64,000 bases of DNA from Halarcobacter sp. GTDB lineage: Bacteria; Campylobacterota; Campylobacteria; Campylobacterales; Arcobacteraceae. The notes beneath the pieces are model-generated. The model was given only the letters and a program-made list of their open reading frames with translations. It searched no databases and was not told the origin of the DNA. Shown piece by piece: positions 1-64,000 of this stretch. A program made the translations under genes and the position numbers. The stretch is taken from NCBI RefSeq assembly GCF_963675975.1, contig NZ_OY780939.1, positions 2,108,001 to 2,172,000 on the forward strand. The letters are read 5' to 3'. The stretch's first letter is position 1. Every line of letters begins with the position of its first letter.

Positions 1-1
1 T

Positions 2-1609
2 GAAGGTTCATGGAAATATTTTGCTAAATCTTGGGGAATTGATTTTGAATGGCTACAAGGTAGATTTAAATCACCTGAATGGATGGGTAAAAAAGGTTTC
101 ACATTAGCTAGATGGTGGGCTGGTGTACTTGATGGTAAAAATGGTAATGACAAAATTGACAATGCTGGAACAAACTTAAAAGCTTTATTTGTAATGGGTA
201 ATGGTATTACTTCAATTGCACAACAAGCTAAAGTTAAAGAGGGTCTTGACAATTTAGAAATGTTAGTTATCAGTGATCCATTTGTAAATGAAGCTGCTAT
301 TTTAACTGATAAACAAGATGATGTATTTATTTTACCTGCTGCAACACAGTTTGAAACAAGTGGTACAGTTGTAGCTACAAATAGAACTGCACAATGGAGA
401 AATAAAGTTATTGAACCAATGTATGAGTCTAAAACAGACCATGAAGTTTTATTTGAATTATCAAAAAGACTTGGTTTTTATGAACAATATACTGCAGCTA
501 TGAGAGGTGATAAAAAAGACTTTACATGGCCAGAAGATGCAACTAATGAGATTGCAAGAATCATTAAAACTATTGGTTTAACTGGATGGACAGCAGAAAG
601 AGTTAAAAAACATACTGAAAATTGGCATATGTTTGACCAAATCTCTGGTAGAGGTTATGGTGAAATGAAAGGTGAATATTATGGATTACCATGGCCTTGT
701 TGGACAGAAAAACACTCTGGAAGTCCAATTCTTTATAACATCGACAGAAGTGTTGCTGACGGTGGTATGGGATTCAGAAATAGATTTGGATTGGAGCATG
801 ATGGAGTTTCTCAATTAGCAGGAAAAGGTAGTGCACCAAAAGGTTCAGCTAATCCTAATGGTTATCCAGAAATTACAAGAGATAACATTGAAGAGGTTCT
901 TGGAATCAAATTAACTGAAGATGAAAAACAAAGAATTGGTAAAAACTGGAAAGTTGATACTTCAAATATTATTGCTGAAAAATGTATGGAAGCAGGTGTT
1001 GCACCTTATGGAAATGCAAGAGCAAGAGCAAAAGTATGGACATTCCCAGATCAAATTCCAATGCACAGAGAGCCATTACACTCTCCTAGAGCAGATTTAG
1101 TTAAAAAATATCCTTCTTATGCTGATAAAGGAAACCACTTTAGAGTTGATACTAAGTATGTTTCTAAACAAGCAGAGAAAGATTGGTCAAAAGAGTTCCC
1201 AATTAACCTTGTTACTGCAAGACTAGTTAATATGAATGGTGCAGGTATGGAAAATAGAGCAAGTAAATATTTAGCTGCTTTAACTCCAGAAATGTTCTGT
1301 AATATTAACCCTGATTTAGCAGGAAGAATGGGAATTAGAGATGGTTCTATGATGTGGATTCATTCACCAGAAGGAACTAAAATTAAAGTTAAAGCTAAAT
1401 ACTCTCACGCAGTTAGTGAAGATAGAGTTTGGTTACCATTCCATTTTGCTGGACATTTCCAAGGTGAAGATTTATCTCAGAAATATCCAGAAGGATTAAA
1501 ACCTTATGCAGTAGGTGAAAGTGCAAATACAGTAACTAACTACGGTTATGACATCATTACTCAGATTCCTGAGACTAAAGGTGGATTATGCCGAGTAGAG
1601 CCAGCGTAA
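2..1609 (+). CDS. fdhA: Formate dehydrogenase catalytic subunit, 3' part (5' end outside window)
   Basis: The reading frame is open from base 2, so the gene begins before the window and only the last 535 codons are here. This is the C-terminal half of a periplasmic respiratory formate dehydrogenase, which oxidises formate to CO2 at a molybdo- or tungsto-bis-MGD centre and passes electrons to the FeS subunit. The visible part covers the end of the molybdopterin oxidoreductase domain and the molydopterin-dinucleotide-binding domain (from about base 1180; 'NLVTARLVNMNGAGMENRAS' and the following segment). The catalytic Cys/Sec, the N-terminal 4Fe-4S site and any Tat signal lie upstream and cannot be judged. 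It is followed after 10 bp by fdhB and then fdhC, the standard order. A nearby yedF-like gene hints at selenium use, but Sec cannot be seen here. Confidence 0.93.
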   Translation, partial: EGSWKYFAKSWGIDFEWLQGRFKSPEWMGKKGFTLARWWAGVLDGKNGNDKIDNAGTNLKALFVMGNGITSIAQQAKVKEGLDNLEMLVISDPFVNEAAILTDKQDDVFILPAATQFETSGTVVATNRTAQWRNKVIEPMYESKTDHEVLFELSKRLGFYEQYTAAMRGDKKDFTWPEDATNEIARIIKTIGLTGWTAERVKKHTENWHMFDQISGRGYGEMKGEYYGLPWPCWTEKHSGSPILYNIDRSVADGGMGFRNRFGLEHDGVSQLAGKGSAPKGSANPNGYPEITRDNIEEVLGIKLTEDEKQRIGKNWKVDTSNIIAEKCMEAGVAPYGNARARAKVWTFPDQIPMHREPLHSPRADLVKKYPSYADKGNHFRVDTKYVSKQAEKDWSKEFPINLVTARLVNMNGAGMENRASKYLAALTPEMFCNINPDLAGRMGIRDGSMMWIHSPEGTKIKVKAKYSHAVSEDRVWLPFHFAGHFQGEDLSQKYPEGLKPYAVGESANTVTNYGYDIITQIPETKGGLCRVEPA

Positions 1610-1619
1610 GGAGTAAGAG

Positions 1620-2234
1620 ATGAGTAATGTAGAAAATGCTAGATTAAAATTTTATTGTGATGAAAATAGATGTATCTCTTGCGATGGATGTTCAGTAGCT
1701 TGTGCTGAAGCACATGAACTTCCAGCAGGGATTAATAGAAGAAAAGTAATTACTTTGAATGAGGGAATCGAAGGATTAGAGTATTCATTGTCAATTGCTT
1801 GTATGCACTGTACTGATGCACCTTGTGAACAAGTATGTCCAGTTGATTGTTTCTATGTGAGACAAGATGGAATCGTACTTCATGACAAAGAAAAATGCAT
1901 CGGTTGTGCTTATTGTTTATATGCTTGTCCTTTTGGAGCACCTCAATTTCCACAAGATGGAGCTTTTGGTACAAAAGGAGCTATGGACAAATGTACAATG
2001 TGTGCTGGTGGACCACTTGAAACAAATAGTGAACATGAAAGAGAATTATATGGTCAAAATAGAATCTCTGAAGGAAAAGTTCCTGTATGTTCAGCTATGT
2101 GTTCAACAAAAGCATTATTGGTAGGTGACGCAACAGAAGTAGCTAATATTTATAGACAAAGAGTATTATCTGCTGGTCACGGACCAAAAACGAATCCTTA
2201 TGGATGGTCGACAGCATACGGTTCAAAAATGTAG
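1620..2234 (+). CDS. fdhB: Formate dehydrogenase iron-sulfur subunit
   Basis: This 204-residue ferredoxin-like subunit carries electrons from FdhA to the cytochrome b subunit. Four Cys groups of a four-cluster [4Fe-4S] protein are visible: CISCDGCSVAC near residue 18, CMHCTDAPCEQVCP near 61, CIGCAYCLYACP near 90, and the paired CTMC and CSAMC groups near 125 and 157. It starts 10 bp after fdhA with AAGGAG about 8 bases before the ATG. No C-terminal membrane anchor is present, in line with the Campylobacterota FdhABC type, where only FdhC is embedded in the membrane. Confidence 0.95.
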   Translation: MSNVENARLKFYCDENRCISCDGCSVACAEAHELPAGINRRKVITLNEGIEGLEYSLSIACMHCTDAPCEQVCPVDCFYVRQDGIVLHDKEKCIGCAYCLYACPFGAPQFPQDGAFGTKGAMDKCTMCAGGPLETNSEHERELYGQNRISEGKVPVCSAMCSTKALLVGDATEVANIYRQRVLSAGHGPKTNPYGWSTAYGSKM

Positions 2235-2242
2235 GGGTTGAT

Positions 2243-3142
2243 ATGAAAACAAAATATATAATTCTTGCACTAGTAACATTATCAGCGTTAGCCTTTGGGG
2301 CTAATGCAGATAGTGCAATCTGGGGTAAAGATTTGGTACCAAATATTTTAGGATATGATCAAGAAGGAACTTTACAACTTGGTAAATGGTTTACTGTTTT
2401 ACAAGGTAAATATTTTTCTATTGCATTCCTAGCTATTTTATTTGGTGTTCCAGGAGTTTTCTTATTACACTATTTAGTTATCGGGCCAAAAGTTTTCTCT
2501 CATGATAGAAAGAAAATTAAGGTGTTTAATCTATTTCACAGATTAATCCACTGGATAGCTGGATTCTCATTTTTAGTGTTGATACCAACTGGTTTTGTTA
2601 TGATATTTGGTACAACATTTGGTGGTGGAGAATTTGTAAGAGTTTGTAAAGAATTACACGCTATTTCAACTCCATTTTTTGCTATTGCAGTTATTCCAAT
2701 GCTATTAATGTGGTTCAAAGAGATGTTACCAACAACTGATGACATCAAATGGATGATGATAATGGGTGGATATTTAAGCAAAGTAAAAAAACCAATTCCT
2801 GCCGGAAAATTTAATGCAGGACAAAAAATGTGGTTTTGGTTATGTACATTCGGTGGGATTTTAATGATTTTAACTGGTGCAGTTATGTATTTCCAAGATT
2901 TCAAAATTGATATTATTGTTCAATGGGGAATCTCACAAATTGACTTATTAAGAGGAAGTGCAATTGTTCATAATGTTATGGGGATGGCTGTAGCAGCATT
3001 ATTCTTTACACACGTTTATATGTCAATGTTTGCAATTAAAGGTGCAATTCATTCTATGATTAACGGGTATAAAGAGGAAGAAGAAGTTGAAATTCTTCAT
3101 AGTACATATTATAAAAAATTAAAAGAAGAAAAGAAAATATAA
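2243..3142 (+). CDS. fdhC: Formate dehydrogenase cytochrome b subunit
   Basis: The membrane anchor and quinone-reducing diheme b subunit, 299 residues. I chose the ATG at 2243 over one 39 bases upstream because AGGGG sits just before it and the protein then begins with a signal-like hydrophobic stretch ending GANA. Four further hydrophobic segments follow. Candidate haem-ligand His residues lie in FHRLIHW (about residue 97), KELHAIS (about 140) and FFTHVYM (about 258). It completes the fdhABC operon; a strong hairpin with a T-run follows the stop. The acidic C-terminal tail (EEEEVEI) is cytoplasmic. Confidence 0.93.
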   Translation: MKTKYIILALVTLSALAFGANADSAIWGKDLVPNILGYDQEGTLQLGKWFTVLQGKYFSIAFLAILFGVPGVFLLHYLVIGPKVFSHDRKKIKVFNLFHRLIHWIAGFSFLVLIPTGFVMIFGTTFGGGEFVRVCKELHAISTPFFAIAVIPMLLMWFKEMLPTTDDIKWMMIMGGYLSKVKKPIPAGKFNAGQKMWFWLCTFGGILMILTGAVMYFQDFKIDIIVQWGISQIDLLRGSAIVHNVMGMAVAALFFTHVYMSMFAIKGAIHSMINGYKEEEEVEILHSTYYKKLKEEKKI

Positions 3143-3150
3143 TTTAAAAT

Positions 3151-3180
3151 AGTCTCCCCTTTTAAGGAGACTGTTTTTTT
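3151..3180 (+). terminator. Intrinsic terminator after fdhABC
   Basis: AGTCTCC (3151-3157) pairs perfectly with GGAGACT (3166-3172), followed by a run of seven T. It lies 9 bases after the fdhC stop and separates the structural fdh operon from the accessory genes that begin with fdhD. Confidence 0.88.
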
Positions 3181-3226
3181 AAGTTGCTAAAATATGCAAT
3201 ATTTACATATTAGAAGAAGAGAGAAA

Positions 3227-4015
3227 ATGGATAATAGGACCTATTTAAAGAAGATTATAATAGATAAAGTAAATGGTGAAGACATCAATGAAGTGGAAGA
3301 TATTACAATTGAAGAAGCAAGATTGAATGTTTTTCTAAATGGAGAGAAAGCAATCTCTATGATGTGTATACCTATTGACCAAAAGGCTCATGCAATTGGA
3401 TTTTTGATGAGCGAAAATGTAATCTCTTCTATGGATGATGTAGAAGAAGTTAATATTAGTGATGATGGTTTAAGAGTTGATATTAAAGCAGCAGTTGATG
3501 AAGACTCTTTAACAAACCTATATAAAGAAAAAACATTAGTAAGTGGTTGTGGTGGTGGAGTGACTGGTAATATTGCAGGTCAAGTAGAAGTACCATTTAA
3601 CCAAACTAGATTTGTGGTTAGTCCGGATACTATTAGTACGGAAGTTAAAAAATTTTATCAAGAGAGTGAACTTTATACTTTAACTGGTTGTGTTCACAAA
3701 GCAATGATATATTTAGAAGATGGAACAACAGTTACAGCAGAAGATATAGGTAGACACAATGCAATTGATAAAGTTGTTGGAAAATGTAAATTAAATAATC
3801 TTGATACTACAAAATCAGTTCTTTTTGTAAGTGGAAGACTTAGTTCTGAAATGGTAGTTAAAGCTGTGATGCATAAAGTACCTATTGTAGTTTCAAGAAC
3901 AGCACCAACTCATTTAGGTGTAACAACAGCTCATAAGCATGGCCTTACATTAATAGGTTTTGCAAGGGGAAAAAAGATGAATATCTATACTCATTCAGGA
4001 AGAGTTATAGGATAA
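3227..4015 (+). CDS. fdhD: Formate dehydrogenase accessory sulfurtransferase FdhD
   Basis: FdhD takes sulfur from a cysteine desulfurase (IscS in E. coli) and delivers it to the molybdenum/tungsten cofactor of formate dehydrogenase. The frame opens at 3194, but I prefer the ATG at 3227 because GAAGAAGAGAG lies directly upstream; this gives 262 residues, the usual length. Family landmarks are IGFLMSENVI, the Cys loop SGCGGGVTG, VHKAMIY, EDIGRHNAIDKV and SGRLSSEMV. The loop keeps the first Cys of the E. coli-type CxxC, but the second position is Gly. Genes for a NifS-like protein, ModE and MoeA follow, consistent with cofactor maturation. Confidence 0.95.
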   Translation: MDNRTYLKKIIIDKVNGEDINEVEDITIEEARLNVFLNGEKAISMMCIPIDQKAHAIGFLMSENVISSMDDVEEVNISDDGLRVDIKAAVDEDSLTNLYKEKTLVSGCGGGVTGNIAGQVEVPFNQTRFVVSPDTISTEVKKFYQESELYTLTGCVHKAMIYLEDGTTVTAEDIGRHNAIDKVVGKCKLNNLDTTKSVLFVSGRLSSEMVVKAVMHKVPIVVSRTAPTHLGVTTAHKHGLTLIGFARGKKMNIYTHSGRVIG

Positions 4016-4018
4016 AAA

Positions 4019-4450
4019 ATGGGAAAAATGCAAAAGAAGATTGAATTAGATGAAACTCAAAAAGAGTTGATTTTAACTAATCTTGACAATGACGGAAAAC
4101 TTTCTTGTTTAAAAGCTTTTAAAGTATCTAGACTTATTGGTTTAAAACCAATTGATATGTCAGATGCTTGTAAAAGTATTGGAGTAAAAATTACAAATTG
4201 TGAATTGGGTGTTTTTGGAAAGATAAAATTTCAAGATCCTGAAACAGCAATTTATAGTAAAATTAAACAAAACTTTACTCAAGACAAAGATGTTTCTTGC
4301 AGAACTCTTTGGTATATAGCCCAAGAGAGTAGTTTAAGAAGAGTAGGTAACACTGTTAAAAACAGTGATATTGAAGTAACACATTGTCAACTTGGATGTT
4401 TTAGAGAAAGAAAGGGGAAACGTGAAATCGAAAATAAAAATTTGGATTGA
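4019..4450 (+). CDS. Unrecognised protein with two tandem Cys-containing repeats, in the fdh/mod cluster
   Basis: A 143-residue soluble protein that I cannot name. It contains two repeats of about 45-50 residues (roughly 28-70 and 88-130). Each begins with a Ser-Cys pair, holds a predicted helical stretch and ends in a C-x-LG-x-F motif (NCELGVFGK and HCQLGCFRE). AGGA lies 5 bases before the ATG and its start is 3 bases after the fdhD stop; its end overlaps modE by 29 bases, so translation is probably coupled. Paired helical repeats next to a short ModE suggest DNA or metal/oxyanion binding, or a chaperone role for formate dehydrogenase. These are inferences from position only. Confidence 0.8.
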   Translation: MGKMQKKIELDETQKELILTNLDNDGKLSCLKAFKVSRLIGLKPIDMSDACKSIGVKITNCELGVFGKIKFQDPETAIYSKIKQNFTQDKDVSCRTLWYIAQESSLRRVGNTVKNSDIEVTHCQLGCFRERKGKREIENKNLD

Positions 4451-4799
4451 AGACTCAGAAGGTAATCTTATCTTTGGTGGAGGAAAAGCACAGATTTTAG
4501 AGTTTATAGATGAAACAGGATCTATTTCAGAAGCATCAAAAAAAGTTGGGATGAACTACAAAAAAGCTTGGACACATATTAAAATATTACAAGAATACAT
4601 TGATGATGAATTAGTAATAGTAAACAAAGGTAGAAGTAGCGGTGGAACTGTATTAACACCAAAAGCTAAAGAGCTTGTAGAAAACTTTAAGAAGTTTAGA
4701 AAAGAAGTAAGAGAGTTTTCTGAACAAAAATTTGAAGAACTTTTTAAAGAAAAAGATGAAGATATTATTCAATGTGTGAAAGATAATGAAAATGTATAA
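4422..4799 (+). CDS. modE: ModE-type molybdate/tungstate-responsive regulator, DNA-binding domain only
   Basis: A 125-residue winged-helix protein with the ModE N-terminal signature (GGGKAQILEFIDETGSISEA, then KKAWTHIKIL and RSSGGTVLTPKAKELV). ModE represses oxyanion uptake genes when molybdate or tungstate is plentiful. The C-terminal MOP/TOBE metal-binding domains of E. coli ModE are absent, as in other Campylobacterota; how it senses metal is not visible. I chose the GTG at 4422 (AAAGGGG 6 bases upstream) over a TTG at 4392. The last 14 bases overlap the next gene. Likely targets are the wtp and tup promoters downstream. Confidence 0.88.
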   Translation: MKSKIKIWIEDSEGNLIFGGGKAQILEFIDETGSISEASKKVGMNYKKAWTHIKILQEYIDDELVIVNKGRSSGGTVLTPKAKELVENFKKFRKEVREFSEQKFEELFKEKDEDIIQCVKDNENV

Positions 4800-5766
4800 A
4801 TTAAACTATATTCAATATCCAAAAGTTGAAGATATATCTTTTTTGGCTAATAATGCTTTAGAAACACTAAAAAACAATGATTTAGTAGAAGAAGAGATAA
4901 GCTTATTAAAAAAAGAGTTTGACTTTAGCTCTTTATATTCATTTAGATTTAGTGATGATGGTATTTTAGCTTTAATGTTAAAGTTAAAAGGAAAAATCTT
5001 AGTATCAAAAGGTGAGAGTCAAGCTATTATTGATGCAGCAATAAGATACAAAAATCTTGGTTTTGATTTAGAGTTTATATCTATTAAAAAAGATGGAACA
5101 CTTGATTATGAAGAGATTAAAAAAGCCGATTATATATTTATCTCTCCTTATATTATTGATACTTATGTAAATATTGATTTTAATATAGTAAAAGAGAGAA
5201 CTGATGCCGTAGTTATATCAAATATTAGTGCGATGCCATCTTTTAGAGATTGTGATGTGGCAATTTTAGATTCTTATAAACTTACAGGATATAGTTTTTC
5301 TTCAATATTACTTCACAATGATTTATTTGAGGAACAATATTTAGCTCAAATTGATACAGTTTCAATATTTGAAATAAATAAAGCAATAAAAAGATTTTCT
5401 CCAAATATAAAGTTAAAAGAGAAATTTAAAACCTTATTAGTAAATGAGTTTAAAGAAGATATACACTTCTTTGTAGATTCAGATAAAACTTTACCTTATA
5501 CTTTGCATTTTGGATTAAAAAATATTAAAGCAAGGGAGATTATAAGAACTTTGGCTTTAAGTAATATATTTGTTACAAATGGGGAAGGGTGCTCTTTAGG
5601 TTTATCAAAACCTTCAAGAATAATCCAAGAGATGGGTTATGAAGAATCTGAATCAAGATGGGCTTTATCTCTTAGCTTTTTCCAAGATTTAGATGAAGAT
5701 GAAATAGAAAAAATAGTAAAAATGATTTCAAAAAAATATAGACAAATAAGGATGTTAAATGATTAA
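4786..5766 (+). CDS. Divergent NifS/IscS-like aminotransferase class V protein
   Basis: A 326-residue fold-type I PLP protein related to cysteine desulfurases, but shorter than the usual ~400 residues: the N-terminal segment is reduced. The PLP lysine region is recognisable (DSYKLTG near residue 165), and so is the active Cys loop (NGEGCSLGLSKPSRIIQEMG near residue 267). The active-site His of NifS/IscS (in E-H-x-A) appears to be replaced by Ser (GESQAI near 82). Position after fdhD and before moeA suggests a dedicated sulfur donor or scaffold for FdhD, but activity is uncertain. It overlaps modE by 14 bases and moeA by 8, so expression is tightly coupled. Confidence 0.8.
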   Translation: MKMYKLNYIQYPKVEDISFLANNALETLKNNDLVEEEISLLKKEFDFSSLYSFRFSDDGILALMLKLKGKILVSKGESQAIIDAAIRYKNLGFDLEFISIKKDGTLDYEEIKKADYIFISPYIIDTYVNIDFNIVKERTDAVVISNISAMPSFRDCDVAILDSYKLTGYSFSSILLHNDLFEEQYLAQIDTVSIFEINKAIKRFSPNIKLKEKFKTLLVNEFKEDIHFFVDSDKTLPYTLHFGLKNIKAREIIRTLALSNIFVTNGEGCSLGLSKPSRIIQEMGYEESESRWALSLSFFQDLDEDEIEKIVKMISKKYRQIRMLND

Positions 5767-6991
5767 ACAATATTTAGATTTTGATATTGCTCTTTCAAAG
5801 GCATTAAAATATGCTAATTCTACATATTTTACTGAAATAGTCAACATTGAAGATTCTTTAGAGAGAATAATTTCAAATGATATTGTATGTGTAAAAAACT
5901 TGCCATCTTTTAATAATTCAGCAATGGATGGTTTTGCCATAAAAGCAAGTGATGCAGGTAAAACTTTAAAAGTAAAAAAAGTGATTTTTGCAGGAGATAG
6001 TGTAGAGTCTTGTTTAGAAGAAAATGAGTGTTATAAGATTATGACTGGGGCAAAAGTTCCAAGTGACGCAGATACTATTATTCCTATTGAAGATGTTGTA
6101 TCTTTTGAAAATGATGAAGTAACAATCAAAAAAGAAGTTAAAAAAGGTTCATGCCTAAGAGTAAAAGGTGAAGAGAAAGCACTTGATGAAATCTTATTTA
6201 AAAAGGGTGAACAAGTAACTTCAAGTAAGATTGCAGTATTGGCAAGTCAAGGTATAACTAAAATCAAAGTATACAAAAAACTTTCAATTGCAGTTGTGTC
6301 TACAGGAAATGAATTAAAAGAACCTTGGGAATTTGCAAGTGAAGATGAGATTTATAATTGTAACTCATATGCTTTAATCTCTTTGTTAAATGAAAAAGGT
6401 TTTGATGCTACTTATACAGGTGTAGTTCCTGATAATTTGGAAGAATCAATTACTTTTGTTAAAAATTTATCATCATATGATGTTGTGATTACAACTGGTG
6501 GTATATCTATGGGAGATGCAGATTTTGTAGGACGAGCTTTTTTAGAAAATGGTTTAGAAACTATTTTCCATGGAGTAAACATAAAACCAGGGCGACCTAT
6601 TATGATGGGAAAAATGAATAATACCTTTGTAATGTGTTTACCGGGTAATCCTTTAACAGCAATGGTAAATATGCATCTATTTGCACTTCCTGTTTTAAAT
6701 AAAATTCAAGGAGCTAGAAATATCTATCATGATATTACACTTGCTGTTAATAAGCAAAAGTTTAATACTAAACAAGGACGAGTGAATGTAGTTCTTGGAT
6801 CTTGTGATAAAGGAGAATTTAAAGTTACAAGAAACAATAAATATGGTTCAGGAATGATTACTGTTTTAGACGAGAGTAATTGTATTGTTGTCACTAATCC
6901 AGAAAGATTTGAAACAAATGAAGATGAAATGGTTGTTGTGATTAAATTTAATTGTTCTTATTTGGAAGAGCAAACAAATATATTTAATTAA
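5759..6991 (+). CDS. moeA: Molybdopterin molybdotransferase MoeA
   Basis: MoeA inserts molybdate (or tungstate) into adenylated molybdopterin in the cytoplasm. The 410-residue protein has all expected landmarks: FNNSAMDGFAI (about residue 49), MTGAKVPSDADTI (about 95), TTGGISMGDADF (about 243), PGRPIMMG (about 278) and CLPGNPLTAMVN (about 293). The C-terminal beta domain is complete. It starts inside the end of the NifS-like gene. The wtp importer begins 21 bases later behind its own AGGAG, so cofactor metallation and metal uptake are linked. Confidence 0.96.
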   Translation: MIKQYLDFDIALSKALKYANSTYFTEIVNIEDSLERIISNDIVCVKNLPSFNNSAMDGFAIKASDAGKTLKVKKVIFAGDSVESCLEENECYKIMTGAKVPSDADTIIPIEDVVSFENDEVTIKKEVKKGSCLRVKGEEKALDEILFKKGEQVTSSKIAVLASQGITKIKVYKKLSIAVVSTGNELKEPWEFASEDEIYNCNSYALISLLNEKGFDATYTGVVPDNLEESITFVKNLSSYDVVITTGGISMGDADFVGRAFLENGLETIFHGVNIKPGRPIMMGKMNNTFVMCLPGNPLTAMVNMHLFALPVLNKIQGARNIYHDITLAVNKQKFNTKQGRVNVVLGSCDKGEFKVTRNNKYGSGMITVLDESNCIVVTNPERFETNEDEMVVVIKFNCSYLEEQTNIFN

Positions 6992-7012
6992 TTTTATTTT
7001 AGGAGAAGATTT

Positions 7013-7972
7013 ATGTTTAAAAAGACATTAGTAACATTAGGTTTAAGTGCAGTTGTTGCATCAAGTTTATTAGCAAAAGAAAAAGTTGTAGTATTTCATG
7101 CAGGTTCTTTATCAGTTCCTTTTGCAGCTATTGAAAAAGCATTTGAAACAAAATATCCAGAATATGATGTACAAAGAGAAGCTTCAGGTTCAAGAGCAGC
7201 AGCAAGAAAAATCTCAGAAATTGGAAGAGCTGCAGATGTTATGGCTAGTGCTGATTATAAAGTAATTGATAACTTATTAATCCCAAAAGATGCAAAATTT
7301 AATGCGCAATTTGCAACAAATGAGATGGCTATTGCTTACACTCCACACTCAAAATTTGCAGATGAAATAAATGAAAAAAATTGGCCAGAAATTTTCCTAA
7401 GAGATGGTGTAAAAGTTGGTCACTCAAACCCAAATATGGATCCTTGTGGATATAGATCTGTTTTAGTTACTAAGTTAGCAGAAGATTACTACAAAATGCC
7501 AGGTTTCTATGAAAAGCTATTTGGATATGGTGAATCATATAAAGTTGGTGAAGAAAACAAAGATAAAGTAATAGTAAGACCAAAAGAGACTGACCTTTTA
7601 GGACTTATTGAAGCTAAAGCTTATGATTATCTATATATCTACAAATCAGTTGCTGAGCAACATGGTTTAAAATATATTACTTTACCAAAAGCAGTATCTT
7701 TAAAAGACAATGAAAATGCAGCTTTTTATAAAACGGCTAGTTTTAAAATTGATGGTAAAAAACCAGGTCAATTTATAACTAAAACTGGTGGAGCAATGGT
7801 TTATGGTATTACTGTTGCAGAAAATAAAAAATCTCCAACAACAAAAGATGGTGCAGTTAAATTCGTAAACTTTGTGTTATCTCCTGAAGGGCAAGAGATT
7901 ATGAAGAAAAATGGTCAAGGTGTAATTTCACCTGCTATTATTACTGGTGACGCATCAATTATTGGTAAATAA
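7013..7972 (+). CDS. wtpA: Tungstate/molybdate ABC transporter substrate-binding protein, WtpA-like
   Basis: A periplasmic oxyanion-binding protein of the ModA/WtpA group (319 residues). The Sec signal peptide ends near residue 21 (ASSLLA). The mature protein has HAGSLSVPF, SGSRAAARKISE, ADVMASADY and a late WtpA-like segment GHSNPNMDPCGYRS. The long spacing between these resembles the archaeal-type WtpA more than E. coli ModA. AGGAGAA precedes the ATG; the stop overlaps the next start (TAATG). The first 21 codons are strikingly similar to those of tupA at 9834. Molybdate versus tungstate preference cannot be read from sequence. Confidence 0.88.
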   Translation: MFKKTLVTLGLSAVVASSLLAKEKVVVFHAGSLSVPFAAIEKAFETKYPEYDVQREASGSRAAARKISEIGRAADVMASADYKVIDNLLIPKDAKFNAQFATNEMAIAYTPHSKFADEINEKNWPEIFLRDGVKVGHSNPNMDPCGYRSVLVTKLAEDYYKMPGFYEKLFGYGESYKVGEENKDKVIVRPKETDLLGLIEAKAYDYLYIYKSVAEQHGLKYITLPKAVSLKDNENAAFYKTASFKIDGKKPGQFITKTGGAMVYGITVAENKKSPTTKDGAVKFVNFVLSPEGQEIMKKNGQGVISPAIITGDASIIGK

Positions 7973-8958
7973 TGGGTTATTTAAATATTGAAAACTTATC
8001 AAGCAGAGTCGATGACTTTTTGCTTGATAATATAAATTTAAACATAGAGAAAAATGAATATTTTGTACTTTTAGGTCAAAGTGGTAGTGGGAAAACAAGA
8101 CTTTTAGAAACTATTGCTGGACTTAATGATTGTGAAGGGAGTATAAAATATAAAAATGAAGAGATATCAAATCTAGCATCAGAGAAAAGAGATATTGGTT
8201 TTGTATATCAAGATTTTGCATTATTTCCTAATTTGAATGTAGAAAAAAATATAAAGTTTTCATCAAAATATAAAACAATAGAGAATGAAAAAGAGCTTTT
8301 TGAAGATATTGTAGATTTTCTAAAACTTGGACACCTTTTAAGTAGAGAAACAAGAGATTTAAGTGGTGGAGAAAAGCAAAGAGTTGCAATAGCTAGGGCC
8401 TTATATTCTAGACCAAAAATTTTACTTCTAGATGAGCCTTTAAGTGCTATTGATCCAACTTTTAGAAACTCTATTATGAAAAGTTTGAAAGATATGCATA
8501 AAAGATATGATTTGACAACTATTCATGTTACTCATAATTTTAGAGAAGCTTCATATCTTGCAGACAAAATTGCAATTATTATGGATGGTAAAGTTCAGCA
8601 AATAGGTAATGCTGAAGATGTTTTAAATCATCCTGATAATATAGATGTTGCAAAATTTTTAGGGTTTAAAAATATTTTTCCTACAACAATACTTGATTCT
8701 GAAATGAAAAAAAGATTTTTCAGTATAGATCCAAATACAATTTTGGTTTCAAAAGATAAAGATTTAAATACTGAATATGTATTTGATGCTGAAATTGAAG
8801 AGTGTATGGGAGTTGTTGATCATTATAAACTTTTTGTAAATGTTCTTGGTCATCAATTTTTTATAAAGATTTTAAAAAGAGATTATGAAGGTTGCTACTC
8901 AAATAGTGGCAAAATAATTAAAATAGGATTCAATAAAAAGGATATAAGTTTTATATGA
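7972..8958 (+). CDS. wtpC: Molybdate/tungstate ABC transporter ATPase, WtpC/ModC-like
   Basis: ATP-binding subunit of the importer, 328 residues. Walker A GQSGSGKT is at about residue 35, the signature LSGGEKQR at about 127, Walker B ILLLDEP at about 147 and the switch His in IHVTHN at about 181. The C-terminal ~110 residues (from about 220) are an extra domain resembling a degenerate TOBE/MOP regulatory domain, which in this family can bind oxyanion and inhibit transport. Its start overlaps the wtpA stop and its end overlaps the permease start (ATGA). Confidence 0.88.
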   Translation: MGYLNIENLSSRVDDFLLDNINLNIEKNEYFVLLGQSGSGKTRLLETIAGLNDCEGSIKYKNEEISNLASEKRDIGFVYQDFALFPNLNVEKNIKFSSKYKTIENEKELFEDIVDFLKLGHLLSRETRDLSGGEKQRVAIARALYSRPKILLLDEPLSAIDPTFRNSIMKSLKDMHKRYDLTTIHVTHNFREASYLADKIAIIMDGKVQQIGNAEDVLNHPDNIDVAKFLGFKNIFPTTILDSEMKKRFFSIDPNTILVSKDKDLNTEYVFDAEIEECMGVVDHYKLFVNVLGHQFFIKILKRDYEGCYSNSGKIIKIGFNKKDISFI

Positions 8959-9725
8959 GAAGTAAATCGTTTAATGTAACTTTGATTGTATTAGGTTTTA
9001 TTATTGTTTTTTTCCTAAGTGTTCCTATTTTAAAAATGTTTTTGGGAGTTGGAAGTGAAAAGCTTTTGGAAACTATAAAAGATGCGGAAGTTTTAGATTC
9101 AATTTGGCTTACTATGAAAGTATCAGCTTGGGCAATGATTTTTGTATTATTTACTGGTTTACCTTTGGCATATTTAATAGCTAGATATGATTTTTATGGA
9201 AGAAGCTTTATAGAAGCTTTAGTTGATATTCCTATTATGATTCCACATACTGCTGCTGGTATTGCTTTGTTAACTACATTTAATGATACTTTGCTAGGAG
9301 ATTTTTTTAAATTTTTTGGTATTGAGTTTGTAGGAACAGAATATGGAATTATGATAGCGATGATGTTTTTATCTGCACCTTTTTTAATTAATTCAGCAAA
9401 AGATGGCTTTAGAAAGGTTGATGTTAAGTTAGAAAAAGTAGCTAGAACATTGGGAGCTAATCCAATATCTGTATTTTTTAGAATAACTATTCCAAATGCT
9501 AAAAAGGACATTATAAATGGTGCTTTAATGATGTGGAGTAGGGGACTTGGTGAGTTTGGAGCGGTTGTTATTTTAGTTTATCATCCAATGACTACACCTG
9601 TTCTTATTTTTGATAGATTTAACTCTTATGGATTAAGCTTTTCAGCACCAGTTGCAGCTGTAATAATAGCATTTTCTGTAGTTGTATTTTTAATAGTTAG
9701 ATTTATTACAGGAAAATTAAAATAA
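8955..9725 (+). CDS. wtpB: Molybdate/tungstate ABC transporter permease, WtpB/ModB-like
   Basis: Membrane permease of 256 residues with about six hydrophobic helices. The BPD_transp_1 EAA loop is visible at KLEKVARTLGANPISVFFRITIP (about residues 158-180, quoted only as landmark positions for the G at 168). It couples to the ATPase encoded just upstream (4-base overlap). After the stop comes a 108-bp spacer before tupA with its own small hairpin, so tupA may have a separate promoter as well as read-through. Confidence 0.9.
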   Translation: MRSKSFNVTLIVLGFIIVFFLSVPILKMFLGVGSEKLLETIKDAEVLDSIWLTMKVSAWAMIFVLFTGLPLAYLIARYDFYGRSFIEALVDIPIMIPHTAAGIALLTTFNDTLLGDFFKFFGIEFVGTEYGIMIAMMFLSAPFLINSAKDGFRKVDVKLEKVARTLGANPISVFFRITIPNAKKDIINGALMMWSRGLGEFGAVVILVYHPMTTPVLIFDRFNSYGLSFSAPVAAVIIAFSVVVFLIVRFITGKLK

Positions 9726-9833
9726 ATATATTTTGTAAAGGAGAAAATAATTTAGAAAGTATAGTAGTATAGTTAAGGTGTTGCCTTTTGGCAATTATTA
9801 AAGTATAAAAATAATTTTATTTAGGAGAAAAAA
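9726..9833 (+). promoter_or_regulatory. Spacer upstream of tupA with small hairpin/operator candidate
   Basis: This 108-bp gap contains TTGCC (9781-9785), TTTT, GGCAA (9790-9794), a perfect 5-bp inverted repeat without a T-run, so it is not a good terminator. A short direct repeat (AGTATAGTAGTATAGTT) lies just before it. The RBS AGGAG precedes tupA. It is a plausible site for ModE-type control of the tungstate importer, but I cannot match it to a known operator. Confidence 0.35.
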
Positions 9834-10649
9834 ATGATTAAAAAAACATTAGTAACATTAGGATTAAGTGCTGTATTAGCATCAAGTATTTTTGCAGATG
9901 ATTTAATGATGGCAACTACAACAAGTACAGACAACACTGGTCTTTTAGATTATTTAGCACCAAAATTTCAAAAAGATACTGGAACAACTTTAAAATGGGT
10001 TGCAACAGGAACAGGAAAAGCACTAAAAATGGGTGGAAATTGTGATGTTGATATCCTTTTTGTACACGCTCCAGCAAGTGAGAAAAAGTTTGTAGGAACT
10101 GGTTATGGTGTAAACAGAAAACAAGTTATGTATAATGATTTTGTTATTGTTGGACCTAAAAAAGATCCTGCAAGTGTAGCTGGTATGACTCCAAGTGCAG
10201 CATTAAAACAAATTGGAGAAAAAGAAGCTAACTTCTTCTCAAGAGGTGATAACTCAGGAACTAACAAAAAAGAGATCTCTTTATGGAAAAGTGCAATTGA
10301 AAAAGCTCCAGAAAAAGATGCTTGGTATGTTCAAACTGGTCAAGGTATGTTAAGAACAATTAATATGGCAGCAGAAAAAGATGGTTATACTATGACAGAT
10401 AGAGGAACTTGGATTAAATACCAATCACAAAAAGGTGATGAGAATACTATGAAAATTGTAGTTGAAGGTGATAAATCTTTATTTAATCAATACTCAGTTA
10501 TTACAATCAATAAAGAAAAATGTTCAAATGTTAAACCTGAATTAGCAACAAAATTTACAAACTGGATTGTAAGTCCTGAGACTCAAAAATTTATTGCTGA
10601 TTTTAGATTATTAGATAAAGCATTATTTATTCCAAACGCAGATAAATAA
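9834..10649 (+). CDS. tupA: Tungstate ABC transporter substrate-binding protein TupA
   Basis: Periplasmic tungstate-binding protein of 271 residues. After the signal peptide (cleavage near residue 22, SIFA) comes the TupA hallmark ATTTSTDNTGLL, then GTGKAL, CDVDILFVHAP, FSRGDNSGTNKKE and TDRGTW. These features separate TupA from ModA/WtpA and imply high selectivity for tungstate. The binding protein, permease and ATPase follow in order. Tungstate supply fits a tungsten-capable formate dehydrogenase as known in Campylobacter. The leader and signal peptide closely resemble those of wtpA. Confidence 0.94.
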   Translation: MIKKTLVTLGLSAVLASSIFADDLMMATTTSTDNTGLLDYLAPKFQKDTGTTLKWVATGTGKALKMGGNCDVDILFVHAPASEKKFVGTGYGVNRKQVMYNDFVIVGPKKDPASVAGMTPSAALKQIGEKEANFFSRGDNSGTNKKEISLWKSAIEKAPEKDAWYVQTGQGMLRTINMAAEKDGYTMTDRGTWIKYQSQKGDENTMKIVVEGDKSLFNQYSVITINKEKCSNVKPELATKFTNWIVSPETQKFIADFRLLDKALFIPNADK

Positions 10650-10664
10650 GGGATATAAAAAAGT

Positions 10665-11360
10665 ATGAATCTATTTACCGATGGTTTCAATGAAGCGATA
10701 AAATTACTTGCATCAGGTGATGATAGTGTTTATTCAGCTATTTCTACAACTCTTGTAGTTTCATCTTGGTCATTGTTAATTAGTTTATTAATAGGGCTTC
10801 CTTTAGGATTTTTTCTGGGATATTATAATTTCCCTGGAAAATCTATAATAAGAACTATAGTAGATACATTGTTAGCATTGCCCACTGTTGTAATTGGGCT
10901 AATAGCTTATACAATGTTATCGCAAGTTGGACCTTTTGGTAGTTTTGGTTTACTTTTTACCCAAAAAGCAATAATAATAGGTCAGATTGTTTTAGGTTTG
11001 CCTATTATTATTGCATTAACAGCAACACAAGTTGAATCAGTAGATAAAAGACTTTATATATCTTTAAAAGGTTTAGGAGCAAGCTCAAAACAAATATTAA
11101 CAGCAACTTTAATTGAAGCAAGATTTGGTCTTATGACAGCAGCAATGACTGCTTATGGAAGAATTATGACAGAGATTGGTATTTCAATGATGGTTGGAGG
11201 AAATATCAAATATCATACTAGAACAATTACAACAGCAATTGCCCTTGAAACAGGGAAAGGGGAATTTGTTACTGGAATTGCTTTAGGATTAGTTTTAATT
11301 ACAATTGCACTTATGATAAATATATCTTTATCAATACTTAGAAGAAAATGGAATCAATAA
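10665..11360 (+). CDS. tupB: Tungstate ABC transporter permease TupB
   Basis: Inner-membrane permease, 231 residues, with five to six hydrophobic helices. The EAA-type loop is at SLKGLGASSKQILTATLIEA (about residues 133-152). Typical TupB features are the PTVVIGLIAY segment and the long GEFVTGIALGLVL helix near the C-terminus. The ATG follows tupA by 15 bases with GGGATA as a weak RBS. The stop overlaps the preferred tupC start. Confidence 0.92.
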   Translation: MNLFTDGFNEAIKLLASGDDSVYSAISTTLVVSSWSLLISLLIGLPLGFFLGYYNFPGKSIIRTIVDTLLALPTVVIGLIAYTMLSQVGPFGSFGLLFTQKAIIIGQIVLGLPIIIALTATQVESVDKRLYISLKGLGASSKQILTATLIEARFGLMTAAMTAYGRIMTEIGISMMVGGNIKYHTRTITTAIALETGKGEFVTGIALGLVLITIALMINISLSILRRKWNQ

Positions 11361-12382
11361 TGAGTATTTTATATGAATTAAATAATGTACAACAGTATTA
11401 TGATGGAAGAAAAGTACTAAGTATTGATAAACTTATATTGGAAGATAATCAAATCATAGGTTTCTTTGGTCCAAATGGAAGTGGTAAATCTACACTATTT
11501 TCTTTATTGTCTTTTATGCAAAAACAATCAAATGGGCAGATATTATTTAATGGTTTAGATGAAAAAAATATTAGCCATGATATTAGGCAAAGTATCGTTA
11601 TGGTTCCTCAAAATCCATATTTATTAAAAAGAACAGTTTTTGATAATATTGTTTATGGTCTAAAAATTAGAAATGAGCAAAATAATTTAGAAGACAAAGT
11701 AAATGAGGCTTTGGCATTAGTTGGATTAGATAAATCTTTTTTAAAAAGAAAATGGAGCCAGCTTTCAGGTGGAGAAGCTCAAAGAGTTGCTTTAGCTGCA
11801 AGATTAATACTAAAACCAAAAGTATTGATTTTAGATGAGCCTACAACAGGAGTTGATACAAACTCTGCCCAACTTATAAAAGAAGCAATTCTTGGTGCAA
11901 AACAAAAATGGAATACAACTATTTTAATATCTAGCCATGATCATAACTGGTTAAATCATATTTGTGATAAAAAGATTGCGCTATTTCAAGGACATTTGAT
12001 TGATAGTGGAAGTGTAAATTTATTATTTGCACCTTGGGATAAAAATGATGAAGGTAATCTTGTAAAATATTTTACTGATGGACAAAAATTAGAAATCTTA
12101 AATAGCAAATCTAAAAAAAGAGATTCTGTTGCAATGATTGATTCAGATAATATTGATATTTGTAGAGTTAATTGTGAAGATATGGTAAACAACACTAGTT
12201 TAAAAGCGATTGTAACTTCAATACAACAACAAAATTCAAAAGAACATCTTCTAGTACAACTTAATATTTCTGATATAAGTTTTAATTGTAGAGTAACAAG
12301 AGAATTGATGCAAGAACAAAGATTTCTTCCTGGAGATGATATATTTGTTAATATTGATACAGAAAATATAAAATGGATTTAG
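11360..12382 (+). CDS. tupC: Tungstate ABC transporter ATPase TupC
   Basis: ATPase of the tungstate importer. Walker A GPNGSGKS is at residues 37-44, the signature LSGGEAQR at about 136, Walker B LILDEPTTG at about 158, and the switch His in SSHDHNW at about 193. The C-terminal part (about residues 270-340) resembles a TOBE/MOP oxyanion-binding domain (KAIVTSIQQQ, LLVQLNISD, LPGDDIFVNID). The start is ambiguous: ATG 11360 overlaps the tupB stop (TAATG), while an in-frame ATG at 11348 has a slightly better purine stretch upstream. Confidence 0.9.
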   Translation: MSILYELNNVQQYYDGRKVLSIDKLILEDNQIIGFFGPNGSGKSTLFSLLSFMQKQSNGQILFNGLDEKNISHDIRQSIVMVPQNPYLLKRTVFDNIVYGLKIRNEQNNLEDKVNEALALVGLDKSFLKRKWSQLSGGEAQRVALAARLILKPKVLILDEPTTGVDTNSAQLIKEAILGAKQKWNTTILISSHDHNWLNHICDKKIALFQGHLIDSGSVNLLFAPWDKNDEGNLVKYFTDGQKLEILNSKSKKRDSVAMIDSDNIDICRVNCEDMVNNTSLKAIVTSIQQQNSKEHLLVQLNISDISFNCRVTRELMQEQRFLPGDDIFVNIDTENIKWI

Positions 12383-12452
12383 TTTTTTATACTAGTTATT
12401 TATTTAAAAAACTGTACAATTGTAAAAATAATTTAACCTAAAAGGGGAACAT

Positions 12453-12644
12453 ATGTTTGTAAAGTTAAATGAAAGAGTTTATCTTAATATGGCAAAAATT
12501 ACTAGAACAAAAATTGACCATGTTGAAGATGGAATTAGAGTAAGATTTTATGAAGGTCAAGACCAAGTTGCTAAATCTAAAAGATTTAAAACTATCGAAG
12601 AAGCTGAGAGTTGGCTAGAAGATTTAATTTCAAAAATAAAATAA
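12453..12644 (+). CDS. Small hypothetical protein (63 aa)
   Basis: A short basic/acidic protein with an AAAAGGGG ribosome-binding site ideally placed before the ATG, so it is very likely translated. The sequence alternates charge (RVRFYEGQDQVAKSKRFKTI, then EEAESWLEDLISKIK), suggesting a small alpha/beta fold with an amphipathic C-terminal helix. It sits between tupC and the yedF-like gene, 10 bases from the latter, and may belong to the oxyanion/selenium group. I do not recognise a family. Confidence 0.75.
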   Translation: MFVKLNERVYLNMAKITRTKIDHVEDGIRVRFYEGQDQVAKSKRFKTIEEAESWLEDLISKIK

Positions 12645-12654
12645 AAGTATTGTT

Positions 12655-12996
12655 ATGTCAAAAAATAAAAAAACAGTTTTTTTAAAATCAGATAAGATAG
12701 GTGAGGGTGAATTAGGTTCAATTTTGATTAATGGTTTTTTAAAAGCTATGACAGAACAAGAAAATCTACCAGAAAAAATTATTTGTGTAAATAGTGCAGT
12801 TTTATTAACAACTGCAGATGATGAAAATGAAGTATTAAACAGTTTAAAAATACTTGAACAAAAAGGTGTACAGATTTTATCTTGTGGTACTTGTTTAGAT
12901 TACTATAATTTAAGAGATGAATTAAAAGTTGGTATTCCTGGAAATGCAATTGATACTGTAAACACTCTTTTAAATGAAGAGGTTGTAAGTTTTTAG
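12655..12996 (+). CDS. yedF: YedF-like DsrE-family protein (selenium/sulfur metabolism)
   Basis: A 113-residue cytosolic protein resembling the C-terminal DsrE-like half of YedF, which is typically encoded near selenium genes. The diagnostic CGTCLDYYNL segment is at about residues 80-89, preceded by the strand LKILEQKGVQILS. The N-terminal TusA domain of full-length YedF is missing, so this is the short form. Placement after the formate dehydrogenase/tungstate genes fits a role in sulfur or selenium trafficking, but that role is not established for the family. A bidirectional hairpin terminator begins at its stop. Confidence 0.82.
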   Translation: MSKNKKTVFLKSDKIGEGELGSILINGFLKAMTEQENLPEKIICVNSAVLLTTADDENEVLNSLKILEQKGVQILSCGTCLDYYNLRDELKVGIPGNAIDTVNTLLNEEVVSF

Positions 12997-13021
12997 AGAG
13001 TATAGTTTTTAACTATACTCT
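12997..13021. terminator. Bidirectional terminator between yedF-like gene and aldolase
   Basis: AGAGTATAGTT (12997-13007) pairs perfectly with AACTATACTCT (13011-13021) around a TTT loop. It lies between two convergent genes and overlaps the 3' end of the aldolase gene. Confidence 0.8.
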
Positions 13022-13983
13022 TCTGTTAATTTATTATAAAAATTAACATATTTTGTGTCACCTGTATCTCTAGCTTTCATAGCTGGTCTTGGGTGTTCAT
13101 TTAATTTTCCTGTAATCATATAAGGAACTGAATATCCCCAATCAAGCTCTTTTTCAAGAGGAGTAATATATTCTTCTATAAATTTTAATACAGGTGTTAA
13201 TTTATATTTTGGATTTTTAAGAAATCCAACTAAAAGTTCCATAGGACAGTTTCCTGCACCTCTACCTAAACCTGATACTGTTACATCTAAATAACTTGTA
13301 CCATAAATCATAGCTTCAAGTGTATTTGCATATGCCAGTTGTAGATTATTGTGTGCATGGATTCCAACTTTTTTCCCTGATTTATCAGCAAAAGAAAGAT
13401 ATTTTTCTGTTAATTTATTGATTTGCTCTGGATAAAATGAACCAAAACTATCTGCTATATAAATTACATCAACATTTGATTGTTCAACTTGTGCTAATAC
13501 TTGGTCTAATTCATCATCAAAAGATTTTGAAATAGCCATTATATTACATGTAGTTTCATAACCTTTTGCATGAAAATCTTCAATTAGTTCAAGTGCTTCA
13601 GGTAACTGATGAATATATGTAGCAACTCTAATCATATCAACTACACTTTCACTTCTAGGAGGAATCTCTTCTTTTATTGTTCTTCCAACATCAGCCATAA
13701 CAGCAATTTTTAAATCAGTATCATTGTCTCCAACTATTCTTCTTAAATCTGTTTCTTTACAAAAATTCCAACAACCATATTCATCTTCACTCATAACAGT
13801 TGGAGAAACATTTTTCCCAATCTCCATATAATCAATTCCAGCAGCAACACACATCTCATATTGTGCTTTTACAAACTCATCGCTAAAGTGGTAATTATTA
13901 ACAAGACCCCCGTCTCTAATAGTACAGTCGAAAACTTTTAAGTCTTCTCTTACTGTAAATATTGAACCCTTTTTTTCTAACAT
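13009..13983 (-). CDS. HMGL-like pyruvate-carboxyltransferase/aldolase family protein
   Basis: A TIM-barrel protein of the HMG-CoA lyase / 4-hydroxy-2-oxovalerate aldolase superfamily, 324 residues from the ATG at 13983 (AGGGAAG upstream; a TTG 39 bases further up is unlikely). The metal-binding DCTIRDGG is near residue 20. The metal His pair HAHNN is near 204, and SGLGRGAGNCPME near 237 is the conserved active-site loop. These motifs support a Mg2+/Mn2+-dependent C-C lyase or synthase. The substrate is not evident: no partner dehydrogenase or CoA gene lies nearby. It is isolated between two terminators or convergent genes. Confidence 0.85.
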   Translation of the reverse strand: MLEKKGSIFTVREDLKVFDCTIRDGGLVNNYHFSDEFVKAQYEMCVAAGIDYMEIGKNVSPTVMSEDEYGCWNFCKETDLRRIVGDNDTDLKIAVMADVGRTIKEEIPPRSESVVDMIRVATYIHQLPEALELIEDFHAKGYETTCNIMAISKSFDDELDQVLAQVEQSNVDVIYIADSFGSFYPEQINKLTEKYLSFADKSGKKVGIHAHNNLQLAYANTLEAMIYGTSYLDVTVSGLGRGAGNCPMELLVGFLKNPKYKLTPVLKFIEEYITPLEKELDWGYSVPYMITGKLNEHPRPAMKARDTGDTKYVNFYNKLTEEYS

Positions 13984-14051
13984 CTTCTTCCCTAGTTTAA
14001 TTTTGTTTTTTAATAATATCAAAAAAGGATAAAATTTGAGATTAATATAAT

Positions 14052-15356
14052 TTAACCTCTTCTTTTTTCTTTTCCATGATAGTTAGTGTTATTGGGATTA
14101 TCTCTTATTTTAAGAGTTTCTTTTCCTTCAAATTGAGATTTAGATATTAAGTCAACATTTTTATTTGCTATATTATTCATTTGCATTGATATATTTTTTA
14201 CATCATCTGCTATTGAGGCATTTTTTTGAGTCAACGAATCTATTTGAGAAAGAGTGCTGCTAATTAACATAATTTCATCTTTTTGTTCTTTTGAAACTTC
14301 TACAACTTGAGTTATTAATTTATCTGTTTCATTTATATTTGTGTTTAAATTATTGTATTCATTTATCATTCCAGCTGCTGCATTTTTACCCATATGAGCT
14401 TTTTGAGATGAGTTTTCAACTAAAACTTTTATATCTTTTGCTGCTTGTGCACTTTTGTTGGCTAAATTTCTTACTTCTTGTGCAACAATAGAAAATCCTT
14501 TACCTGCTTCACCTGCTGTTGCAGCTTCAACTGCTGCATTTAATGACAAAATGTTTGTTTGAAATGCAATTTGATCTATTATACTTATGGCATCTTGTAC
14601 TGCTTTAGTGGATTCATTTATATCATCTATTGATTTTACTGTTTGTGAAGCTAAATCCATCCCTTTTGCAATAGATTCTTTTACAGTATGGGCATAATTT
14701 GACATTTTTATTACTAATTCTGTATTACTTGAAGTTGAATTACTAATCTCTTCAGAAGTAGCAGATACCTCTTCCAATGACGCAACTTGTTGAGTAGTTG
14801 ATGTTGAAAGTTGTGTAGAGTTTTCTAGTAATCTTGCAGATTCTTTTTGTAAAACAAGACTAGTTCTATAAGTTGTTTTAAGTTGCTCTGTAATCTCTTC
14901 TTTTAGTGAGTTAATACCTAAAGTCAGTTTTTTTAAATCACCACCTCTAAACATATTTTCATCTATTGAGTTTAAAAAGTTTTGATTTGCATACTCTTCT
15001 AATCTTTCATCTACTACTTGTAAAGATTTTTGCAGTTTTTCAGACATTGTGTTAATTGATTTTGCTATATAGTTTAATTTGTTATTTGATGTTGTTTTTG
15101 TTATTCTATCTTCTGTAAAACCATCTGAAAGTTTTTCTGTACAAAGCATTATTTCACCATAAATTAATAAGTCTTCATTTTGTTTAGCTTGAATAAGTTC
15201 AGAAATTTTTAATATCTTGTTCATTAACAAATAATTTTTTTTTCTACAAGTATTATTTTGTTCGTTAATTTTATTTAAATCATCGTTTATATACATCTCT
15301 ATTTTGTCTAAGGCTTCTAAAAGTGAATCTTGATCATTATTTTTAATTGAAAACAT
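14052..15356 (-). CDS. Soluble methyl-accepting chemotaxis protein
   Basis: A 434-residue chemoreceptor with no transmembrane segment. The signalling domain occupies about residues 190-400, with the hairpin tip [19 protein letters not shown] near 255 and the [17 protein letters not shown] stretch after it. The N-terminal ~170 residues are helical with no recognised sensor. It starts inside the end of the PAS gene (14-base overlap; ATG read in another frame). The PAS protein probably supplies the sensor, as in Aer-like or CetA/CetB systems. A one-base indel would fuse the two, so a split Aer-like receptor or an old frameshift are the alternatives. The C-terminal tail is basic (KEKRRG). Confidence 0.92.
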
Positions 15357-15747
15357 TTTCTGCCTTAAGAAGTTTATTATATAAGTTTTGTGCTAATAGC
15401 TTTTCTTCATCTGTAGGTCTTACCCTAACAGAGATATATCTTTTATTGCCCAATCCATCTTCTGAAGAAAACACTGTAGCATTTACCCAATAGTAGTCTC
15501 CATCTTTTGTTTTATTTTTTACTATACCGTTCCAAGTCATGTTTTTTTCTACTGTGCTCCATAAATCTTTAAATGCCTCTTTAGGCATATCATTATGTCT
15601 TACCATGTTATGTGGATTTCCTATTAGTTCATCTTTTGTATATCCAGAGATTTTACAAAAATCTTCATTTGCGTAGATGATTATTCCTTTTTTATTAGTT
15701 TCTGAAACAATCATTGTTTTCTTATCTAATAATATTTCTTTGCTCAA
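15343..15747 (-). CDS. PAS-domain sensor protein, Aer/CetB-like
   Basis: A single PAS domain of 134 residues with the Aer-type signature: [16 protein letters not shown] (about 21), [21 protein letters not shown] (about 43-63) and [13 protein letters not shown] (about 81). This family commonly binds FAD or haem and reports redox state to the chemotaxis machinery. There is no membrane segment. It is the first gene of a two-gene operon with the soluble chemoreceptor, overlapping it by 14 bases. In many relatives this PAS module is fused to the receptor. Confidence 0.9.
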
Positions 15748-15945
15748 TTTAAACCTTTTTTATTGTGAAAATAATTTTTAAGGCTGGAAATATATCTTAA
15801 AAAAATATTATTATGGTTACAAAATAATTTTAATATGATTATTTTTATTATAATTTAAGTTTAACTCTATAATTATATAAAATATTAATATTTATTATAA
15901 TACATAGTTATTTTTTATTTAGTTACATATTAATCATTTCTAAGA

Positions 15946-15951
15946 TATAAT
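15946..15951 (+). promoter_or_regulatory. TATAAT -10 element, 6 bp before the mutS2 ATG
   Basis: A consensus -10 box (TATAAT) lies at 15946-15951; the mutS2 ATG is at 15958, so transcription would start at about the start codon. No Shine-Dalgarno-like purine run precedes the ATG. The transcript may be leaderless. Confidence 0.4.
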
Positions 15952-15957
15952 ATCTAT

Positions 15958-18153
15958 ATGCAAGAGATATTTAAAAAATTAGATTTATTAGATTATATAG
16001 ATTCTTTTTCTAAACTATTAGCTAGAGAAAAATCTATAATTATGGAAGGTGATATAAACCTTCATTTTAGACTTATTAATGAGTTATCAAACTTTGATTT
16101 AAAAGAACCACCTAAAGTAGCAAATTTAGATAATGCTTTATTACATATACAAAAACAAGGTGTTCTTAAAATATATGAGATATATGAGTTTATAAAGATT
16201 ATTGATTATTTCAATTATTTAAAAAAATTTAACTTTGAAGGAAAACTTGCTGAATGGATTGATAGAATTATTATTCCAGCAGAAGTTTTAAATATATGTA
16301 ACTATTTTGATGAAAAATCAAACTTGAAGTCTGGTATAAACGAAGATTATGATGCTATTGGTGAAGCAATCTACAGAAATAAGCAAGAGATAAAACAAAG
16401 TTTATATAAAATCATAAACTCAACAAAACTAAGAAGTTATTTAGTTGATTCACAAGTTCATTATATAAATCAAGAAGAGTGTATATTAGTTAGAGGTGGT
16501 TTTAATCATATTCTAAAAGCAACAGTAATAAACAGATCAAACTCTGGATTCTTTTATGTTGTGCCTCATAGTGTTAGTGCTTTAAAACAAAAACAAAGTG
16601 ATTTGATAAATAAGCAAGAAGAGATTTTATTAAAAGTTTGTAAAGAGGTTAGTTCTTTATTTGAAAAGAATTTAATGTTTTTAAAATTTATAAATAAAGA
16701 GTTTGACAGGTTTGACCATTATCAAGCAAGATTGTTTTTCGCTAAAATTGGTGATAAGAACTTTATTTTACCAAACAAAAAAGGTAAAAATAAACTTGTA
16801 GAGTTTAGGCATCCGGCATTACATGATCCAAAAGCAATAACAATTGATTTTTCTAAATCAGTTGTTATGATTACAGGGGTAAATGCAGGTGGTAAAACTA
16901 TGATGCTAAAATCTATTTTATCAGCAACCCTTTTATCAAAATACTTACTTCCATATTATGCAAATAAAAATACTGAAGTTGGTACATTTAAAGAGATTAC
17001 AGCTGTATTAGATGACCCTCAAAGTGTTAAAAATGATATTTCAACCTTTGCTGGACGTATGGTTGAGTTTTCTAAACTTTTCTCTTCAAAAAGTGCTATT
17101 GTTGGTGTTGATGAGATTGAGTTAGGAACAGATTCTGATGAAGCAGCTTCATTATTTAAGGTTATTATTGAAGAGTTGATACAAAAAGATATTAAAATCA
17201 TCATAACAACTCACCACAAAAGATTGGCTTCTTTAATGGCAGCAAATGATGATGTAGAGTTAATAGCAGCACTTTATGATGAAGAAAACCAAAAACCAAC
17301 ATATGATTTTTTACAAGGAACTATTGGTAAATCTTATGCTTTTGAAACTGCAAGTAGATATGGTATTCCACATAATGTAATTAAAAAAGCTAAAGTTGTT
17401 TATGGTGAAGATAAAGATAAACTAAATGAACTTATTGAAAGAAGTAGTGCTTTAGAGATTGAATATAAGAAAAAGATTGAAAAACTTGAACATGAAATTT
17501 CAGAATATGAAAGACTAAATAGAAATATAAAAGAGCAAAAAGAGTCTTTAGATGAATTGATTTTTGAAGAAAAATCTAAACTTCATAAAGAGTACAAAGA
17601 TGCAAGAAATGAAGCAAAAAAAGCTATTAAAGCAAAAATTGCCGAAGGTCATCAACACCTAAATATCGCCCATGAAAAAGCAAAATCAATAAAAACACAA
17701 AAAGTACAAGAGATAGAGCAAGATTTAAAAGTAGGGGATAGAGTAAAATACAGAAGTTCAAAAGGTGAGATTGTTTCTATAAAGGGTAAAAAAGCATTTA
17801 TAGAAAATGATGCTGGTATGAAAATGCAAGTATTATTATCTGATTTAAAAAGAAGTGGAAATATACCTAAACCAAAACAAAAATCATCAGTAACTGTTCA
17901 AAAACCTAGTACTGGACATGTAAAATTAGATCTTCATGGCCAAAGAGCTGATGAAGCAATTGAAAATTTAGATAAATTTATTTCAGATGCATTAATAGCA
18001 GGTTTTGATGAAGTTTTAGTTTATCATGGAATTGGTACTGGAAAACTATCATTTGCTGTAAAACAGTTTTTAGATAAACATCCAAAAATCAAAAGATACA
18101 CTGATGCTCATCCAAGTCAAGGTGGTTTTGGTGCAAAGGTAATTCAACTGTAA
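15958..18153 (+). CDS. mutS2: Endonuclease MutS2 / ribosome-associated MutS2
   Basis: A 731-residue MutS2. It lacks the mismatch-recognition domain of MutS, has a core/clamp region and an ABC-type ATPase with Walker A TGVNAGGKT near residue 307, then VGVDEIELGTDSDEA and TTHHKRL. A long coiled segment (about 490-590) follows. A C-terminal Smr nuclease domain (about 655-731) contains VKLDLHGQRADEA and the GIGTGKL loop. MutS2 suppresses recombination and/or acts on collided ribosomes; in Campylobacterota it is the MutS-family protein usually present. The Walker B/D-loop (DEIELGTD) differs slightly from the usual DELGAGTD. The start is discussed under the -10 element. Confidence 0.95.
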   Translation: MQEIFKKLDLLDYIDSFSKLLAREKSIIMEGDINLHFRLINELSNFDLKEPPKVANLDNALLHIQKQGVLKIYEIYEFIKIIDYFNYLKKFNFEGKLAEWIDRIIIPAEVLNICNYFDEKSNLKSGINEDYDAIGEAIYRNKQEIKQSLYKIINSTKLRSYLVDSQVHYINQEECILVRGGFNHILKATVINRSNSGFFYVVPHSVSALKQKQSDLINKQEEILLKVCKEVSSLFEKNLMFLKFINKEFDRFDHYQARLFFAKIGDKNFILPNKKGKNKLVEFRHPALHDPKAITIDFSKSVVMITGVNAGGKTMMLKSILSATLLSKYLLPYYANKNTEVGTFKEITAVLDDPQSVKNDISTFAGRMVEFSKLFSSKSAIVGVDEIELGTDSDEAASLFKVIIEELIQKDIKIIITTHHKRLASLMAANDDVELIAALYDEENQKPTYDFLQGTIGKSYAFETASRYGIPHNVIKKAKVVYGEDKDKLNELIERSSALEIEYKKKIEKLEHEISEYERLNRNIKEQKESLDELIFEEKSKLHKEYKDARNEAKKAIKAKIAEGHQHLNIAHEKAKSIKTQKVQEIEQDLKVGDRVKYRSSKGEIVSIKGKKAFIENDAGMKMQVLLSDLKRSGNIPKPKQKSSVTVQKPSTGHVKLDLHGQRADEAIENLDKFISDALIAGFDEVLVYHGIGTGKLSFAVKQFLDKHPKIKRYTDAHPSQGGFGAKVIQL

Positions 18154-18162
18154 AGGCCTAAA

Positions 18163-18981
18163 ATGGAACAAGAGTTACAAAATTTACAAAAGTTTTATGA
18201 CATTATTATTGAGTTTTTTGTTAATTATAGTTTTCAAATTATTGGTGCAATAATAGTATTTATAATTGGTTGGTTTTTAGCTAATAAAATTGCTAGTGCA
18301 GTGGATGCACTTTGTAAAAGAAATGAATTAGATGTAACCCTAACAAAATTTATAGTAAATACTGTTAAATTTGGTTTGATTATTGGTGTTACAATTATAG
18401 CAGTTGGAAAACTAGGAATCACTCTTACTCCATTTATAGCAGGTATTGGTGCAGCATCACTTGGAGCTGGTTTAGCTCTACAAGGTACTTTATCAAATTA
18501 TGGAGCAGGTCTTTCTATTATTATTGGAAGACCTTTTATAGTTGGAAATACAATTAGTGTAGAAGGTGTAAGTGGAGTAGTTGAAGAGATAAGACTTGCA
18601 TATACTATTTTATCTACAGAAGATGGGGAAATTATCACAATACCAAATAAACATATTATTGGTGAAGTTTTAGTTAATTCTTTTGAAAATAGGGTTGTAG
18701 AAACTGTATTTGGTATAGATTACCATAGTGATCCTAAGCTTGCTATAGATGTTATTTCAAATGTTTTAAAAGAGTTTGATGAAATCTCACAAGAACCAAA
18801 AGCACAAATGGGTATAAAAGAGTTTGCAGATTTTTCTATAAATATAGAAGTTAGGTATTGGGCTCCTACAAAACTTTTTTTTGAAACACAATATAAAGTG
18901 AATATGGCAATTTATGATGCTTTTAAACAGAATAATATAAATATACCATTCCCTACATATAACCTAATTAAAAAAGATTAA
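18163..18981 (+). CDS. mscS: Small-conductance mechanosensitive channel MscS
   Basis: A 272-residue MscS-family channel that opens under hypo-osmotic membrane tension. Three N-terminal helices are visible (about 20-45, 65-85, 88-120). The pore helix is Gly/Ala-rich (GIGAASLGAGLALQGTLSNY), followed by the beta domain motif GRPFIVGNTISVEG and the IPNKHIIGEVLVN segment. It is of minimal E. coli MscS size. It starts 9 bases after mutS2, and a strong bidirectional hairpin overlaps the stop. Confidence 0.94.
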   Translation: MEQELQNLQKFYDIIIEFFVNYSFQIIGAIIVFIIGWFLANKIASAVDALCKRNELDVTLTKFIVNTVKFGLIIGVTIIAVGKLGITLTPFIAGIGAASLGAGLALQGTLSNYGAGLSIIIGRPFIVGNTISVEGVSGVVEEIRLAYTILSTEDGEIITIPNKHIIGEVLVNSFENRVVETVFGIDYHSDPKLAIDVISNVLKEFDEISQEPKAQMGIKEFADFSINIEVRYWAPTKLFFETQYKVNMAIYDAFKQNNINIPFPTYNLIKKD

Positions 18982-19008
18982 AAGTTATTACTTAGCGTAA
19001 TAACTTTT
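18980..19008. terminator. Bidirectional terminator between mscS and ltaE
   Basis: A perfect 12-bp stem: AAAAGTTATTAC (18980-18991) pairs with GTAATAACTTTT (18997-19008), loop TTAGC. It overlaps both convergent stop codons. Confidence 0.85.
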
Positions 19009-19995
19009 AAATACTTCTATAACTTTTTCAATATCTTTTTTTGAGATGTCTCTATGTAAAACAATTCTAAGTTTTCCATATCCTGAGATTAGAATATTTT
19101 TTTCTTTTAGATAATTAACTAATTTTTCTGAATCTTTAACTTCTATAAAAAGCATATTTGTATCATTTGATACTATTTTTATTTCATCTATTTTTTTTAG
19201 ACTTTTTGTTAGCTTTTTAGCTAATTTATGGTCTTTTTTTAAATCTTTGATATTGTTTTCTAAAGCATAAAGTCCAGCTGAAGCTAAAAGTCCAGATTGT
19301 CTTAAACCACCACCTAACATTTTTCTATAATGTCTAGCTTCTTTTATAAACTCTTTTGAACCTGTTAAAACTGAACCAACTGGTGCACCTAAGCCTTTTG
19401 ATAAACAAATAGATACCGAATCAAAGTATTTAGTAATATCACTTAGATTTATATCTAAATCAACAACTGCATTGAATACTCTTGCCCCATCAAGATGAAG
19501 TAAAAGATTGTTTTCTTTTGCAAATTTAGATGCTTTTTCTAAATATTTTAAATCAAGAACTTTTCCATTGTGAGTATTTTCAAGACATAAAAGTTTTGTT
19601 CTAGTATGATGGTTATCAATTGGTTTAATTTTACTTTTTACTTTTTGTAAATCTAAAGAAGCATCTTTTTCAAACTCTATTGGTTGTGGCTGAATAGAAC
19701 CAACTACCGCTCCACCACCTGCTTCATATTTAAATATATGAGCTTCTTGCCCACAAATATATTCATCACCCCGTTGACAATGACTAAGTAAAGCCAAAAG
19801 GTTCGATTGTGTTCCACTTGGTACAAAAACAGCTGCTTCTTTTTTAGCCATTTTTGCTATTTTATTTTCTAGTTCAATCACACTTGGATCTTCACCATAA
19901 ACATCATCCCCAACATTTGCATTTTTAATAATATCTCTCATCTTTTTTGATGGTTTTGTTACTGTATCACTTCTTAAATCAATTATATTATTCAT
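18988..19995 (-). CDS. ltaE: Low-specificity L-threonine aldolase
   Basis: A PLP enzyme of 335 residues that cleaves L-threonine/allo-threonine to glycine and acetaldehyde. The N-terminal IDLRSDTVTKP, the GDDVYGEDPSV loop, FVPSGTQSN, LHLDGARVFNA and the PLP-lysine segment SICLSKGLGAPVGS (about residue 198) are all characteristic. AAAGGTAC lies upstream of the ATG. It is a lone gene; its 3' end shares a terminator with mscS. Confidence 0.93.
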   Translation of the reverse strand: MNNIIDLRSDTVTKPSKKMRDIIKNANVGDDVYGEDPSVIELENKIAKMAKKEAAVFVPSGTQSNLLALLSHCQRGDEYICGQEAHIFKYEAGGGAVVGSIQPQPIEFEKDASLDLQKVKSKIKPIDNHHTRTKLLCLENTHNGKVLDLKYLEKASKFAKENNLLLHLDGARVFNAVVDLDINLSDITKYFDSVSICLSKGLGAPVGSVLTGSKEFIKEARHYRKMLGGGLRQSGLLASAGLYALENNIKDLKKDHKLAKKLTKSLKKIDEIKIVSNDTNMLFIEVKDSEKLVNYLKEKNILISGYGKLRIVLHRDISKKDIEKVIEVFKSYYAK

Positions 19996-20197
19996 TTTGT
20001 ACCTTTTTATAAATAGATAAAGATGTTAACTTTTTTATTAGAAATTGTAAAGAAAAAAATGGTTATTTTTTTAATAAATAGAAATGTTGTCAATATTTTT
20101 TGAGGAAAAACTGTATAAGGCTTTAAACATATGATTTTAAAGTCTACATCTTTTGTTTCATATTTCTTTAAGATTTATGGAATTTTTAGACAATTTA

Positions 20198-20437
20198 CTA
20201 TTTGTAAATATCACCTCTACTATCAACTTTTAATATTTTTATTTCTTCTTCATTCATGTGAAACAGTATTCTGTATTTTGATACTCTGATTCTATAAATT
20301 GGAGGTATATCATTACCTGTTAGTTTTTTCACATTCCCATCCGGTAAGTTTTGAATAGCTTGAAAGATTTTTTCTTGAAGTTTTCTATCATATTTTGAAA
20401 ACTTCTTTTCAAATGTTTTAGAATATGAAATAATCAT
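20198..20437 (-). CDS. RelE/ParE-family toxin
   Basis: A 79-residue toxin of the RelE/ParE fold. Landmarks are the N-terminal KTFEKKFSKYD, then IYRIRVSKYRILFHM and the terminal KVDSRGDIYK. The RVSKYRI strand with basic residues and the final SRGDIY match mRNA interferase-type RelE proteins. It overlaps the antitoxin by 4 bases (ATGA). The pair sits at the edge of the attC-bearing region and could be its last cassette, but no attC follows it. Confidence 0.88.
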   Translation of the reverse strand: MIISYSKTFEKKFSKYDRKLQEKIFQAIQNLPDGNVKKLTGNDIPPIYRIRVSKYRILFHMNEEEIKILKVDSRGDIYK

Positions 20438-20682
20438 AAGTTGAATTTATTTTTAAAATCTTCATTTGAAGTAAATTCATCATTTGCTAGTATTGATAAA
20501 ATCTCTTTTTCATCATCAGCTTCAAGTATCAAGTCAGCTTGTTGTTTTGTTTTAGCATTTTTTGCAATGTATTCACTAAGGCTTTCTCTAATCATTTGTG
20601 AAATTGATTTTTTTTCTATAAAACTTACTGCTCTAGCTTGTTCATATAGTTTTTCATCTATTGTCAAATTTAATCTATGCAT
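20434..20682 (-). CDS. Antitoxin, ribbon-helix-helix type
   Basis: An 82-residue protein with an N-terminal MetJ/CopG-like DNA-binding region (MHRLNLTIDEKLYEQA, then SISQMIRESLSEYI) and an acidic C-terminal toxin-binding tail (DDEKEI, NDEFTSNEDF). It should neutralise the toxin and autorepress the operon. AAAGGAG is placed just before the ATG. The AT-rich 83-bp stretch upstream contains TATAGCATA-like promoter sequence. Confidence 0.87.
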   Translation of the reverse strand: MHRLNLTIDEKLYEQARAVSFIEKKSISQMIRESLSEYIAKNAKTKQQADLILEADDEKEILSILANDEFTSNEDFKNKFNL

Positions 20683-20765
20683 AAATACTCCTTTACATAG
20701 TGATGTATAAGTGTATTATAGCATAAAACTTTATAAAAAGCTTTAAATATATTTATTTTTTTAAT

Positions 20766-20821
20766 CTCTAACGTTTGAATTCACCGACAGGTTACCTGTT
20801 CGGTGCTAGGTTTTGTTGTAT
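20766..20821 (-). repeat. Integron attC-like recombination site 1
   Basis: The left end is CTAACGTTTGAATT and the right end TTTTGTTGTAT. Inside, CACCGA (20782-20787) pairs with TCGGTG (20800-20805) and CAGG with CCTG, with one unpaired T. Ends and folding match attC sites read on the - strand, so the site belongs to the 3' end of the RhuM cassette. Confidence 0.78.
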
Positions 20822-20845
20822 GAACAGCAGGATATATATCCATTA

Positions 20846-21859
20846 CTACTTAGTTCCCTTTAAAACTTTTTTCATCTCTTTATCAAAATCTGATTCAATT
20901 TTTTGAATTTTATTAAACTCTTCATATTCACTAAATGCTTTTTGTTCTGCTTGACTTCTTGAGATACTTCCTTTATCTTCAAGTATTTTATACTCATTAA
21001 ATTCAAGAAATTTATTGACTGAATTAGATAAACTCTGCATAGTAAAAGTTGTATGGTTTTTTATGATTCTTTCTATATAATCAAAGTAGCCACTTATGGC
21101 ACTCTCTAAGTCTTTTATCTCTTCCTCTGTTAAATAATTTTTTGCAATAACTGAATCAGATTTTAACACTCTTCCCTCAGGCGAATTTTTCCAAGTTTGC
21201 AAGCCCATAAATGGTTTTGTTTTATCTGCTTTTTTATAGATTATTTCTGCGGAAGTTTGCCCTGTAATTGCAAAATGAAATTTATTTTGAACTGTGGCAT
21301 AAAAGTCTTTTGTAGTTTGAGAGTTTTTATCGTAATCTATGCTACACTCTGCAAATATATCTGTGATTTGTTGATATATTCTTCGCTCACTTGTACGGAT
21401 TGAGCGAACTCGTTCAAGTAGTTCTCTAAAATAGTCTTTACCAAAATAACGACCGTTTTTCATCCTATCATCATCCATAGCAAAGCCTTTGATGATAAAC
21501 TCTTTTAGTATCTTAGTAGCCCATATCCTAAACTGTGTAGCTTGAATAGAGTTTACACGGTAACCAACTGAAAGAATCGCATCTAGGTTATAAAATTTTG
21601 TATTATACTTTTTCCCATCTTCGGCAGTATGTGCAATTTTTGCACTAACTGAATTCTCTTCTAATTCTCCACTTTCAAATATATTTTTTAAATGTTTTGT
21701 AACTACTGTTCTATCTACACCAAATAGTTCAGCTATTCTTTTTTGAGGAAGCCATAGAGTTTCATTGTGTAGATATGTTTCTACTTTTATATCATTGTTT
21801 GGTGTTGTATATAGTAGGAAGTCTGTTAGTTCATCTTTTATTGTTAAATTGTTATTCAT
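20846..21859 (-). CDS. rhuM: RhuM-family protein
   Basis: A 337-residue member of the RhuM family (named from a Salmonella pathogenicity island; common on islands and integrons). The N-terminal half has a helix-turn-helix-like stretch (LPQKRIAELFGVDRTVVTKH), then the family core NLDAILSVGYRVNS and QFRIWATKILKEFI. The C-terminal region is helical with GLQTWKNSPEGRVLKSDS. Molecular function is not known. It is followed by attC-like site 1. The upstream gene is 33 bases away with no attC between them, so the two may form one cassette. Confidence 0.9.
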   Translation of the reverse strand: MNNNLTIKDELTDFLLYTTPNNDIKVETYLHNETLWLPQKRIAELFGVDRTVVTKHLKNIFESGELEENSVSAKIAHTAEDGKKYNTKFYNLDAILSVGYRVNSIQATQFRIWATKILKEFIIKGFAMDDDRMKNGRYFGKDYFRELLERVRSIRTSERRIYQQITDIFAECSIDYDKNSQTTKDFYATVQNKFHFAITGQTSAEIIYKKADKTKPFMGLQTWKNSPEGRVLKSDSVIAKNYLTEEEIKDLESAISGYFDYIERIIKNHTTFTMQSLSNSVNKFLEFNEYKILEDKGSISRSQAEQKAFSEYEEFNKIQKIESDFDKEMKKVLKGTK

Positions 21860-21892
21860 TTTGTTCCCATTTTTTGAAAATATTATTTTAAA

Positions 21893-22420
21893 TTATCTAC
21901 AAAAATCTTTAAATGTAGATTTATTTATTGTTAGTTCATTTTCCATTATGTTAAGTGCTTGATATCTAAATAATGCAGATAACTTTTCATTAATAATTTC
22001 TATTAGTTTATATTCAAAATCAAATATTTCTAGTTTATTTGGAATTACAAAATCAACTGAACTCAGTGCTATAATATTAAGAAGATCAATCCTATATATA
22101 GGAGTTAAACCATATGATATAGCCCACTCTTGCTTTTCTATACAATCACAACAAGAGTAAGAAGAATCCAGTGCACAAACTTTAGTTATAAATTTTTCAT
22201 GTGTTGTTAGATTGTCTATAAGTTTTTTATTTTCATCAAAAAAATGCTCGTATGAATATCTAGTATTATAATTATGAAGTATTGATATATTAATATTTTT
22301 ATTTTCACAATAATTATAAATCTCTCGTCCATTTTTTTCAGATAGTTCAAAATCCGATATGGCACCATGATCTGTTAAAATATCATAGATTTCAGTTTTT
22401 ATATCTTTTATTTCTCTCAT
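21893..22420 (-). CDS. Hypothetical cassette protein (175 aa)
   Basis: A soluble acidic protein that I do not recognise. A Cys-rich segment (CALDSSYSCCDCIEKQ, about residues 87-102) could bind zinc. It lies between attC-like site 2 and rhuM, on the same strand as all genes of the array. The RBS GGAAAG precedes the ATG. Confidence 0.75.
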   Translation of the reverse strand: MREIKDIKTEIYDILTDHGAISDFELSEKNGREIYNYCENKNINISILHNYNTRYSYEHFFDENKKLIDNLTTHEKFITKVCALDSSYSCCDCIEKQEWAISYGLTPIYRIDLLNIIALSSVDFVIPNKLEIFDFEYKLIEIINEKLSALFRYQALNIMENELTINKSTFKDFCR

Positions 22421-22489
22421 TGAGTAACTTTCCTTGAAAACTTAATAATATAATTTTACCTAAAGATTGATTTAGTACTAATTTTATTT

Positions 22490-22560
22490 ATACAACGTTT
22501 GAATTGAGAAATAGTTTTGCCCGTTAGGGTTAACTATTTCTCTCCTAGAACTTGTTATAT
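22490..22560 (-). repeat. Integron attC-like recombination site 2
   Basis: Left end ACAACGTTTGAATTGAG, right end CTTGTTATAT. GAGAAATAGTT (22505-22515) pairs perfectly over 11 bp with AACTATTTCTC (22532-22542); the loop holds CCC/GGG. It is the clearest site of the array and lies just after the stop of the 138-aa gene. Confidence 0.85.
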
Positions 22561-22576
22561 GATATCTATATATAAA

Positions 22577-22993
22577 TTATTTTTGTAACTTTTCTAACAT
22601 ATCACTCACAGACTTTTGTCCACCAGCAGTACTTATGAGAGATTGTGTTATAGATTTTCCAAATGAACATTGAAGCATACGAGATTCATCTGATTTTTTT
22701 CGTTCTCGGGCTATGTCTATTACCATATTATCAACTGCATATTGATGATATGGTGATTCATTCAACAGTTTTGAAAATTCAGGATATGTTTTTTCAAAGT
22801 TTTCAATGATTCTCTTAAAAGAATCAACTTCTTTATCTGGGCATATTTGCAACATACCGTATGTGGCTTGATACATGCGTGAAACAATATGTCTTTTGTC
22901 TTTTTCAATTTTGCTCAACTCTTCTGCAAATCCATTACTTAAAAAAAATATTGAAAGCACTAATAGCCGTAATAAATAACTATTTGTCATCAT
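22577..22993 (-). CDS. Hypothetical secreted protein (138 aa)
   Basis: The first ~23 residues are a clear signal peptide (MMTNSYLLRLLVLSIFFLSN then GFAEE). The mature part is charged and helical with two Cys (CPDKE and LQCSFG) that could form a disulfide. No family recognised. AAGGAAA precedes the ATG. It is a complete one-gene cassette: attC-like site 2 follows its stop and site 3 precedes its start. Confidence 0.78.
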   Translation of the reverse strand: MMTNSYLLRLLVLSIFFLSNGFAEELSKIEKDKRHIVSRMYQATYGMLQICPDKEVDSFKRIIENFEKTYPEFSKLLNESPYHQYAVDNMVIDIARERKKSDESRMLQCSFGKSITQSLISTAGGQKSVSDMLEKLQK

Positions 22994-23005
22994 TTTCCTT
23001 TTGTC

Positions 23006-23074
23006 ATATAACGTTTAAAATGAGCCGATGAATTAGCCGCAGGGTAATTTATTGGCTCCTCTGATTTGTTATAT
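23006..23074 (-). repeat. Integron attC-like recombination site 3
   Basis: Left end ATAACGTTTAAAATGAG, right end ATTTGTTATAT. GAGCC pairs with GGCTC and the inner ATGAATTA with TAATTTAT (one G-T pair), enclosing GCCGCAGG. It ends 3 bases before the next stop codon. Confidence 0.83.
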
Positions 23075-23076
23075 AT

Positions 23077-23469
23077 TTACAAACCGCGTTCTCTGAGTAA
23101 ATGTGTTATTTCATTTAGTGCTTTTATTTGCCTTACTTCAAAGTCAGACTGTCTTTCAAGGCTCTGAAAATATAATAATATAGGAGCAATAAACCCACCA
23201 ATAGCAATTATAAATTTTGAGAATTCTGCATGACCATTAAAGTAATTCCAAATTGCAAATGCTGTTGCAATAAAGGCAATAAATAAGGAAGCATTCCTAG
23301 ACTTTCGTTTCTTTTGTTTTATCTCACTATCTAGTAGGTTTTGTCTATGTTTATATTCATGTTGTAATTCATCTACATTACACTGTGATAATGGTTTATG
23401 GATATTTGTATTTGAGTGATCATTTATTACTACTTTATCAATATTGCCATTATTATTAAAATCCTTCAT
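23077..23469 (-). CDS. Hypothetical membrane protein (130 aa)
   Basis: An N-terminal Asn/His-rich soluble part (about 1-50), then a basic stretch KQKKRKSRNA and two closely spaced hydrophobic segments (about 61-78 and 85-102), then a short helical tail. Likely an inner-membrane protein; no family recognised. AGGAGG lies 10 bases before the ATG. An attC half site lies just upstream and a full one directly after the stop. Confidence 0.75.
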   Translation of the reverse strand: MKDFNNNGNIDKVVINDHSNTNIHKPLSQCNVDELQHEYKHRQNLLDSEIKQKKRKSRNASLFIAFIATAFAIWNYFNGHAEFSKFIIAIGGFIAPILLYFQSLERQSDFEVRQIKALNEITHLLRERGL

Positions 23470-23486
23470 TTATACTGCTTCCTCCT

Positions 23487-23515
23487 TAATATTTCTCTCC
23501 AATAATTTGTTATAT
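23487..23515 (-). repeat. Half attC-like site
   Basis: Only the right half remains: TATTTCTCTCC, then AATTTGTTATAT (GTTATAT at 23509-23515). It matches the right half of site 2 closely, but the left half (AACGTTTGAA) is missing; the next gene starts instead. Confidence 0.6.
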
Positions 23516-23517
23516 CT

Positions 23518-23766
23518 TTAGTTAAGTTTATCAGTTGCTTTTTTTATAATATCATCACAGCAACCTGAAACCTCAATAGATAATTTATCTAAACTTTTTC
23601 CTTTTACTAAAACTTTTGGTGTTTGATTATGTTCATTACAACGAAGTGAACCTATTGATTTTTTAATTGATTCACCAATTTGTTGTAACATTGCATTTTC
23701 TAAAGCATCTCCAATATTATTTGGGTTTACTTTTTTACCGTTTATTTCAAATGAAATTCCTATCAT
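23518..23766 (-). CDS. Hypothetical cassette protein (82 aa)
   Basis: A small soluble protein: a beta-like N-terminus (ISFEINGKKVNPNN), a helix, then a Cys-containing strand pattern (RCNEHNQTPKVLVKG and VSGCCDDIIKKA). This alternation suggests a compact alpha/beta domain, perhaps metal-binding through CNEH and CC. No family recognised. It lies between the CHAT gene and the 130-aa gene. Confidence 0.72.
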   Translation of the reverse strand: MIGISFEINGKKVNPNNIGDALENAMLQQIGESIKKSIGSLRCNEHNQTPKVLVKGKSLDKLSIEVSGCCDDIIKKATDKLN

Positions 23767-23885
23767 AACTAGTCCTTATAATTTGTTTTCCAAAGTATAG
23801 TAAATTTTATTTATCAAATGTAAAAATATGTCAATTTGTAATATATTGATATTTTTAACGTATATATTACAGCTCTATAAATGCA

Positions 23886-24935
23886 CTATTTACTTACTAA
23901 TACTAGTTCTTCTTGAGATACTCCATTTTGAATAAATAGTTCTGGTGTATGCTCCTCAGGTATATTTTCAAGCATTAATGCTGCTTTTGCTTGTTCAAAA
24001 GCAGTTTTTATTGATTTGCCAAAGCCAATAGCTGAATAAAATTGAGCCGCAAAAATTCTAGCTGCATTATCACCAATTGAATCATTCATACCTATTGCAG
24101 CCTCAATATGGTTAACAATTTCTTGAGCCTGATTTCTAGAATAGCAGGTGTTAAAAAAAACGACTCTAATATTATCCGATGTAGCTGTCATTGTTTGGAC
24201 TAAAGCCTCTTTCGTTACAAGTTTTGTATTCCCTTCCTCATCCTGAAAAACAATTTCATCTTGATTAGAACCATGACCACTAAAATGTACTATAGTTGGG
24301 CTAAATTCATTTAAAGCTTGTAATATATCTAAAGGCCTTACTGCCCAAACTGATTTGAACTCTATAGATTCTTTGTAGTCAGATTTACGAATATTTTCCA
24401 TAATAGCTCTAGCTTCTTCATCTAAACGTAATTGGGTTTGATCAGTTGGATTCGATGCCAAAAATAATACGTTGATTTTTTTTGGTAACTCTTTTATTTT
24501 TGATATCTCAGCTTTTGTCTGTTGATGTAAAAAATCATGCTTTTGTAGCCTAGAGTTTAATTCACTTTCTCTTTTTTTTGATTCCAACATTCGTTTTTTT
24601 TCTTCTTGTTGTTGTTTTTTATAAATTTTTTCTTCTTCTTTTATAACTTTGTTTTCTTCATTATGAAGTTCTTTTTGTTTCTGAGAAATTTTTTGATGAT
24701 TTGTTGCTATCTTTTTTTCTATATCACTAATGGATTTTTCATATCTTTCTATTTCTCTTAATTTAGATTTGATTGTTGATTCAGATTTTGTTCGAGAAAT
24801 AGATTGTTTTGCAGATATAATTTTATTCATATTCTCAGCAATCTTTTTTTGCTCTTTTGCATAATTTTCATTTAGCTTTAATATCTCTTGTTTTTTTCTA
24901 TGAACATTATTTTTGTAAGTATCTATCATCGCCAT
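23886..24935 (-). CDS. CHAT-domain (caspase-like) protease with N-terminal coiled coil
   Basis: A 349-residue protein. Residues about 1-145 are a long Lys/Glu-rich coiled coil. From about 150 a CHAT domain follows: the strand KINVLFLASNPTDQTQLRLD, the catalytic His in HFSGHGSN (about residue 222) and the catalytic Cys in FFNTCYSRNQA (about 264). Both catalytic residues are intact. CHAT proteases act as effectors in several bacterial immune systems, cleaving a partner when triggered. The gene upstream (HEPN-like) is joined through a half attC site whose GGAGAG serves as its RBS. No gasdermin or TPR partner is visible. Confidence 0.88.
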   Translation of the reverse strand: MAMIDTYKNNVHRKKQEILKLNENYAKEQKKIAENMNKIISAKQSISRTKSESTIKSKLREIERYEKSISDIEKKIATNHQKISQKQKELHNEENKVIKEEEKIYKKQQQEEKKRMLESKKRESELNSRLQKHDFLHQQTKAEISKIKELPKKINVLFLASNPTDQTQLRLDEEARAIMENIRKSDYKESIEFKSVWAVRPLDILQALNEFSPTIVHFSGHGSNQDEIVFQDEEGNTKLVTKEALVQTMTATSDNIRVVFFNTCYSRNQAQEIVNHIEAAIGMNDSIGDNAARIFAAQFYSAIGFGKSIKTAFEQAKAALMLENIPEEHTPELFIQNGVSQEELVLVSK

Positions 24936-24936
24936 T

Positions 24937-24964
24937 TATATTTCTCTCCAAAGTTTTGTTGTGT
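24937..24964 (-). repeat. Half attC-like site upstream of the CHAT gene
   Basis: TATTTCTCTCC followed by TTTTGTTGTGT (GTTGTGT at 24958-24964) equals the right half of an attC. The left half is absent; on the - strand GGAGAG from this half sits about 8 bases before the CHAT ATG. Confidence 0.58.
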
Positions 24965-24983
24965 GTTCATCGCTTTGCCAACT

Positions 24984-26156
24984 TTACATTCTCAAAGTAT
25001 TGAATGATTCTAAGAAGTTAAGTTTCCAATGACCATTTTTATTTTTAGTTGAAACTAGCTTATTATCTATATCAGAATATTCCACAGAGATATTAATTTG
25101 TTTATTTAGCTCTTCTTCTAAATACTTGTATGTTATCTCTATATTTAGTGATTTTAAATTGTTTTGATACTCTTCTTTGTGTATGATTTTAAAATCTAAA
25201 AATTTAATATCTTTAAATAATCTGCTAAGCTCTTTCATTCTATGATATTTGCTATAAATATTTGTTGGGTATTTACAAAAAAATATTAATTCATGATTTC
25301 TACTGTCTTTCAATTTTTCAAATAAATTGTCAATGAATATATCAAAGTCATTTGATACAATACTATCTATATCTTCTTTTGTTATAGGATTCCTATTTTC
25401 AACTGTAAAGTTCTTTTTATTGTTGTCTTTTGCCCAATCTCTTAATGCACATAAAATATTCCAACACTTTGCTGCTACAATTTTATTCCCATAATTTACA
25501 TCTCTTCCATGTAAAATACCATTTCTATAGGGTATTGTAATTGGTTCTAGGCTAGTTGTTTTTCTAGCTTGGTTTACTATTTTCTGAATTACCTGTAATC
25601 CTGTTTGATGACCAACTATTGAATCTTCAATAATCATATCAGCATGCTTTGTAAAGAAACCAAACTCATGGTCTATATCATTTGTAATACCATCTATTGC
25701 AGATAATAATAACGGAATACAAGAATAATACCGTTCATTTAAATAATCTTCTTTTGCAATCTCAATAATTTCAATTCTGTCTAAAAAGTATTTTATAAAT
25801 AGGGTTCCGACATTAGGTAAATTATCAAGATGACAGTTTTTAAAACATGTTATTTGATCTATAAAAGTATTGATAAAATTTTCATTATAAATATCAGAAA
25901 AAAACTCATCAATCATTTCAATAGATTTATGTTTTTCATATCTTTCTATCGCATCTTTCATAACTTTATCATCAAAAGAATCAAATGCTATCCAGCAATC
26001 ATTAGAAAAATATGTATTAAATTTATCTGGTAACATTAATACCTCCAAATATTTTTCTTTCAGTTTTTTATGTTCTAATGATAATTGTTTATTGTTTACT
26101 TTATTTATTTCATTAAGTTGCTTTTTCATTTTAGGTATATCTATAATCTTATCCAT
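24984..26156 (-). CDS. Hypothetical protein with HEPN-like RNase motif (390 aa)
   Basis: Not assigned to a named family. Residues about 130-250 are helical and hold YRNGILHGRDVNYGNKI (about 211), an R-x4-H arrangement typical of HEPN ribonuclease domains; the preceding LLLSAIDGITNDI and following CWNILCALRDWA fit HEPN helices. The C-terminal ~120 residues are a separate alpha/beta region. HEPN proteins often serve as toxins or defence effectors. It lies directly upstream of the CHAT gene, with attC-like site 6 before its start. HEPN assignment is an inference from one motif. Confidence 0.72.
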   Translation of the reverse strand: MDKIIDIPKMKKQLNEINKVNNKQLSLEHKKLKEKYLEVLMLPDKFNTYFSNDCWIAFDSFDDKVMKDAIERYEKHKSIEMIDEFFSDIYNENFINTFIDQITCFKNCHLDNLPNVGTLFIKYFLDRIEIIEIAKEDYLNERYYSCIPLLLSAIDGITNDIDHEFGFFTKHADMIIEDSIVGHQTGLQVIQKIVNQARKTTSLEPITIPYRNGILHGRDVNYGNKIVAAKCWNILCALRDWAKDNNKKNFTVENRNPITKEDIDSIVSNDFDIFIDNLFEKLKDSRNHELIFFCKYPTNIYSKYHRMKELSRLFKDIKFLDFKIIHKEEYQNNLKSLNIEITYKYLEEELNKQINISVEYSDIDNKLVSTKNKNGHWKLNFLESFNTLRM

Positions 26157-26188
26157 TTAGACCCCAATTTGTCTCATATTAGTTTTAC

Positions 26189-26326
26189 ACACAACGCATG
26201 AAGTGAGGGACGATGTAACCCCTAATGACACTTTAAATTACTTTCTCACTCACTTTAAAACGATAGCTTGTTGAACCTACTTAAAAGCCGATGGGTTACT
26301 CGTTCCTCTCCTCTGTTTTGTTATAA
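26189..26326 (-). repeat. Long integron attC-like recombination site 6
   Basis: Left end ACACAACGCATGAAGTGAG, right end TCTGTTTTGTTATAA. GTAACCC (26215-26221) pairs with GGGTTAC, flanked by GGGACGA against TCGTTCC with bulges; the ~70-base interior makes it a long (VCR-sized) site. It overlaps the stop codon of the NERD-helicase gene, as cassette attC sites often do. Confidence 0.75.
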
Positions 26327-28231
26327 TCCCTTATCTAAGTCTATATTAAAAAAGTTATTATATTTACTATCTTCTTTAGTAAAAACCATAATATCAAATT
26401 TACTTCGTGTTATCCCAGCATAAACCATCTCTTCATTATCATTTTCATCAATAATTAAAAATAAAGTTGGTGTTTCGTATCCTTTAAAACTGTGAATAGT
26501 TGATATTTTCATTACACCACTGTTTAAGTTAAAACCAATCTTTTTATTTTTTCTAATTTTTTCAATTTCTTTTTTATTGATTCTTTCAAACATTTCTTTT
26601 GTTTCAAATGTTGTTAATGTATTTTCATTATACTTTGTTCTTATAATATAATCAATTTCCCTTAGTAAGTTTACATTTGAAGATAATATCGAAATATCAT
26701 TTGGTTGGATATTATTTTGTCTAATTTCTTCATAAATTGATTTTACCAGTATATTTAATCTATCATTTTGATAATGTTTAATTTTATATATACCTAAATT
26801 TAATGATGGGGTATTTGATGAGTCATCATAAGTATCAATTTCATATTTTTTATCAAAAAAAGATTTTTGAAATCTTTTTGCTAAGTTTAATATTCTACCA
26901 CCATCACCTTGATGTCTGATAGATTTATTTAAATATTCCCATCTTCCAAATCCTTGCACAATTTTTGGTTTTTGTTCATTATCTAATTCTCTATTATAAA
27001 TATTTTGTTTTTCATCTCCAAAAAGAATCATTTCTGAATCTTTTTCTAAAAAATACTCTCTTATTATTTTAATCCATTCAGGTTTATAATCTTGTATTTC
27101 ATCAATAAATATAGATTTAAATTTAGGAATATTTTCATGATATTTTTCAAATAGTTTTGTATTTGAAAAATAATTTTTATCTAAGTAATTTGAAATCTCA
27201 TCGTTATTTATATTTTCAGGTAATTCAAAATCAATATTAAGATTATTTAATAATTGAGTAATTAATTGATGATAGTTAGTTATGTAAAAATACTTCCAAC
27301 TAAAGTTATCTCTAACATTACTTATTTTATCATGAATATAACTTTTTAAAGTTATATTAAATGTTAATACAAGTACAGTTCCATTATGTCTTTTGTGTGC
27401 ATTTACTGCTCTTTTAGCTAAAACTACAGTTTTACCTGAACCTGCAACACCTTTTATTTTTTGATGTATTGACTCACTTACAATTAATTTTTCTTGTTTT
27501 TTACTATACTGAATATCTATACCTTGCTGAAGAGTATGATACGGTGGTTGTAAATATCTATGAAACTCTTTATAAATAGCTTCAGTAAATAAGCTAGAAG
27601 TTTCTTTTGGTAATATTATTTTTTGTAAATTATTATTACCTACTGCATAATATCTTATGTCTCTATCAATTTTAGATTTTTTTTGTTTTAAGTACTCAAG
27701 TTTTTTTTCATAATTGTCAAATGAAATCTTTTTTGATCTAAAATCATTATGACACCCTTGCTCTAAATTTCTATAATAATTTAAGATAGTACTATAAAAA
27801 ATATCTATATCTTTTTTTGTAGCTTTATGAAAATATACATATGGCTGTATTCTCCCATAAAATTGTTTATTTTTAATTTTTTCTTTCAATAATCCATTAA
27901 TATGCAAATTGAAAAGATTATCTTTATAGCTAAAAACTTGTTGAAATGGCGATTTAAGGAGTGCATTATTTTGTTTTAAATACCATTTATTATTTTCATC
28001 AATTTTATATAAATCTAAATTCCAATCTTTAACCTCAATAATAGATACACCAACATTTTTTTGCATTAAAATTATATCAGGCATATCTCCATTTAAAAAT
28101 GGTTGAAAGTATATTTCAATATCATCAGATAAATTATCAATTAAATATCTAATTAAAAATAATTCTCCTTCTGTTGGCTTGACTTTCAGTCTTTCAATAT
28201 TTTCTAATGTTGGAAATATTTTAGCCATCAT
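26321..28231 (-). CDS. NERD-domain UvrD-like DNA helicase
   Basis: About 636 residues. The N-terminal NERD nuclease-related domain (about 20-110) has the PDIILM and IIEVKDW strands with D and E-x-K acidic residues. A superfamily 1 helicase follows: Walker A GVAGSGKT near 264, IFIDEIQDY near 371, LFGDEKQNIYNR, and late motifs ISTIHSFKGYETPTLFL and YAGITRSK. Such NERD-helicases are frequent in defence islands and mobile regions. It is the first (5'-most) gene of the array. Start: GTG 28237 or the adjacent ATGs at 28231 and 28228; relatives begin near MAKIFPTLENIERL, so an ATG is preferred. Confidence 0.88.
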   Translation of the reverse strand: MMAKIFPTLENIERLKVKPTEGELFLIRYLIDNLSDDIEIYFQPFLNGDMPDIILMQKNVGVSIIEVKDWNLDLYKIDENNKWYLKQNNALLKSPFQQVFSYKDNLFNLHINGLLKEKIKNKQFYGRIQPYVYFHKATKKDIDIFYSTILNYYRNLEQGCHNDFRSKKISFDNYEKKLEYLKQKKSKIDRDIRYYAVGNNNLQKIILPKETSSLFTEAIYKEFHRYLQPPYHTLQQGIDIQYSKKQEKLIVSESIHQKIKGVAGSGKTVVLAKRAVNAHKRHNGTVLVLTFNITLKSYIHDKISNVRDNFSWKYFYITNYHQLITQLLNNLNIDFELPENINNDEISNYLDKNYFSNTKLFEKYHENIPKFKSIFIDEIQDYKPEWIKIIREYFLEKDSEMILFGDEKQNIYNRELDNEQKPKIVQGFGRWEYLNKSIRHQGDGGRILNLAKRFQKSFFDKKYEIDTYDDSSNTPSLNLGIYKIKHYQNDRLNILVKSIYEEIRQNNIQPNDISILSSNVNLLREIDYIIRTKYNENTLTTFETKEMFERINKKEIEKIRKNKKIGFNLNSGVMKISTIHSFKGYETPTLFLIIDENDNEEMVYAGITRSKFDIMVFTKEDSKYNNFFNIDLDKGL

Positions 28232-28586
28232 ATCCACTTATTAGTTCTTTATCCATATTGTATGCCTTGTGATTATAACTATTTAATAACAATACATTAT
28301 ATATAAAACACCCTAAAAATCAACAAATAACATGCACAAAAAATGTCGTATATTAAAATGCCTACAAATACCTTAAATAAGCTATTTCTGTAGATATTAG
28401 TATAAAAAATATTAGAAATAGAGATGGGTTTTAAATAAATTTTAAGTTTATGATATGCTTTTTATGTATGTTTAATGTGGATATTTAGACGATAACAGTA
28501 CATAATGTATGTATATTAAGGTAATATCGTAATAAACCTGCAATATTTTAAGTGTATATAAAATTGAACTAAAAGAGAAAACTCTT
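28232..28586. other. Noncoding stretch at the 5' end of the cassette cluster
   Basis: About 350 bases of AT-rich DNA with no ORF of substance on either strand, no integrase remnant and no clear attI or attC. It contains scattered short repeats of GTAT/ATAC type (for example GTACATAATGTATGTA near 28498). It should hold the promoter of the NERD-helicase gene, and ends in the terminator of the next gene. Confidence 0.5.
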
Positions 28587-28591
28587 TTAGT
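28568..28591 (-). terminator. Terminator after the 128-aa gene
   Basis: ACTAAAAGAG (28568-28577) pairs perfectly with CTCTTTTAGT (28582-28591). Read on the - strand it is followed by a short T-rich stretch. Confidence 0.65.
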
Positions 28592-28973
28592 CTTTAAGTG
28601 ATTTAACAATGTTTTCCATTGCAACATTTGCTTGTTCATTTGGTGCTTCAAGAAAATTTACTACAAAACTATCTTCAAGTTCTACTACACCAATTGATCT
28701 TGGTCTTACAGCTAATACTTCAGGTGTTGGTATCTCTTTACCAAAACAAAATACTATGTTTTTTGCTTCTTTGATTGCTGGATTAATATCACCTTTGATA
28801 TTTACTGTATGGTCATACTGATTAAAAGTTGCTATATAAGCAATAATTTCATTAACATCTATTTTCTTTTTCAAAGCCTCAATTATCTCATCAACAGAGG
28901 AGTATGTTAATTCACTTTTTGTAAACTCAATTTCAAATATGTGGTACTTTTCTTTAAAAATTTTTTGTTTCAT
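28587..28973 (-). CDS. Conserved hypothetical protein (128 aa)
   Basis: The start is taken at 28973, where AAAGGAT precedes the ATG; a start 39 bases upstream lies inside the preceding gene. The protein has alternating strands and helices: a repeated EIxxALKKKxDVNEIIAYIATFNQYDH-like region in the N-half, then FCFGKEIPTP and a Pro/Val-rich GVVELEDSFVVNF. It has no signal peptide. I cannot assign a function; it may belong to a small Campylobacterota family without known role. It forms an operon with the upstream membrane-anchored gene. Confidence 0.78.
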   Translation of the reverse strand: MKQKIFKEKYHIFEIEFTKSELTYSSVDEIIEALKKKIDVNEIIAYIATFNQYDHTVNIKGDINPAIKEAKNIVFCFGKEIPTPEVLAVRPRSIGVVELEDSFVVNFLEAPNEQANVAMENIVKSLKD

Positions 28974-28975
28974 TA

Positions 28976-29524
28976 TTATCCTTTCAATGTTATAAATGAT
29001 TTGATTACGCAATCCATACGTTCAGGTATATCTGAAGTATCCATTTGCATATAATCGGTTTGAATTTTGTATATTAATTTATTTTCTAGTTTAAACTCAA
29101 ATACTAAATATCCTGCGTATAGTTTACATTTAGTACCTTTTTTGCCTATATCTTCTTTATCATTTTCTAGAATATAATAGTCAATAATAAGTTTTTCATC
29201 ATATGATATTTTCTTTTTTTGGTATTTTTCAAGTGTAGAAAGTAATATCTCATCAGCTTTTTTTATATCAATATAATTTAATATTTTTGATTCCATATAT
29301 TGAGCTTGTTCAATTCTAGATTTGATAATAAAATTTCCACTCTCAAGAAGTTTGATTGCTTTATTAGCAAGATTTTTATTTGCTATTTTTTCAAAAGTTG
29401 TAGTAGTTTTTTGGCAAGGAACTCTTTTCTCTTTTTTTAAAGGATCATTATCTTTTTTTGTGATAATACCATATCCAAAAAAAACTAATACAGCAGCTAT
29501 TAAAATATAATAAATTTTGTTCAT
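28976..29524 (-). CDS. Hypothetical membrane-anchored protein (182 aa)
   Basis: One N-terminal hydrophobic helix (about residues 4-20, IYYILIAAVLVFFGYGI) followed by a periplasmic charged domain with two Cys (CQKTT and CKLYA) plus a third near the end (MDCVIKS). No family recognised. The stop lies 2 bases before the preferred start of the next gene, so the two are co-translated. GGAAATG precedes the ATG. Confidence 0.76.
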   Translation of the reverse strand: MNKIYYILIAAVLVFFGYGIITKKDNDPLKKEKRVPCQKTTTTFEKIANKNLANKAIKLLESGNFIIKSRIEQAQYMESKILNYIDIKKADEILLSTLEKYQKKKISYDEKLIIDYYILENDKEDIGKKGTKCKLYAGYLVFEFKLENKLIYKIQTDYMQMDTSDIPERMDCVIKSFITLKG

Positions 29525-29601
29525 CCCATTTCCTTATTAGTTTTAGTTATTAAAATTATAAATTTATGAAATGTTAGCAGAAGTTTTATTATAAGAAATT
29601 T

Positions 29602-29642
29602 AAATAGAACTATTATAATTTTAGGTTATAATAGTTCTATTT
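29602..29642 (-). terminator. Strong hairpin terminator after the DUF748 gene
   Basis: A perfect 17-bp stem: AAATAGAACTATTATAA (29602-29618) against TTATAATAGTTCTATTT (29626-29642), loop TTTTAGG. It overlaps the stop codon of the long DUF748 gene. Confidence 0.82.
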
Positions 29643-32507
29643 TGTAGTAACTGTAAGTTTAAAATTGATCCATTTGTTTTTTGAACTTTTCCCTTCTGTA
29701 GTCTCAAGGATTTTTAGTGAACTTTCTTCTACATTTTTAATATTTATTAAATAATCTTTTAAAGACTCAATTCTATTTTGAGATAGTTTAATTAGTTCTT
29801 CTTTAGTGACAACTTGTTTACTTGCTAATAAACTTTTGATTTTTGCAACATAACTTTCATTGTCGAATAACTCTTTTCCCTCTTTATTTTTTATTATAAA
29901 CGATTCTTTTAACTCTTCTAAAGTTTTTTCAAACTTATCATTTTTATAAAGATTTTCTAATGCAAGTTTATATTCATCATCATTTGAATATTTATCCATC
30001 TCATTACTTATTAATTGAGTTACTTTAGCATATTGTAGTGCTTTTGTATCTTCTTCTTTATTATATATAGGTTCAATATTTATTGCAAGTTTATTTTTCT
30101 GTTTTAATATTTTCGCAATAGCATCTAAAGATTCCCTTTCAGAGGCAATAATATCACTTTTTCCTACTTCAAATTGTACAGTTTTTAGTTTCTCTTCATC
30201 TATATTAAATAACGACCCTAATAGACTAAAAGGTGATGAAACAGCTTTAAATATTAAATTTCTAAAGGCTTTCCAAACTATTGGTACAATTGAAAATTCA
30301 GGATCATCAATATTTCCTTTTATTGGTAAATCTATATCAATAACTCCATTAGAGTTTTCTAATAAAGCAATTGCTAATTCTAAAGGTAATTTAACAGCAT
30401 CAGGACTTTCAATATTTTTACCAAGTTTTATATCACTAATGATAATAGAATTTGTTGCATCTAAATCTGAATTTTTTATGTTATATTTTAAATCTAGATT
30501 TAATTTACCTTCATCTATCTCTCTTCCTATAAATTTACCAGAATATGGAGTAAAATTTTTAATTGCAATATTTTTAAAAAGTATATTTGTATTTGTTAGA
30601 AGTTTTATATCATTTATATCTACAGTACCTGTTATTTTTGTATATCCATATTTATCAACTTTACCTTCTAAATTTAATTTTGTTGGTTTTGAATTACTTG
30701 AGTTTAATCTTGAAAACTCACCATTTAGTTCAGTTACATCAGTTTTAAAATCAATAGGAAGGTTTTTATCTTCAAAACTCATTTTCATGTTATTGATTTT
30801 TACTGGACCAATATCAAAATTAAAATCACTTTTTTTTGTAGGGTTTGTTTTTTTTATTGAAATAGTTTCTTTTATTTGCTCTTTTTTATTGGTGTTTTTA
30901 CCTAATGTTATATTTATTTTAGGTTCATCAATTGATGATTTTACAATTTTTAATTGCTTGTCTTTTTGTGATATCTCATTGATATTGATATTTATATCTT
31001 TTGCTTTTATTGTTTGATTGTTTTTTTCATCTATCATTTCAATTAATGGCTCTTTTATTAGAAGTTCCCTAATATCAATTTGATTTTGAACAAATGTAGT
31101 ATCAAGTATAGAGATATCTGTTTTTGAAGAATTTAGTTTTAGTTTATTTTTTTCATTTTTCATAGATAATTTAGAAATTGTTAGTTTTGCAAGGGCAAGT
31201 TTAATATCATTGGTAATTAGTTCTAAATCATTTGTATTTAAAGATATATTCTCTATTTTTATATCATTGTCTTCTTGATTAAATAAAATTTTTGCTTTAC
31301 TTAATGTTGCATTTTTTAGAAGTAATTTATTTTCTTTAAAATTTAAATTGTCAAGTTCAAAATCAATATTATTTGTAGTAAGATTTAAACTATTTTTTAA
31401 ATCGCTATAAGTAATATCTGAATCTTTTATAGAAAACTTTTTTAAACTTATTGAAAAAGGCTTACTGTTTTCATTTGTTTTTTTGTTAACTTCATCTTCT
31501 GATTCAAAAGTATTTACAAGCTTATCAAAGTTTATATTTCCATCTTTATTTATTTTGATATTTGAGTTTAAATTATTTAGATTAATTGTATTGATATCAA
31601 GAATATTTTGTGGATAATTAAAATTTAGATTATCAAGATTTAGGTTTTTTAAACTTATTAGATTATTGTTGTCTTTTGTAATATTTAGATTATCCAAATT
31701 AAATATTGCATTATCTATCTCAAGATTTAAATCTTCTTTAGCATTGATTTTATATCCAAACTTTAGATTTATGTTAGCATTATCACTAATTTTGAAGTTT
31801 AACAAATTTGGTTTATATGCTAAAAATTGAGTTGGTTTTAAATCTATAATTTGTGCATTACCGTACATTTCAAATGGTGATAATCTAAGTCCACCATTTA
31901 TAATAATTTTACTAGTATTATTTATATCTAATCGTAAACTGTGCGAAGCAAGAGTATTTTTAAACGTACCCATATCATAAAAAGTATAATTAAAATTATT
32001 TATACTTAATTTATATGGTTTTTTATTTTTTTCTAATTTAGTAAAATCTATTTTTGCATCTTTTATTATAGTTTTAAAAATTTGAAATTTTATACTTGAG
32101 TTTTCTTTTTCATTCTCTTTTTTTTCTTCTTCCGTAGGTTTAATAATTTTTTCAAAATTAAAACTACCATCTTCATTTTCTATAACATTAATATAAGGGT
32201 TTACTAGTTCTAAATTTTTAAAATTTATATGTTTTTCATCTAAAGAAGTAATAAGTGAAAAATCTATTTCAAGTTTATCGAGACTAAAAGTAGTTGTATT
32301 TTTATCTGAAATTTTTAAATTAAAAGCTGAAAGTTTCAGTAAAAAAGGGTTGAATTTTAGTTTCTCAATTGAGGCTTTTTGAGTTATGTTTTCATTTATT
32401 ATTTTTTCTATTTGTGGTTTAGCAATCTTTGGAATAGCAATAAAACCAATAATAGTATAAATTAAAAAAATAGATAATATTGTTATAAATAGTTTACTGT
32501 TTTTCAT
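29637..32507 (-). CDS. DUF748/AsmA-like large envelope protein (956 aa)
   Basis: A single N-terminal membrane helix (residues about 5-25) anchors a long Asn/Lys/Ile-rich region built of repeated beta-strands (NLNLDNLNFN-type patterns), characteristic of AsmA/DUF748 bridge-like proteins thought to move or organise lipids between the membranes. Near residue 745 is the conserved WKAFRNLIFKAVSSPFSLLG, and the C-terminal 190 residues contain the VQFEVGKSDI segment with OmpA-like flavour. Its role here is inferred from the family only. It is a lone gene ended by a strong terminator. Confidence 0.85.
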   Translation of the reverse strand: MKNSKLFITILSIFLIYTIIGFIAIPKIAKPQIEKIINENITQKASIEKLKFNPFLLKLSAFNLKISDKNTTTFSLDKLEIDFSLITSLDEKHINFKNLELVNPYINVIENEDGSFNFEKIIKPTEEEKKENEKENSSIKFQIFKTIIKDAKIDFTKLEKNKKPYKLSINNFNYTFYDMGTFKNTLASHSLRLDINNTSKIIINGGLRLSPFEMYGNAQIIDLKPTQFLAYKPNLLNFKISDNANINLKFGYKINAKEDLNLEIDNAIFNLDNLNITKDNNNLISLKNLNLDNLNFNYPQNILDINTINLNNLNSNIKINKDGNINFDKLVNTFESEDEVNKKTNENSKPFSISLKKFSIKDSDITYSDLKNSLNLTTNNIDFELDNLNFKENKLLLKNATLSKAKILFNQEDNDIKIENISLNTNDLELITNDIKLALAKLTISKLSMKNEKNKLKLNSSKTDISILDTTFVQNQIDIRELLIKEPLIEMIDEKNNQTIKAKDINININEISQKDKQLKIVKSSIDEPKINITLGKNTNKKEQIKETISIKKTNPTKKSDFNFDIGPVKINNMKMSFEDKNLPIDFKTDVTELNGEFSRLNSSNSKPTKLNLEGKVDKYGYTKITGTVDINDIKLLTNTNILFKNIAIKNFTPYSGKFIGREIDEGKLNLDLKYNIKNSDLDATNSIIISDIKLGKNIESPDAVKLPLELAIALLENSNGVIDIDLPIKGNIDDPEFSIVPIVWKAFRNLIFKAVSSPFSLLGSLFNIDEEKLKTVQFEVGKSDIIASERESLDAIAKILKQKNKLAINIEPIYNKEEDTKALQYAKVTQLISNEMDKYSNDDEYKLALENLYKNDKFEKTLEELKESFIIKNKEGKELFDNESYVAKIKSLLASKQVVTKEELIKLSQNRIESLKDYLINIKNVEESSLKILETTEGKSSKNKWINFKLTVTTK

Positions 32508-32585
32508 AAGTAATCCTTTTCATTCATACCGATTATAACACATCAAGGTTAATAAAAAATAACAAAGTTTCTATATTATATATTT

Positions 32586-33470
32586 TTAAATATTTTTATT
32601 TTTTATTAGTTGAGATTCAATAAAATCTTTAAAAGTAACAAATAGTTTATTTTTGTTTTTTTCTTTATGATATATAAGATGAAATTCTCTTTTAAAATCT
32701 ATATTTATTAGTTTTATTTGAAATAGTTGTTTATTTTTTAATTCCTCTTCAACGGCAACTTTTGATATGGCAGTAATAGTATCTTTATTTTTTATCAAAA
32801 TCTTCTTTATCTCATCAAATTCATATAATTCCATAAATATATTTATATCTTTTGCTAAAATACCTAACTTATTCATAAAAATATCTCTTGTCCCCGAGCC
32901 ACTTTCTCTTAATATCCATTTTTTATCTATTGTATCTATGAAACTCTTTTTGGGTGCATCTTTATCACTAGTTACAATAATAAGTTCATCATCTATTATC
33001 TTTTCTTTTATAATATTTGGATTATCAAAAGAGGTTTCTATAAGACCTATATCTAAACTACCTTTTAATATTTGTTCTACTATTGCAGAAGAATTAAGAG
33101 AGTTTATATCTAGTTTTACATCTTTATATTTAGATAAAAAAGTGTAATAAATATTTGGCATCATATAGTTTGCTATAGTTTTACTAGCAGCAATATTTAG
33201 TTTTCCTGCTAATTTATTTTTTTTGAATATATTTTCTGAGTCTGTTATTGCAATAAAATGTTCATATGTAAGCTCTTTAAAATATTTTCCTCTCTCGTTT
33301 AGAATAAGTTTTTTCCCAACTCTATCAAATAAACTCTCTCCTAATTTCTTTTCTAATGATTTTATTGCAAGGGAGATTGCAGATTGACTTATGTTTATCT
33401 CATTTGCTATTTGACTTACATTTGGATTGTCACTCAATCTATAAAAAAAGTTAAGTTCTTTTAATGTCAT
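32586..33470 (-). CDS. LysR-family transcriptional regulator
   Basis: A 294-residue LysR regulator: N-terminal winged helix-turn-helix (NVSQIANEINISQSAISLAI, about 19-38) and a co-inducer domain from about 88. It is divergent from a yeiH-like exporter gene with 107 bases between them, the usual arrangement for a LysR regulator and its target. Its N-terminal and effector regions resemble CbbR/YeiE-type regulators of sulfite or CO2 genes. GGAAC lies before the ATG. Confidence 0.9.
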   Translation of the reverse strand: MTLKELNFFYRLSDNPNVSQIANEINISQSAISLAIKSLEKKLGESLFDRVGKKLILNERGKYFKELTYEHFIAITDSENIFKKNKLAGKLNIAASKTIANYMMPNIYYTFLSKYKDVKLDINSLNSSAIVEQILKGSLDIGLIETSFDNPNIIKEKIIDDELIIVTSDKDAPKKSFIDTIDKKWILRESGSGTRDIFMNKLGILAKDINIFMELYEFDEIKKILIKNKDTITAISKVAVEEELKNKQLFQIKLINIDFKREFHLIYHKEKNKNKLFVTFKDFIESQLIKNKNI

Positions 33471-33496
33471 ATGGAGTTCCTTATTAAAAATATTTA

Positions 33497-33508
33497 TTAT
33501 TATAATAA
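33497..33508. promoter_or_regulatory. Candidate LysR operator in the lysR-yeiH gap
   Basis: TTATTATAATAA is a perfect 12-bp palindrome midway between the divergent starts, in the form T-N10-A. The region is very AT-rich, so chance is a real alternative. Confidence 0.3.
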
Positions 33509-33577
33509 AAATAATATATTTTACAAATAAAATCCTTAGTGATATACTTTGGTTTATAAAAAATTGAAGGATTTATT

Positions 33578-34606
33578 ATGTTTAGTAAAGAGAATAGAAA
33601 AGATACAATTAGTGGGGTTTTATTTGTTGCATTATTTGCATGTGCAGCTACATTTTTAGCACAATTTCATATATTTAAGTCTTTAGGTATTAGTCCACTT
33701 ATTATAGGTATTGTTCTAGGTATGATATATGCTAATACTCTAAGAAATAAACTTCCAGAAAAATGGCATAAAGGGATAGTCTTTTCTACAAAAACTATCT
33801 TAAGAACAGGGATTGTTTTATATGGGTTTAGATTAACTTTTCAAAGTATCCAAGAGGTTGGTATAAATGGCATTTTAATAAGTTTTCTAATTGTATCTTT
33901 AACTTTTATTATTGGATATATAGTTGGAGTAAAGTTTCTAAAGCTTGATAAAGAGATTACAATACTAACAAGTGCAGGAAGTTCTATATGTGGAGCAGCA
34001 GCAGTTTTGGCAACTGAACCAGTTATAAATGCAAAACCATATAAAAGTGCTATTGCTGTATCTACTGTTGTATTATTTGGAACAATAGCTATGTTTTTGT
34101 ATCCATTTTTATATAAAGCTGGATTAATCAATTTTGATGAATCAACAATGGGTGTTTATATTGGTGCAACTATACATGAAGTTGCTCATGTAGTTGCAGC
34201 AGGAAATGCAGTTGGAAGTGTTGCAAGTACTGATGCTATTGTTGTAAAGATGATTAGAGTTATGATGCTTGCTCCATTTTTGATTGTATTATCTATTTGG
34301 CTAGCTAAAAGTGCAAAAAATAAAACAAGTAATAAAAAGGGCAGTATAACTATACCTTGGTTTGCAATTATTTTTATAGGTGTAGTTGGTTTTAACTCAT
34401 TTGAATTTTTGTCTTTAAGCACAATAGATACTATAAATACAATTGATACTTTTTTATTAACAATGGCAATGAGTGCATTAGGTATGGAAACAAGTATTGA
34501 TAAGTTTAAAAATGTGGGAGCAAAACCAGTATATTTGGCATTTATTTTATTTTTATGGTTAATCTTTGGAGGTTTTTATTTAATAAGTTTTGTAGTTACT
34601 TTCTAG
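33578..34606 (+). CDS. yeiH: YeiH/UPF0324-family putative sulfate/sulfite exporter
   Basis: A 342-residue inner-membrane protein with about ten hydrophobic helices. Family landmarks are IGIVLGMIYANTLR (about 43), GIVLYGFRLTFQ (about 76), SICGAAAVLATEPVI (about 138) and GATIHEVAHVVAAG (about 196). YeiH proteins are linked to export of sulfur oxyanions by association with YeiE-type LysR regulators. Here the LysR gene is divergent and a TauE-type exporter follows, strengthening that inference. Confidence 0.9.
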   Translation: MFSKENRKDTISGVLFVALFACAATFLAQFHIFKSLGISPLIIGIVLGMIYANTLRNKLPEKWHKGIVFSTKTILRTGIVLYGFRLTFQSIQEVGINGILISFLIVSLTFIIGYIVGVKFLKLDKEITILTSAGSSICGAAAVLATEPVINAKPYKSAIAVSTVVLFGTIAMFLYPFLYKAGLINFDESTMGVYIGATIHEVAHVVAAGNAVGSVASTDAIVVKMIRVMMLAPFLIVLSIWLAKSAKNKTSNKKGSITIPWFAIIFIGVVGFNSFEFLSLSTIDTINTIDTFLLTMAMSALGMETSIDKFKNVGAKPVYLAFILFLWLIFGGFYLISFVVTF

Positions 34607-34621
34607 AAGAGTTTTAAGAAG

Positions 34622-34649
34622 AGAAGTGTTACTATACACTTCTTTTTTA
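34622..34649 (+). terminator. Terminator after yeiH
   Basis: AGAAGTGT (34622-34629) pairs with ACACTTCT (34636-34643), followed by a T-run to 34648. The next gene starts only 14 bases later, so partial read-through is possible. Confidence 0.8.
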
Positions 34650-34662
34650 TTAGGATTACAAA

Positions 34663-35466
34663 ATGCTTGGACTAGAATCAATTATTCTTTATATATTGTT
34701 AGGGTTGTTTGTTGGTGTAGCTGCAGGATTACTTGGTATTGGTGGCGGTGGAATTATTGTTCCAACACTAGTTGTTATATTTACAATGCAAGGGATGGAA
34801 AGTGAAAATATAATGCATATGGCATTAGGTACATCAATGGCAACAATTGTTATAACCTCTATTTCAAGTTTAAAAGCACATCATAAAAAAAATGGGGTTT
34901 TGTGGAATGTTGTAAAGATGATGAGTCCAGGAATTATAATTGGAACTTTTCTTGCCACGTTTATAGCTTCAATATTAAGTTCTTTATATCTTGCTATATT
35001 CTTTTCTATTTTTATGGCATATGTTTCTAGTCAAATGATTATAAATAAAAAACCAAAGCCAAGTAGAAAATTGCTAAATTCTAAAGGGCAGTTTTTTTCA
35101 GGGACTATTATTGGAGCAATCTCTGCAATGGTTTCAATAGGTGGAGGTTCTTTAACAGTTCCTTATCTAATATGGCAAAATGTAGATGTAAAAAAAGCAA
35201 TAGGTACAAGTGCAGCAGTAGGTTTTCCCATAGCAGTTACAGGAACTATAGGATTTATCATAAATGGTTGGGATAATACAGACTTAACACACTATACTTT
35301 AGGATATGTATCTTTACCAGCTTTTTTCTTTGTTTCTATATGCAGTTATTTTACTGCACCTATTGGAGTAAAACTAGCACATACTTTACCTTCTGGTATT
35401 GTTAAAAAAATATTTGCATTATTATTAATATCTTTATGTCTTAAAATGCTTTTTTCTTTTATTTAG
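34663..35466 (+). CDS. TauE/SafE-family sulfite exporter
   Basis: A 267-residue membrane protein with about eight helices and two internally repeated halves. The motif GVAAGLLGIGGGGIIVPTL (about 18) and its second copy GAISAMVSIGGGSLTVPYL (about 150) are diagnostic for TauE/SafE. The family exports sulfite, sulfoacetate or related anions. It likely works with the YeiH-like protein upstream under the LysR regulator. The RBS TAGGAT is near the ATG. Confidence 0.92.
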   Translation: MLGLESIILYILLGLFVGVAAGLLGIGGGGIIVPTLVVIFTMQGMESENIMHMALGTSMATIVITSISSLKAHHKKNGVLWNVVKMMSPGIIIGTFLATFIASILSSLYLAIFFSIFMAYVSSQMIINKKPKPSRKLLNSKGQFFSGTIIGAISAMVSIGGGSLTVPYLIWQNVDVKKAIGTSAAVGFPIAVTGTIGFIINGWDNTDLTHYTLGYVSLPAFFFVSICSYFTAPIGVKLAHTLPSGIVKKIFALLLISLCLKMLFSFI

Positions 35467-35494
35467 ATACAATCGCGTAATTAAAAGGATATAA

Positions 35495-36595
35495 ATGACA
35501 ATTATAGAACTATTTCAAAAATTATTAAGATTTAAATCTATTACTCCTGATGATGATGGAGCTTTTGATTTTATAGAAGAATACTTAGGTGATACTTGGC
35601 AATGTATAAAAGTAGACATGGAGGGTGTAAAAAACAGATTCTATTATAAAAAGTTTAATGATAACCCTCAACACCTTTGTTTCGCAGGACATATAGATGT
35701 AGTACCAGTTGGACAAGGTTGGGATGTAGATCCTTTTGCTGCTGATATTATAGATGGAGTTATAACTGCAAGGGGAACGCAAGATATGAAAAGTGGAGAT
35801 GCTGCTTTTCTTTATGCATGTAAACATGCCCAAAATTTTGATGGGACTTTAAGTATATTAATGACTTCTGATGAAGAGGGTGAAGGAACATACGGAACTA
35901 TCAAAATGCTTGAACACCTAAAAGAGATAGACTTTATACCTCAATACGCAGTAGTAGCAGAACCAACTTGTGAAGAGGTATTTGGAGATGCTATAAAAGT
36001 AGGGCGAAGAGGAAGTATAAACGGATATATAACTATAAAAGGTAAACAAGGACACGCAGCGTATCCAGAAAAGTGTATTAACCCTGTACACAACTTTGCA
36101 AGTATCTTACCAAAAATAGCTGGACATAACTTAGATGATGGAGATGAATACTTTGCTCCTAGTAAAATGGTTATAACAGATATAAGAGGTGGTATGGAAG
36201 TAACAAACGTAACACCAAATGAATTAAAACTTATGTTCAATGTAAGAAACTCTACAAATACAACAAGAGAGAGTGTAGAAGAGTTTATACATGAGAATCT
36301 AAAAGGTTTAGAATACGACTTTAGAACAACACAAGGTTCATTTCCTTTTGTAACTAACAAAGAATCAAAAGTTGTAAAGGCTATGGAAACTTCAATAGAG
36401 AAAATACTAAATGTAAAAACAAAACACTCAACAGCTGGTGGAACAAGTGATGCTAGATATTTTGGAGCCTTTGGTATAGAAGCTATAGAGTTTGGAGTAA
36501 TAAACGATACTATTCATAGTGTCGGGGAAAGAACTACTGTAAAAGAAGTAGAGGGTTTAACTGCTGTATATGAAGATTTAATCAAGAACTTCTAG
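35495..36595 (+). CDS. dapE: Succinyl-diaminopimelate desuccinylase
   Basis: A zinc-dependent M20 peptidase of 366 residues that removes succinate in the lysine/diaminopimelate pathway. Metal-binding motifs are AGHIDVVPVG (about 65), GTQDMKSGDAAF (about 95) and TSDEEGEGTYGT (about 129), with GTSDARYFG near 312. KRRGSINGY-like and HAAYPEKCINP segments mark the dimerisation domain. AAAAGGAT precedes the ATG; TACAAT lies about 30 bases upstream as a likely -10. The K+ channel gene follows after 10 bases. Confidence 0.96.
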   Translation: MTIIELFQKLLRFKSITPDDDGAFDFIEEYLGDTWQCIKVDMEGVKNRFYYKKFNDNPQHLCFAGHIDVVPVGQGWDVDPFAADIIDGVITARGTQDMKSGDAAFLYACKHAQNFDGTLSILMTSDEEGEGTYGTIKMLEHLKEIDFIPQYAVVAEPTCEEVFGDAIKVGRRGSINGYITIKGKQGHAAYPEKCINPVHNFASILPKIAGHNLDDGDEYFAPSKMVITDIRGGMEVTNVTPNELKLMFNVRNSTNTTRESVEEFIHENLKGLEYDFRTTQGSFPFVTNKESKVVKAMETSIEKILNVKTKHSTAGGTSDARYFGAFGIEAIEFGVINDTIHSVGERTTVKEVEGLTAVYEDLIKNF

Positions 36596-36605
36596 AAAGA
36601 GTAAG

Positions 36606-37343
36606 ATGGATTTTCAAAGTAACTTATATCTGATTTTTGAAAAACCAACAAAACATAAATATGGTGTATTCTTTCAAGTTCTTATATACTTGAATATACT
36701 TGTTAGTATAACAGTGATGTTTCTTGAGACAGAGAAGTCACTAAGTGAGTATTTTACACTATTTGAAAAAATCAATATGGTAAATATATTTTTATTTACC
36801 ATAGAGTATATACTAAGACTATATTCAAGAAAGAGAAACAAGATAAAATATATGTTTACTCCTTTTATGATTATAGACTTGGTTGTATTATTGCCTTTTT
36901 ATTTAACAATCTTCAATATAGACCTAGGTTTCCTAAGAGGTCTTAGAGTAATAAGAATATTCAAACTGTTTAGACTAGCAAAGTTTAATGAGTTTGATAA
37001 ACTTATAATAGATATCTTCAAAGAAAAGAAAGAGGAGTTTCTATATATAGTAATAGCTATATTTGTATTACTGTTTACCTTAACACCTTTAGTTTATTTT
37101 GTAGAATCAAAAGCACAACCTGAAGTATTTACTAGTATGTCTACAACATTATGGTGGGCTGTTACTACTTTTACAACTGTAGGGTATGGGGATATGTATC
37201 CTATTACAACTGTGGGCAGAATTCTAACAACCTTTGTTAGTGCCTTGGGGATTGCCTTTTATGCTATTCCTGGAAGTATCTTTACAAGTAGTTTATTAGA
37301 TAAGATAAATGAAAAAAGAAAAAATAAAGAGAATGAACAATAA
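36606..37343 (+). CDS. Voltage-gated-type potassium channel
   Basis: A 245-residue six-helix ion channel. The S4-like helix has regularly spaced Arg (RGLRVIRIFKLFRLAKF, about 102-118). The pore has the K+ selectivity filter TVGYGD at about residue 190, preceded by TTLWWAVTTFT. It resembles bacterial Kv-type channels (KvAP-like). A C-terminal charged tail follows S6. It is probably transcribed with dapE, but the link is positional only. Confidence 0.93.
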   Translation: MDFQSNLYLIFEKPTKHKYGVFFQVLIYLNILVSITVMFLETEKSLSEYFTLFEKINMVNIFLFTIEYILRLYSRKRNKIKYMFTPFMIIDLVVLLPFYLTIFNIDLGFLRGLRVIRIFKLFRLAKFNEFDKLIIDIFKEKKEEFLYIVIAIFVLLFTLTPLVYFVESKAQPEVFTSMSTTLWWAVTTFTTVGYGDMYPITTVGRILTTFVSALGIAFYAIPGSIFTSSLLDKINEKRKNKENEQ

Positions 37344-37430
37344 TTTAATATAGATTACAAAATGTAATCTTTTTGATTATTATTTAAAAAGATTGATAGA
37401 ATTATTCCAAATAATCTAAGGAATGATTCT

Positions 37431-37967
37431 ATGCAAAATTTACCAAATCAATTAATAGAAAACCAAATATATGAAATCAGAGGTTTTAAAGTTATGCTTG
37501 ATAGTGATTTAGCATTACTATATGAAGTAGAAACAAAAAGAATAAATGAAGCTGTTAAAAACAATCCTGAGAAATTTCCAGAAGATTTTTATTTTGAACT
37601 AAATGAAAAAGAGTTTGAATTTTTGCGGTCGAAATTTTCGACCACAAAATTTTCTAAAACTAGAACTAATCCCAAAGTATTCACAGAACAAGGTGTTTAT
37701 ATGTTAGCAACTATTTTAAAAAGTAAAGTAGCTACAGAAGTTACAATAAATATAATGCGTACATTTACAAAGCTAAGAGAGTTTGCTATTACCTATAAGG
37801 ATATAATAATAGAATTAAAAAATCTAAAAGAGGATTTAAGATTAACAAGAGAACAGACTTATCAAAATACTGAGCATATTAAAACTGCTTTTAATATTTT
37901 AAGTGAAATTCTTGAAGATACAAAAGAGACAGAAGAAAAAGTTATGGGGTTTAGAATAAATAAGTAA
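37431..37967 (+). CDS. ORF6N-domain protein
   Basis: A 178-residue protein with an N-terminal ORF6N DNA-binding domain, typical of phage antirepressor-like proteins found on bacterial chromosomes. Landmarks are IRGFKVMLDSDLALLYEVETK (residue about 17-37), NPEKFPEDFYFELNEKE and VFTEQGVYMLATIL. The C-terminal part is a coiled helix. A 17-base inverted repeat lies within the variable central segment. A single-gene unit; possible trace of a mobile element, but no phage neighbours are seen. Confidence 0.92.
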   Translation: MQNLPNQLIENQIYEIRGFKVMLDSDLALLYEVETKRINEAVKNNPEKFPEDFYFELNEKEFEFLRSKFSTTKFSKTRTNPKVFTEQGVYMLATILKSKVATEVTINIMRTFTKLREFAITYKDIIIELKNLKEDLRLTREQTYQNTEHIKTAFNILSEILEDTKETEEKVMGFRINK

Positions 37968-38015
37968 TATATGATAAAATCAGATTTTATAAGAAAAGTT
38001 AAAATAGGATAGTAA

Positions 38016-38645
38016 ATGAATTTAAAAAGATTAAAAGAACTAGAAGAGGAGTTTTTATATCAATACCCAAAAGGCTTTGAGGATGAAAAGTTTTTTCCAA
38101 CTATGAAAAAGTTTAATCCCCTAAAACTTGAAGAGTTTGCTAGAGAAAACCTAAAAAAAGAAAACTTCTCAAATCCAAATCTAGTTGTAGAATCTTTTTT
38201 TAAAACTGTTCAAAAGTCTGTTATGGTTTCACTCTTTGATAAATTGAAACTAAGAGATATGATAGCTTCATTAAACTCTTATGAGAAAGATATGTTAAGT
38301 ATAGAGATATATGAACTATTACATGGAAACAAAAAAGAGGGATTTGAAGGATTAGTTGAGTTCTTAGGAGAATATAAGTTAGCAAAGTGGACTATTATAA
38401 GTGTTGTTCCATATAGTATGCAAAGACAAAAAGAGTATTTTATAAAACCCACAACCACAAAAAATATTTTAAACTATTTAGAGATAAAAGATATAGTTTA
38501 TAAACCAAAACCTAGTTTTGAGTTTTATGAAAAGTATTCAAAATATTTAGATGAGATGAAAGTAAATGTTGATGATAGTTTAAATTTTGATAATGCAGCA
38601 TTTACAGGTTTTTTAAAAATTGCAATAGAAATTTGTAAGGACTAG
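38016..38645 (+). CDS. Unrecognised protein, paralogue of the gene at 47294
   Basis: A 209-residue soluble protein with no family I recognise. It shares with the product of 47294-47920 the whole layout and several blocks: YPKGFEDE (about 16), KLRDMIASLNSYEKDMLSIE, YKLAKWTI and FIKPTTTKNILNYLE (about 142), followed by FTGFLKI near the end. It is followed 14 bases later by a GNAT acetyltransferase, as the paralogue is. The RBS AATAGGAT lies before the ATG. No membrane segments. Confidence 0.85.
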   Translation: MNLKRLKELEEEFLYQYPKGFEDEKFFPTMKKFNPLKLEEFARENLKKENFSNPNLVVESFFKTVQKSVMVSLFDKLKLRDMIASLNSYEKDMLSIEIYELLHGNKKEGFEGLVEFLGEYKLAKWTIISVVPYSMQRQKEYFIKPTTTKNILNYLEIKDIVYKPKPSFEFYEKYSKYLDEMKVNVDDSLNFDNAAFTGFLKIAIEICKD

Positions 38646-38659
38646 TAAAGAGATTTAAA

Positions 38660-39121
38660 GTGAATATACTAATCATAAACTACAATAAAAACTATAGTAA
38701 ACAAATACCAGAGCTTTTTACAAATACTATTCATAAGACTTGTAATAAAGACTACAATAAAGAGCAACTAGAAGCTTGGGCAAATCCTAGTATTGATTAT
38801 AAGGCTTGGGATGATAGACTAAGTAAAACAAAACCTTATTTAGCCATTATAGATAATGTAGGATTTACAGAGTTTTATGAGGATTATATTGATTGCTTTT
38901 ATGTTGATGCAAACTATCAAGGTAAAGGTGTAGGAAAAGAGCTTTTAAATCATATTTTTAAAACTGCTAAACAAAGTGGTATAAAAACCTTAAGAGTTGA
39001 TGCAAGTATAACTGCCAAACCATTTTTTGAAAAGTTTGGTTTTAAAGAGCTTAGAAAAAATTTAGTTAGTAAAGGAAACCAAGAGTTAGTAAACTATTCA
39101 CTAACTCTTAATTTATCTTAA
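38660..39121 (+). CDS. GNAT-family N-acetyltransferase
   Basis: A 153-residue acetyltransferase of the GNAT fold. The acetyl-CoA-binding motif A is YQGKGVGKELLNH (about residue 91-103), followed by RVDASITAKPFFEKFGF (about 115). The start is a GTG with AAAGAG upstream. It is closely spaced with the preceding paralogue gene. The substrate is unknown. Its stop overlaps the convergent aldA by 4 bases. Confidence 0.9.
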   Translation: MNILIINYNKNYSKQIPELFTNTIHKTCNKDYNKEQLEAWANPSIDYKAWDDRLSKTKPYLAIIDNVGFTEFYEDYIDCFYVDANYQGKGVGKELLNHIFKTAKQSGIKTLRVDASITAKPFFEKFGFKELRKNLVSKGNQELVNYSLTLNLS

Positions 39122-40569
39122 CCTTGTTTATTCATATCGTATTGTAGATACACAACTTTTGTTTGTAAGAATTCTTCAAGGCCATGTTTACCATCAGCTC
39201 CACCAATACCAGATTTTCTCCAACCTGCGTGGAATCCTTGCATAGCTTCAAAGTTTTCTCTGTTTATATATGTTTCACCAAATTTAATCTCTTTGCAAGC
39301 TCTCATAGCTAAATCAATATTTTGAGTATAGATTGATGAGGTAAGACCAAATTCACTGTCATTTGCCATCTCTATAGCTTCATCAAAGGTTTCAAAAGTA
39401 ACTATAGGAAGAACTGGTCCAAATATCTCTTCATGTATTATTTTCATATCTTGTTTTACATTTGTAATAACAGTTGGCTCATAATAAAAACCATCAGTTC
39501 TAGAAGCAATATTTCCACCTGTTACTACTGTAGCTCCTTGGGCTTTTGCTCCATCTACTAAAGATTGTACATGAGTTATAGCAGCTTCATTGATAAGTGG
39601 TCCCATATCAACTTCTTCTTTTAGTGGATCACCATAAGTAGTTGCTGACATAGCTTTTATCATCTTTTCTGTAAACTCTTTTTCTATACTTTTATGTACA
39701 TAAACTCTTTCCGCACAATTACAAACTTGACCATTATTTATAACCCTCGAGTTCTTAATTGCTTCAACTGCTAAATCAATATTTGCATCACCCATAACTA
39801 TAGCAGGAGCTTTTCCTCCAAGTTCTAGGGAAACTTTTGTTACATTTTTAGCAGCAGCTTCCATGATTTTTACACCAGTTGGTACACTTCCTGTGAAGCT
39901 TACTATTCCAACCTTTTCATTACTTGCAAGAGAATCTCCAACTTCTGAACCAGAACCAGATACTAGATTGAATACACCTTTTGGAAGTTCAACTTCATCT
40001 ACTAGTTTTGCAAACTCAAATGCATTGTTTGGAGTATCACTACTTGGTTTTATAACTATTGTATTTCCTGTTACAAGAGCAGGAGCTAGCTTTCTAGCTA
40101 TTAGGAAAAATGGAAAGTTCCAAGGTAAAATACCAGCAGCAACTCCAATAGGTAATTTAAATAAAAATATATTTTCATTCGGTCTGTCACTTTGAAGGAT
40201 TTCTCCTTCATATCTTCTAGCCCATTCAGCCATATAATCCATATAATCAGCTGTAAAGTTCACTTCAACCATAGCAAGACCTAAAAGCTTTCCTTGTTCT
40301 TCTGTAATTGTTTTAGCCAATACATCTGCATTGTCTCTAATCTTTTGTGCGATTTTGCGAAGATAAGAAGCTCTCTCGATTGCTGGGAGTTTTTCCCATG
40401 ATTTTTGTGCTTCATGTGCTGCGTTAACCGCTTGTTCTACGTCATCTTTTGTTCCTTTTGGAATATAAGAGATAACTTGCTTATCAGCAGGGTTTATTAC
40501 TGGGATTGTTTCATCTTTTGAGATAAATTCCCCATTTATATAATTTTTGTAAACTCTGTAATCAGCCAT
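39118..40569 (-). CDS. aldA: Aldehyde dehydrogenase, AldA (lactaldehyde dehydrogenase) type
   Basis: A 483-residue NAD-dependent aldehyde dehydrogenase. Very close motif agreement with E. coli AldA (lactaldehyde/glycolaldehyde dehydrogenase) is visible: FTADYMDYMAEWARRYEGEI, LPWNFPFFLIARK, LELGGKAPAIV (catalytic Glu near 250), NNGQVCNCAERVYV (catalytic Cys near 285), EEIFGPVLP and MQGFHAGWRKSGIGG. GGAGG precedes the ATG. It is a lone gene and its substrate in this organism is inferred from the family. Confidence 0.94.
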   Translation of the reverse strand: MADYRVYKNYINGEFISKDETIPVINPADKQVISYIPKGTKDDVEQAVNAAHEAQKSWEKLPAIERASYLRKIAQKIRDNADVLAKTITEEQGKLLGLAMVEVNFTADYMDYMAEWARRYEGEILQSDRPNENIFLFKLPIGVAAGILPWNFPFFLIARKLAPALVTGNTIVIKPSSDTPNNAFEFAKLVDEVELPKGVFNLVSGSGSEVGDSLASNEKVGIVSFTGSVPTGVKIMEAAAKNVTKVSLELGGKAPAIVMGDANIDLAVEAIKNSRVINNGQVCNCAERVYVHKSIEKEFTEKMIKAMSATTYGDPLKEEVDMGPLINEAAITHVQSLVDGAKAQGATVVTGGNIASRTDGFYYEPTVITNVKQDMKIIHEEIFGPVLPIVTFETFDEAIEMANDSEFGLTSSIYTQNIDLAMRACKEIKFGETYINRENFEAMQGFHAGWRKSGIGGADGKHGLEEFLQTKVVYLQYDMNKQG

Positions 40570-40723
40570 AATAACCTCCTTGTAAAATTAGATTTATAAT
40601 CATATTATAATTATAAAGTAAATAAATTATTAATGAAATAAATTATTTATATAAAAAATCTTAATTTAATTATGAGAATAAATAGCATAGAATACCGATC
40701 AAATATATTTTAGGCTCTAATTA

Positions 40724-41824
40724 ATGAAACAAATTATTAAAACAATTACTGAAATTGGTATAAATAAAGATACTGATCTTTGGTTATCAGGCAAAATTAA
40801 ACTTGTAAATATTATCTCTTTAGTAAATTTTATTTTTATATTAAGTATGATTTCTCTAGATTTATTTTTTAATAAAACATACAATTTATCTATTATTCTT
40901 TTAATTATCAGTTTTGTTATGCTTATTCCATATTATTTAAATTACAAAAAAAAGTATATTGCTTCTAGGGTTGTTTTTTTACTATTTGCATATATATCTA
41001 TTTGTTCTTTAGCTATTCTATTTGGAAAAGAGTTTAACTTTCAATACTATTTAATCCCTGGTGTTGGGATGTCATTGATATTTTTCAGAGACGAAATAGG
41101 TAATAAAAAATGGATATTTACTTTTTTGGGAATACCTTTGTGGATTTTTCTTGAAATCTGGTTTGTATTATATTCTCCTATTATTTCTATGGAAAAATAT
41201 ATTGAAGTAATAACTTATTTTAGTACTTTTTTGATATTTTTAACAGCAATTTTAATGTTTGCTACCTTTACACATGAGAGCGATAAACATTTAAATAATA
41301 TATCTAATATGAATAAAAAACTTAAAAAACTAGCCAATATTGATCCTTTGACAAAACTTTTTAATAGACGTTTTATGGATGAAAGAATAAATTATTTTTT
41401 TAATTTATCAAAAAACAATAATGGTTTTTTAGCTATGTGTATTTTTGATATAGATTTTTTTAAAAAAGTTAATGATACATATGGACATGATGCGGGAGAT
41501 AAAGTTCTTCAAATGGTTTCAAAACTTGCAATGGAAAATTTTAGAGAAACAGATTTTGTAGGAAGAATGGGTGGAGAAGAGTTTTGTATAATTTTTACAT
41601 ATGGAAATATAAATTCAGTAAAAGATGCAATAGAAAGATTTAGAAAAATTATTGAAAATAGTATATTAAAATATGAAAAAAATGAAATAAAAATTACAGC
41701 AAGTTTTGGAATAAGTTATTTAACAGATAATATAAAAACACAAGAAGAATTATATAAAAATGCAGATAGTGCTTTATATGAAGCAAAAAATACTGGTAGA
41801 AATAAGATTGTTGATCTAATATAA
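40724..41824 (+). CDS. Membrane-bound diguanylate cyclase
   Basis: A 366-residue protein: about six N-terminal hydrophobic helices (residues 25-185), a short linker, then a GGDEF domain from about 205 (DPLTKLFNRRFMDE). The active site is GRMGGEEFCI near 284, an intact GGEEF variant, so it should make cyclic di-GMP from two GTP. The sensor is the membrane region (7TM-like, no periplasmic loop). No EAL or HD-GYP partner lies nearby. The ATG lacks a clear Shine-Dalgarno. Confidence 0.92.
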   Translation: MKQIIKTITEIGINKDTDLWLSGKIKLVNIISLVNFIFILSMISLDLFFNKTYNLSIILLIISFVMLIPYYLNYKKKYIASRVVFLLFAYISICSLAILFGKEFNFQYYLIPGVGMSLIFFRDEIGNKKWIFTFLGIPLWIFLEIWFVLYSPIISMEKYIEVITYFSTFLIFLTAILMFATFTHESDKHLNNISNMNKKLKKLANIDPLTKLFNRRFMDERINYFFNLSKNNNGFLAMCIFDIDFFKKVNDTYGHDAGDKVLQMVSKLAMENFRETDFVGRMGGEEFCIIFTYGNINSVKDAIERFRKIIENSILKYEKNEIKITASFGISYLTDNIKTQEELYKNADSALYEAKNTGRNKIVDLI

Positions 41825-41872
41825 ATTTAATTATATTAGATAAGCTTACAAATCATATGGATATAGAATCTA

Positions 41873-42013
41873 TTAAAATGAATCTTTAGTTAATAGTTTT
41901 TTTGCTTCTTGTTTACTAAGCCCTGATTTTGAGCATGCCACTTCAAAAGTTTCTCTTGCTGTAAGAAGTCTTTGAAATACTTCATATTTATATTTGTTTG
42001 TTAGAATATACAT
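41873..42013 (-). CDS. Small hypothetical protein (46 aa)
   Basis: An uninterrupted 47-codon frame whose ATG (42011-42013) has AAAGGA 5 bases upstream. The product is one amphipathic, Lys-rich, predominantly helical polypeptide: MYILTNKYKYEV, QRLLTARETFE, then SGLSKQEAKKLL. No signal peptide or membrane segment. Good RBS and codon use like the neighbours support it as a real gene; it fills an otherwise empty 368-base gap between the cyclase and the cold-shock gene. Confidence 0.6.
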   Translation of the reverse strand: MYILTNKYKYEVFQRLLTARETFEVACSKSGLSKQEAKKLLTKDSF

Positions 42014-42192
42014 TCTTGTCCTTTTTTTGGTATGTTAGACTATTTATTATAATAGTCAAAGTGTGTCGTATTTAAATATTGAAAAGATTTTTGTAAAAAT
42101 TGAATCTAGATAATATAGAGTAGATAAAGTTCATAAGATTATGTTTATAATCTATTGAACTTTATATTTATTTTAAGATAAGTGAATAAAAG

Positions 42193-42411
42193 TTATATAA
42201 CTTCTACATTTTGTGCAAAATCACCTTTTGCATTGTTACCTATTACAAAACTAACTTTTTGATTTTCATCTAAAGATACTCTTCCATATCCTGTGTTATT
42301 AATTTCTCTATAATGAACAAAAATATCTTTTGTTCCATCTTCTAATTGGATAAATCCAAAACCTTTTTCGCTATTGAACCATTTTACAGTTCCGTTGTAT
42401 CTATTTGACAT
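42193..42411 (-). CDS. Cold-shock-domain protein CspA-like
   Basis: A 72-residue nucleic-acid-binding protein with both RNP motifs: RNP1 KGFGFIQ (about residue 16) and RNP2 IFVHYREI (about 30), plus [11 protein letters not shown] at the N-terminus. It acts as an RNA chaperone. AAAGGAT precedes the ATG, and a 188-base leader region with a small hairpin lies upstream, as often seen for cold-shock genes. Confidence 0.95.
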
Positions 42412-42599
42412 AGAAATCCTTTTAAGTAATCACTTCATATTGTGAAGTTTTAGTAAAGTTGACCAGATTTAATATTTTGAGAGTTATGTATTAATGTATA
42501 ATGTTAATAAAAAAGCAAACAATGTATAAGTACTAATTTTCTTTAAGTAATCGCAGTGTATCTGAATAAAATAAAAAAAGCAAATTTTTATTAGATATT
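42412..42599 (-). promoter_or_regulatory. Leader region of the cold-shock gene
   Basis: Within this gap ACTTCA (42432-42437) pairs with TGAAGT (42443-42448), close to the RBS, and TTTAAGTAATC occurs twice (near 42421 and 42541). A long 5'UTR with structure would fit cold regulation; promoter position is not certain. Confidence 0.35.
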
Positions 42600-43973
42600 T
42601 TAATTAAATTTACAAATATCCCAAATTTTCTTAAATATATTCATAGCTTCATTGATTTCCTCCTCTTTTAAACCTCCAAAACCCATTGATAAAACTTGTT
42701 CATTTTGTGTTAGTTGTCTTGTGTATATTTTTAGATACTCTTTTTTGCATTCATTTTCTAATTTATTTAAATCAATATTTACTAAAGGTTTTATCAATAT
42801 ATTTAATCCACTTCCATCTCTTAATATTTCTACATCATTTTTTAATAAACTAGTTATCTTATCTTTTAAAATATCGTGTTTCTTTTTATTTTGTGTTCTT
42901 ACTTTTCTTAAATGCCTATCCCAAAATCCCTCTCTCATAAATAGAGCTAAAGTTTTTTGTATATCTATTGAAATATTTGAAAAAGGATAATCAAACTCTT
43001 TTTTATAAATTTCTAGTAGTTTATTTGGTAAAACTAAATATGCAACTCTAATTGAGGGGGAAAGTGATTTTGAAAAAGTACCTGTGTAGATTACTTGTTG
43101 GTTATTATTTATTCCTTGCATAGCAGGAATTGGTCTATTATTGTAACTTAACTCACTATCATAATCATCTTCAACTATATAAGCATTGTTTTCTTTTGCC
43201 CAGTTTATTATCTCAATTCTTTTTGCAATAGGCGTAGTTATTCCAAAAAAATACTGGTGTGAAGGGGTTAGGTAAAGTAAATCTGCTTTTGATTTTTTTA
43301 AACTGTTTAAACTAATACCACTTTTGTTTACAGGTATTTCTTCTATTTTAAAACTGTGTTGTTCAAAAACTTTTCTTGCAACCCTATAACTTGGTGTTTC
43401 AAAAGCTATGCTTTTTATTTTGTTTTTTAAGATAGTTGAGATTAAAAACATAGAATCAGCAAAACCACTAGTTAATACAATATTTTCAATATTACAGTTA
43501 ACATCTCTTGAGTTTGCTAAATATTTAGATATCTCTTCTCTTAACTCAAAATCACCTTGTCTGTCATGGTATATTCCCATATTTAAATCACTTTTTAATA
43601 CTTTGTTATAAAGTCTTAACCAAGTTTTTTTAGGAAAAATATCATCACTTAAGCAAGCTGGATAAAAGTCATATTTAATTAACTCTTCACATAAGTTATT
43701 ATTTAACTCTTCATTTTCCTCTTTTTCAAAGTTTTCATATAAATCTTCACTTACAAAATAGCCACTTTGTGGAATACTATCAATATACCCTTCTGCATAC
43801 AATTGATTATAGGCAGTTTGCACTGTATTTTTACTAATCTTATATTCTAAAGTCATTTTTCTAATAGATGGTAGTTTCTCTCCAGCTTTTAGATTATTTT
43901 TTATATCCTCTTTAATAGCTTCATAAAGTTGAATATAAATGGGTTTTTCAATATTTTGATCAATTTTATACAT
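42600..43973 (-). CDS. MocR/PdxR-type GntR regulator with aminotransferase domain
   Basis: A 457-residue fusion: GntR winged helix at about 1-70 (GEKLPSIRKMTLEYKISKNT, SQSGYFV) and a PLP-dependent aminotransferase-like domain from about 110, with the PLP lysine in YTGTFSKSLSPSIRVAYL (about 293). MocR regulators sense PLP or amine ligands and typically control a divergent gene. Here a PNPOx-like gene, a GNAT and others are divergent, with an inverted repeat in the 100-bp gap. Confidence 0.93.
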   Translation of the reverse strand: MYKIDQNIEKPIYIQLYEAIKEDIKNNLKAGEKLPSIRKMTLEYKISKNTVQTAYNQLYAEGYIDSIPQSGYFVSEDLYENFEKEENEELNNNLCEELIKYDFYPACLSDDIFPKKTWLRLYNKVLKSDLNMGIYHDRQGDFELREEISKYLANSRDVNCNIENIVLTSGFADSMFLISTILKNKIKSIAFETPSYRVARKVFEQHSFKIEEIPVNKSGISLNSLKKSKADLLYLTPSHQYFFGITTPIAKRIEIINWAKENNAYIVEDDYDSELSYNNRPIPAMQGINNNQQVIYTGTFSKSLSPSIRVAYLVLPNKLLEIYKKEFDYPFSNISIDIQKTLALFMREGFWDRHLRKVRTQNKKKHDILKDKITSLLKNDVEILRDGSGLNILIKPLVNIDLNKLENECKKEYLKIYTRQLTQNEQVLSMGFGGLKEEEINEAMNIFKKIWDICKFN

Positions 43974-44000
43974 AAACTGTCCCTATAAAAATTTTATAAT

Positions 44001-44036
44001 TTGTATCTTGTAACAAGTACAATTTAGTGTTATACT
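44001..44036 (+). promoter_or_regulatory. Promoter with overlapping inverted repeat, likely MocR-controlled
   Basis: TTGTA-T-CTTGT-A-ACAAG-TACAA (44001-44022) is an inverted repeat with one bulged base. A -35 TTGTAA (44008-44013), 17-base spacer and extended -10 TGT-TATACT (44031-44036) overlap it. This fits control of the PNPOx-like gene by the divergent MocR protein. Confidence 0.6.
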
Positions 44037-44073
44037 ACCACATCTTTTTTAAAAATAACAAATAGGAGTTGAA

Positions 44074-44667
44074 ATGAAAGCTCAAGTAAGAATAAAAGAT
44101 AAAAATATAATTGAGAAATTATTAGCCGATGTAGAATACGGAACACTTGCTTTATCTAAAAACAATGTTCCTTATAGTTTGCCTATAAATTTTGTATATT
44201 CAGAAGATAATATATATTTTCATGGAGCTAAAAAAGGTAAGAAAATAGATTTTATGAGTGAAAATAGTTTAGCTTCATTTTCAGTAGTTGAACCATTTTC
44301 TCTTATTCAGTCTTATTTTAGTAGCAAAGATAATTTAGCTTGCCCAGCAACACACTTTTTTAAATCAGTTATTTGTGATGGAGAGATTATATTTGTTGAT
44401 GAATATGAAGAAAAAGTAAAAGCATTATCTTTATTAATGGAAAAATTGCAACCTGAAGGGAAATATATTCCATTAGATGATAAAATATATTTAAAGATGA
44501 TAAATGCCACAGAGGTATTTAAATTAAAAATAAATAATATTGAAGGAAAGTTAAAATTAGGTCAAAACCTACCAAAAGATAGATTTAATATGATATTAGA
44601 ATATCTTGAAAATAGAGGTTATGATTTAGATAAAGAAACTATTACACAAATGAAGGAGTATAGATGA
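44074..44667 (+). CDS. Pyridoxamine 5'-phosphate oxidase-like FMN-binding split-barrel protein
   Basis: A 197-residue flavin split-barrel protein of the nitroimidazole-resistance/PNPOx-like group: KLLADVEYGTLALSKNNVPYS, FHGAKKGKKIDFM and the later GKLKLGQNLPKD. These proteins bind FMN or related flavin; the substrate is not evident. It is the first gene downstream of a divergent MocR regulator with a strong promoter. AGGAG lies before the ATG; the GNAT gene overlaps its stop by 4 bases. Confidence 0.88.
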   Translation: MKAQVRIKDKNIIEKLLADVEYGTLALSKNNVPYSLPINFVYSEDNIYFHGAKKGKKIDFMSENSLASFSVVEPFSLIQSYFSSKDNLACPATHFFKSVICDGEIIFVDEYEEKVKALSLLMEKLQPEGKYIPLDDKIYLKMINATEVFKLKINNIEGKLKLGQNLPKDRFNMILEYLENRGYDLDKETITQMKEYR

Positions 44668-45233
44668 TTGAGTGTAGATTAGCAAAATTAGAAGATATTG
44701 AACAAATTTTAAAACTTCATGCAAGATATCAAGTTGATACAATAAATGAAGATGACAAAAAAGATGGATTTATTACTACATCATTTTCAAAAGAGCAGTT
44801 AACAGCTCTAATTGAGGATGAGCAAGGTTTATTTGTAGCTTTAAAAGATGATGAAATAGTAGCATATGTTATGGCAGCATCTTGGGCATATTGGTCTGCT
44901 TGGCCTATGTTTGTTCATATGATAAAAGACTTACCAAATATAAAGTTTCAAGGTGAGACTTTAAGTGTAGATAACTCATATCAATATGGTCCAGTTTGTG
45001 TTGATAAAAGTGTAAGAGGAACTGATGTTTTAAAGCTTATTTTTGATTTTGCAAGAAAAGAGATGAATAAAAGATATCCTATTTTAGTAACTTTTATAAA
45101 TAAAATAAATCCAAGATCATATGAAGCTCATACTAGAAAACTAGGACTTGAAGTTGTAAATGAGTTTGAATTTAACAATAATCAATATTATGAATTGTGT
45201 TATGACACATCAAAAGTACTTTCTTATTGTTAA
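44664..45233 (+). CDS. GNAT-family N-acetyltransferase
   Basis: A 189-residue GNAT protein. The N-terminal strand IECRLAKLEDIEQILKLH and the QYGPVCVDKSVRGTDVLKLIFDF segment (about 108-128) form the acetyl-CoA site; FINKINPRSYEAHTRKLGLEVV follows. The R-G-T-x-V replaces the usual Q/R-x-x-G-x-G/A. It is translationally coupled to the PNPOx-like gene (ATGA overlap). Substrate unknown. Confidence 0.86.
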   Translation: MIECRLAKLEDIEQILKLHARYQVDTINEDDKKDGFITTSFSKEQLTALIEDEQGLFVALKDDEIVAYVMAASWAYWSAWPMFVHMIKDLPNIKFQGETLSVDNSYQYGPVCVDKSVRGTDVLKLIFDFARKEMNKRYPILVTFINKINPRSYEAHTRKLGLEVVNEFEFNNNQYYELCYDTSKVLSYC

Positions 45234-45271
45234 TAGATATTTAAATTATCAATAAATTTAGAATATTTTAT

Positions 45272-45277
45272 TATAAT
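45272..45277 (+). promoter_or_regulatory. TATAAT -10 element, 6 bp before the Crp-like gene ATG
   Basis: A consensus -10 (45272-45277) is followed 6 bases later by the ATG at 45284, with no Shine-Dalgarno between. The arrangement equals that at mutS2, suggesting a leaderless transcript. Confidence 0.4.
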
Positions 45278-45283
45278 TTCTTT

Positions 45284-45904
45284 ATGAAAAAAAATGAAGA
45301 GTATTTCAAACAACTAAGAGAAGTATGTAATCAGTACCATAAGTTTAGCGATGAGGCTTTTGAAGCTTTAATAAATATCAGTTTTATTAAAGAAGTAAAA
45401 AAGGGTGAAATATTGCAAGATACTTACTCCAAGGCCAAATATATTTACTTTATATGTAAAGGGATACTTCGAACTTTTTATTTGGGTGAAAATGGACAAA
45501 TCTATACAAAAAATCTTTTTTGTGAAAATTACTTTTCTGCTTCAAAAGTTTCTTTACTCACAAAAGAGGATTCTTATTTAAATATAGAGGCTTTAGAAGA
45601 CTCTTGTTTGATTTATATTGATTTTGAAAAATATAGAAATCTAATTGATTGTAATGTAGAGTTTAAAGATTTTTATATCAACTATTTGGAAAAAAATTGG
45701 GTGATAGTAAAAGAAAAAAATGAGATTTCTCTAATCCTTGATGATGCTAGTACAAGATATTTAAATTTTATAACAAATAATCCAAATATAGAAAAACGTA
45801 TTCCTCAACACCATATTGCAAACCATTTAGGAATTACACCTACTCAGCTTAGTCGTATACGAAAAAAGCTCAAATCAACATATGTAAATGACAAATTAAA
45901 TTAA
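45284..45904 (+). CDS. Crp/Fnr-family transcriptional regulator
   Basis: A 206-residue regulator: cyclic-nucleotide-binding-like barrel at about 20-130 (KKGEILQDTYSKAKYIYFIC, then ALEDSCLIYIDFEKY) and a C-terminal winged helix with QHHIANHLGITPTQLSRIRK (about 178-197). The Arg/Glu pair of the cAMP pocket and the FNR Cys cluster are absent, so the ligand is unknown. The EamA exporter gene begins 30 bases downstream and is a plausible target. Confidence 0.9.
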   Translation: MKKNEEYFKQLREVCNQYHKFSDEAFEALINISFIKEVKKGEILQDTYSKAKYIYFICKGILRTFYLGENGQIYTKNLFCENYFSASKVSLLTKEDSYLNIEALEDSCLIYIDFEKYRNLIDCNVEFKDFYINYLEKNWVIVKEKNEISLILDDASTRYLNFITNNPNIEKRIPQHHIANHLGITPTQLSRIRKKLKSTYVNDKLN

Positions 45905-45934
45905 ATATAATACTATTCCAGAAAAAGGAATATT

Positions 45935-46813
45935 ATGAGCGAAAATATAAAAGCACATTTATTGGTTTTTATTGCAACATTTTTAATAGCTTTATCTTTT
46001 ATTATTTCAGGAAAGCTATCCGGAGTTATTGATCCAATATCTTTAACACTTTGTAGATTTGTAATTGCTGTTGTGGTATTATCACCTCTAATTATTTTAA
46101 GAACAAAATATAGAACTAGTATAAAAAGAAGTTTTTCAAAAGGTTTAAAAATAAGCCTTTTTTATTCATTATATTTTATTTTATTGTTTAAAGCTTTGGA
46201 AGATACAACTGCTTTAAATACGGCAACACTTTTTACTTTGGTGCCTTTATTAACAGCTATTATCTCTATATTTGCTTTTAAACAAAAGCTACCATTAAAA
46301 AAAGTATTTGTATATATTATAGGTATTTTTGGTACTTCAATAGTTATTTTTAATGGCAATTTACAGTTATTTTTAGAGTTTAGTCTAAATAAAGGTGATA
46401 CTCTGTTTTTTATTGCAATTATTTCTATGGCTTTATATTCAATAAGTGTTAAATATTTTTCTACAAGTGATGATATACCTTTAGTTTTAACTTTTACAAC
46501 ACTACTTGGTGGAATCTTTTGGATGGGATTAACACTATTAGTTTTAGATATTCCTTTAGAATGGGGAAAACTAAAAGGTGAATATTTTTATTATATGTTA
46601 TATCTTAGTATTGCAGCTACACTTTTTACTGTTTTTTTATATCAAAAAGCTACTGTTGTAATTGGTCCAAATAAGGTAATGGCATATGTATATATAAATC
46701 CTGTAATAGTTTTAGTAATGAATCTTTTCTATGATAAAGAAATTAGTAATATTTATGTTGTTTTAGGTTGTTTAATCTCCTCTTTGGCTACATATTTTTT
46801 ACTTAGAAAATAA
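45935..46813 (+). CDS. EamA/DMT-superfamily transporter
   Basis: A 292-residue protein of ten hydrophobic helices with two EamA repeats (starts at about 6 and 152). The first contains DPISLTLCRFVIAVVVLSPL and ALEDTTALNTATLFTLVPL, the second YLSIAATLFTVFLYQKATVV. Such transporters export amino acids or drugs; the substrate is not predictable. AAAAAGGAA precedes the ATG. It lies after the Crp-like regulator. Confidence 0.91.
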   Translation: MSENIKAHLLVFIATFLIALSFIISGKLSGVIDPISLTLCRFVIAVVVLSPLIILRTKYRTSIKRSFSKGLKISLFYSLYFILLFKALEDTTALNTATLFTLVPLLTAIISIFAFKQKLPLKKVFVYIIGIFGTSIVIFNGNLQLFLEFSLNKGDTLFFIAIISMALYSISVKYFSTSDDIPLVLTFTTLLGGIFWMGLTLLVLDIPLEWGKLKGEYFYYMLYLSIAATLFTVFLYQKATVVIGPNKVMAYVYINPVIVLVMNLFYDKEISNIYVVLGCLISSLATYFLLRK

Positions 46814-46835
46814 TCTAATTTCGTTATAATATTTC

Positions 46836-47285
46836 ATGAATGAATATATAATTAAAAACTATTTATCAAAGATAGATTATAGTGATACTTTTTCTACTCA
46901 AATAAAAGAGGAGAAAAATATTGAAGAGTTATATTTAAAACTTGTATCTAAAAAATCAAAATTAGTAGTAGTTTTAATGTCAATAAGAAATAAAATAGTT
47001 TCATTTTTTAAGATAAAAAGTGTTGAGTCAACTAATCAAGAAAATACTATAAGTGTTGGGAAAAAAGTAGGGCTTTTTACAATCTATGAGATTAGTGACA
47101 ACTATATAGTATCAGGAGAAAAAGATAAGCATCTTGATTTTTGTATTGTTTTGAAAAAAGAGAATAAAAAAATTTATTTATCTACTTATGTAAAATACAA
47201 CAATTTTTTTGGTAAAGTTTATATGAATATAATTAAATCTTTGCATAAAATACTTGTAAAAAAATCATTAAAAGAATTAGTTTAG
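46836..47285 (+). CDS. Hypothetical protein (149 aa)
   Basis: Not recognised. The N-terminal 60 residues are helical and charged; a basic hydrophobic stretch VVVLMSIRNKIVSFFKIKS (about 48-66) might attach to the membrane. The C-half has beta character (GLFTIYEISDNYIVSGEKDKH, then LDFCIVLKK). It could belong to the SRPBCC-like/DUF2867 type, but this is a guess. The ATG follows a TATAAT by 5 bases with no Shine-Dalgarno. The paralogue gene starts 8 bases later. Confidence 0.78.
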   Translation: MNEYIIKNYLSKIDYSDTFSTQIKEEKNIEELYLKLVSKKSKLVVVLMSIRNKIVSFFKIKSVESTNQENTISVGKKVGLFTIYEISDNYIVSGEKDKHLDFCIVLKKENKKIYLSTYVKYNNFFGKVYMNIIKSLHKILVKKSLKELV

Positions 47286-47293
47286 GAAAGATT

Positions 47294-47920
47294 TTGAATA
47301 AAAATATTGAAAAGTTAAAAGATTTAGAAGCCGAGTTTTTAGAAAGTTATCCAAAAGGTTTTGAGGATGAAGAGATTTTAAAAATAATAAAAAGATTTAA
47401 ATCAGAAAAATTTGAAGAAGAAGTAAGAGTTTTATTTGATAAAAGTAACTTTACAAATCCAGATTTAGTATGTACAAATTTTTTAAAAATTGTTTCAAAA
47501 TCTCCTTTAATATCATTATTTGAAAAACCTAAATTAAGAGATGCAATAAATCAAATGGGTATGTATGAAAAAGATATGCTTTCTATCTCTATTTATGATT
47601 TTTTATATGGAAGTAAAAAAAATGCAATAGAAACAATGGTTGAGATTTTATCAAAGTATAGATTAGCAAAATGGACTATAATAACGCTTATTCCATACTA
47701 TTTTAATAGAAAAAAAGAGTATTTTATAAAACCAACAACCACAAAAAATATATTAAACTATTTTGAAACAGAAAATCTTATATATAAACCAACACCTACA
47801 TTTGAGTTTTATAAAGGATATAAAAAGTTTTTGGATAGTTTAAAAAAAGAGGCAAATAAAACACTAACTAAAGACAATGCAGGTTTTACAGGCTTTTTTA
47901 AAATGAGTTTAGAAAACTAA
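47294..47920 (+). CDS. Unrecognised protein, paralogue of the gene at 38016
   Basis: A 208-residue soluble protein starting with TTG (AGGAAAG ideally spaced upstream). It matches the protein at 38016-38645 along its length: YPKGFEDEE, LRDAINQMGMYEKDMLSIS, YRLAKWTI, FIKPTTTKNILNYFE and AGFTGFFKM. It is also followed immediately (1 base) by a GNAT acetyltransferase gene. The paired context suggests a functional link to acetylation, but no domain is recognised. Confidence 0.85.
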   Translation: MNKNIEKLKDLEAEFLESYPKGFEDEEILKIIKRFKSEKFEEEVRVLFDKSNFTNPDLVCTNFLKIVSKSPLISLFEKPKLRDAINQMGMYEKDMLSISIYDFLYGSKKNAIETMVEILSKYRLAKWTIITLIPYYFNRKKEYFIKPTTTKNILNYFETENLIYKPTPTFEFYKGYKKFLDSLKKEANKTLTKDNAGFTGFFKMSLEN

Positions 47921-47921
47921 A

Positions 47922-48389
47922 ATGTCAATACTTTTTTCAATAAATGAAAATGAATATATAAAAGAGGCAAAAATAGAAGATGCTTTAGATTTAAGTAAAC
48001 TTTCTAGTAGTTTGGAAGCCTATTTATTTGATGAAAAGATGCCAAAATGGTTTAAAAATGAGTTGTCTGTAAAAAGTTTTGAAGAAAGAATCAATAGTGA
48101 AAATTTTGTTCACTATGTATATATAAAAGATAAAAAACTCGTAGGATTTATATCAATAAAAAATAAAAATCATCTATTTCATCTATTTGTTGATAAAAAC
48201 TTCCATAAACAAGGTATTGCAAGGAGATTGTGGAATTGTGTTTGTGAAAATATTGATACAAACAATATGGAAGTAAATGCTTCTTTATATGCGATAAAAG
48301 CTTATGAATCTTTAGGATTTAAAATTTGTGATAAAGAAAAGTTTTATCTAGAATTAAAATTTCAACCAATGAAAAAATATGAAAAATAA
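47922..48389 (+). CDS. GNAT-family N-acetyltransferase
   Basis: A 155-residue GNAT: HLFHLFVDKNFHKQGIARRL (about 84-103) is the acetyl-CoA motif (QGIAR replacing Q-G-x-G-x-A/G), followed by VNASLYAIKAYESLGF. It is only distantly similar to the GNAT after the other paralogue (38660), so the pairing is not one recent tandem duplication. Its 3' end overlaps a bidirectional terminator. Confidence 0.88.
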   Translation: MSILFSINENEYIKEAKIEDALDLSKLSSSLEAYLFDEKMPKWFKNELSVKSFEERINSENFVHYVYIKDKKLVGFISIKNKNHLFHLFVDKNFHKQGIARRLWNCVCENIDTNNMEVNASLYAIKAYESLGFKICDKEKFYLELKFQPMKKYEK

Positions 48390-48417
48390 AGAAAAGATTT
48401 CTCTTCTCTTTATTTTT
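48382..48417. terminator. Bidirectional terminator between GNAT and doxX
   Basis: AAAAATAAAGAAAAG (48382-48396) pairs with CTTCTCTTTATTTTT (48403-48417) with one mismatch, overlapping both convergent stops. Confidence 0.72.
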
Positions 48418-48826
48418 GGTCTACGCTGTATCTTCCTGCACCTAAGCACATTAAAGCAATTGCTCCAAACATAAATAACAATGGAGTTTCTATTGCTAGA
48501 CCACCAGATCTTCCTAAATCAAATATTTCAGATGAGTGAGCTAAATAGATTGCAACACCCATAGTAGATGCAAAAATAAAGCTACTAAGTCTTGTGTATA
48601 AACCGATAATTATAAGTATAGGTGCAATAATCTCACCAATATAAACACCATAAGCTAAAAACTCTGGGAATCCATTTTTCGAAACTAGTCCTTGAATCCC
48701 ATTTATTCCTGATACATATTTATTATAACCATGAAAAAGCATTAAAATACCAAGTGTCAATCTTAATACAAGTTTTCCAAAGCTATCACTTAAAACTCTA
48801 CCTAAGAAGTTTTCAAACGTCCTCAT
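48410..48826 (-). CDS. DoxX-family membrane protein
   Basis: A 138-residue four-helix DoxX protein: LVLRLTLGILMLFHGYNKYV (about 19-38), GVYIGEIIAPILIIIGLYTR and PLLFMFGAIALMCLGAGRYSVD. The family is tied to quinone-linked redox and sulfur compound homeostasis, but roles vary. AGGAGG precedes the ATG. A Fur-like box lies about 50 bases upstream, so iron control is possible. Confidence 0.9.
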   Translation of the reverse strand: MRTFENFLGRVLSDSFGKLVLRLTLGILMLFHGYNKYVSGINGIQGLVSKNGFPEFLAYGVYIGEIIAPILIIIGLYTRLSSFIFASTMGVAIYLAHSSEIFDLGRSGGLAIETPLLFMFGAIALMCLGAGRYSVDQK

Positions 48827-48874
48827 AAATCCTCCTATAAAGTAATAGTCAAAATAATACTTTATTTTCTCTTT

Positions 48875-48894
48875 GAAAATGATTATTATTTATC
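48875..48894. promoter_or_regulatory. Candidate Fur box upstream of doxX
   Basis: GAAAATGATTATTATTTATC (48875-48894); in reverse it contains AATAATCATTTTC, close to the GATAATnATnATTATC-type Fur consensus. It lies about 50 bases upstream of the doxX ATG and 25 bases beyond the ribB stop. Confidence 0.4.
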
Positions 48895-48919
48895 TTATAA
48901 TTCTATAGTTTATTAATAA

Positions 48920-49552
48920 TCATTCAACATATCTTCTATAGTTAATAATATCTTCTACACTTAAAAGTGGCATATCAAATTTTTTTGCAAAATTTGTTAT
49001 ATCTTCATTTTTTGCCATTGTTCCATCTGGATTTGTAAGTTCACATAAAACAGCAACAGGTTCAAGCTTTGCTAACTTCATCAAATCAATACTAGCTTCT
49101 GTATGTCCTTGTCTTTCAAGAACTCCACCATCTCTAGCTTTTAGTGGAAATATATGACCTGGTGAAACAATATGGTTGATTCCATCTTCTTTTATAGCTG
49201 CTTTGATTGTAGTGACTCTATCTTTAGCACTAACACCTGTTGTTACATTTTCTTTTGCTTCAATTGTTATTGTAAAAGGAGTTTGAAATTTTGAATTATT
49301 TGCTTTTACCATCATAGGTAACTCTAACTCTTCAACTTTTTGAGATGTTAGGCATAAACAAACTATACCACTGCATTCTCTTATTAATATTGCCATTTGT
49401 TCTTCTGTTATAGTATGTGCATAAAAAATTAAATCTGCTTCATTTTCTCTATTTTTGTCGTCAGTTACTACAACACCTTTTCCATTTTGAAGTGCTTCTA
49501 TAGCGTTTTGAATATTTGTTTTAAAATCCCAATTTAAGATTTTTTGATTCAT
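48920..49552 (-). CDS. ribB: 3,4-dihydroxy-2-butanone-4-phosphate synthase
   Basis: A 210-residue RibB of riboflavin synthesis, converting ribulose 5-phosphate to dihydroxybutanone phosphate and formate. Acidic metal loop [15 protein letters not shown] (about 32-46), RHECSGIVC-like [47 protein letters not shown] and the C-terminal [10 protein letters not shown] are all present. Length equals monofunctional RibB; no GTP cyclohydrolase II domain. AAAAGGAT precedes the ATG. An FMN riboswitch lies upstream. Confidence 0.96.
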
Positions 49553-49647
49553 TAGCTAATCCTTTTTATTGAATTTAACTTATTGAATCAGGGCTGATAT
49601 ATTTAAGTAATACAAACCTAACTTGTTTGACAGTAGTAAAACTTTTT

Positions 49648-49787
49648 ATATTCTCTTTCATCCAGACTTTAACTGTTGGTTTTGGATTCTCACCAAATCT
49701 GCTTGACCTTCACACAATGTAAAGCGCTCGTGGACTTCTATTAAGTATAGTTACCACCAGTAAGGAATTTCACCTTGCCCTGAGAAA
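49648..49787 (-). ncRNA. FMN riboswitch (RFN element) controlling ribB
   Basis: Read on the - strand the element has the conserved RFN blocks in order: CAGGGCAAGGTGAAATTCC, TTACTGGTGGTA, AGTCCACGAGCG, GGTCAAGCAGATTTGGTGA, AACCAACAGT and AGTCTGGATGAAAGAGAATA. The six-stem junction closes near 49651 and 49786. About 95 bases lie between aptamer and ribB start; whether control is at transcription or translation is not clear from sequence. Confidence 0.95.
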
Positions 49788-49827
49788 TAAATTTGTGAAA
49801 TCTTAACTAATAAAACCTTATAAAATG

Positions 49828-49855
49828 AAAAAATCTATTTTTTGATAGATTTTTT
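49828..49855. other. AT hairpin between the riboswitch and phnA
   Basis: AAAAAATCTA (49828-49837) pairs perfectly with TAGATTTTTT (49846-49855). It resembles a bidirectional terminator, but lies between divergent transcription units, upstream of the riboswitch. The phnA promoter TATAAT (about 49883) lies after it. Confidence 0.45.
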
Positions 49856-49919
49856 AACTATGCTTTAGTAATTTAACTTATGTTATAATTGCAAGCTAAA
49901 ATAAATTTAAAGGAAATTA

Positions 49920-50267
49920 ATGGAGCAACTACCAAATTGTCCAAAATGTAATAGTGAATATACTTATGAAGATGGAAGTTTATTAATTTGTCCAGAGTGT
50001 GCACATGAGTGGTCAAAAGATGCAGATAATACTGAAGATGAAGATACTTTAGTTGTAAAAGATGCAAATGGAACAATTTTAAATGATGGTGATGATGTAA
50101 CAGTTATCAAAGATTTAAAAGTAAAAGGTAGTTCATCTGGAATCAAAGTTGGTACAAAAATCAAAGGTATTAGACTTGTTGAGGGTAATGATGGTCATAA
50201 CATTGACTGTAAAGTTCCTGGAGTAGGGGCTATCAAACTTAAACAAGAGTTTGTAAAAAAACAATAA
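49920..50267 (+). CDS. phnA: Zinc-ribbon protein PhnA/YjdM
   Basis: A 115-residue protein: N-terminal zinc ribbon [21 protein letters not shown] (Cys at about 7, 10, 24, 27) and the beta domain [26 protein letters not shown] typical of PhnA. Despite the name, the family is not required for phosphonate breakdown and its function is open. A TATAAT about 37 bases and AAAGGAA 5 bases upstream support this start. Confidence 0.95.
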
Positions 50268-50272
50268 TAATT

Positions 50273-50290
50273 AGGGCTCTCGCCCTTTTT
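50273..50290 (+). terminator. Terminator after phnA
   Basis: AGGGC (50273-50277), loop TCTC, GCCCT (50282-50286) and a T-run: a short GC-rich stem placed right after the stop. Confidence 0.8.
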
Positions 50291-50360
50291 ATGTCAAATT
50301 ATTTTATCAATTTGACATTTATAATTTTTTCTACTACAATTTTACCAAACAATCGTTTGG
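50291..50360 (+). promoter_or_regulatory. tetR promoter with operator
   Basis: The -35 TTGACA (50312-50317), 17-base spacer and -10 TACAAT (50335-50340) form a near-consensus promoter. CCAAAC-AATC-GTTTGG (50345-50360) covers the likely transcription start and recurs at 50943. A second inverted repeat, ATGTCAAATT (50291-50300) with AATTTGACAT (50309-50318), overlaps the -35. Confidence 0.75.
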
Positions 50361-50368
50361 ATAAATAA

Positions 50369-50923
50369 ATGGCAATCAAGAAAACATCAGCAGAGCAGAT
50401 ACTTACAGAATCAATAAGTCTTTTTAAGAGAAGAGGGTATTATAATACTTCAATGGCAAACATAGCAGAAGCTTGTGGTCTTATAAAAGGGAGTATTTAT
50501 CATCACTTTAAAAGCAAAGATGAAATAGGTATTGAGTCTTTGAAGTATATCCATGAGTATTTTGTAAAAAATATTTTTTCTGTAGCATATGAAACTAACA
50601 CATCTCCTAAAGATAGAATGGATAATTTTGTAAAAAAAACTGATAACTATTTTTTAAATAGTGAAGGTGGATGTTTATTAGGAAATTTAGCTTTAGAGGT
50701 TGCCCATGAAAATGAGAACTTTAAAGAGGTTATTCGTACATATTTTACAGCTTGGGAAAATGCTCTTTATGAGATATTGAAAGATAGACATTATAGTGAA
50801 GATGCTAAAAACCTAGCAAAAGAATATGTATCATTGACTCAAGGGGCTATTATGATGATGAACCTATATGACAATAAAGATATCTATTTAGATGTTGGAA
50901 AAAAATTAAAAAATTTAGTCTAA
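50369..50923 (+). CDS. TetR-family transcriptional regulator
   Basis: A 184-residue repressor: helix-turn-helix at about 12-55 (GYYNTSMANIAEACGLIKGSIYHHFKSKDEI), ligand domain after it with the QorR/AcuR-like GGCLLGNLALEVA segment (about 93), which marks the TetR_C group seen beside reductases. It probably binds the two CCAAACAATCGTTTGG-type sites, repressing itself and the DUF1348 gene. The ligand is not evident. Confidence 0.92.
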   Translation: MAIKKTSAEQILTESISLFKRRGYYNTSMANIAEACGLIKGSIYHHFKSKDEIGIESLKYIHEYFVKNIFSVAYETNTSPKDRMDNFVKKTDNYFLNSEGGCLLGNLALEVAHENENFKEVIRTYFTAWENALYEILKDRHYSEDAKNLAKEYVSLTQGAIMMMNLYDNKDIYLDVGKKLKNLV

Positions 50924-50942
50924 AATTTTTTTGCCTATCTAT

Positions 50943-50958
50943 TCAAACAATCGTTTGG
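50943..50958 (+). promoter_or_regulatory. Second TetR operator, upstream of the DUF1348 gene
   Basis: TCAAACAATCGTTTGG equals the tetR operator at 15 of 16 positions and is followed by the same TAAATAA-type sequence. It lies 26 bases before the DUF1348 ATG. Confidence 0.72.
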
Positions 50959-50984
50959 TTAAATAAAATATAAAAGGAAAAGAG

Positions 50985-51458
50985 ATGAAAGAAGAGATAA
51001 AAGCGCCAGTTCCACCATTTAGTTATGAAGAAGCTGTACAAAAAGTAAGAATGGCAGAAAATGCATGGAATTCAAAAGATGCAAATAAAATATCATTTGC
51101 ATATACAAAAGATTCACAATGGAGAAATAGAGATTTATTTATAAATGGTAGAGATGAGATAGTTGAGTTTTTAGAAAATAAATTTGCAAAAGAAAAAGAG
51201 TATAGATTATGTAAAGAGTTATGGGCATACACAGAAAATAAAATTGCAGTTAGATTTGCATATGAGTGGAAAGATGAAAACAATCAATGGTATAGAAGTT
51301 ATGGGAACGAAAATTGGGAGTTTGCCAAAAATGGCTTAATGCAAAAAAGATTTGCTTGTATCAATGACTTGAAAATCGATGCCAAAGATAGGAAACTTAA
51401 CTGGGAAGGTAATAGTAGACCTGAAAAGTTCCCTTCTTTATCTGATTTAAATCTTTAA
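50985..51458 (+). CDS. DUF1348 (NTF2-like) family protein
   Basis: A 157-residue single-domain SnoaL/NTF2-like protein of the DUF1348 family: AENAWNSKDANKISFAYTKDSQWRNRD, EIVEFLENKFAKEKEYRLCKEL, RFAYEWKDENNQWYRSYGNE and the terminal RLNWE-like KLNWEGN and RPEKFPSLSDL. Known for compact stress-linked roles; reaction unknown. AAAAGGAAAAG precedes the ATG. It is presumably the target of the TetR protein. Confidence 0.92.
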   Translation: MKEEIKAPVPPFSYEEAVQKVRMAENAWNSKDANKISFAYTKDSQWRNRDLFINGRDEIVEFLENKFAKEKEYRLCKELWAYTENKIAVRFAYEWKDENNQWYRSYGNENWEFAKNGLMQKRFACINDLKIDAKDRKLNWEGNSRPEKFPSLSDLNL

Positions 51459-51643
51459 TCTTCAAATAGAGTTAATATCTAAAAAGTATAAACTCTACAC
51501 TATTCGTACGATATGTTAATAAAGTTGTACTATATGACATTGACAGTACAAAAATAATCTTATATAATTTCCCTATACATTTAACAAATGAAAAGTTTAG
51601 TGTATGTTTCTATAGAAAATTTATGATTAATCAAAGGCAAAAA

Positions 51644-52570
51644 ATGAAAGCAACCCTTTCAACAATATTAAATGAAATAAGAATAAATAATAGTTTTTAT
51701 GCACGTTCAGAGCTCTATGGTTCATGGGGGTTTGAAAATCCAGCATCAAATGGTGCGATATTTCATTATGTGGTTGAAGGGGAGTTTGAACTTAAAACCT
51801 TAGAGGGTGAAATTTATAAGTTTAAACAAGGCGATTTGGTTTTGACAGTAAATGGTAAAGGGCATTTCCTTCAAAGTCATGATGGTGTTCAAATCAAACA
51901 ATTAGAAGAATTGAGTTTAACAAAAGATGAAACAAATATCTTACAAGTAAAAGCAGGAAGTTCTGGTAAAAAAACAGTATTAATATGTGGAGGGATGAGT
52001 TTAAATCCATCTTGGCATCCATTGTTTAAAGCTTTACCAACTTTTATTTACTTAAAAAGAGAAGAGCAAGTTTGTACAGCTTGGTTAGACAAATTGATTG
52101 AACTGATGAATATTGAAGTTGAATTAGGTTTATCTGGAAGTGAAGCTATTATTACAAGGCTTTGTGAGGTTTTAGTTATCGAAACTATTAGAAAATGGAT
52201 AGATAAAAAAGATGAAAACCTTGGTTGGGCTTTAGCTTTACAGGATAAAAATATTGGGAATGCACTTGTAAAAATGCACACTAACCCAGAAATCTCTTGG
52301 ACTGTTGAAGAGTTAGCAAGACAAGCAGATATGTCAAGAACATCTTTTAGTGAGCATTTTTCAAAAAAAGTTGGTTCTAGTCCTATTAGCTATTTAAATT
52401 TTTTAAGAATGAATCTAGCAGCAGATGATTTGAAAAATGGAATAAAAACAATAACAGAGATTGCAAATACTGTTGGATATGATTCAGTTGTATCATTTAA
52501 TAGGGCATTTAAAAAATTTTGGGGTAAACCTCCTGGAGAATTCAGAGTTTTACCTAGTAATGTATTATAG
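51644..52570 (+). CDS. AraC-family transcriptional regulator
   Basis: About 308 residues: an AraC-type cupin sensor (cupin_6; residues about 20-190, GAIFHYVVEGEFEL, FKQGDLVLTVNGKGHFL) and a C-terminal pair of helix-turn-helix motifs (WTVEELARQADMSRTSFSEHF, then ITEIANTVGYDSVVSFNRAFK). I chose the ATG at 51644 with AAAGG 6 bases upstream, not 51623. This subgroup usually activates an adjacent oxidoreductase; the QorB-like gene follows with inverted repeats between. Confidence 0.92.
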   Translation: MKATLSTILNEIRINNSFYARSELYGSWGFENPASNGAIFHYVVEGEFELKTLEGEIYKFKQGDLVLTVNGKGHFLQSHDGVQIKQLEELSLTKDETNILQVKAGSSGKKTVLICGGMSLNPSWHPLFKALPTFIYLKREEQVCTAWLDKLIELMNIEVELGLSGSEAIITRLCEVLVIETIRKWIDKKDENLGWALALQDKNIGNALVKMHTNPEISWTVEELARQADMSRTSFSEHFSKKVGSSPISYLNFLRMNLAADDLKNGIKTITEIANTVGYDSVVSFNRAFKKFWGKPPGEFRVLPSNVL

Positions 52571-52576
52571 AAAAAA

Positions 52577-52680
52577 AGAACAACTCGTTGTTCTCTTTAG
52601 AATTTGTTTCTTTAGATAGAATTTATTTCTATCGATAAAAGAAATCATTAAATTTTGGTCCCTTTAAAAAGGGACTTTTT
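52577..52680 (+). promoter_or_regulatory. Structured spacer between araC-like and qorB-like genes
   Basis: Three inverted repeats in order: AGAACAA/TTGTTCT (52577-52594), GATAGAA/TTCTATC (52615-52633), and a terminator-like GTCCCTTT/AAAGGGAC (52658-52675) with T5, which ends directly at the RBS AAAGGA of the next gene. It may end araC transcription, act as an attenuator, or hold an AraC binding site. Confidence 0.6.
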
Positions 52681-52692
52681 AAAGGAATTATT

Positions 52693-53574
52693 ATGAAAAA
52701 ATATTTAGTAACTGGTGGAGCAGGTAAATTATCAAGTAAAGTAATTGAGGCATTATTAAACGATTTAAAAGTTAATCCAAGTGATTTAGTAACTACAACA
52801 AGAGATGTAAGTAAATTATCAGATTTAGCAAATAAAGGTGTTGAAGTTAGACAAGCAGATTTTCAAGATGTAAACTCATTAAAAGAGGCATTTAAAGATG
52901 TAGAAAATTTATTATTAATTAGTATTGACCAAATTGGAAAAAGAAAAGAGTATCATACAAATGCAATTAATGCAGCTCAAGAAGTAGGGGTTAAACATCT
53001 TGTTTATACATCTATGCCACACCCTGAGACTTCTCCTATTGGTTTTGCTTACGAGCATGAAGCTACAGAAGAGGCTTTAAAAAATAGTACAATTGCTAAT
53101 TGGACAATCTTAAGAAATAACTGGTATTTTGAAAACTATATTGAGTTTTATGGGGATACTTTTAAAACACAAAAATGGTTAAGTGCAGTTGCAAATGGGA
53201 AAGTTGCACAACTAAGTAGAGTTGACTTAGCATATGCAGCAGCAAGTGCTTTAGTTAAAGCTAAAGATGAAAAATCTGTTTATACTCTAAGTGGACAAGA
53301 GTCTTTAACAGTTGATGAAAGTGCAGCAATTTTCAATGAAGTATTAGGAAAAAATATTGAAGTTATACATGTAGATAATAAAACTTATAAAGAGCAACTA
53401 CTTTCATTTGGTGTACCTTCTGAGATTGTAGATATGTTAGCAGGTTTTGAAGAGCATAATAGAACAAATCTTTCAGATTTTACAAGTGAAGATTTTGAAA
53501 AATTAACAGGTAAAAAACCTTTAACATTAAAAGAATGGACTATTTTAAATAAAGAAAATATTTTAGCTCTTTAA
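52693..53574 (+). CDS. NmrA/QorB-like NAD(P)-binding oxidoreductase
   Basis: A 293-residue extended Rossmann protein resembling QorB (NADPH:quinone oxidoreductase 2): VTGGAGKLSSKVIEALL (the TGxxGxLG-like nucleotide loop near residue 7), ADFQDVNSLKEAF, NLLLISIDQIGKR, VKHLVYTSMPHP and ILRNNWYFENY. The catalytic Tyr-x3-Lys of true SDRs is not seen, as usual for NmrA types. It is paired with the AraC regulator upstream; the 3' end overlaps the convergent GNAT gene. Confidence 0.88.
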   Translation: MKKYLVTGGAGKLSSKVIEALLNDLKVNPSDLVTTTRDVSKLSDLANKGVEVRQADFQDVNSLKEAFKDVENLLLISIDQIGKRKEYHTNAINAAQEVGVKHLVYTSMPHPETSPIGFAYEHEATEEALKNSTIANWTILRNNWYFENYIEFYGDTFKTQKWLSAVANGKVAQLSRVDLAYAAASALVKAKDEKSVYTLSGQESLTVDESAAIFNEVLGKNIEVIHVDNKTYKEQLLSFGVPSEIVDMLAGFEEHNRTNLSDFTSEDFEKLTGKKPLTLKEWTILNKENILAL

Positions 53575-54108
53575 TAGATAAAAGCTATTTTTATCTATAG
53601 AATAAACTAAATGGTCATAAAGTTTTCCATTTAGTTTTTCTGCATCTTTTATAGTTCTTTCCATTTTCATATTAAGTTTTTTAGGTATTGCTTGGCTTTT
53701 TGTATTTTCTTTTGCACATCTTATTTCAACTTTTTCAAGTTTATAGTAAGAAAATCCTTGTTCAATCAAATCCTCTACACATTTTGTCATTATACCTTTT
53801 CCATTAAACTCTTCTGCTAACCAGTAACCAATAATACCTGTTTTATTTTCCATTGAGTTATATGCTAATACCCCAACAATCCTTTCTTTGTAAAATATTG
53901 TTTGATGTAGTGATTTCATATTTTTAAGATTTTCTAATTGGGATAAGATAAAACTATTAGTATCGTTTGGCTCTTTTATTGAGTCTATCCAAGGAAGCCA
54001 TTTACTTAGAAAATTACGATTTTTATTTGTTAGATGAAATAATTCATCTGTAAATAGGGTAGTTGTTAAATATACTTTTATATTTTTATCAATTATTCTA
54101 TAGTGCAT
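53563..54108 (-). CDS. RimJ/RimL-type GNAT acetyltransferase
   Basis: A 181-residue GNAT of the ribosomal-protein acetyltransferase group: LTNKNRNFLSKWLPWIDSIK at the N-terminus, YNSMENKTGIIGYWLAEEFNGKGI (about 92-115) for acetyl-CoA binding, and KVEIRCAKENTKSQAIPKKLNMK. It overlaps the convergent qorB-like gene by 12 bases. The substrate could be a ribosomal protein or small molecule. Confidence 0.92.
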   Translation of the reverse strand: MHYRIIDKNIKVYLTTTLFTDELFHLTNKNRNFLSKWLPWIDSIKEPNDTNSFILSQLENLKNMKSLHQTIFYKERIVGVLAYNSMENKTGIIGYWLAEEFNGKGIMTKCVEDLIEQGFSYYKLEKVEIRCAKENTKSQAIPKKLNMKMERTIKDAEKLNGKLYDHLVYSIDKNSFYLLKS

Positions 54109-54195
54109 TTATAAATCTTTTTTATAAAAGTGTAGTTATTTTTTATTTAAAGTTTTATAATATTGATAATAAATATTAAAAAAGTAGAATATAAT

Positions 54196-54228
54196 AAATA
54201 ACTAGTAGGATTTTCCTACCAGTTATTT
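54196..54228 (-). terminator. Terminator of the three-gene PhnD-like operon
   Basis: AAATAACTAGTAGG (54196-54209) pairs with CCTACCAGTTATTT (54215-54228), one mismatch, loop ATTTT; it overlaps the PhnD-like stop codon. Confidence 0.62.
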
Positions 54229-55046
54229 TTCATAAGATCTTGTTCTCTCATTGCTTGGGTTAAAATTTTATAACCTTTTAACTCTTCTTCTTTTGTTAAA
54301 ACCCATTTGTTTAATCCTTCCATCTCCATCATTTTTTTAATAATAGGATCATTTGGATCTTGTTTTAACATCATATCAATAAATGTATTTTTTACATTTT
54401 CATCTAGTGTATCTAATGTAGTAAAGTTACAATGACAATAACCTTCACTTACATAAAAAGATTCAACTTCTCCACTTGGAAACATGCCATCTTCTAACAT
54501 TCTAATCCAAGAGCTAATCCCAATAGCTCCTGCATCAATATCATCATTTAGAATAGAATCTAAAATATCAAATTCACTTCTTCCTGTGTCTCCATGTTTC
54601 CCTAAGTCAGAATTGTATCTTACGATATCTACATCATTTATTTCATCTTTTAATTCAGTTTCAAGATATTTAAGTGGTAAAATAGCAGCTTGAGCAGAAT
54701 CTGCACTTCCAAGACCAAATTTTTTACCCTTTAGGTCTTGAATAGTTTTAATTCCACTAGATGCTTTTGTGATAAATACAGATTTAAAATCTATATCAGT
54801 ATCTCTCATAAGTAAAGCTTGGGCTTTCCCTTGGCTTAACTCTTTTGTTCTAACCCAAGCAACATTAGTATTCCAAGCAATATCAATTTTCCCTGATAAC
54901 AAATACTCAATTTGTGCTTCATAATTTGAAAACAATATATAATCTAGTCTTACACCATTATCATTAAAATAGTCTCTAATAATATCCCAGATTGTAACGA
55001 TTTTTGGATCATATGCAACAGATCCTACTACTATAGGTTTATTCAT
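54216..55046 (-). CDS. PhnD-like substrate-binding protein without signal peptide
   Basis: A 276-residue type II periplasmic-binding fold of the PhnD (phosphate/phosphonate) group: VGSVAYDPKIVTIWD, YLLSGKIDIAWNTNVAWV, KGKKFGLGSADSAQAAILPL and DAGAIGISSWI. Unusually there is no signal peptide, lipoprotein box or transporter gene, so it should stay in the cytosol as a sensor or carrier of the substrate of the two enzymes encoded upstream. AGGAATAAA precedes the ATG. Confidence 0.85.
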   Translation of the reverse strand: MNKPIVVGSVAYDPKIVTIWDIIRDYFNDNGVRLDYILFSNYEAQIEYLLSGKIDIAWNTNVAWVRTKELSQGKAQALLMRDTDIDFKSVFITKASSGIKTIQDLKGKKFGLGSADSAQAAILPLKYLETELKDEINDVDIVRYNSDLGKHGDTGRSEFDILDSILNDDIDAGAIGISSWIRMLEDGMFPSGEVESFYVSEGYCHCNFTTLDTLDENVKNTFIDMMLKQDPNDPIIKKMMEMEGLNKWVLTKEEELKGYKILTQAMREQDLMKNNW

Positions 55047-55055
55047 TTTTATTCC

Positions 55056-56183
55056 TTACATTAGTGGTTGATTTGTTAAAGCTTTTCCAAGCCATGTTGT
55101 AATTACATCTGTACTAGGAGCCATAACTTGTGCAGCTAAAGAGTCTCTTAATAATCTTTCAATAGTAATTCTTTTTGCATAAGCAGTTCCACCACCTATT
55201 TTCATAGCTTTTGTACAAACATCAACTGCTACTTTAGAAGCGTGTAATCTTGCTGCTAATACATTTGCTTGTGCATCTGCATCCCCATTTGTAACACTTC
55301 TTGCTGCTGAAAGTGTAAAGTGTTTTGCACTAGCTGCATCTGTATATATATCTGAAATATGATTTTGTACAGTTGGTATATTACATAAAGAAGTGTCATC
55401 ACTATATTTTCTACTCATTGAATATTCAGTGATAGTATTAGCCGCATTTACTGCAACTCCACTATAAACAGCTGCTAGACCCATAATAAAAAATGGACCA
55501 ACAGTATTAAATATTTGATCAAGTCCAGATTTTTCTTCCCCAATTCTATAACTTTCGTCAAGTTTTACATTTTCAAGTAACATTGGACAAGAAGCATTTC
55601 CTCTCATACCTAATCCATCCCAAGCTGATTCTTGGAAAACAACACCAGCTGCATCTTTTGGAACAAGCCAGTTATCTAAGTCTTCACTATTTGGATTAGC
55701 AGCATCAACAAGGTATAAATCAGCATATTCAGCAGATGTTACAAAACTTTTTCTTCCATTCATAACAAATAGGTCATTTTCTTTTGTAACTTTAATCTCT
55801 GGATTATAAAAGTGAGTTCCTGTACCACTTTCACTATAAGCTAATGCTAACATTATCTCACCATTTGCAATTTTTGGAAGGTATTTTTGTTTCATCTCTT
55901 CACTACCATGAGTTACTACACAATTTGTTGCAACATTATGCATCATATAACATAAAGCAGTTGTTGCACAATAACTTGCAAATGCAAGTACTGTTTGTGT
56001 ATGCTCTTCAAAACCTAGACCCATTCCCCCATACTCTTTAGGAACCATTAGTCCTGTAATTTTTTTCTTTTTAATTGCTTCAAAAGCATCAACTGGGAAA
56101 CTTGCAGATTTATCTACAGAGTCCGTATACGGTGCAATATTTTCTTTTGCAAACTCAATCATTTGATTATATAAATTGTTCAT
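55056..56183 (-). CDS. Acyl-CoA-dehydrogenase-like flavoprotein
   Basis: A 375-residue member of the acyl-CoA dehydrogenase fold: helical N-domain with KKKITGLMVPKEYGGMGLGFEEHTQ, the flavin beta-domain AYSESGTGTHFYNPEIKV and RKSFVTSAEYADLY, and a C-terminal helical domain. Where classical enzymes carry the catalytic Glu (YEGTSEI), this one reads MAPSTDVITTWLG, so it is probably not a dehydrogenase; DszC-like flavin monooxygenases show such loss. It sits between the TusA/ferritin-like and PhnD-like genes, 8 and 9 bases apart. Substrate unknown. Confidence 0.86.
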   Translation of the reverse strand: MNNLYNQMIEFAKENIAPYTDSVDKSASFPVDAFEAIKKKKITGLMVPKEYGGMGLGFEEHTQTVLAFASYCATTALCYMMHNVATNCVVTHGSEEMKQKYLPKIANGEIMLALAYSESGTGTHFYNPEIKVTKENDLFVMNGRKSFVTSAEYADLYLVDAANPNSEDLDNWLVPKDAAGVVFQESAWDGLGMRGNASCPMLLENVKLDESYRIGEEKSGLDQIFNTVGPFFIMGLAAVYSGVAVNAANTITEYSMSRKYSDDTSLCNIPTVQNHISDIYTDAASAKHFTLSAARSVTNGDADAQANVLAARLHASKVAVDVCTKAMKIGGGTAYAKRITIERLLRDSLAAQVMAPSTDVITTWLGKALTNQPLM

Positions 56184-56191
56184 TTGTTTTC

Positions 56192-57442
56192 CTACATAAA
56201 ATTTGGTGTATGAACTTTAGAGATTTCATTCGCTAAGTCTTCATCCATACCAATATCAATTAATCTTTTAATTCTGTTAGAGTTCATTTTTTCTTTTAAC
56301 TCTTCAACTAAATCAAATCCTTTTTTATAATCAGCAGGCTGATCACTTCCTCCTGCTAATACTGCTAAAGATTCAAGTAATATAGAGGATTCACTATTAA
56401 TCTCATCCATAAACTCTTTTCTTTTAAATGCTGTATTTTTTAGAGCATTTATCCTTTTTGGATTTTGTTCAATTGCAGATTTTACATGTTCCATCCCATA
56501 AGCTACATGTCTCATCTCATCTCTTTTTGCTAGTTTTATTATTTTTCTTGTAGCCTCATCTGGCATATGTTTTTCTAAGAAGTTTAATAAGTCAACAAAC
56601 GTTCCTTCGCCCATTACATGGAGTAAAAAAGAACTTTTTATATAGTCTTCTTCTTTAAAAAGTGAATACAATGAACGTTGAGTAACTTCACTTGAGTATT
56701 GAAATCCTCCTCCATTTGCATTTGCTCTTTTTGTAAAAACTTCTATATGTCTTGCTTCATCATTCATTAAAGATGACAGAAATAAGGGAACTTCCATGTA
56801 ATAAGGGTTTATTTTACTAATAAATTTTCCAGGGATATAAAGAGCTGAAAATTCATTTTCTACTAGATATGTCATTATTTGGCATATAGCTTTTTCTAAA
56901 ACTGGATCAAGATTTGGAATCTCATTCCAAGCTATATCAGTTGTAGCATTCCACTGAAGATTTTTACCCTCTTCATATAAAACTGACACAGGTTCAGACC
57001 AAACAAGTTCTTTGTGAGATAATTCAAAATCATAAAAGGGAGTTCCTTCTTGTGTAACTATACCTCTTGTTAAAAGACCATTGTCTTCAGGAGCTTTTTT
57101 TAGTATCTCTTCACTTAGATTTAAATCTTTTAATTTAGGATTAGAACTCTCTATGCCTTTCATTTTATTTCCCCATGAAGGCTTACCAGTAAAATTATTT
57201 TTCCCAATTTTCTGGATTTTATATGAGAATTGTTCTTTAAGGCTTTCTCTACCTAAATATAAATGTCCTCGTAGTTTTGCCCAACCTCTTAATTCAATTT
57301 CAATATTTGCTTTCATAGAGACAATCTCTATAATTGAATGTTGTTCAGCAACTAAAAAAGCATTTTCAAGTTTTAGAAAAAGTTCTTTTGATGGGGGAGT
57401 GTTACCTGTAAAAATTGATATACAATGGTTTAGATTATTCAA
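56192..57442 (-). CDS. TusA-like / ferritin-like diiron fusion protein
   Basis: A 416-residue protein starting at TTG (57442). Residues about 1-80 look like a TusA fold (EIVSMKANIEIELRGWAKLRGH) but without the CPxP Cys (TPPSKE instead). From about 150 comes a ferritin-like diiron domain with carboxylate/His motifs NEFSALYIPG (about 206), NDEARHIEVF (about 242), GEGTFVDLL (about 285) and KRDEMRHVAYGMEH (about 312), i.e. two E/D-ExxH-type half sites. It could activate O2 for oxidation together with the flavoprotein. The N-terminal assignment is uncertain; the diiron motif is clear. Confidence 0.8.
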   Translation of the reverse strand: MNNLNHCISIFTGNTPPSKELFLKLENAFLVAEQHSIIEIVSMKANIEIELRGWAKLRGHLYLGRESLKEQFSYKIQKIGKNNFTGKPSWGNKMKGIESSNPKLKDLNLSEEILKKAPEDNGLLTRGIVTQEGTPFYDFELSHKELVWSEPVSVLYEEGKNLQWNATTDIAWNEIPNLDPVLEKAICQIMTYLVENEFSALYIPGKFISKINPYYMEVPLFLSSLMNDEARHIEVFTKRANANGGGFQYSSEVTQRSLYSLFKEEDYIKSSFLLHVMGEGTFVDLLNFLEKHMPDEATRKIIKLAKRDEMRHVAYGMEHVKSAIEQNPKRINALKNTAFKRKEFMDEINSESSILLESLAVLAGGSDQPADYKKGFDLVEELKEKMNSNRIKRLIDIGMDEDLANEISKVHTPNFM

Positions 57443-57449
57443 AAAGAAT

Positions 57450-57519
57450 CTCCAAAATCGATTTAATTTTGGCCATCCGATAAAATATATAAAATTATGG
57501 TGGAATCTCAGCCTGAGAT
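57450..57519 (-). promoter_or_regulatory. Structured leader of the TusA/ferritin-like operon
   Basis: ATCTCAG-C-CTGAGAT (57505-57519) is a 15-base palindrome. Nearer the start, CCAAAAT/ATTTTGG (about 57455-57475) forms a hairpin that includes TTTTGG directly before the GGAG Shine-Dalgarno, and CCAT/ATGG flanks enclose the rest. It may be a protein operator plus an RBS-sequestering hairpin. Confidence 0.45.
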
Positions 57520-57700
57520 CTTAATTTTTGTATTTTATCAAATAATCTTAAGAAAAAAGTTAAAAAAGTAAAAAATATTTTACTTTTTATAATTAAAGTA
57601 TTAATTTAATATAAATATAATCTAAAAAGATTATTTTTTATTCTTCATACTATTTTCTTATGAGAATTTTTTTGTATAATTAAATAAAACAGGTTTTAAA

Positions 57701-58540
57701 ATGGAATATACATTATCTACTAATAATATAAAAGTACCTAAAATGATTTATGGTACAGCTTGGAAAAAAGAAAAAACTGCTTCATTGGTTAAAGAGGCAA
57801 TATTAAGTGGTTTTAGAGGAATTGATACTGCGTGTCAACCAAGACATTATCAAGAAGATTTAGTTGGTGACGGTATTCAAGAGGCTTACAAAGAAGGGAT
57901 AAAAAGAGAAGACTTATATATTCAAACAAAATTTACTCCTATTGATGGGCAAGATAAGAATAATATGCCTTATTTAGAAAGCGATTCTATTTCTTTACAA
58001 GTTGAAAAGTCATTTGAAACTTCAAAGAAAAATCTAAAAACAGACTACATAGATACTTATATCTTACATTCACCAGTTTTTCCTGGAAGCAAATTACTAA
58101 ATGTATGGAATACAATGAGTAGTTTTCAAAAAAACAAAGAAGTAGGGCAGTTAGGGATTAGTAATTGTTACGATTTAGATGTATTAAAATATTTATATGA
58201 AAAAGTAGAGATTAAACCTGCTATAGTTCAAAACAGATTTTATGCCCAAACATCTTATGATAAAACAATTAGACAATGGTGTGATGAAAAAGGGATTATA
58301 TATGAAAGTTTTTGGTCTCTAACTGCAAATCCTGAGATTTTAAATAGTGAGTTAATTTTTACTTTATCAAGAAAATATAAAAGAACGAATGTATCAGTTT
58401 TTTATAGATTTTTAAATCAAATTGGAATAATACCTTTAAATGGTACAACAACAAAAGAGCATATGATTGAGGATTTAAAGATATTTGAGTTTTCTTTAGA
58501 AAAAGAGGATATTAAAAAGATTTTAGAGTTGCTAAAATAG
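57701..58540 (+). CDS. Aldo/keto reductase family protein
   Basis: A 279-residue NADPH-dependent reductase of the AKR TIM-barrel fold: IDTACQPRHYQED (about 41), KREDLYIQTKFTPIDG with the Lys, DYIDTYILHSP (catalytic His near 125), GQLGISNCYDLDVLKYL and NGTTTKEHMIEDL. The tetrad Asp-Tyr-Lys-His is traceable. It carries an AKR subset feature (long insertion before YIQTK). Substrate unknown; a lone gene between an operon promoter and a bidirectional terminator. Confidence 0.9.
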   Translation: MEYTLSTNNIKVPKMIYGTAWKKEKTASLVKEAILSGFRGIDTACQPRHYQEDLVGDGIQEAYKEGIKREDLYIQTKFTPIDGQDKNNMPYLESDSISLQVEKSFETSKKNLKTDYIDTYILHSPVFPGSKLLNVWNTMSSFQKNKEVGQLGISNCYDLDVLKYLYEKVEIKPAIVQNRFYAQTSYDKTIRQWCDEKGIIYESFWSLTANPEILNSELIFTLSRKYKRTNVSVFYRFLNQIGIIPLNGTTTKEHMIEDLKIFEFSLEKEDIKKILELLK

Positions 58541-58562
58541 ATTGTAAAAACAATCTATTTTA
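58533..58562. terminator. Bidirectional terminator after the aldo/keto reductase
   Basis: TAAAATAGATTG (58533-58544) pairs perfectly over 12 bp with CAATCTATTTTA (58551-58562), overlapping both convergent stops. Confidence 0.87.
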
Positions 58563-59292
58563 TCTCAACTCCATATTTTTGAAGTAATTTAACCCATGAA
58601 ACTTTTTCACCATCTTTATTAAATATTGATGGAGTTCCTGAAATCCCAAGTTTAGCAGCTATTGCCATTTGTTCATCAAGATTTTTTTGTAATTTTTCAA
58701 GTTCACCATCTTTGTATTTTCTGTTTTTAAAATCTGCTGTATCTTTTGTAGTTTCCGTCATAGCTTTTGTTTGACTTTTATAATCATTTTTACTCATAAT
58801 ATATAAAGAGATATCTTTAGCATTTTTATGGAAAGGTAATGGATAAAAGAAAACTCTCATTTTAACTTTATCTTCTATTTGATGGAAATAAGACTCAAAT
58901 TTTTTACAATATGGACACTCTGGGTCTGTAAATAATACATATTCATCTTTTCCTGTACCAAATGTTAAAGCTTCTTTACCAATTGTTGGTTTTAAATCAA
59001 CTGGCATATCTGGAATCATTAAAGGCATTCCTGTATTTGTATCTACCATTTCACCTTGAATTAAATATTTTTTGTCTTTAGTTAAATAAATTTTATGTGC
59101 TTTTCCTCTAACTGTAATATTTAATAAATAAACATTTCCTTCATCAAATCCTCTATCAATTGTAATTCCAGCATTTTTAAAAAGTGTTAAATCTTGAAAT
59201 TCATTGATTTTTTCTTTTGGTAAAAGGTTTGCTGCATTTGCAGCACTTATCATTGCTAATGCAATTAAGGCCGTCTTTAAAAGTTTAAACAT
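58555..59292 (-). CDS. DsbC/DsbG-type thiol:disulfide isomerase
   Basis: A periplasmic thioredoxin-fold protein. I take the ATG at 59292 (AGGAATAAA upstream), giving 245 residues with a signal peptide ending near AANA (about residue 20). The N-terminal dimerisation domain covers about 22-110, and the thioredoxin domain has the redox CPYC at FTDPECPYCKKFESYF (about 130-145); ISGTPSIF supplies the cis-Pro loop. It repairs or forms disulfides in secreted proteins. A lone gene. Confidence 0.93.
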   Translation of the reverse strand: MFKLLKTALIALAMISAANAANLLPKEKINEFQDLTLFKNAGITIDRGFDEGNVYLLNITVRGKAHKIYLTKDKKYLIQGEMVDTNTGMPLMIPDMPVDLKPTIGKEALTFGTGKDEYVLFTDPECPYCKKFESYFHQIEDKVKMRVFFYPLPFHKNAKDISLYIMSKNDYKSQTKAMTETTKDTADFKNRKYKDGELEKLQKNLDEQMAIAAKLGISGTPSIFNKDGEKVSWVKLLQKYGVEIK

Positions 59293-59350
59293 TTTTATTC
59301 CTATATATAGATTTTGCAACATAATACAATGTTAATGTTTAGAAAACGTG

Positions 59351-59388
59351 AAGTTTTTAATTATTATTCAAAAAACAATTAAAAACTT
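59351..59388 (-). terminator. Terminator of the HxlR-AEC operon
   Basis: AAGTTTTTAATT (59351-59362) pairs perfectly with AATTAAAAACTT (59377-59388), overlapping the AEC transporter stop. Confidence 0.65.
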
Positions 59389-60281
59389 AACATTTTAAAT
59401 ATTATATAAGTTGTTGGAAAAGAGATTAAAATTCCATAACCAACAATTGCAGAACTAAGTCTTGGAGCTAATCCTGCCATAGAAGCAATAGCACCAGCTG
59501 TAATCATTGGAGCCATTCCTGCTTCAAGTATAGAAACAATTGAAGCTTGATTATCCCAAGAAAAAAGTATACATATTCCAAATGCAATTAATGGAGCAAT
59601 TACAAGTTTTACAATTAAAGCAACACTAAAAGGCTTGATTTCACTTCTTGGAAGTTTAAATTGAAGTTGTAGTCCAACTGCAACTAAAGCAATTGGTACT
59701 ATAGTTGAAGCAAGAGAGCTTAAAACTTTTGTAATAGTTTCATTAAATTCTACACCCATTAAAAATAGGGCGACAACTAATGATAAAAATGGTGGGAATG
59801 TTAATACTTTATAAACAATAATTTTAAAACTAATTTCAGTTTTACTAGAATAATATGAAGCAATAAAGGTTCCATATATTGCTAAAGCAATAAAAGTTCC
59901 CAATTGATCATATATAAGGACATAAGGTAAAGCACTTTCACCTATATAAGCATTTATAATTGGAATACCCATAAATGAAGAGTTTGTTAAAATTGCTACT
60001 AATAATAATGATCCAGTAATCTCTTTAGAAAAACTAAAAAACTTACATAAGTATAATATCAGTATAGCTGTAATAGTCATAACTAACCAAGCTATAATTA
60101 TAGGTATTAAAGCATCCATAGAAAAACTAAGTTTTGGAATTTGAAGCAAAATCATTGCTGGAAGCGAGATATAAATAGCAAATTGATTTAGGGTTGTAGC
60201 AGCATCTTTTGAAAAAATATGTAATCTTCTAATCCCATATCCTATTGCTATACACAATAGAATAAGTATAAAGTTTTCCAT
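59379..60281 (-). CDS. AEC-family (auxin-efflux-carrier-like) transporter
   Basis: A 300-residue membrane protein of about ten helices: IAIGYGIRRLHIFSKDA, NQFAIYISLPAMILLQIPKLS, LVAILTNSSFMGIPIINAYIG (about 95-115) and APLIAFGICILFSW. The NSSFMGIPI motif marks the AEC family, which exports small carboxylates or amino-acid derivatives. Its ATG overlaps the stop of the HxlR gene by one base, so it is probably under that regulator. Confidence 0.91.
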   Translation of the reverse strand: MENFILILLCIAIGYGIRRLHIFSKDAATTLNQFAIYISLPAMILLQIPKLSFSMDALIPIIIAWLVMTITAILILYLCKFFSFSKEITGSLLLVAILTNSSFMGIPIINAYIGESALPYVLIYDQLGTFIALAIYGTFIASYYSSKTEISFKIIVYKVLTFPPFLSLVVALFLMGVEFNETITKVLSSLASTIVPIALVAVGLQLQFKLPRSEIKPFSVALIVKLVIAPLIAFGICILFSWDNQASIVSILEAGMAPMITAGAIASMAGLAPRLSSAIVGYGILISFPTTYIIFKMLSF

Positions 60282-60673
60282 TAAGAGTGAAATCCTGCTT
60301 TTTCTGAGATTTTTAATTCACAACACTCTTTTTCGTCAGTCATTTTACCATGTTCGTTTGCATAAGAGATTCCCCATTCGTACATCTCTTTTAAAACTGG
60401 TTTTAATTTTTCACCACTTTTTGTTAAAGAATATACAACTTTTGGTGGAACTTCAGGAAAAACTTCCCTGTTTATAATATTTTTTTCTTCTAATTCTTTT
60501 AATTTAACTGTTAAAGTTTTTTGAGTAATTTCTGAAATGTTTTCATGCAGTTCTTTAAATCTTTTTTCTCCTGCAAGTAGTTGCCAAATAATTGATAGTT
60601 TCCATCTGTCATTAAAGATATCAAGAGTAATTGCAACTGAACATTTATACTCTTTATCATTTACATAATACAT
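60281..60673 (-). CDS. HxlR-family transcriptional regulator
   Basis: A 130-residue winged-helix HxlR protein: CSVAITLDIFNDRWKLSIIWQLL, GEKRFKELHENISEITQKTLTVKLKELEEKNII and REVFPEVPPKVVYSLTKSG. Cys at position about 11 (KECSVA-type) occurs in the place used by redox/quinone-sensing HypR/YodB regulators; a second CC pair is near the C-terminus (KECCELKIS). Two near-identical 35-bp elements lie upstream of the divergent exporter gene and of the downstream MFS gene, and are its probable binding sites. Confidence 0.93.
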   Translation of the reverse strand: MYYVNDKEYKCSVAITLDIFNDRWKLSIIWQLLAGEKRFKELHENISEITQKTLTVKLKELEEKNIINREVFPEVPPKVVYSLTKSGEKLKPVLKEMYEWGISYANEHGKMTDEKECCELKISEKAGFHS

Positions 60674-60724
60674 AATAAATCCTTTTCAAATTTGATTATA
60701 ACATAAATACTATAAAATTCCATA

Positions 60725-60773
60725 ACTTACCAAAAGTAAAGCAAGAGTATTTTAAGTTTGTAAGATATATAAT
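60725..60773 (+). promoter_or_regulatory. 35-bp element A and promoter for the DMT exporter gene
   Basis: Positions 60725-60759 match element B (61712-61746) at 33 of 35 positions. The core contains CTTAC-N10-GCAAG (60726-60745). A -10 TATAAT (60768-60773) follows 8 bases after. It lies between hxlR and the divergent exporter gene. Confidence 0.75.
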
Positions 60774-60797
60774 TCACAAAATTTTAAAAGGAAGAGT

Positions 60798-61703
60798 TTG
60801 AACAAAACAGAAAATAAAACAAAATATTTTATAGGAATGATTATAGCTATGATTTTTTGGGGAATAGCATGGACTTCAGGAAAAGTCACAATGGAACACT
60901 CAAGCCCTCAAGTTGCAGCTTTTTGGAGATATTTCATCTCATTTATTAGTATTATTCCTGTTGTATTTTATTTAAAAACCTCTCTTAAAACAGATAAAGT
61001 AGGAATTATATATATGATATTAGCTGGACTTTTAAGTGCAGCATTTAATTATCTGTTTTTTGTTGGTTTATCACATGGTGAAGCAGGATATGGAGGAACA
61101 ATAGTAACTTCATTGGTTCCACTACTAACTTATGTAATGTCAATATTAATTTTAGGAACAAAAGTAAATAGCAGACAAGTTGTTGCTTTATCGGTTGGAT
61201 TTTTTGGAGCTATTATACTATTACGAATTCCAATGGATGGATTAGGTTTTCTAAATATAAATAGTTCATATTTTTTATTATGTGCACTTGTATGGGCTGT
61301 TGTTACAATTTTAGCTCAAAAAGCATCTTCAAGAGCAAACCCTATGTTATATACTTTAATAGTATTTGGAATAACTAGTTTTGTAAATATGATTTTTGCA
61401 ATGCCATATCATCCTTTTGATTTTGCAAGTTTAGACTCTATATTTTGGTGGAATATACTTTTTATTGGACTTTTCTCAGGTACTTTTAGTATGACTTTAT
61501 TTTTTATTTCTGCAAGTCATTTAGGGGCACATCAAGCTGGTGTATTTATGTTTATTGTTCCAATTGGGGCAATTGTATCTAGTTGGATTGTATATGATGA
61601 GAGGATTATGTTATCGACAATAATTGGGTGTTTATTGTCATTTGTAGCAGTTATTTTATTTAATACTAAAAAAAGATTTAGAGCAAATATTAAAAAAAAT
61701 TAA
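60798..61703 (+). CDS. EamA/DMT-superfamily transporter
   Basis: A 301-residue ten-helix transporter starting at TTG with AAAAGGAAG upstream. Two EamA repeats: IAMIFWGIAWTSGKVTMEHS with AAFWRYFISFISIIPV, and a second repeat with FSMTLFFISASHLGAHQAGVFMFIVPIGAIVSSW. It probably exports toxic compounds or amino acids under HxlR control (element A). Not closely similar to the EamA protein at 45935. Confidence 0.91.
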   Translation: MNKTENKTKYFIGMIIAMIFWGIAWTSGKVTMEHSSPQVAAFWRYFISFISIIPVVFYLKTSLKTDKVGIIYMILAGLLSAAFNYLFFVGLSHGEAGYGGTIVTSLVPLLTYVMSILILGTKVNSRQVVALSVGFFGAIILLRIPMDGLGFLNINSSYFLLCALVWAVVTILAQKASSRANPMLYTLIVFGITSFVNMIFAMPYHPFDFASLDSIFWWNILFIGLFSGTFSMTLFFISASHLGAHQAGVFMFIVPIGAIVSSWIVYDERIMLSTIIGCLLSFVAVILFNTKKRFRANIKKN

Positions 61704-61711
61704 ATACCCTT

Positions 61712-61759
61712 ACTTACCTAAAGTAAAGTAAGAGTATTTTAAGTTTATAGTGTTATAAT
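61712..61759 (+). promoter_or_regulatory. 35-bp element B and promoter for the MFS operon
   Basis: Positions 61712-61746 repeat element A. The core is CTTAC-N10-GTAAG (61713-61732). An extended -10 TGT-TATAAT (61751-61759) follows 4 bases later. Confidence 0.77.
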
Positions 61760-61786
61760 TTCTCTCAAGATATGAAAAGGATAATT

Positions 61787-62941
61787 ATGCCAATAGCTTT
61801 AATTGCTCTTACTCTTAGTGCATTTGCAATAGGAACAACTGAATTTGTAACAGTTGGATTAGTACCAACAATTTCTAACGACCTCTTAATCTCTGTTCCC
61901 TCAACAGGATTGTTAGTTACAATGTATGCAGTTGGAGTAGCTATTGGAGCCCCAATTTTAACAGCCTTGTCTAGTAAATATAATAAGAAAGCAGTTTTAA
62001 TAATGGCAATGGTTGTTTTTTCTTTAGGTCACATAGTTTCTGCACTTTCTCCTAATTTTACAACATTATTATTAGCAAGAACTATAACAGGTCTAACACA
62101 TGGATTATTCTTTTCTATTGGAGCAACTATTGCTACAGGTTTAGTTTCTAAAGAGAAAGCAGCAAGTGCAATTGCTGTTATGTTTGGAGGTTTAACTGTA
62201 GCAATGGTATTAGGGGTTCCACTAGGAACATATATTGGCCAAGAATTTGGTTGGAGAAATACTTTTTTTATTATTTCCCTTTTAGGTACAATTGCATTTA
62301 TTAGTATAATTTTTTTATTGCCTAATAATATAAAAGTAACAACCCCTGACAAATTCTTTAATCAAATGAAAATCTTGGCAAACCCTAAACTTCTTATTGC
62401 TTATTTAATTACAATATTTGGTTTCGGTGGTCCCTTTATTGCATTTACTTTTTTAGTACCTATTTTAGAAAATATTACAAATTTTAAATCAACTATTATT
62501 TCATTAATTTTATTAGCTTTTGGAGCAGCAACAATAGTTGGTAACTATTTTGGTGGTAAATTTGCTGACAAGTTTGGAGTAGATAAAGTATTATTTGCTT
62601 TTTTTGCAGCTTTAAGTTTAACACTTCTTTCACTTAGTTTTTTTGCTCATAATCAAAGGATAACTATATTTATACTTTTTTTGTGGAGGATTTTTGCATT
62701 TGCAACAAGTCCAGCTTTACAGGCAAATGTTGTGAAAATAGCAACAACAAATGAACCCCATGCAGTGGATGTGGCTTCTGGGTTTAATATCAGTGCTTTT
62801 AATGTTGGTATTGCTTTATGGTCATCTGTTGGTGGTGCTGTAGTTGCAAACATAGGTTTGCTTCAAACAACATGGATATCTGCAATAATTGTATCTTTAT
62901 CATTGATTTTGATTACAATTGGATATAAATTACAAAAATAA
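61787..62941 (+). CDS. MFS-family drug/metabolite efflux transporter, AraJ/YdhP-like
   Basis: A 384-residue twelve-helix major facilitator: FAIGTTEFVTVGLVPTISNDL near the start, VGVAIGAPILTALSSKYNKK, ARTITGLTHGLFFSIGAT and LGVPLGTYIGQEFGWRNTFF. I take the ATG at 61787 with AAAAGGA upstream rather than 61772. It heads an operon with an MdaB-like quinone reductase, a YgiN-like monooxygenase and a nitroreductase, all consistent with quinone or nitro-compound stress. Confidence 0.92.
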   Translation: MPIALIALTLSAFAIGTTEFVTVGLVPTISNDLLISVPSTGLLVTMYAVGVAIGAPILTALSSKYNKKAVLIMAMVVFSLGHIVSALSPNFTTLLLARTITGLTHGLFFSIGATIATGLVSKEKAASAIAVMFGGLTVAMVLGVPLGTYIGQEFGWRNTFFIISLLGTIAFISIIFLLPNNIKVTTPDKFFNQMKILANPKLLIAYLITIFGFGGPFIAFTFLVPILENITNFKSTIISLILLAFGAATIVGNYFGGKFADKFGVDKVLFAFFAALSLTLLSLSFFAHNQRITIFILFLWRIFAFATSPALQANVVKIATTNEPHAVDVASGFNISAFNVGIALWSSVGGAVVANIGLLQTTWISAIIVSLSLILITIGYKLQK

Positions 62942-62953
62942 AAAGGAAAAATT

Positions 62954-63532
62954 ATGAAAAAAGCTTTAATTTTAAATGGACATCAATACTATGATAATGT
63001 TGCAGTGGGTAATTTAACTCAAAGTATTATTAATAGAGCAAAAGAGTTTTTTATAAAAAATGGATATGAAGTTTTAGAAGCTACTGTTGATAAAGAGTAT
63101 AATATAGAAGAAGAGAGTAAAAAACTTCAAGAAGCTGATGTGGTATTTTTTCAACATCCTGTTTATTGGATGGGTATGCCTTGGAAAGCTAAAAAATATT
63201 TAGATGAAGTATTAACACAAGGTGCACATTATGCTAGTGATGGACGAAGTAGAGATGATGCCTCAAAAAAATATGGTAGCGGTGGATTACTAGATGGTAA
63301 ATATATGATCTCTTTAACATATAACTGCCCAACAACAGAATTTGACAATAAAGATGGATATTTTGATGGTTTATCTTTAGATGAAGCAAATATTGCTGAT
63401 CATAAAATCTTCCAGTTTTGTGGATTAAAACCAACAGAAACATTTTCTGTTCATGATATTTTTAAAGGTGATTTAGATTTAAATAAAGAGTTAGATAGAC
63501 TTGAGTCAATTTTAACTAAAAACTTTTCATAA
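62954..63532 (+). CDS. mdaB: NAD(P)H:quinone oxidoreductase, MdaB-like
   Basis: A 192-residue flavodoxin-fold quinone reductase: KKALILNGHQYYDNVAVGNLT, EADVVFFQHPVYWMGMPWKAKKYLDEVLTQG (flavin site, about 57-87), YGSGGLLDGKYMISLTYNCPTTEFDN and LKPTETFSVHDI. These match MdaB (NADPH quinone reductase). In E. coli mdaB is paired with ygiN; here a YgiN-like gene follows. AAAAGGA precedes the ATG. Confidence 0.93.
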   Translation: MKKALILNGHQYYDNVAVGNLTQSIINRAKEFFIKNGYEVLEATVDKEYNIEEESKKLQEADVVFFQHPVYWMGMPWKAKKYLDEVLTQGAHYASDGRSRDDASKKYGSGGLLDGKYMISLTYNCPTTEFDNKDGYFDGLSLDEANIADHKIFQFCGLKPTETFSVHDIFKGDLDLNKELDRLESILTKNFS

Positions 63533-63553
63533 TAATATATTAAAGGATAATTA

Positions 63554-63847
63554 TTGGATAATATAACAGTAGTTGCGAATATTCAAATCAAAAAAGAGTT
63601 TGTTTCAGAAGTTTATGAGGTATTAGTTGAGCTTCATAAAAAAACAAATGAATTAGATGAGGGGTGTATATCTTACAAATTTCATAAAGATTTAGAAAAA
63701 GATAACTCTTTTACTTTTATTGAAGTTTGGGAAAATATTGAGTTTTTAAAACTTCATTCACAAAAAGAGCACTTTAAAAAATTTACTGACTTTATTGAGG
63801 GTAAAATTGAAAGTATGAATGTTCAAAAGTTAGAACAAGTTAAATAA
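63554..63847 (+). CDS. Antibiotic-biosynthesis-monooxygenase (YgiN-like) protein
   Basis: A 97-residue ABM-fold protein starting at TTG (AAAGGA upstream): VVANIQIKKEFVSEVYEVLVELHKKT, ELDEGCISYKFHKDLEKDN, FTFIEVWEN and HSQKEHFKKFTDFI. It resembles YgiN quinol monooxygenase, which works with MdaB in a quinone redox cycle. Position between mdaB-like and nitroreductase genes supports this. The start is TTG, not ATG. Confidence 0.9.
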   Translation: MDNITVVANIQIKKEFVSEVYEVLVELHKKTNELDEGCISYKFHKDLEKDNSFTFIEVWENIEFLKLHSQKEHFKKFTDFIEGKIESMNVQKLEQVK

Positions 63848-63862
63848 ATAAAAAGGATAAAC

Positions 63863-64000
63863 ATGGAAAAAACATTTATGGAAGCAATGGATTTTAGACA
63901 TGCTTGTAAAGTATTTGATGAAACAAAAAAGATTTCAGAAGAAGATATTACATATATTTTAGAAGCAGGTAGAAAGTCTCCTTCATCTTTTGGTATGGAA
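63863..64000 (+). CDS. Nitroreductase-family oxidoreductase, 5' part
   Basis: The first 46 codons of a gene that runs off the window: [20 protein letters not shown] and [14 protein letters not shown]. The R-x-x-x-x-F and the Pro-Ser-Ser phosphate loop are typical of FMN-dependent NfsB-type nitroreductases. AAAAGGA precedes the ATG. It is the fourth gene of the HxlR-linked operon; the remainder is unseen. Confidence 0.8.

Follow-up and report, generated by a model that had tools for sequence, protein, structure and literature searches.

A recurrent operon for a TusA-diiron protein, an acyl-CoA-dehydrogenase-fold protein lacking the catalytic glutamate and a PhnD-fold protein predicted to be cytosolic in Halarcobacter sp.

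Three adjacent genes of Halarcobacter sp., located in a window of 64,000 nucleotides (the whole stretch of DNA that was analysed), almost certainly form a real functional unit. They encode a fusion of a TusA-like domain with a diiron oxidase domain of the R2lox/VlmB/ADO type (FER), a protein with the acyl-CoA dehydrogenase fold but without its catalytic Glu (ACAD), and a PhnD/PtxB-fold protein predicted to remain in the cytosol (SBP). The best explanation, tentative in both substrate and reaction, is a cytosolic three-protein module that would oxidise a small organic compound of sulfur or selenium and bind the oxyanion that is released. As very different bacteria keep the three genes together, they point to an undescribed piece of metabolism, perhaps one of sulfur or selenium.

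The FER gene (56192-57442, minus strand, 416 aa) starts with TTG, as it does in nine close relatives, and is followed on the same strand by ACAD after 8 bases (55056-56183, 375 aa, distantly related to the Rv1679 family) and by SBP after another 9 bases (54216-55046, 276 aa, distantly related to the Rv1680 family). The operon may end at a terminator-like stem-loop (54196-54228, minus strand) whose 15-pair stem (54228-54196) overlaps the SBP stop, although this is a pattern match only, with three such sites found in the region against 1.4 expected. This layout agrees with the first-pass annotation, which had described a single tight operon without a transporter gene: no permease or ATPase gene is found among the operon ORFs. 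The operon also lacks a CoA gene, a radical-SAM gene is not found beside it, and Rfam gave no match above threshold within 50000-62000.

Conservation of the neighbourhood across genomes had been proposed as a check, and the gene set indeed recurs more than chance would allow, in five phyla and in two gene orders. Among 62 loci, a count that omits L132 with its weak SBP match (29.5%), the order FER-ACAD-SBP occurs 38 times and ACAD-SBP-FER seven times, the latter exclusively in Myxococcota, while SBP stands alone at four Myxococcota loci. Besides G305, Myxococcota had 13 places that matched SBP at E 2e-38 or better, 12 of which were fetched as long stretches. L136 and L036 are one contig (29603 bases each), so L136 was not counted as an extra Sulfuricurvum locus. 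SBP is present in all 35 FER genomes among the 298 Campylobacterota sampled, and in five Campylobacterota genomes SBP has a match at E <1e-40 but FER is absent. No match to FER was found on plasmids at E 1e-5. Judged from these sequence comparisons, the three genes are a unit that is both co-inherited and co-transferred. The ten ACAD-SBP loci that lack FER all come from Actinobacteria, and each carries an Rv1681-family radical-SAM gene, whereas none of the 45 FER loci does (E 1e-10). In Actinobacteria the radical-SAM protein is predicted to take the place of FER, and O2-dependent and O2-independent enzymes apparently substitute for each other. A unit kept over five phyla and two orders with one partner exchanged must have a specific role, one that is nowhere named in the literature searched.

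Motif counts in these proteins are based on rows that exceed a length limit and are free of long N runs (44 of 46 for FER, 54 of 56 for ACAD and 62 of 63 for SBP). At its N-terminus (about residues 1-90; 57173-57442, minus strand) FER is predicted to adopt the TusA fold, the model of this domain matching E. coli TusA (3lvj_C) with a TM score of 0.80 by target and an rmsd of 2.1 over 73 columns, while PF01206 did not reach E 1. Within the first 100 residues Cys occurs in at most 30% of the rows in every column except column 55 (24/44), and the TusA active-site Cys (CPxP) is therefore not kept. The diiron domain (about residues 150-410; 56213-56995, minus strand) carries the E, ExxH, E, ExxH pattern of R2lox-type ligands with Glu195, Glu197, Glu229-xx-His232, Glu279 and Glu309-xx-His312, each in 44/44 rows apart from E229 (43/44) and E279 (43/44 and one X). 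By sequence comparison FER accordingly has a full diiron ligand set, and the initial description of a diiron, TusA/ferritin-like protein stands despite the lost Cys. In a structural comparison that covers the diiron part and is uninformative on the TusA domain, the best agreement was with aldehyde-deformylating oxygenase (Z 21.2, rmsd 2.4, 209 aligned), and R2lox also matched (Z 19.0, rmsd 4.0, 235 aligned). R2-like ligand-binding oxidases contain a Val-Tyr crosslink and a Mn/Fe cofactor; the NCBIfam R2lox model gave FER 36.7 bits, which is under its 194-bit cut-off. FER ends in the tail HTPNFM (56195-56212, minus strand), of which HT-x-NFM is invariant in 44/44 rows. By analogy with ribonucleotide reductase R2, whose tail docks into its partner, this tail probably docks into a partner as well.

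ACAD exceeds the gathering scores of all three acyl-CoA dehydrogenase domains (PF02771, PF02770 and PF00441). The column aligned with the catalytic Glu of known dehydrogenases, which falls in the VMAP motif of the window protein (residues 353-356; 55116-55127, minus strand), is Ala in 53 rows and Gly in one. Near the second known Glu position (columns 227-244) none of the 54 rows has Glu or Asp, and a catalytic Glu elsewhere, sought as a possible refutation, was found in none of them. By sequence comparison the dehydrogenase base is thus lost, and an ordinary dehydrogenase is unlikely, in line with the earlier suggestion that this flavoprotein is probably not a dehydrogenase. Among functional models, ACAD scored 172 bits with acryloyl-CoA reductase, 124.3 bits with 3-sulfinopropanoyl-CoA desulfinase (cut-off 600), 98 bits with SfnB and 57.6 bits with the flavin monooxygenase DszC.

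Taken together as a module, FER would activate O2 and oxidise a small organic molecule containing sulfur or selenium, and its TusA-like domain could be the docking site. ACAD could then finish the cleavage or oxidation without the usual proton abstraction, similar to 3-sulfinopropanoyl-CoA desulfinase, which has the same fold without the base. SBP, for which the first-pass annotation had suggested a carrier or sensor role, might serve as an intracellular holder of the substrate or of the released oxyanion; its fold binds phosphite-like oxyanions. Oxidative chemistry is likely, and that the substrate contains sulfur or selenium has close to an even chance; the TusA domain and the selD linkage weakly favour these elements over phosphorus. 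Both selD and selA are present in all 47 FER genomes tested, compared to background selD rates of 57-75% (223/298, 74/112 and 86/150). The corresponding P values (1.9e-5 and 0.05) overstate the link because selD is common anyway and the hosts are related. At all five Sulfuricurvum loci selD lies upstream of FER and selB downstream, so that the operon sits between selD and selB-selA; outside Sulfuricurvum, no selA, selB or selD was found beside the FER operon in the stretches fetched. Of the seven actinobacterial genomes with the radical-SAM version three have selD, and the four without it are MAGs. The selenium link is suggestive only. In FER organisms, all of which decode selenocysteine as far as tested, selenium (or sulfur) would most likely be fed towards SelD. 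A role in selenium supply is possible though rather doubtful, and would, if true, identify a selenium source for selenoproteins. Slightly less probable still is the complete route, an undescribed O2-dependent pathway by which selenocysteine users would liberate selenium (or sulfur) from an organic molecule in their cytosol, in which the TusA-diiron oxidase and the base-less ACAD would free an oxyanion that the PhnD-fold carrier passes to SelD, with a radical-SAM version in Actinobacteria. The available portions of three selenium comparative-genomics papers (PMC5322559, PMC9312934, PMC5029168) contain no mention of PhnD or acyl-CoA.

Alternatively, the operon could scavenge sulfur by oxidising an organosulfur compound and releasing sulfite or sulfide for assimilation, in which case the selD link would reflect a shared lifestyle. 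The TusA-like domain, the ACAD matches to SfnB and the sulfinate desulfinase, and the DoxX and sulfurtransferase-like genes near some actinobacterial loci (the sulfurtransferase and DsrE names being a reading of the sequences) are consistent with this. However, genes for sulfonate or sulfur assimilation are not recurrent neighbours of the operon, and FER has no TusA active-site Cys; this explanation is unlikely.

For SBP, an in-frame TAA three codons upstream of the ATG means that an alternative start cannot supply a signal peptide in the window, and the peak hydropathy of the N-terminus is 1.33 compared to 1.86-2.25 in four periplasmic relatives. Among relatives' genes, the open frame before the start is at most 10 codons in 33 of 49, and longer in the other 16, where the signal-peptide test is weaker. 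SBP is thus predicted to be cytosolic, as had been claimed for it, and would be a further clear example of a binding protein of the transporter type that acts inside the cell. Cytosolic enzymes with a binding-protein fold do exist, such as THI5 and MqnA/MqnD; THI5-like suicide enzymes use a PLP-binding Lys and a donor His. Instead of being a carrier, SBP could itself act as an enzyme or as a catalytic partner. Its location fits this, as do its kept residues (R81, D116 and S117 in 62/62 rows, H151 and D153 in 61/62, C206 in 58/62 and H205 in 57/62). THI5 structures are also among the fold matches (E 4e-13), but PhnD/PtxB-type binding proteins give much stronger matches (E as low as 2e-23), and PhnD with phosphate has the best Z, 25.1 (rmsd 3.5, 257 aligned). 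An enzymatic SBP is improbable.

A further possibility comes from valanimycin, in which the ACAD-fold flavin monooxygenase VlmH and the diiron azoxy synthase VlmB act successively on an amine; ACAD and FER might form a similar N-oxygenating pair. FER indeed resembles VlmB structurally (Z 21.1, rmsd 3.6, 252 aligned) and weakly in sequence (E 0.015), and VlmH-type enzymes lack the catalytic Glu as ACAD does. Yet the ACAD score is far higher for genuine acyl-CoA-type models (172 bits) than for DszC (57.6), and neither a flavin reductase nor an amine gene is a recurrent neighbour of the operon; N-oxygenation has a small chance. Phosphonate or phosphite metabolism, with SBP binding a phosphonate that the two enzymes would oxidise, is the least probable of all. 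The PhnD/PtxB-like fold and profile speak for it, as does the listing of Rv1680 as a putative phosphonate transporter component by fold similarity in the part of PMC8562490 that bears on it. Against it, there is no recurrent phn, ptx or htx cluster beside the operon, and in trees built from chosen rows SBP splits off as a separate clade with a long branch (1.91 changes per column, support 100/100).

Some neighbouring genes were set aside. SBP is followed by a MetE-core gene in Myxococcales L046, and a related one lies behind TusA-DsrE-OsmC genes in both Bacillota hosts; being present in only 3 of 64 genomes searched (E 1e-20), it was rejected as part of the system. An arsenosugar lead, from TIGR04282-type and glycosyltransferase genes in the vicinity of ACAD-SBP in some Actinobacteria, was dropped as no such genes recur beside FER operons.

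Each protein resembles known ones, with differences. FER shares its diiron fold and ligand pattern with R2lox, VlmB and aldehyde-deformylating oxygenase but has in addition the TusA-like domain and the invariant tail. ACAD resembles 3-sulfinopropanoyl-CoA desulfinase in its missing Glu, although its score is far below that family's cut-off and the operon has no CoA gene. In fold and profile SBP is similar to PhnD/PtxB and to the putative selenate-binding components of ABC transporters, yet it lacks a signal peptide and permease and ATPase genes and forms a separate clade; on plasmids its best out-of-family match, a putative selenate-binding protein, is encoded next to mnmH and selD, and SBP does not group with this protein in the tree. 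YedF/FdhU, a TusA-DsrE protein tied to selenium-dependent formate dehydrogenase in C. jejuni in the relevant part of PMC5322559, shares with FER a TusA-like domain and an occurrence in selenium-using organisms including Campylobacterota, but FER has no active-site Cys and a diiron domain in place of DsrE.

The first-pass annotation knew no described pathway of this composition. None appears in the literature searched, but the parts are not wholly unnamed, since the NCBIfam families Rv1679, Rv1680 and Rv1681 (NF049984, NF049985 and NF049973) form ACAD-SBP-radical SAM clusters in Actinobacteria. As far as that literature was available, it holds no tested function for Rv1679, Rv1680, Rv1681 or fadE16, and no paper searched has Rv1679 with Rv1680 or fadE16 with moeX. 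The actinobacterial cassette contains homologous ACAD and SBP genes, adjacent and in the same order, with a radical-SAM protein where the window has the diiron FER, and often with DoxX beside them, which is absent from the window operon. The window ACAD reaches 285.8 bits with NF049984 (cut-off 600) and SBP 327.1 bits with NF049985 (cut-off 400), both outside these families, compared to 631.1 bits for the plasmid-borne ACAD and 495.3 bits for the SBP of M. vanbaalenii. Because ACAD-SBP is related to the mycobacterial Rv1679-Rv1680 pair, a function established in a tractable, harmless host would carry over.

The host genome spans 3.27 Mb in one contig, and in the window (2,108,001-2,172,000) three genes lie on the minus strand: first FER (57442-56192), encoding a TusA-like domain fused to a diiron oxidase domain, second ACAD (56183-55056), encoding an acyl-CoA-dehydrogenase fold protein, and third SBP (55046-54216), encoding a PhnD/PtxB-fold protein. 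Gaps of 8 bases (FER/ACAD) and 9 bases (ACAD/SBP) agree with the tight operon proposed in the first-pass annotation, and a terminator-like stem of 15 pairs overlaps the 3' end of SBP. Neither flanking gene (GNAT acetyltransferase downstream, divergent aldo/keto reductase upstream) recurs in three or more of the compared loci. The best named SBP matches come from Aliarcobacter, Arcobacter and Poseidonibacter.

FER matched no Pfam family confidently, with weak matches to DUF455, AurF and R2-type proteins. In a structure model built from an alignment of 25 relatives (mean pLDDT 80.9), its first part adopts a TusA fold (TM 0.80 by target against 3lvj_C) and its second resembles R2-like ligand-binding oxidase, VlmB and aldehyde-deformylating oxygenase. 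The earlier label "TusA/ferritin-like" holds for the fold and for the diiron ligands, which are retained in 44 aligned rows from Campylobacterota, Brachyspira, Bacillota and Myxococcota, but these rows have no conserved Cys at the TusA active site. All 44 end in an invariant H-T-x-N-F-M, and because this tail sits at the very end of the protein it suggests docking into a partner, as the C-terminal tail of ribonucleotide reductase R2 does.

ACAD has all three acyl-CoA-dehydrogenase domains, but in its catalytic-Glu column, flanked by invariant Met and Pro, 53 of the 54 rows have Ala and the remaining one has Gly. Glu is also absent from columns 227-244, around the alternative known position, in line with the first reading of a protein that lacks the catalytic Glu. 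His82 is invariant and His124 occurs in 51/54 rows. The SBP model (pLDDT 95.2) has the PhnD/PtxB fold (best Z 25.1, rmsd 3.5, 257 aligned); a signal peptide is not possible in the window protein, in keeping with the first reading of a protein without one, and 33 of 49 related genes have at most 10 codons of open frame upstream of the start.

Scanning genomes with SBP yielded 48 loci; 3 plasmid and 11 Myxococcota loci were added, and gene order was counted in 62. FER-ACAD-SBP (38 loci) and ACAD-SBP-FER (7) show the same three genes kept together in two orders, in 45/62 loci, which upholds neighbourhood conservation; ten loci have ACAD-SBP without FER, six SBP alone (two of them, L045 and L046, truncated where the contig stops), and L049 is a decaying remnant. 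In this Helicobacteraceae MAG a leftover FER piece and a shortened SBP persist, and in an Arcobacter MAG (L006:5592-6854) FER is broken into two frames. Four Myxococcota loci (L128-L131) carry a divergent SBP, no FER or ACAD, and a putative metallophosphatase gene upstream.

FER occurs in 35/298 sampled Campylobacterota genomes (11/58 genera). SBP is matched at E < 1e-40 in 40 genomes, which include all 35, leaving five with SBP and no FER. In the phylum to which the Ammoniphilus host belongs, 299 genomes were sampled; full-length FER is confined to this host, and 22 others have partial matches. Brachyspira copies (L016-L018, L022, L023) adjoin Helicobacter copies in all three gene trees and are nested within Campylobacterota with strong support in the FER and ACAD trees. 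This placement means that the whole unit was transferred between these two groups, gut bacteria from different phyla.

The FER profile also recovers TusA-type genes in both Bacillota hosts. Genes for TusA, DsrE, TusA-OsmC and a MetE-core protein are consecutive in both (L145:3288-5948; L147:2669-5220), the Ammoniphilus MetE-core copy being split over two frames; a MetE-core gene downstream of SBP in L046 is 52-55% identical to these copies.

A selenium link of the operon is suggestive. Five Sulfuricurvum loci have selD immediately upstream of FER, and selB follows a few kb downstream, with selA adjoining selB in the three that extend far enough; in two Sulfuricurvum genomes lacking the operon, a 19.5 kb stretch around selD holds neither selA nor selB. 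All 47 FER genomes tested (35 Campylobacterota, 1 further Sulfuricurvum, 2 Bacillota, 2 Brachyspira, 7 Myxococcota) have selD over the cut-off and selA, against selD background rates of 223/298, 74/112 and 86/150 sampled genomes (P = 1.9e-5 and 0.05, uncorrected for shared ancestry). ACAD lies about 6 kb from selD on a Miltoncostaea plasmid. The background rates and the shared ancestry weigh against the link, and so do the actinobacterial hosts, of which 3/7 have selD. Among plasmid proteins outside the family, SBP matches best a putative selenate-binding protein adjoining mnmH and selD, although the two do not group in the SBP tree. In C. jejuni the TusA-DsrE protein YedF/FdhU has been tied to a formate dehydrogenase that depends on selenium (PMC5322559).

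In Sulfuricurvum (L034-L037, L044; also L136, the same contig as L036) a selenium island encloses the operon: selD, FER, ACAD and SBP are followed by opposite-strand genes for a response regulator, a histidine kinase and a periplasmic receptor, and these by selB with selA. At 2087162-2089664 of the genome, outside the window, the host's own selD has one in-frame TGA, likely selenocysteine, and adjoins selA, about 73 kb from the operon.

The observed composition, residues and conservation fit a module that oxidises some small chalcogen compound in the cytosol, while its substrate, reaction and partners are what we infer. FER would oxidise the compound, ACAD would complete a cleavage in the manner of the base-less desulfinase, and SBP would bind the substrate or product oxyanion. 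The TusA fold could also serve sulfur scavenging, a rival account against which the unconserved Cys speaks, and the likeness to VlmB would suit a second rival, N-oxygenation after the VlmH/VlmB pattern. In a third, SBP might itself be an enzyme, within a fold otherwise read here as binding. Phosphonate chemistry, the fourth rival, draws on that same fold, by which Rv1680 was entered as a putative phosphonate transporter component in an annotation paper (PMC8562490); for the window SBP, the missing signal peptide argues against a transport role.

The first-pass view that no described pathway has this composition holds for the diiron version, undescribed as far as literature and database searches reach, but its actinobacterial relatives are already NCBIfam families, named by locus tag with no function given. 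In the literature searched, neither Rv1679 and Rv1680 nor fadE16 and moeX were found together in one paper; Rv1679 is among the proteins of a hypoxia proteome (PMC5017210).

All ten ACAD-SBP loci are actinobacterial, each with a radical-SAM gene of the Rv1681 type, although L118 has just part of it and in L119 it is displaced; L045, whose contig ends before ACAD, has the gene too. This gene was found in 0/45 FER loci at E 1e-10, some of these stretches being just 3.5-5 kb, and full-length FER in none of three actinobacterial genomes searched whole, one of which weakly matched diiron proteins of other kinds (best 2.8e-10). The neighbours of the clusters in L117 (2336-3723 and 11488-13856) and L119 (1-6770) include carboxymuconolactone-decarboxylase-type, deiodinase-like, TrsS-like radical-SAM and TIGR04282-type genes, and selD lies near the cluster in L119. 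On a plain reading of these gene sets, an O2-dependent and an O2-independent enzyme would perform equivalent steps with a common ACAD-SBP pair. The pair differs in its standing towards the known families: the ACAD and SBP encoded on the M. vanbaalenii plasmid exceed the curated cut-offs of Rv1679 and Rv1680, whereas the window proteins fall below them.
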